Positions 1-15,682 of a DNA stretch of 15,682 nt are shown here, piece by piece. The stretch comes from Chloroflexota bacterium. Its GTDB lineage: Bacteria; Chloroflexota; Anaerolineae; Caldilineales; Caldilineaceae. The notes under the pieces are model-generated. The model was given only the letters and a program-made list of their open reading frames with translations, ran no database searches and was not told where the DNA came from. Position numbers and translations under genes: made by a program. The stretch lies in the NCBI GenBank assembly GCA_003577005.1, contig QEUW01000154.1:1-15682 (forward strand). The letters are read 5' to 3'. The stretch's first letter is position 1, and the number at the start of each line of letters is the position of its first letter.

Positions 1-32
1 GTGTCCTCTCCCTCGAATTAGGAGCCTCTCGC

Positions 33-509
33 GTGAGTACTCTGCGCATGTTCGTAACACTGGTCAGTTTGGCTGTCTTGACGGCGTTAACCGGCTGTAG
101 GGCCGTTGAAGTACGGCAGCCTGTGCCTACTCTGGTCGGCGACGCTTTACGCGTCGAACATGCCTGGATCCGGCCTGCGGGTGCCGGCGGCAACAGCGCC
201 CTCTATCTGACGCTGATGAATTTAACGGACCAGCCCGAGCGACTGCTCAGGGTGGAGACGCCGGTCGCGGCGTCGGCGGAACTGCACGAAACCCAGAATG
301 ACAACGGGATGATGCGCATGCGCCCCCTGGTCAATGGGTTAGAAATCCCAGCAAACCAAGGCGCTGAACTACGGCCGGGCGGCAAGCACGTCATGTTGTT
401 GAATGTGGCTGCGCCGTTGACCGCAGGCCAAGCGGTAGAGGTGACTCTCATCTTGGAGCAGGCTGGTCGCGTGACGCTTGTGGTACCCGTCGCAGAGGAT
501 ACACCCTAG
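33..509 (+). CDS. PCu(A)C-type copper chaperone lipoprotein
   Basis: A 158-residue secreted lipoprotein of the PCu(A)C (DUF461) family, whose members bind Cu(I) outside the cytoplasm and in known cases deliver it to the CuA site of cytochrome oxidase. The start is GTG at 33, with AGGAG at 20-24 eight bases upstream; this start yields a complete signal peptide. The hydrophobic segment at residues 7-20 ends in a lipobox LTGC (residues 19-22), so C22 should be lipidated. The copper ligands of the family are visible: H85, M96 after ten residues (with M93 and M94 nearby), and the HxM pair H119/M121. M96 to H119 spans 22 residues, against the usual 21. The gene is separated by 119 bp from the next one, so it may end an upstream operon. 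A copper role fits the Met-rich two-component module at 8594-11501. The family call is confident; the electron-acceptor partner is unknown. Confidence 0.9.
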   Translation: MSTLRMFVTLVSLAVLTALTGCRAVEVRQPVPTLVGDALRVEHAWIRPAGAGGNSALYLTLMNLTDQPERLLRVETPVAASAELHETQNDNGMMRMRPLVNGLEIPANQGAELRPGGKHVMLLNVAAPLTAGQAVEVTLILEQAGRVTLVVPVAEDTP

Positions 510-628
510 ATTGTCTGCGCGGCTGGCCCAAAACCCGCGTAGCGATGCAGTCGTTACTGAGGGGTCAAATTGGCGAAAAGTCTAGTGACTGTTGCGTGGC
601 TGTCGACTAAACCGATTAGGAGCGCGGG

Positions 629-2182
629 ATGCACCGCAAAGAACGCACCATCTTTGTCACGATTGTAATCAACTTGCTGTTGATCCTCTTTAAGTTTGGG
701 TTAGCCAATGCGTCCGGCAGTCTGGCCTTGCGCGCCAGCGCGGTGCATTCTGTCACCGATGCCGCCCTCGGGGGCTTTGTCTTGCTTGGCCTACTTCTCA
801 GCCGCTGGGAGGTGGTCCAGCGACGGACAAGGCAAGGCGTTACCGCGTTGGAAAACTGGCTTGCACTCGTTGTCGCCGTGGCGATCTTCTCCGTGGGCTT
901 TGACATTGTACGCGAGGTGCTACTGCGAGATGCCCCCGACCTGCGCAATTTGACATCCGTGACGGTGGCGTCGCTCCTGACCGTCGCCGTGGCCTATTTT
1001 ATCGCCCGCTATAAGCTGTACGTAGGCCGGCAGACGGAGTCGCCTGCCCTGATTGCCAGCGGCTACCACTCGCAGATGGACATCTATGCGGCCCTCGTTG
1101 TGGTAGCTGGACTGGCTGGCGGTGCGCTGGGGTTGCCTAATCTGGATCGTGTAGCTGCAGCCGTGGTCGTTGTATTCATTTTTCTCTCTGGTTATGAAAT
1201 TGGATCTTCCGCCTTGGCGGCTCTGCGCCACCACCAGGCATTGAAGATAGACGAAACCCATGTCCACGCGGTGCAGGCGAAACGAGGTCCGCAGTCTGTC
1301 TTTCTGCCGGCTGCGGCGGTATTGCTCCTGGCAATGTATGGTCTATCCGGAGCCTATATCGTTGCCCCGGGTGAAGCGGCCGTGGTCCGCCGCCTCGGGC
1401 GGGTAGTGGCAAGCAATGTAGGCCCTGGGCTACACTATCGCCTGCCGTGGCCGATGGAGCGGGTCGATGTCGTACCGGTGGATGCCATCCGGCGCGTCGA
1501 CAGGCCGGCCAACCTGATGCTGACTGGGGACGAGAACCTGATCTCGGTCCGCTTCAGCCTCCATTACACAGTGACCAGTGCGGCCAAGTATCTACTCAAT
1601 TCAGCCGATCCAGATGCGCTGCTCGCTGAGGTCGGCGAAGCTGCCCTGCGCCAGGTCATTGCCCAGGAGACGGTAGATGCCCTCCTGACGGTGGATAAAG
1701 CACAAATTGAGCGGCGCGCCACCACGCTGGCTCAAGCGAGCCTGGACCGCTACGATGCCGGTCTGCGGCTTGTGAGTGTGCAGTTGCTTGAGAGTAGCCC
1801 ACCGCCTGAGGTGGCGGATGCCTTCCGCGATGTGGCCAGCGCCCGTGAGGACCGCAATACCTTTGTCAACGAAGCGGCTGCCTACCGCAACGAGGTAGTG
1901 CCCTTGGCCCGAGGCGAGGCCCAGCAAACGTTCCAGGCAGCCAATGCCTATGCTGCCCAGAAGATAGGGCAGGCCGGGGGCGATGCAACTCAGTTCACCC
2001 AGCAACAGGCCGCCTATGCCCAGGCGCCAGAAGCGACTCGTCTGCGCCTTTACTTGGAGGCAGCCGAGAGGATCCTCCCCGGCGTGCGCAAGTTTGTTGT
2101 CGACGATACCATCGAGCTGGAGACCACCGATCTGTGGGTGCCCGGTGAGAGCACCCTGCAGACATTTCCTGTAGCGCCCTGA
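629..2182 (+). CDS. Fusion of CDF-type metal transporter domain and HflK-type SPFH protein
   Basis: A 517-residue protein with two unrelated halves. Residues 1-205 resemble the six-helix membrane domain of cation diffusion facilitators. Both intramembrane metal-site signatures appear intact: HSVTD (H40/D44) in TM2 and HSQMD (H147/D151) in TM5. Residues 225-245 form a further TM segment, followed by an SPFH/band-7 region of HflK type: a segment with PGEAAVV at 247-253, HYRLPWP at 269-275, and PPPEVADAF...SARED at 391-408. The C-terminal half closely resembles the second HflK at 3164-4318, so the two are paralogues. Known HflK forms a cage with HflC around FtsH at the membrane; known CDF proteins export Zn, Fe, Mn or related divalent metals by proton exchange. 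The start ATG at 629 has AGGAG at 617-621. No cytoplasmic CDF C-terminal domain is seen; the SPFH half takes its place. Whether the CDF half transports metal or only senses or anchors is open. Confidence 0.85.
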   Translation: MHRKERTIFVTIVINLLLILFKFGLANASGSLALRASAVHSVTDAALGGFVLLGLLLSRWEVVQRRTRQGVTALENWLALVVAVAIFSVGFDIVREVLLRDAPDLRNLTSVTVASLLTVAVAYFIARYKLYVGRQTESPALIASGYHSQMDIYAALVVVAGLAGGALGLPNLDRVAAAVVVVFIFLSGYEIGSSALAALRHHQALKIDETHVHAVQAKRGPQSVFLPAAAVLLLAMYGLSGAYIVAPGEAAVVRRLGRVVASNVGPGLHYRLPWPMERVDVVPVDAIRRVDRPANLMLTGDENLISVRFSLHYTVTSAAKYLLNSADPDALLAEVGEAALRQVIAQETVDALLTVDKAQIERRATTLAQASLDRYDAGLRLVSVQLLESSPPPEVADAFRDVASAREDRNTFVNEAAAYRNEVVPLARGEAQQTFQAANAYAAQKIGQAGGDATQFTQQQAAYAQAPEATRLRLYLEAAERILPGVRKFVVDDTIELETTDLWVPGESTLQTFPVAP

Positions 2183-2249
2183 GTAAGCGCTTCTTAGAAC
2201 CCAAACCGGTCTGTCATTGAGAGTCTTGTGCATTTGGAGAAGTGAACTG

Positions 2250-3167
2250 ATGAAACGAATCCGCACCTTGTTACTGGGCCTGCTTGCCCTCGTGCTGCTG
2301 GCGACCTACCTGATCTTGTTTCAGGTGGATGCCACCGAGGCCGCCATCGTCACCCAATTTGGCCAGCCGATCCAAGTCATCACGCAGCCAGGCCTGTATC
2401 GCAAACTGCCCGATCCCATACAGAATGTGATCCGCATCAACCGGCAACTCGAGGTGTACAACCTGCCACAGACCGAATTCTTAACGGCTGACAAAAAGAA
2501 TATCGTCCTGGAAGCCTATGCCGTCTGGCAGGTGACTGACCCCTTGGCCTTTCTCAAAACCGTCCGTGACCCGGTGGGGGCCGAGACGCGCCTGGCGGAT
2601 ATCATCGCCGCAGAACTGGGCGCAGCCCTCGGGCAGGTCGAGTTGGGCCAACTGGTTACCGTCGACGCCCAACAACTGCGGCTGCCGGAGATGCTGACGA
2701 CGGTTACCGCAGGTGCCGCGGCACGCACGGCAGCCTTTGGCTTTCAGGTGACCGATGTCCGCCTCAAACAACTGACCTTTCCTGAAGCGAACCTGACCAG
2801 TGTCTTTCAACGTATGCGCGCCGAGCGGGAAGCGATTGCTCGGCAGTTCCGCTCCGAAGGCACCGAGCAGGCCGCCGGCATTCGCGCGGCAGCGGATGCC
2901 GAACGGGCTCAGATTCTGGCCGACGCCGAGCAGCAAGCCGCCGAGATTCGGGGCCAAGCCGATGCCGAGGCGATCGCTATCTACGCTCAGGCCTTTGGCA
3001 AGGACCTAGAGTTCTACCGCTTCTTGCGCACGCTCCAGTCATACGAGTCCTTTATCGACGAAAACACCACGTTGATCCTGCCTTCGGATTCGGAACTATT
3101 GGAATACCTAAACCCGGCCAATGAACATGTGGCAGCGGCAGTGGTGAACCCGGAGGCGCAGCCATGA
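2250..3167 (+). CDS. hflC: HflC, SPFH-domain modulator of FtsH
   Basis: A 305-residue HflC. One N-terminal TM helix (about residues 5-24) precedes the SPFH domain, with EAAIVTQFG at 30-38 and the HflC signature FQRMRAEREAIARQFRSEG at 186-204. A long Ala/Glu-rich coiled coil follows (about 185-250, with repeated A-D-A-E units), then the FYRFLRTLQSYESF segment (255-268) typical of HflC. In Escherichia coli HflC pairs with HflK to regulate the AAA protease FtsH. I chose ATG at 2250, with GGAG at 2236-2239; a TTG at 2217 would add eleven residues before the TM segment and has no good ribosome site. Its stop overlaps the next start by ATGA (3164-3167), so HflC and HflK are translationally coupled. 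It sits between two HflK-type genes, so it may assemble with either or both. Confidence 0.93.
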   Translation: MKRIRTLLLGLLALVLLATYLILFQVDATEAAIVTQFGQPIQVITQPGLYRKLPDPIQNVIRINRQLEVYNLPQTEFLTADKKNIVLEAYAVWQVTDPLAFLKTVRDPVGAETRLADIIAAELGAALGQVELGQLVTVDAQQLRLPEMLTTVTAGAAARTAAFGFQVTDVRLKQLTFPEANLTSVFQRMRAEREAIARQFRSEGTEQAAGIRAAADAERAQILADAEQQAAEIRGQADAEAIAIYAQAFGKDLEFYRFLRTLQSYESFIDENTTLILPSDSELLEYLNPANEHVAAAVVNPEAQP

Positions 3168-4318
3168 CCGATCCGATGTCCACTCCGCCTGAGTCGCCCG
3201 AACCACCGCCGCGGTTGTCGTCGGCGTGGCGGTGGTGGCTCCGAACCTTATCTAGGGCCAGCCAACAGGGAGTGCGTATTCTGGTAGGGGAGGGAGAGTC
3301 GCCGCTGGCCGATGTCAAAGCCGCCTTCGGCCACCTGAACCTCCAGCGTGTGGCTTGGGGTGGGGTAGGGGTAGTGCTTCTGGTCTATCTGCTGACCGGT
3401 GTCTACATTGTAAACCCGGGGGAAGCAGGGGTTGTGCGCCAGTTTGGCGCTGTCGTCGTCCCGCGTGCCGAACCGGGTATGCACTATCGCCTGCCCTGGC
3501 CGCTGGCGCGAGTGGATGTGGTCAACGTCAACGACGTGCGGCGTGAGGTGGTCGGGGTCTTGGCGCCCGAAGAAGGTCACGATCATCCAGAGCCGCCGGC
3601 CAAGCTGCAGGTGCTCTCCGGCGATACGAATGTGATCGACATTGAATTGATAGTCCAGTACCAGGTGCGCGACCCGGCGGCGTTTCTAGTCAATGTCCGC
3701 TACGCCCCTTATCTTCTGGTGCGCGATGTGGCGCGCCAGACGGTGACTGAACTGTTTAGCCGCCAGCCTGTGGACGCAATCCTCACCACCGAACGTCAAA
3801 CGCTGCAGACGGCCATCCGCAGCGAGATGCAGCAACACCTGGACGCCTACAACAGTGGGCTAGCCGTATTGGGGATCAATGTCCAGAAAGCGTTTCCACC
3901 GGATGAGGTGGCTGATGCCTTTACCGATGTCAACAGTGCCCGCGAGGACAAGGCGCGCGCCGTCAACGAGGCAAACGGCTATGCCAACAGCACCCTGCCC
4001 GAAGCGCGCGGCCAAGCCCAACAACTGTTGGCCGGAGCCGCGGCCTATCGGTCGGAGGCCTTAGGTCAGTCCAATGGCGCCGCCCAGGCCTTTGCCAGCA
4101 TGCTGGCGGAGTATCAGGCCAACGCACGCATCTATGGCAAGGAGGTCACGCGCTACCGCCTGTTTCTGGAGACCTTTGATAAGATCTTGGCGCGCACCCA
4201 GGTCTACGTCGTCGACACTGAAAACGGCGGCACCGTCAACCTGCGGCTGATGGGCAACGCCGCCAGATCTAGCTCTGTTGACGGAGCGCCTCAAGCGAGC
4301 AACCCTGTACAACCATGA
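3164..4318 (+). CDS. hflK: HflK, SPFH-domain modulator of FtsH
   Basis: A 384-residue HflK. A cytoplasmic N-terminal tail of about 60 residues (Pro-rich at 8-16) is followed by one TM helix (63-82). The SPFH domain starts at YIVNPGEAGVVRQFG (81-95), with HYRLPWPLARVDVV at 107-120 and PPDEVADAFTDVNSARED at 245-262. A coiled-coil stretch with VNEANGYANSTLPEARGQAQ (267-286) completes the HflK pattern. A His/Glu/Pro-rich insert, GHDHPEPP (138-145), sits within the SPFH domain where HflK proteins often carry a variable loop. ATG at 3164 overlaps the hflC stop, with GGAGG at 3152-3156. Its own stop overlaps the downstream parvulin start at 4315-4318. Residues 78-120 and 245-290 are strikingly similar to the C-terminal half of the CDF fusion at 629, which implies an intra-operon duplication. 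Confidence 0.92.
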   Translation: MTDPMSTPPESPEPPPRLSSAWRWWLRTLSRASQQGVRILVGEGESPLADVKAAFGHLNLQRVAWGGVGVVLLVYLLTGVYIVNPGEAGVVRQFGAVVVPRAEPGMHYRLPWPLARVDVVNVNDVRREVVGVLAPEEGHDHPEPPAKLQVLSGDTNVIDIELIVQYQVRDPAAFLVNVRYAPYLLVRDVARQTVTELFSRQPVDAILTTERQTLQTAIRSEMQQHLDAYNSGLAVLGINVQKAFPPDEVADAFTDVNSAREDKARAVNEANGYANSTLPEARGQAQQLLAGAAAYRSEALGQSNGAAQAFASMLAEYQANARIYGKEVTRYRLFLETFDKILARTQVYVVDTENGGTVNLRLMGNAARSSSVDGAPQASNPVQP

Positions 4319-6462
4319 TATCCGGCTGGAAGCAAGTCCTAGAGGACGTACGCAATACACTGTTGGGCGAAGCGCCCAGAGATTTGGCGGGGGAGGCGGA
4401 TGCGCCTGAGGCTCAGCCTGCTACTGCTCTGTCTGAAGATAGTCGAAGCGGCGGGCAAGTCGCCACATCTGCAGCACCAATCGACGAGCTGCCGACTGTT
4501 CCAACAGAGCAGCCAGCTCTGGCCGAACCGTCCAGCCCGTCACCGGCGGCCGCGGCCAACGCTCCTGGCGGGCGGCTATCTATCCCAGATTCTCACGTCC
4601 TAATCGGCATTCTGCTCTTGGCCGTTGGACTCTGGCTGGCCCAGGCAACCGGCTGGTGGACGGGGTGGAGCGGGTCAAAGCCACCCGCGCCCGATGTCAT
4701 TGCGACCTTTGAGGGCGGCCAACTCACGCTGGCCGACATGGAGGCCCATCTGCGCCAACTGACCGGCGAAGCCACCACTGAGCCCATCCGCTCGCCGGAG
4801 ACGATGGCGCTGGTAGTGGAAGATAGGGTCATGGATGAGCTGGTCAAGCGCTGGGCCGCCGAACGCAAGCCCGACAGTGACGAGACCTTTCGTCATACGA
4901 TGCAGCATATCTCGGAGGATCTCAACTTGCAGTCGTTTGAGGGCCAGCTCCACACCGAAGATATTCCCGTTGCGGAAAGCGAGATACGGGCGTACTACGA
5001 CGCCAACCGGGAGCAGTTTGGGGAGCAGCCACTGGACGCCGTGCGCGCTCAGATCCGCGCCCAACTGGTGGCCGAACGCGAACAGGACTATGTGGACACC
5101 TACCTGGCACAACTCAAAGACAATGCTTCCATCGCGCGTAACTTTGAGTTGCTAGACGTCCCAAGTCCAAGTGAGGACGAACTGCGCCGCTACTACGAGG
5201 AACATCGGGAGCAATTTCGCCTGCCTCGTCAGGTGGTCGTTGACGAGGCGCAGTTTACGGTCGGTGCGGATGAAGCGGCCGCCCGTCAAGACGCCGCCGA
5301 TGCCCTGCTCAAGCTGCGCGCCGGTGCGTCCTGTGCAGACATCGCCTCGACCATCAGCGGTGCCCAAGTGTTCACCGGCACGCTGGTGGCAGCCGGCACA
5401 CGCGACCCGGCTTGGGACGCCGCCGTGGGTGTCCTCACGGAAGGCGAACTGAGCGACGTGTTCCGGGCCGGGGATCGCCTCTCCATCGTACACTTGCAGA
5501 CACGGCAGGAGAGCCGTGTCCAGAGCTTGGAGGAAGTGCGACCTGCCGTCCAGGCCCAGGTAGCCGCTCAGGTGGCTGCGGATTGGTTTGAAGCCAATGC
5601 CGACAAGACGCTATTTACGTTGAAAAACACCCGCTATACAGTGGGGGAGTTCTATCGAGAGTACCAGGAGCTGCCGCCCTCGGTCCAGGCGCAATATGCC
5701 GGCCCGGCTGGGATGAAAGCGTTGGCCGAGCGCCTGATCGAGCGGCTGTTGCTGGTCGAAGACGCCAACGAGCGCCTGCTCGATGTGGAGAATGCCCCCT
5801 TGGTGGACGAAGCCCGTCTCCAGGTGTTGAAGCAGATGCTCCATCAGGAAGAGGTGGACGATAAGATTCAAGTCACTGAGGAGGAGATTCAGCAATACTA
5901 CGAGCAGAATCAGGCGCAACTGTCACCGGAGCCTCAGTCGCGTATTCGCTATATCCGCATTGGCCTGGGCAACAGCGAAGATGAAGCGGCGCGCGCACGC
6001 CAACGTGCGGACGATGCGTACCAGAAGTTGAAGCCGGGCCTGTTCCAGACCGGAGCTGACTTTGCGGAAGTCGCTCAAGAGTATTCAGAGGACCCGGAGA
6101 CGGCTGCCAATGGCGGAGAGCGGCCTGGCTGGCTTGGCGGGGCGGAAGGCGACCCGCTGACCCAACTCCAAGAGCATGCCTTCGCCGACGCCGTCATCAG
6201 CCTACCGCTGGGCGAGATCAGCCCGCCCTTCCAATTCGGTGACAGCTTTTACATTGTCCAGGTCATCGAACGCACCGAACCACAACCCCTCAGCCTCGAG
6301 GAAGCGCGACCCATCATCGAGGAACTGCTGAGCCAGCAAAAGCACGAGGAGCAGGTGATGGAACTTCAGCAACAACTTTTGGAGGGGGTTAACCTCCAGA
6401 TCTACGGGTCTGTCCTGGACGACTACTTCAAAGAGCTAGCGCGCTCGCAGCCATCACGGTGA
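4315..6462 (+). CDS. Membrane-anchored SurA/PpiC-like parvulin peptidyl-prolyl isomerase
   Basis: A 715-residue protein with a cytoplasmic low-complexity Ala/Pro/Glu tail (residues 1-90), one TM helix (about 95-115) and a large extracytoplasmic part. SurA-N-like helical regions recur, each marked by a similar motif: EIRAYYDANREQF (223-235), ELRRYYEEHREQF (289-301) and EIQQYYEQNQAQL (525-537). A clear parvulin (PpiC-type rotamase) domain spans about 543-652, with FAEVAQEYSEDPETAANGG (583-601), GWLGG (605-609) and GEISPPFQFGDSFYIVQV (633-650). A degenerate parvulin-like stretch is seen at about 305-395. The family assists folding of exported proteins. ATG at 4315 overlaps the hflK stop (ATGA), so it is translationally coupled to the FtsH-modulator genes. 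That makes a combined fold-or-degrade role at the membrane a reasonable inference. The central second domain may have lost isomerase activity; no GWxG equivalent is seen there. Confidence 0.88.
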   Translation: MISGWKQVLEDVRNTLLGEAPRDLAGEADAPEAQPATALSEDSRSGGQVATSAAPIDELPTVPTEQPALAEPSSPSPAAAANAPGGRLSIPDSHVLIGILLLAVGLWLAQATGWWTGWSGSKPPAPDVIATFEGGQLTLADMEAHLRQLTGEATTEPIRSPETMALVVEDRVMDELVKRWAAERKPDSDETFRHTMQHISEDLNLQSFEGQLHTEDIPVAESEIRAYYDANREQFGEQPLDAVRAQIRAQLVAEREQDYVDTYLAQLKDNASIARNFELLDVPSPSEDELRRYYEEHREQFRLPRQVVVDEAQFTVGADEAAARQDAADALLKLRAGASCADIASTISGAQVFTGTLVAAGTRDPAWDAAVGVLTEGELSDVFRAGDRLSIVHLQTRQESRVQSLEEVRPAVQAQVAAQVAADWFEANADKTLFTLKNTRYTVGEFYREYQELPPSVQAQYAGPAGMKALAERLIERLLLVEDANERLLDVENAPLVDEARLQVLKQMLHQEEVDDKIQVTEEEIQQYYEQNQAQLSPEPQSRIRYIRIGLGNSEDEAARARQRADDAYQKLKPGLFQTGADFAEVAQEYSEDPETAANGGERPGWLGGAEGDPLTQLQEHAFADAVISLPLGEISPPFQFGDSFYIVQVIERTEPQPLSLEEARPIIEELLSQQKHEEQVMELQQQLLEGVNLQIYGSVLDDYFKELARSQPSR

Positions 6463-6497
6463 CCGCGCGTGAACAAACTGAACATGAAGGGAATGCG

Positions 6498-7163
6498 ATG
6501 AGCCATCAATTCTGTACCCAGTGCGGTGCGCAACTGCCTGAGGAGGGCAATTTCTGCCCGCAGTGCGGCGCGCCCCTGGCGCGACCGGCTGCCCAGCTGG
6601 TGGACCCTGTGCCCGCCGCACATGCTGCGAGCGGTGGACCCGTGCGCCCGGGGCGGCGCTCCTTGCTCGTGGGGCTGGCGATCTTCGCCGGTGGGGTGTT
6701 GCTGAGCGCACCGGTGTACTACTGGGGCCTCCGTCCCAATCTGACCGAGGCGCGACCCAACGGCGTAACGGACTCACCGCCGGCCACGCGCACCGCGCTG
6801 CCGGACGTGCATGACGAACAAGGCATCCCCTATCCGGATGTGCCGCGCCTGGCGCTGGCCGACGCCAAGGCGCGCTTCGACACCGGCAGTGCGCTCTTTG
6901 TGGATGTGCGCGACCGGGCGTCGTATGCCGAGAGCCACATTCCCAACAGTCTCTCACTGCCGCTGAACGAAATCGAAGCTCGTGCTCAAGAACTCCCCAA
7001 AGAGGCCGAGATCCTGACCTACTGCACTTGACCCAACGAAGAATCGAGCGCCCGTGCGGCGCTCATCCTGCAGGAACTTGGCTATACGCGTGTGGCGGCG
7101 ATGCGCGGCGGGCTGCAAGGCTGGCAAGCGCAGGGCTACCCGACGGCCGTAGGCCAGCCCTAA
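6498..7163 (+). CDS. Predicted selenoprotein: zinc ribbon, TM helix and CxU rhodanese domain
   Basis: Read through an in-frame TGA at 7029-7031 as selenocysteine, this encodes 221 residues. A zinc ribbon (C6/C9 and C20/C23) precedes an Arg-bounded TM helix (about 54-77), then a rhodanese domain (about 110-216) with DVRDR at 136-140 and MRGGLQGW at 202-209. The TGA is residue 178 in YCT-U-PNE; Cys relatives read YCxCPNE there, so U replaces the second Cys two residues after the rhodanese catalytic Cys (C176). The reading frame stays open and conserved after the TGA (SSARAALILQELGY) to TAA at 7161. A SECIS-like hairpin lies at 7046-7064. I chose ATG at 6498, with AAGGG at 6487-6491; a GTG at 6459 overlapping the upstream stop would add 13 residues. 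The topology predicts the ribbon inside and the rhodanese outside. Rhodaneses carry sulfane sulfur on Cys; a Cys-Sec pair could form a selenenylsulfide. A nonsense mutation is the alternative, made unlikely by the hairpin and intact downstream frame. Confidence 0.85.
7046..7064 (+). promoter_or_regulatory. Predicted bacterial SECIS element of the rhodanese gene
   Basis: A perfect 7-bp stem, GAGCGCC (7046-7052) with GGCGCTC (7058-7064), encloses the loop CGTGC (7053-7057). Twenty-one bases separate the TGA (7029-7031) from the loop. Published bacterial SECIS rules ask for an apical loop of 3-14 nt with a G in its first two bases, and a UGA-loop distance of 16-37 nt; this hairpin meets both. 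In known systems the hairpin recruits SelB carrying Sec-tRNA. Confidence 0.8.
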
Positions 7164-7173
7164 GGACACGGCG

Positions 7174-7989
7174 ATGCGTGCAGCGGAGGTGACGGCGCAA
7201 CAGGCGCAGGCGGATACAACGCACCGGAGCCAGACAAGACCCCACCGGCGCGAGTTTTGGGAAGTCGACGCACTGCGCGGTCTGGCCGTGGTCATGATGG
7301 TGGTCTACCACCTGATGTACGACCTGGACTTCTTTGGCGTCAGCGATGCGATCTTCACGCACCCCTTCTGGTTCTATTTTCAGCGCACCACAGCCTCCAC
7401 CTTTCTGCTGCTGGTTGGGGTCTCGCTGCGCCTGCGCTACCGCAAGGACCTCGCGCGCCACGGCCGGGTGGCGTACGCGCCGTTTGTGCGCCGAGGCGCG
7501 ACGATCTTCGGGTGGGGGCTGGTGATCACGGCTGTGACCTGGGGGGCGCTTGGCGCGCAGTGGGCGATCCGCTTTGGCATCCTGCACTTCATCGGCCTGG
7601 CGACCCTGACAGCCTATCCGTTCCTACGCTGGCGCTGGCCCAACCTGCTCCTGGGCCTGCTCTTCCTGGCTGTGGGCAAGATGCTGCAGACGAAGACCTT
7701 TGATCGGCCTTGGCTGGTGTGGCTGGGCTTTGAACCCGCCGGCCATACCTATGTGGATTACTTCCCCTTTATCAAGTGGTTTGGCGTGGTGCTGCTCGGC
7801 ATCTTTGCCGGTAGCCTTCTGTATGGCGACACGGGACGGCGCTTTCCGTTCCCGAACCTGACGGCTTGGCCGCCGGTGCAGGGGCTCCAATGGCTGGGCC
7901 GCCGCGCTCTGCCCATCTATCTGCTCCATCAGCCGCTGTTGCTGGCGCTGCTCTTTGGCGTCTTGGCCTTAGCCGCGAGACAGCCCTAA
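7174..7989 (+). CDS. DUF1624 membrane protein (heparan-alpha-glucosaminide N-acetyltransferase-like)
   Basis: A 271-residue polytopic membrane protein. After a polar N-terminus of about 27 residues, the motif EVDALRGLAVVMMVVYHLMYDL (from residue 30) with H46 marks the DUF1624/YeiB-HGSNAT-like family. It is followed by FLLLVGVSLRLRY (77-89), FGILHFIGL (134-142) and a final YLLHQPLL (249-256, H252). Seven or so TM segments are expected. HGSNAT itself transfers acetyl groups across the lysosomal membrane to glucosamine; the substrate of the short bacterial DUF1624 proteins is not established. ATG at 7174 has AAGGA at 7162-7166 overlapping the upstream stop, so it should be co-translated with the rhodanese selenoprotein. 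The redoxin selenoprotein begins 28 bases after its stop. Its position between two predicted extracytoplasmic selenoproteins suggests a shared membrane-face function, which is inference only. Confidence 0.85.
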   Translation: MRAAEVTAQQAQADTTHRSQTRPHRREFWEVDALRGLAVVMMVVYHLMYDLDFFGVSDAIFTHPFWFYFQRTTASTFLLLVGVSLRLRYRKDLARHGRVAYAPFVRRGATIFGWGLVITAVTWGALGAQWAIRFGILHFIGLATLTAYPFLRWRWPNLLLGLLFLAVGKMLQTKTFDRPWLVWLGFEPAGHTYVDYFPFIKWFGVVLLGIFAGSLLYGDTGRRFPFPNLTAWPPVQGLQWLGRRALPIYLLHQPLLLALLFGVLALAARQP

Positions 7990-8017
7990 ACTTACCTCTG
8001 TCATGAAAGGACATGCC

Positions 8018-8581
8018 ATGAAACTCAATGCTCTTCTGCAACTGATAACAGCAGCCGTGGCGCTGGTTCTACTCGGGCTATCGGGCTGTGCCTCCCCGGC
8101 CCCGGCCGATAGCCCGCAGGCTCCGGCCTTTACACTGCCCGCGGCCGATGGCAGGATCGTGGAGCTGGCAGACTACGTGGGTCAGAGACCCGCGCTGCTC
8201 TATTTCCACATGGCCGTTGGCTGACCGCCTTGCCTCGAGCAGATCGTGGATCTGCAAAATGACCCGGACTTTCAAGCACTGGACGTGGCCTTGGTCAGCA
8301 TTGCCACCGATTCTCCGGAGCAGTTGGCCGCAGCGGCACAGGAGTATGGCATCACAGATGTCCCGTTGCTCACAGACGAAGGGGCCCAGGTATCCGAAGC
8401 CTATGATGTCATGCAGTGGGCCACTCCGGGCGGCGAGCCGAGCCACACCTTTGTGCTGGTGGATGAGGATGGCTCCATTGCCTGGGTACAGGACTACGGT
8501 TCGCCGCAGAATCGCGGGGTGATGTATGTGGAACCCAGCGAGCTCGTAGCCGAAATCAGCAGCCGGCTCCAGGACCGGTAA
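8018..8581 (+). CDS. Predicted selenoprotein: UxxC redoxin (AhpC/TSA-like) lipoprotein
   Basis: With the in-frame TGA at 8222-8224 read as selenocysteine, this encodes a 187-residue thioredoxin-fold lipoprotein. The signal peptide (residues 1-23) ends in the lipobox LSGC (21-24), so C24 is predicted to be lipidated. The redoxin domain starts at PAFTLPAADGR (36-46). The active site is FHMAVG-U69-P-P-C72-LEQ, where relatives of the AhpC/TSA-redoxin type have CxxC. The frame continues with normal family sequence (DVALVSIATD, a HTFVLVDEDG strand) to TAA at 8579. The TGA is followed by a perfect SECIS-like hairpin at 8239-8255. I prefer ATG at 8018, with AAAGGA at 8006-8011; an ATG at 8003 lies upstream of that ribosome site. 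The predicted function is extracytoplasmic peroxide reduction or thiol-disulfide exchange with a selenenylsulfide intermediate. Conventional gene calling would split it into two fragments (8003-8224 and 8246-8581). Confidence 0.88.
8239..8255 (+). promoter_or_regulatory. Predicted bacterial SECIS element of the redoxin gene
   Basis: A perfect 7-bp stem, GCAGATC (8239-8245) with GATCTGC (8249-8255), encloses a GTG loop (8246-8248). Twenty-one bases separate the TGA (8222-8224) from the loop, the same as in the rhodanese gene, and both stems begin 15 bases after the TGA. The G at the first loop position and the spacing fit bacterial SECIS rules. Confidence 0.82.
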
Positions 8582-8593
8582 AGACGGCCGGGG

Positions 8594-10195
8594 TTAGGCG
8601 AGGGGTAGCGCTAAGGAGAAGGTGGCGCCCTGTCCCACTTGGCTCTCGACCCAGACCCGGCCGCCATGCGCTTCGACCAGGTGCTTGACCAGCGCCAGCC
8701 CGATCCCGGAGCCGCCGCCGGTGCGCGTGCGCGACGGGTCGGCGCGGTAGAAGCGGTCGAAGACATAGGGCAGGTCGGCAGGATCGATCCCGCTGCCGGT
8801 ATCGGTGACCTGCAGCACTACGGTCGGCGCTTGGCCCGCGTCCCGATGGCCGCGGGCCCGCACGGTAATCCGGCCCCCCGGCGGCGTGTAGCGCAGGGCA
8901 TTGGTCAGCAGGTTGCTGAGCACCTGGCCCAGCCGGTCCGGATCGGCGGGGACTAGAGGCAGTTCCGGGGGCATATCGGCCGTCAGGGTCACCTGGTTGG
9001 CCGCGGCCTGCACATGCAGGTGGTCCACCAGCCGTCCTGCCAGCGCCCCCAGGTCGGTCGGCGTGCGCTCCAGTTTGATCTGGCCTGCCTCGGCCAGGGA
9101 GAGCAGGCGTAGATCACCGATAAGCCGAGCCAGCAGAACCGTCTCCTCGTGTAGCGAGGCGATCTCCTGGGGCTCGGCGGGTAAGACCCCGTCGAGCATG
9201 GCCTCCAGATTGCCCTGGATCACGCTCAGCGGGGTGCGCAGTTCGTGCGCGATGTCGGCGATCATGTGACGGCGCAACTGCCGGTCCAGCGCCAGGGCAT
9301 CGGCCATCTGGTTGAAACTACGCGCCAACTGCCCGATTTCATCCTGTGTTGTCACCGGAACGCGCTGCTCCAGATCGCCGGCGGCTACACGCTGCGCCGC
9401 GGCGGTGACGGCGCGGACGGGGGCCACGATCTGGCGGACGAGTAAGAGTCCCAGCAGCACCGCCAGTGCGCTGACCATGGCGCTAGCCAGCCAGGTGGCC
9501 CGGTTGACCTCGGTCAGAAACGCTGCGGCGGGCGAGGGGGCGGCTGTCAAGGCGCTGACGGCCAGCAGAGTGCCTACCGCCTGATTCGCCACGGTGATAG
9601 GCACACCCGCCGCCAATTCGGCGGGCGCGAGCCGCGTGCCCACCAAGTCTAAATCGGTGTCGGCCACGACCTGTCCTTGGGCGTTCGCCAGGAGCAGCCG
9701 CAGCCCTAGACCGCGCCACACGTTGCCGTCCATCATGTCCCAGTCCATCATGTGCTCGTCCCAGCCGCCGTGGTCTGACGGTCCGGCAGGGCTAGCCTCC
9801 TCACCGTCTTGCGGACCGTGCTCCAGACCCTCGCCCATGCCGGGCCCCATCCAGTCGTCCGCGCTTTCCATTCCATGCCCCATCATCCCGGAGTCCATCC
9901 AACCTGACTGTGGCTGAGCCGGCGGCGTACTGGCGGCCGGCGCGGTGCTCATCCCCATCATGCTGCCCGACCAAGGGGCACGTAGCAGGCTATTGGCCCC
10001 TTGCCAACTGCCGGTGCGGGCGTAGTGGTCGGCCAGGAGCAGGGCCGTCTGCTGCACCCAAGCCTGGCCGCTGGCGACAACAAAGCGGCTGAACTGACCG
10101 CTGGTGGCGCGGCTGACCAGCCAATGGTTTAGCCCGGCGCTGAGCAGGATGACGCCGATGAACGCGCTGAGCAGCTTCAGCCATAGACTACGCAT
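8594..10195 (-). CDS. Sensor histidine kinase with Met/His-rich extracytoplasmic loop
   Basis: A 533-residue two-component kinase. TM1 lies at about residues 4-27 and TM2 at about 233-256. The extracytoplasmic loop between them contains a Met/His/Asp-rich stretch (about 79-156) with MMGM, GMMGHGM and [10 protein letters not shown]; 13 Met and 4 His fall in it. A HAMP linker follows (about 256-310), then the H-box [10 protein letters not shown] (phospho-acceptor H317), the N-box around N432, the G1 box DTGSGI (465-470) and the G2 box [10 protein letters not shown] (493-502). All catalytic boxes are intact. I chose the start MRSLWLKL at 10195, which overlaps the regulator stop by 8 bp; the frame is open upstream to 10321 but only in the shadow of the regulator. 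No clear ribosome site precedes it, which suits translational coupling. Thioether-rich sensor loops bind Cu(I) or Ag(I) in known proteins, so the signal is probably copper; that is inference. It ends 12 bp from the convergent redoxin gene. Confidence 0.9.
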
Positions 10196-10886
10196 CGGCA
10201 CTGCGCGCCGGCAGGAACTTATAGCCGACCCCATAGATGGTGGCGATATAGCGCGGGTGGCGCGCATCGTCGCCCAGTTTGCTGCGCAGGTTCTTGATGT
10301 GCTGGTCGACCACCCGCTCATAGCCGGCGTAGGTCGCTTCGCCTAACTGGTCCAACAGCTGCAGGCGCGTCTGTACGTGGCCCGGGTCGCGCACCAGGGC
10401 TGCCAGGATCAGCAATTCGTACCGGGTCAGGTCGAGCGGATGACCGCCAACCGTTGCGGTGTGGCGATCCAGATCGACGACGACGTCGCCTGCACGCAGC
10501 AGCGTCTCGGCTTGCATCTGGCCGTGGGTGCGGCGCAGCACGGCCCGCACGCGCGCCACGACCTCGCGCGGGCTGAAGGGCTTGGTGACATAGTCGTCGG
10601 CCCCCAACTCCAGCCCGACAATGCGGTCGGTCTCTTCGCTGCGGGCCGTGAGCATGATGATCGGGACGCCGGAGATCTGGCGGATCTGGCGGCAGAGTTC
10701 CCAGCCGTCGACATGGGGCAGCATGAGGTCGAGGATCACCAGGTCAGGCCGCTCACGACGAAAGGCCGGCATGGCCAGGGCGCCATCCAAAATGGCAACC
10801 ACCTGGTAGCCGGCCTGCTCCAAATAGAGCCGCACCGTGCGGGCGATCTTGGCCTCGTCTTCCACGAGAAGAATTGTCTCTGGCAC
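10188..10886 (-). CDS. OmpR/PhoB-type response regulator
   Basis: A 232-residue regulator. The receiver domain (residues 3-115) has the acidic pocket (E9, D10, E11), phospho-acceptor D53 in LVILDLMLP, switch T80 and K102. The C-terminal winged helix (about 130-227) shows the OmpR-type DNA-binding features LTRYELLILAALV and VVDQHIKNLRSKLGDD, and ends with YGVGYKF. The start is GTG at 10886, with GGGAG just upstream at about 10895-10899. It is the partner of the kinase whose start it overlaps (8 bp). The most natural target is the Met-rich gene upstream, preceded by helically phased repeats at 11583-11624. The 234-bp leader between the Met-rich gene and this one holds a strong hairpin (10940-10977) and a possible promoter. 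Confidence 0.93.
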   Translation of the reverse strand: MPETILLVEDEAKIARTVRLYLEQAGYQVVAILDGALAMPAFRRERPDLVILDLMLPHVDGWELCRQIRQISGVPIIMLTARSEETDRIVGLELGADDYVTKPFSPREVVARVRAVLRRTHGQMQAETLLRAGDVVVDLDRHTATVGGHPLDLTRYELLILAALVRDPGHVQTRLQLLDQLGEATYAGYERVVDQHIKNLRSKLGDDARHPRYIATIYGVGYKFLPARSADA

Positions 10887-10939
10887 CCGCTCGCTCCCAC
10901 GGCGCTACGGCAAGGAAATACGCGCCGAACGGCCAGCCA

Positions 10940-10977
10940 GTGCGGTGGGCGTCGTCACGCGGCAGCGCCCACCGCAC
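10940..10977 (-). repeat. Perfect 12-bp inverted repeat in the regulator leader
   Basis: The arms GTGCGGTGGGCG (10940-10951) and CGCCCACCGCAC (10966-10977) are exact complements separated by 14 bases. The element lies 53 bp upstream of the regulator GTG. In RNA it would be a very stable hairpin. No U-run follows on the minus strand, so a classical intrinsic terminator is not supported. It could be a transcription-factor site, an mRNA processing or stability element, or part of an attenuator. Confidence 0.7.
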
Positions 10978-11014
10978 ATTCACCCGGCTGCTCATCTACC
11001 GGCTCTGGACCAGC

Positions 11015-11043
11015 ATCGTACCTATCCCTGCTCTGTCGCGCAA
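11015..11043 (-). promoter_or_regulatory. Weak candidate promoter for the two-component genes
   Basis: On the minus strand TTGCGC (11043-11038) and TACGAT (11020-11015) are separated by 17 bases. Three and four positions match the sigma-70 consensus hexamers. A 7-bp inverted repeat, CCTGCCA/TGGCAGG (11044-11050 and 11061-11067), lies immediately upstream and could bind a regulator. This is a weak match in GC-rich DNA. Confidence 0.3.
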
Positions 11044-11101
11044 CCTGCCAGCGTACAGGGTGGCAGGGCCAGCGGCATTGCCACAGTTCGGGTAAGGCCT
11101 T

Positions 11102-11122
11102 GATGCGCCGCCAAGGCGCATC
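11102..11122 (-). terminator. Hairpin at the end of the Met-rich gene
   Basis: GATGCGCC (11102-11109) and GGCGCATC (11115-11122) form a perfect 8-bp stem with a 5-base loop, overlapping the stop codon of the Met-rich gene. The minus-strand bases that follow are not a T-run, so factor-independent termination would be inefficient. Partial read-through into the regulator and kinase genes, or 3'-end protection, is more likely. Confidence 0.5.
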
Positions 11123-11501
11123 AGTTGTGCCATCCCATGCCCATCCCAGCGTGCCAGGGACAGCCATAGGTCGAGGTCGTGCCGGTCATGGGTGTCGTCG
11201 TACCCAGGCCATAGCCGCCCATCATGCCCCACCCGTGATGGGGATGCCCATAGCTGGTGGTGTCTGTCGTCGGGGTGGTCGCCCCAAGGCCAGAGCCCAT
11301 CATACTCCCCATCATACCGTGGCCACCCATCATAGGGCTACCCATCCTGTGGCCGCCCATCATGCCGTGGCCTGCCCAGTTCCCCTGCGGGATCGTACCT
11401 TGGGCCTGCACAGTGCCGGTGAGCAGCGCGCCTGCCAGTAAAACTGCGACCAGCACAGCGGCGCTGATGGCCAGCCAGCGTTGCGTGGTGTAGGTGTTCA
11501 T
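11121..11501 (-). CDS. Secreted Met/His/Gly-rich probable metal-binding protein
   Basis: A 126-residue protein with a signal peptide (residues 1-33, hydrophobic 11-29, ending VQA before QG). The mature part is built of Gly, Met, His and Thr: GHGMMGGHRMGSPMMGGHGM from about 44, then GWGMMGG and AGMGMGWH. By my count it holds 14 Met and 8 His, plus one Cys (C114). Two related spacer blocks (GLGATTPTTDTTSYG at 71-85, GLGTTTPMTGTTSTYG at 98-113) show an internal duplication. Met-motif proteins of this type bind Cu(I) or Ag(I) in known systems; no exact family is recognised. ATG at 11501 has GAGGAG upstream. It is transcribed toward the regulator and kinase, and the kinase sensor loop has the same composition, so it is probably an output or periplasmic metal buffer of that system. 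Confidence 0.85.
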   Translation of the reverse strand: MNTYTTQRWLAISAAVLVAVLLAGALLTGTVQAQGTIPQGNWAGHGMMGGHRMGSPMMGGHGMMGSMMGSGLGATTPTTDTTSYGHPHHGWGMMGGYGLGTTTPMTGTTSTYGCPWHAGMGMGWHN

Positions 11502-11582
11502 TGCTGTCTCCTCATTTCGTTGATTTGTCTGTTGAATGTCGTTGGATTGGCTTATGTGCCAAGTACCTACAGGCTAGCAGCC

Positions 11583-11624
11583 AATCGTGAGGAGATTGTG
11601 AGATGCACACGAACGGATTGTGAG
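11583..11624 (-). promoter_or_regulatory. Phased direct repeats, probable response-regulator binding sites
   Basis: Read on the plus strand, AATCGTGAG (11583-11591), GATTGTGAG (11594-11602) and GATTGTGAG (11616-11624) start 11 and 22 bases apart, on one face of the helix. On the minus strand they read CTCACAATC and lie 82-123 bp upstream of the Met-rich ATG. OmpR-family regulators bind tandem direct repeats with about 10-11 bp spacing, and the nearest such regulator is encoded two genes away in this cluster. An imperfect inverted repeat TTGGC/GCCAA (11547-11551 and 11558-11562) lies between the repeats and the gene. Confidence 0.6.
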
Positions 11625-11647
11625 GCGGCCGTGCGCTGGAAGCGTTT

Positions 11648-12133
11648 TTACCCTGCCGCGTGTGCGTGGCGCAAGCTCAAGAGCAGCCAGAGTCCCAGAC
11701 CGAGCAAAATGGCCGAGTCGGCTAGATTATAGGCGGGCCAGCGCCATGCGCCTACCCCCATGTCGAGATAATCAGTCACACGGCCGTCCACCAGCCGGTC
11801 CAGGAAGTTGGCAACCGCACCGCCCAGCGCCAGCCCTAAGGCGAGCGGAGCGAGCAGGCCAAAGCGCCCCTGGCGCACCATCTGCCCCGCCCACACTCCC
11901 AGGGCCACGATGATGCCACCGCTGAGCAGCAAGAGGGATATGCCGCCACTTCTCAACAGCCCAAAGGCGACACCCGGGTTGTAGGTCAGGGTCAGCCGCA
12001 AGCTGTCGCCAGCCAATGGCAGCAGTTGGTACGGCTCGAGCCAGCGTTCGATCCGAGCCTTCACCACCACATCGGCGACCAGCACTGCGAGCACGACCAG
12101 TGCGAAGAGGATGAATTTGCGCATGTTTGTCAT
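11648..12133 (-). CDS. lspA: Signal peptidase II (lipoprotein signal peptidase)
   Basis: A 161-residue LspA, close to the usual 160-170. It is an aspartyl protease with four TM helices that cleaves the signal peptide of lipid-modified prolipoproteins. The conserved blocks are present: D21 in TM1, YNPGVAFG (51-58), GGAVANFLDR (104-113), RVTDYLDM with catalytic D121, and YNLADSAI with catalytic D139. ATG at 12133 overlaps the stop of the upstream remnant by ATGA, so it is translationally coupled; an ATG at 12124 is a possible alternative, and neither has a good ribosome site. LspA-like proteins are known in heavy-metal operons (for example PbrC of the lead operon), so this copy is probably an accessory lspA of the resistance cluster, although a housekeeping role cannot be excluded. 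Two genes in this window encode predicted lipoproteins that need such an enzyme. Confidence 0.93.
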   Translation of the reverse strand: MTNMRKFILFALVVLAVLVADVVVKARIERWLEPYQLLPLAGDSLRLTLTYNPGVAFGLLRSGGISLLLLSGGIIVALGVWAGQMVRQGRFGLLAPLALGLALGGAVANFLDRLVDGRVTDYLDMGVGAWRWPAYNLADSAILLGLGLWLLLSLRHAHAAG

Positions 12134-12759
12134 AGAGAGTATGGCTCAGGGCTGGGCCATCGCAAGCAGCTTGATCCGCTCACTAGGCCACCACTCAAGC
12201 GTGGAATAACTCTTCCTGTTCTATCCATGTAAGCTCGATACGCTTCGCCGAACTGATCAAGCATCATTTGCTCTTCATACCCCACCCGCTGGGAGTAGAG
12301 CAGGGCGAACGACGCCAGACCAGCCACGGCCACGATCCAGTTCCACAAGGCTTGGGCGATGCCCAACAGCCAACCGAACGTATACATCGGGTCCCGGATG
12401 TATCGGTAGATGCCGTTCGTGACGAGCTGGTACCTCTGCCGCAGTTGGACCGAGTTCGACCAGTTTCATCCAAGGGCGGCGTGGGTGCGCCACAACCCCC
12501 AGAAGCCGATCCCGAAGATCGCCGCCCCCGTCCAGTCCGCCCAGGATGAAGGCCAGTAGTCGGCGAAACTCAGCCACGGCGTGAAGATGTAGATGGTTGC
12601 ATCAGAGGCTTTCTCCAAGGCGTTCGCGAGCAGACCGTTCGAGTCAGCCAGGATGCCTGTCGCTGCCAGAGATGTCACAAGCAGTAGATTGAGCACCAAG
12701 ACGATCCAGAGAATTCTACGCTGTTCTAAAACGGCAACATGTGGCTCGAGTTTATTCAT
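12130..12759 (-). pseudogene. Chimeric remnant: CDF transporter N-terminus joined to isoprenylcysteine methyltransferase, interrupted by TGA
   Basis: One minus-strand frame runs from ATG 12759 to TGA 12130 with a single internal TGA at 12468-12466. Residues 1-57 look like the N-terminus of a CDF cation exporter (RRILWIVLVLNLLLVTSLAA, then ADSNGLLANALEKASDA at the TM2 metal site). From about residue 58 the sequence switches to an isoprenylcysteine carboxyl methyltransferase-like (ICMT) membrane protein (WRTHAALG-stop-NWSNSVQL, QLVTNGIYRYIRDPMYTFGW, VGYEEQMMLDQFGEAYRAYM). Relatives carry Arg at the stop position (GRNWS), so a CGA to TGA transition explains it. The usual RHPMY is RDPMY here, and the protein has an odd C-terminal tail of about 20 residues after the normal RTGRVIPRL end. 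The start lies 7 bp from the ATPase stop. The likely history is loss of the DNA between adjacent CDF and ICMT genes, then decay. Translation from the downstream ATG at 12387 would give only a fragment. Confidence 0.8.
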
Positions 12760-12766
12760 CAGCTGC

Positions 12767-14878
12767 TTAACTACGCATCATCCGCAGCCCACTGCCAATC
12801 ACAATAAATTCGCTGATTTCATGGCCCAGCACCGCTACAGGTAGTGTGAACACACCGGCAACAGCCCCAATTACCAGTACGGCAATGACAATGGCAGAGA
12901 GGGCTAGATTCTGATTGACTACCCGCTGATTGCGCTTGGCCAGTGTGACGGCATACGCCAACTTTTCCAGATCATCCGCCATGAGCGCCACATCCGCCGT
13001 CTCCAGCGCCACATCGGTGCCGGCGGCTCCCATGGCTACGCCGACGGTTGCCTCGGCCAGCGCCGGCGCATCGTTGACCCCATCCCCCACCATCGCTACA
13101 TGGCCATAGCGCTGCGCCAGTTCACGTACTTTGATGGCTTTGTCTTCCGGCTTCAAGTCAGCATAAACTTCATCAATCCCCAGTTCGCGGGCAATGGCCT
13201 GGGCTGTACGCTCGTTGTCGCCCGTCAGCATCACCACTTTTTCGATGCCTGCCATATGCAGCGCCTGAATCGCTTGTAGGGCATTGGGGCGAATATTGTC
13301 GCGGATTGCGAGCAGGCCATGGGCACCCTTCTCATTGCCCACGAGGACCACCGTTTTACCCTCGGCCTGTAGACGTTCAATGGTTGCTTGTACGGCAGCA
13401 AGTGGGAGCTGGAACTGCTGGAAGAGGGCCGGACTACCGACATAGACCGTGTGACTATTGTACTGAGCCGATACCCCAGCCCCCGTTAATGATTGAAACT
13501 CGGTAACCGCTACGGGCCGGATATTTTTGTCTAGCGCCGCGCGCACAATGGCACGCGCCAGAGGATGTTGGCTGCGCTGTTCCAGACCCGCCGCCAGGGC
13601 CAGCACCTCATTAGACGAGACGCTGGCACCATCCAAGGCAATCACGTCAGTCACCTCTGGTTCTCCACGCGTCACCGTACCGGTTTTGTCCATGGCGACA
13701 ACCTTAACCCGCGCCAACTCCTCAATGTAGACCCCGCCCTTGATGAGCACGCCCTGGCGCGCTCCCGTCCCTAACGCTGCTACCAAGGTAATGGGGATGG
13801 AGATCACCAGTGCACAGGGGGCAGCGGCGACCACAAAGACCGTGGCGCGCGCGATCCAATCGACCCACTCGCCACCAAAAAGCAGGGGAGGCAGAAGGGC
13901 AATCAAGAGGCCAATGGCAAGCACGGCGGGGCTATAGCGCGCCCCAAAGCGTTCGATGAAGCGTTGGCTGACCCCTTTGCGTTCCTGGGCCTCCTCAACC
14001 ATGGCAATAATGCGGCTGATGGTGTTCTCGGCAAAAGCCTTGGTGGCGCGCATCTCCAGCGCTCCCTCGCCGTTGATGCTGCCGGCAAAAACAATGTCGC
14101 CCGGTTCCTTTTCCACGGGCACGCTTTCGCCGGTCACAGGGGCCTGGTTGACACTGGAGCGCCCATCGATGACTTCGCCGTCCGTGGCGATGGCCTGTCC
14201 CGGCTTGACGAGGAAGACATCCCCGACCTGCACTTCTTCAACGGGAATCTCAAGCTCCTGATTGCCCCGCCGCACCCGCGCGGTCTTGGGGGCCAGGTCC
14301 ATCAGCGCCCGGATCGCCGAGCGGGTCTTCTCCTCGGTATAGCCTTCGGCGGCTTCACTGATGGAGTAGAGGAAGGCCAACATGGCACCCTCGGCGACTT
14401 CACCCATGAGTGCCGCAACGACGGCGGCGACTGTCATCAAGAGTTCGATACCGATTCTACGCTCAAAAATCAATTCCTCGATGGCCTCGCGTCCGAAGTA
14501 ATACCCGCCACTGAGAATAGCGGCCACATAGAGGAGGGCAGAGACGAGTTCGGGGGCATCAGCCTGGCTGAGTAGCCAACCAACCAACAGCAGGATGCCA
14601 GCGGCTACCGAGGTGATGACCTTGGGGTTTTGCCAGGGCTTAGGCGGAGCACTAGCCTCGCGCCCCTCCTGCGGTGGAAAGCCACTCTCGATGAGCTTGT
14701 GCCGCAGTGCCTCAGGTGTCACCGTATCGGCATCGTACACCAGTTTGACTTTGGCTGATTTGGGATAGATCGTGAGATCTGCTATCCCTGGCCAGCCGTG
14801 CAGTGCCCGTTCCAACGTGGCGGCGTCATGCTCGCAGTCCATATTGGCGACACGCAGTTCAAGTTTTGTTTGGTTCAT
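12767..14878 (-). CDS. Heavy-metal translocating P1B-type ATPase
   Basis: A 703-residue metal-exporting ATPase. The N-terminal HMA-like domain (5-68) has a changed metal loop, MDCEHD (13-18), with one Cys where MxCxxC is usual. TM helices follow, then the actuator TGES (249-252), the TM6 metal motif APC (353-355), the phosphorylation site DKTGT (D397), the P1B HP pair (438-439), TGDN (552-555), the hinge GDGVND (598-603) and a last-helix HEISE motif (686-690). APC in place of CPC, and HExSE resembling the HEGST of P1B-4 pumps, leave metal choice open (Zn/Cd/Pb or Co/Fe). The adjoining CmtR-like repressor favours Cd/Pb. No ribosome site precedes ATG 14878; a TATAAA (14889-14884 on the minus strand) lies five bases upstream, compatible with a leaderless transcript. 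It sits 141 bp downstream of the repressor gene. Confidence 0.93.
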   Translation of the reverse strand: MNQTKLELRVANMDCEHDAATLERALHGWPGIADLTIYPKSAKVKLVYDADTVTPEALRHKLIESGFPPQEGREASAPPKPWQNPKVITSVAAGILLLVGWLLSQADAPELVSALLYVAAILSGGYYFGREAIEELIFERRIGIELLMTVAAVVAALMGEVAEGAMLAFLYSISEAAEGYTEEKTRSAIRALMDLAPKTARVRRGNQELEIPVEEVQVGDVFLVKPGQAIATDGEVIDGRSSVNQAPVTGESVPVEKEPGDIVFAGSINGEGALEMRATKAFAENTISRIIAMVEEAQERKGVSQRFIERFGARYSPAVLAIGLLIALLPPLLFGGEWVDWIARATVFVVAAAPCALVISIPITLVAALGTGARQGVLIKGGVYIEELARVKVVAMDKTGTVTRGEPEVTDVIALDGASVSSNEVLALAAGLEQRSQHPLARAIVRAALDKNIRPVAVTEFQSLTGAGVSAQYNSHTVYVGSPALFQQFQLPLAAVQATIERLQAEGKTVVLVGNEKGAHGLLAIRDNIRPNALQAIQALHMAGIEKVVMLTGDNERTAQAIARELGIDEVYADLKPEDKAIKVRELAQRYGHVAMVGDGVNDAPALAEATVGVAMGAAGTDVALETADVALMADDLEKLAYAVTLAKRNQRVVNQNLALSAIVIAVLVIGAVAGVFTLPVAVLGHEISEFIVIGSGLRMMRS

Positions 14879-14965
14879 AGTGTTTTATAACGGAGCCCTC
14901 ATCCACCCTCACGAGACTTTGATAAAGTTAGCTGTGAAGACATACCACGAACCGTAGAGTGCCCG

Positions 14966-14979
14966 CAGGTGAAAACCTG
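14966..14979 (-). repeat. Small GAAA-loop hairpin between repressor and ATPase genes
   Basis: CAGGT (14966-14970) and ACCTG (14975-14979) flank GAAA in plus-strand reading, giving a 5-bp stem, extendable by one G-U pair. On the transcribed minus strand the loop is TTTC. It lies in the 141-bp gap between the ArsR gene and the ATPase gene. It is too short to be called a terminator. Confidence 0.35.
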
Positions 14980-15003
14980 TCTGCTTCGCCAGCTGCTATA
15001 CGG

Positions 15004-15017
15004 TTGCTTGCAAGCAA
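15004..15017 (-). repeat. 14-bp perfect palindrome just after the repressor stop
   Basis: TTGCTTG (15004-15010) and CAAGCAA (15011-15017) form an uninterrupted palindrome two bases beyond the repressor stop codon. With no loop it would not make a good RNA hairpin. It may be a protein-binding site in front of the ATPase gene, or chance. Confidence 0.35.
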
Positions 15018-15019
15018 GA

Positions 15020-15355
15020 CTAAGAGTTCTCATAGCGGGTACATTCATACACGCCCCGCGCCACATCTGATAGCAGCGCCTCTGCCAAGCCGAGCAGCTC
15101 GTAGACGCGGTCATCACTGAGCCGGTAGGTCACCTGCCGGCCTTCAGATGTAGCACTCACAAGCCCACAATCGCGCAAACATCTCAGGTGATTAGAAGCG
15201 TTTGACTGCGAGAGGCCGGTGGCCTGGATGATCTCGCTTACTGTGCGTGGGCCAGCACGCAAGGCCTCCAGAATGCTCAGGCGCGAAGGGTCACTAAACC
15301 CGCGGAACAACTTGGCTTTGAGCGCCCGGCTCGTTTTTTCAGCAACAAGTAACAT
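15020..15355 (-). CDS. cmtR: ArsR/SmtB-family metal-sensing repressor, CmtR-like
   Basis: A 111-residue winged-helix repressor. The helix-turn-helix is at about 37-63 (TVSEIIQATGLSQSNASNHL), with the wing EGRQVTYRLSD at 71-81. Its metal site matches CmtR of Mycobacterium tuberculosis, which binds Cd(II)/Pb(II) through C57, C61 and C102: here CLRDC gives C59 and C63, and a C-terminal YECTRY gives C105, with nearly the same spacing. I chose ATG at 15355, which has GGAG five bases upstream; an in-frame ATG at 15382 would add nine residues but lies within the palindromic operator and has no ribosome site. It is transcribed ahead of the P1B ATPase and should repress that operon until metal binds. 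It is divergent from the gene at 15460. Confidence 0.9.
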   Translation of the reverse strand: MLLVAEKTSRALKAKLFRGFSDPSRLSILEALRAGPRTVSEIIQATGLSQSNASNHLRCLRDCGLVSATSEGRQVTYRLSDDRVYELLGLAEALLSDVARGVYECTRYENS

Positions 15356-15372
15356 AGCATCTCCATCAGACC

Positions 15373-15406
15373 AATATATCATTATATCAGCAATGAATGA
15401 TATATT
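15373..15406. promoter_or_regulatory. AT-rich inverted repeat, probable repressor operator
   Basis: AATATATCATT (15373-15383) and AATGATATATT (15396-15406) are perfect 11-bp complements with a 12-base centre. On the minus strand TATAAT (15386-15381) overlaps the left arm and is a full -10 match for the repressor promoter; no good -35 is seen. The element lies between two divergent genes in otherwise GC-richer DNA. AT-rich palindromes are the usual operators of ArsR-family repressors, so self-regulation by the adjacent CmtR-like protein is inferred. Confidence 0.7.
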
Positions 15407-15459
15407 AGCAGAGTACTCAACCCATGTCCAACCTCGTAGTGGACAATTAAGGAGGAATT

Positions 15460-15682
15460 ATGCGTGAAAATATATTATGGCTGTTACGCGATGCCCACCA
15501 AGCCAGAAAACAAGGTTTAGCTGCGGTAGCTGAACGGCAGCGTACCCGGCTTGCTGAAATGGTGACTTTTGCGCGAACTCATTCACCTTACTATCGCGAA
15601 CTTTACCAGGGCCTACCGGAGTATGTTACGGATCCAACCCTGCTGCCGGTCACCAGCAAAAAGATGCTGATGAGCCAGTTCA
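15460..15682 (+). CDS. Phenylacetate-CoA ligase-family adenylating enzyme (N-terminal fragment, cut by window end)
   Basis: The first 74 residues of a gene that runs off the window. The motif TFARTHSPYYRELYQGLPEY, followed by TDPTLLPVTSKKMLMSQF, is typical of the N-terminus of phenylacetate-CoA ligase/coenzyme F390 synthetase-like proteins, which activate acids by adenylation. The ATP-binding and catalytic motifs lie beyond the window, so activity cannot be judged. ATG at 15460 has a strong AAGGAGG (15449-15455) four bases upstream. It diverges from the CmtR-like repressor and shares its AT-rich intergenic region, so it might respond to the same repressor. Base composition is lower in GC than in the first 11 kb. 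Confidence 0.75.
   Translation, partial: MRENILWLLRDAHQARKQGLAAVAERQRTRLAEMVTFARTHSPYYRELYQGLPEYVTDPTLLPVTSKKMLMSQF

Follow-up and report, generated by a model that had tools for sequence, protein, structure and literature searches.

A predicted membrane-anchored zinc-ribbon rhodanese shortened by automatic annotation at a TGA that very probably encodes selenocysteine

Two genes with an in-frame TGA

The window, that is the whole stretch of 15,682 nucleotides analysed here, carries on its plus strand a gene (6498-7163) that runs from an ATG at 6498 to a TAA at 7161-7163 (221 amino acids plus the stop) and contains a single in-frame TGA (7029-7031), the proposed codon of selenocysteine 178. 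The start agrees with homologues that begin MSxxFCTQCG, and read-through of the TGA gives ILTYC-T-U-PNEESS. The deduced product combines a zinc ribbon of the form CxxC...CxxC (residues 5-27, 6510-6578; PF13240, 31.9 bits for a cut-off of 25), a predicted transmembrane helix (residues 53-77, 6654-6728), helical in the AlphaFold model and with its most hydrophobic 19-mer starting at residue 55, and a rhodanese domain (residues 121-211, 6858-7130; PF00581, 66.7 bits for a cut-off of 22.2; pLDDT 94-98), the Pfam match to which spans the TGA. This architecture, put forward in the original prediction, is borne out by Pfam and by the AlphaFold model, and the zinc ribbon is common to 28 of the homologues listed by our searches. 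The active-site loop of the rhodanese domain opens with Cys176 (codon 7023-7025), which is invariant in a 46-sequence alignment and stands where the catalytic cysteine of rhodaneses is found. The PF00581 score lies above the gathering cut-off and the loop cysteine is present; the domain may have sulfurtransferase activity. The modelled rhodanese fold is confident, with Cys176 following a strand (172-175) and residue 178 directly preceding a helix (179-193); the spacer between the transmembrane helix and the rhodanese domain is modelled at low confidence. The solved folds closest to the model are 6mxv, 3tp9, 3nhv and 3ilm, with GlpE (1gmx) at rank 22. Ahead of the transmembrane helix, an arginine-rich stretch (PVRPGRR) suggests, by the positive-inside rule alone, an N-in, C-out topology. 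The product would be a single-pass membrane protein, with the zinc ribbon probably cytoplasmic and the rhodanese domain, beyond the one helix, probably outside.

A second TGA-containing gene (8018-8581, plus strand) encodes a predicted lipoprotein of the AhpC/TSA (peroxiredoxin-like) type, which reaches 81.6 bits with PF00578 when read through; the part ahead of the TGA scores 21.6 by itself, below the cut-off of 26. The ORF table gives this gene from 8246 only, and the upstream frame starts at an ATG at 8018. Near its start the product has a lipoprotein-type signal motif, LSGC. The TGA (8222-8224) is the proposed codon of selenocysteine 69 in a U-P-P-C motif (HMAVG-U-PPC). Between the two TGA-containing genes lies a membrane acyltransferase-like gene of the HGSNAT_cat family (7174-7989, plus strand; PF07786, 238.8 bits).

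Three other features of the window deserve mention. At 629-2182 on the plus strand, one ORF fuses cation-efflux and SPFH/Band 7 domains (PF01545, PF01145) and is followed by two SPFH genes. On the minus strand, three short ORFs overlap within 12130-12759 (12130-12387, 12275-12577 and 12466-12759); a stretch of this kind should hold a single gene or a pair, and a frameshift is possible. Also on the minus strand, a small Gly/His/Met-rich ORF (11121-11501) shows by eye GHGMMGG-like repeats after a signal-like start and possibly binds metal.

Coding sequence and homologues beyond the TGA

The 451 TGA triplets of the window, in all six frames, were ranked by the weaker of their two flanking coding signals, provided that 25 or more open codons preceded the triplet in its frame and 30 or more followed it. 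TGA 8222 ranks first and TGA 7029 second, both on the plus strand and both at redox-active positions, while ranks 3 to 5 fall on the minus strand opposite plus-strand genes. Past TGA 7029, the codon signal is 14.2 in the gene's own frame versus -34.7 and -22.8 in the other two. The 43 residues that follow the TGA match the NCBIfam profile NF041203 on their own (E 1.5e-8, profile positions 86-123 of 126) and match Pfam rhodanese with an E-value of 3.9e-4 (21.2 bits, slightly below the cut-off of 22.2). The same tail aligns with that of each of seven homologues tested, namely a TGA-containing gene from a viral contig (L003), P0041 and five cysteine-containing proteins, and every one of these alignments beats all 500 shuffles, with 17-25 identities over 36-42 columns (25/37 for P0041, 21/37 for L003). 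Homology continues in frame towards the TAA at 7161, in line with the original prediction, and this persistence of both homology and codon signal argues for a TGA that is read through as selenocysteine.

Two protein searches, the second of them limited to 7996 scored candidates, gave 48 distinct homologues. By script count, 38 of the 48 listed have YCT or YCA as their very last residues, so that they stop one codon short of the position of the window TGA; these 38 are known from protein sequences alone, not from DNA, and their stop codon may not be TGA. The zinc-ribbon pattern occurs in 28 listed homologues, all of which (28/28) end exactly at YC[T/A]. Such a uniform end is what a conserved short protein would produce, with TGA 7029 as a true stop closing a 177-residue zinc-ribbon/transmembrane product that carries half a rhodanese domain, and with the downstream sequence as a relic. 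Against this, the tail is still in frame, still shows coding signal and still resembles rhodaneses; the break would cut through the active-site loop, and without the tail the modelled domain would lose a helix (179-193), a strand (199-202) and a further helix (205-211). The neighbouring peroxiredoxin gene, moreover, has the same anatomy. We regard a true stop as very unlikely indeed.

The original prediction placed the TGA at the second cysteine of a YCxCPNE loop, and five full-length homologues of the form YCTCPNE (P0023, P0026, P0027, P0028 and P0050) do carry cysteine there and continue beyond it. The expectation of cysteine at position 178 holds for these five; it does not hold for P0041, which has tryptophan at the TGA position and also continues. 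The remaining four homologues (P0046-P0049) are dissimilar or broken elsewhere, and ordinary rhodaneses have no cysteine at the aligned position. The shortening of 38 of the 48 homologues before the TGA, together with cysteine in the five that extend to full length, favours selenocysteine at this position. None of the 28 listed zinc-ribbon homologues is a cysteine form, so the pairing of cysteine with selenocysteine rests on proteins of other architectures. Among the homologues with a named origin are members of the Ardenticatenaceae (P0017) and the Anaerolineae (P0049).

A TGA seen once in one assembled sequence could, taken alone, reflect a nonsense mutation, a pseudogene or a sequencing error. 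This explanation is already contradicted by the homologues: the end position recurs in the 38 shortened proteins, including P0002, which is 99% identical to the window protein and lies on a separate contig, a comparable gene lies 1.2 kb away, and L003 has a TGA at the same place. Its probability is practically negligible.

L003, the one real match in a pattern search of viral-contig DNA that returned three stretches, is a small rhodanese with the sequence YCT-TGA-PNEGSSA. It scores 111.2 with NF041203, slightly below the cut-off of 115. Its TGA is independent of that in the window and its tail is intact, which again argues for selenocysteine. The gene (L003:305-652, minus strand) lies on an IMG/VR contig with ORFs that by eye are recombinase-like and terminase-like, and is possibly a phage-adjacent selenoprotein gene. 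The other pattern stretches from viral contigs (45, 14 and 1) appeared chance-like on reading, two further searches had no yield, and none of the 119 records returned by tblastn against plasmids covers 80% of the rhodanese query. A scan of genome contigs gave two loci (L001 and L002), L002 being an ordinary rhodanese by regex. No TGA-interrupted rhodanese was found among the listed rows of a protein search of 60 relatives of genome G001, where three rows with an internal TGA cover query residues 4-65 only (the zinc-ribbon part), nor among those of an NF041203 search that covered two phyla with 398 genomes apiece. On the Pseudomonadota side of the latter search (phylum inferred), 11 places in 10 genomes were found and YCxCP is present in eight of the nine readable by regex and absent from one; on the Bacillota side (phylum likewise inferred), six places were found, of which the five readable by regex are ordinary rhodaneses with cysteine at that position in none (0/5), and one of the six (L067) has a TAA inside.

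In the peroxiredoxin family too, the break coincides with the TGA, as in the rhodanese family. Among the 120 homologues listed (of 263), 119 are pieces of 104-116 amino acids (56-61% of the query) that lack everything upstream of the TGA; P0051, the piece from the window itself, is one of the 119. The length filter of this search (0.55-1.75 times the query) kept out upstream pieces of 68 residues and would have let full-length cysteine forms through. No cysteine version of the lipoprotein architecture occurs among the homologues listed, and the only full-length entry of the 120, P0052, has tryptophan at the position of TGA 8222. Named origins are Anaerolineae (P0137), Caldilineaceae (P0062) and Anaerolineales (P0167); with those of the rhodanese homologues, they point to a Chloroflexota bacterium as the probable host. 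The rhodanese P0030 and the peroxiredoxin P0112 both have a longest contig of 12997, a hint, no more, of linkage in another genome. That the two TGAs with the best coding signal should hit redox positions, in families that break alike, speaks for the selenocysteine reading.

SECIS-like hairpins and the decoding of UGA

Each of the two TGAs is followed at 21 nt by a SECIS-like hairpin on the plus strand. The one after TGA 7029 (7046-7064) has a 7-bp stem (GAGCGCC/GGCGCUC) with the loop CGUGC, and the one after TGA 8222 (8239-8255) a 7-bp stem (GCAGAUC/GAUCUGC) with the loop GUG; L003 has a 6-bp stem with the loop GUU at 22 nt. The 45-nt fold energy of the rhodanese hairpin is -13.9 kcal/mol, and the corresponding values are -9.6 for the peroxiredoxin and -19.0 for L003. 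The bacterial SECIS model set out in PMC13188914 comprises a loop of 3-9 nt, an upper stem of 4-16 bp, a G among the first two loop bases, a spacing of 16-37 nt and an MFE of -7.5 or lower; the rhodanese hairpin agrees with this version of the model, loose enough to accommodate many chance hairpins too, and the peroxiredoxin hairpin is likewise consistent with it. Of the 449 window TGAs with enough flank, 24 are followed at 14-28 nt by a stem of at least 7 bp with an early loop G. Narrower criteria, chosen after the hairpins had been seen (a stem of at least 6 bp, GU within loop bases 1-3, a spacing of 20-23 nt), select four of the 449, two of them being 7029 and 8222, and not one of the four gene ends in the window that use TGA (0/4). 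Among 5000 synonymous shuffles, the stem was reached in 261 for the rhodanese, 581 for the peroxiredoxin and 604 for L003, and among 2000, an equally good fold was obtained in 196, 272 and 7, respectively. The 66-nt fold after the rhodanese TGA is not unusual (z -0.98; 36/200 shuffles as good). Singly, each hairpin is weakly significant and none is decisive; taken together, GU-loop hairpins at 21-22 nt after both window TGAs and after that of L003 support the selenocysteine reading.

These hairpins also bear on the possibility that UGA encodes a different amino acid, either tryptophan through a change of code or cysteine through an opal-reading tRNA. Tryptophan is listed at the two TGA positions in P0041 and P0052, and a cysteine-inserting tRNA would account equally well for the alignment with cysteine. 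Yet P0041 and P0052 come from contigs of 949 and 902 nt, and we suspect them to be gene calls made with TGA as tryptophan. Both window TGAs, furthermore, fall at redox-active positions, each with its hairpin. The window genes ending at 2182, 3167, 4318 and 6462 stop with TGA, the next in-frame stops lying 4, 39, 7 and 12 codons further on, respectively; TGA is not reassigned throughout, and TGG accounts for 53 codons across nine window genes. Decoding as another amino acid is, in our judgement, very unlikely. The code change, the true stop and the nonsense mutation were all rejected.

Selenocysteine at position 178 would call for selA, selB, selC and selD in the host. No tRNA gene or Rfam match was found within the 15,682-nt window. 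According to PMC4959059, single-cell genomes of Anaerolineales encode selenocysteine-specific translation factors, and Anaerolinea thermophila has a selenocysteine elongation factor; PMC1794560 lists Chloroflexi with three selenoprotein families. The Anaerolineales factors add to the case for a selenoprotein, and the trait is plausible in the host of the window. From the sequence evidence as a whole, we consider it highly probable that 6498-7163 is a bacterial selenoprotein gene in which selenocysteine is inserted at UGA 7029, aided, we propose, by the hairpin 21 nt downstream. Automatic annotation shortens this gene at what is very probably a selenocysteine codon.

Known relatives and a possible selenium-dependent relay

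The best NCBIfam match of the window protein, and of its tail alone, is NF041203 (rhodanese_LYCAU), with which it shares a CxU/CxC pair (C176-T-U178; profile match 19-123 of 126). Its score of 72.6 bits lies below the cut-off of 115, and unlike that family it adds a zinc ribbon, a transmembrane helix and a spacer between this helix and the domain. The 2026 review PMC13188914 lists NF041203 as 'rhodanese-like form 3, CxU' and cites for it Zhang and Gladyshev 2005 (reference 13 there), and a CxU form of COG0607 is listed in the 2022 review PMC9312934. The five cysteine homologues, which are DedA/SNARE-associated rhodanese fusions and a lipoprotein-like rhodanese, have the same YCTxPNE loop and tail but carry cysteine in place of selenocysteine and have other membrane partners. 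Single-domain rhodaneses such as GlpE (1gmx), and YgaP (2mrm, 5hbo), a membrane rhodanese, have the fold and the position of the catalytic cysteine in common with the window protein, whereas their structure listings indicate neither a zinc ribbon match nor selenocysteine. YgaP has transmembrane helices of its own, in a sequence and membrane arrangement that differ from those of the window protein. As for the product of 8018-8581, PMC13188914 lists a UxxC Prx-like thiol:disulfide oxidoreductase (PF00578), with which it shares the AhpC/TSA fold and the UxxC motif; it differs in being a predicted lipoprotein, and none of its ten NCBIfam matches reaches the cut-off.

The CxU rhodanese motif and its presumed chemistry are already known, as NF041203 and PMC13188914 attest. 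What is new is the zinc-ribbon/transmembrane anchor, the lack of a cysteine form among the 28 listed homologues and the neighbouring selenocysteine lipoprotein; in the open literature searched, nothing joins rhodanese and selenoprotein with a zinc ribbon or with Chloroflexota.

As to mechanism, Cys176 might accept sulfane sulfur or be oxidised, after which Sec178 could attack as a resolving selenol to form a selenenylsulfide, which a partner thiol would reduce. We put this CxU relay chemistry at a little under an even chance. The rhodanese may act as an extracytoplasmic sulfur or redox relay, perhaps together with the peroxiredoxin-like UPPC lipoprotein, whose gene is the second one downstream, a partnership that we hold to be rather doubtful. 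A pair of cysteine and selenocysteine in a rhodanese loop raises a testable question, namely whether selenocysteine resolves the catalytic persulfide or a disulfide.

Shortened after the loop cysteine in most of its listed members, the rhodanese family is largely hidden in databases, and the neighbouring peroxiredoxin is without its active site in 119 of the 120 database entries listed. Neither architecture has a cysteine version among the listed homologues, and so the system may require selenocysteine chemistry; our tentative proposal is that Anaerolineae-type Chloroflexota possess a selenium-dependent extracytoplasmic relay with the zinc-ribbon/transmembrane CxU rhodanese and the UPPC lipoprotein as partners. 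If the selenocysteine reading is right, some Chloroflexota would have an extracytoplasmic selenium-dependent redox or sulfur function that has gone unnoticed.
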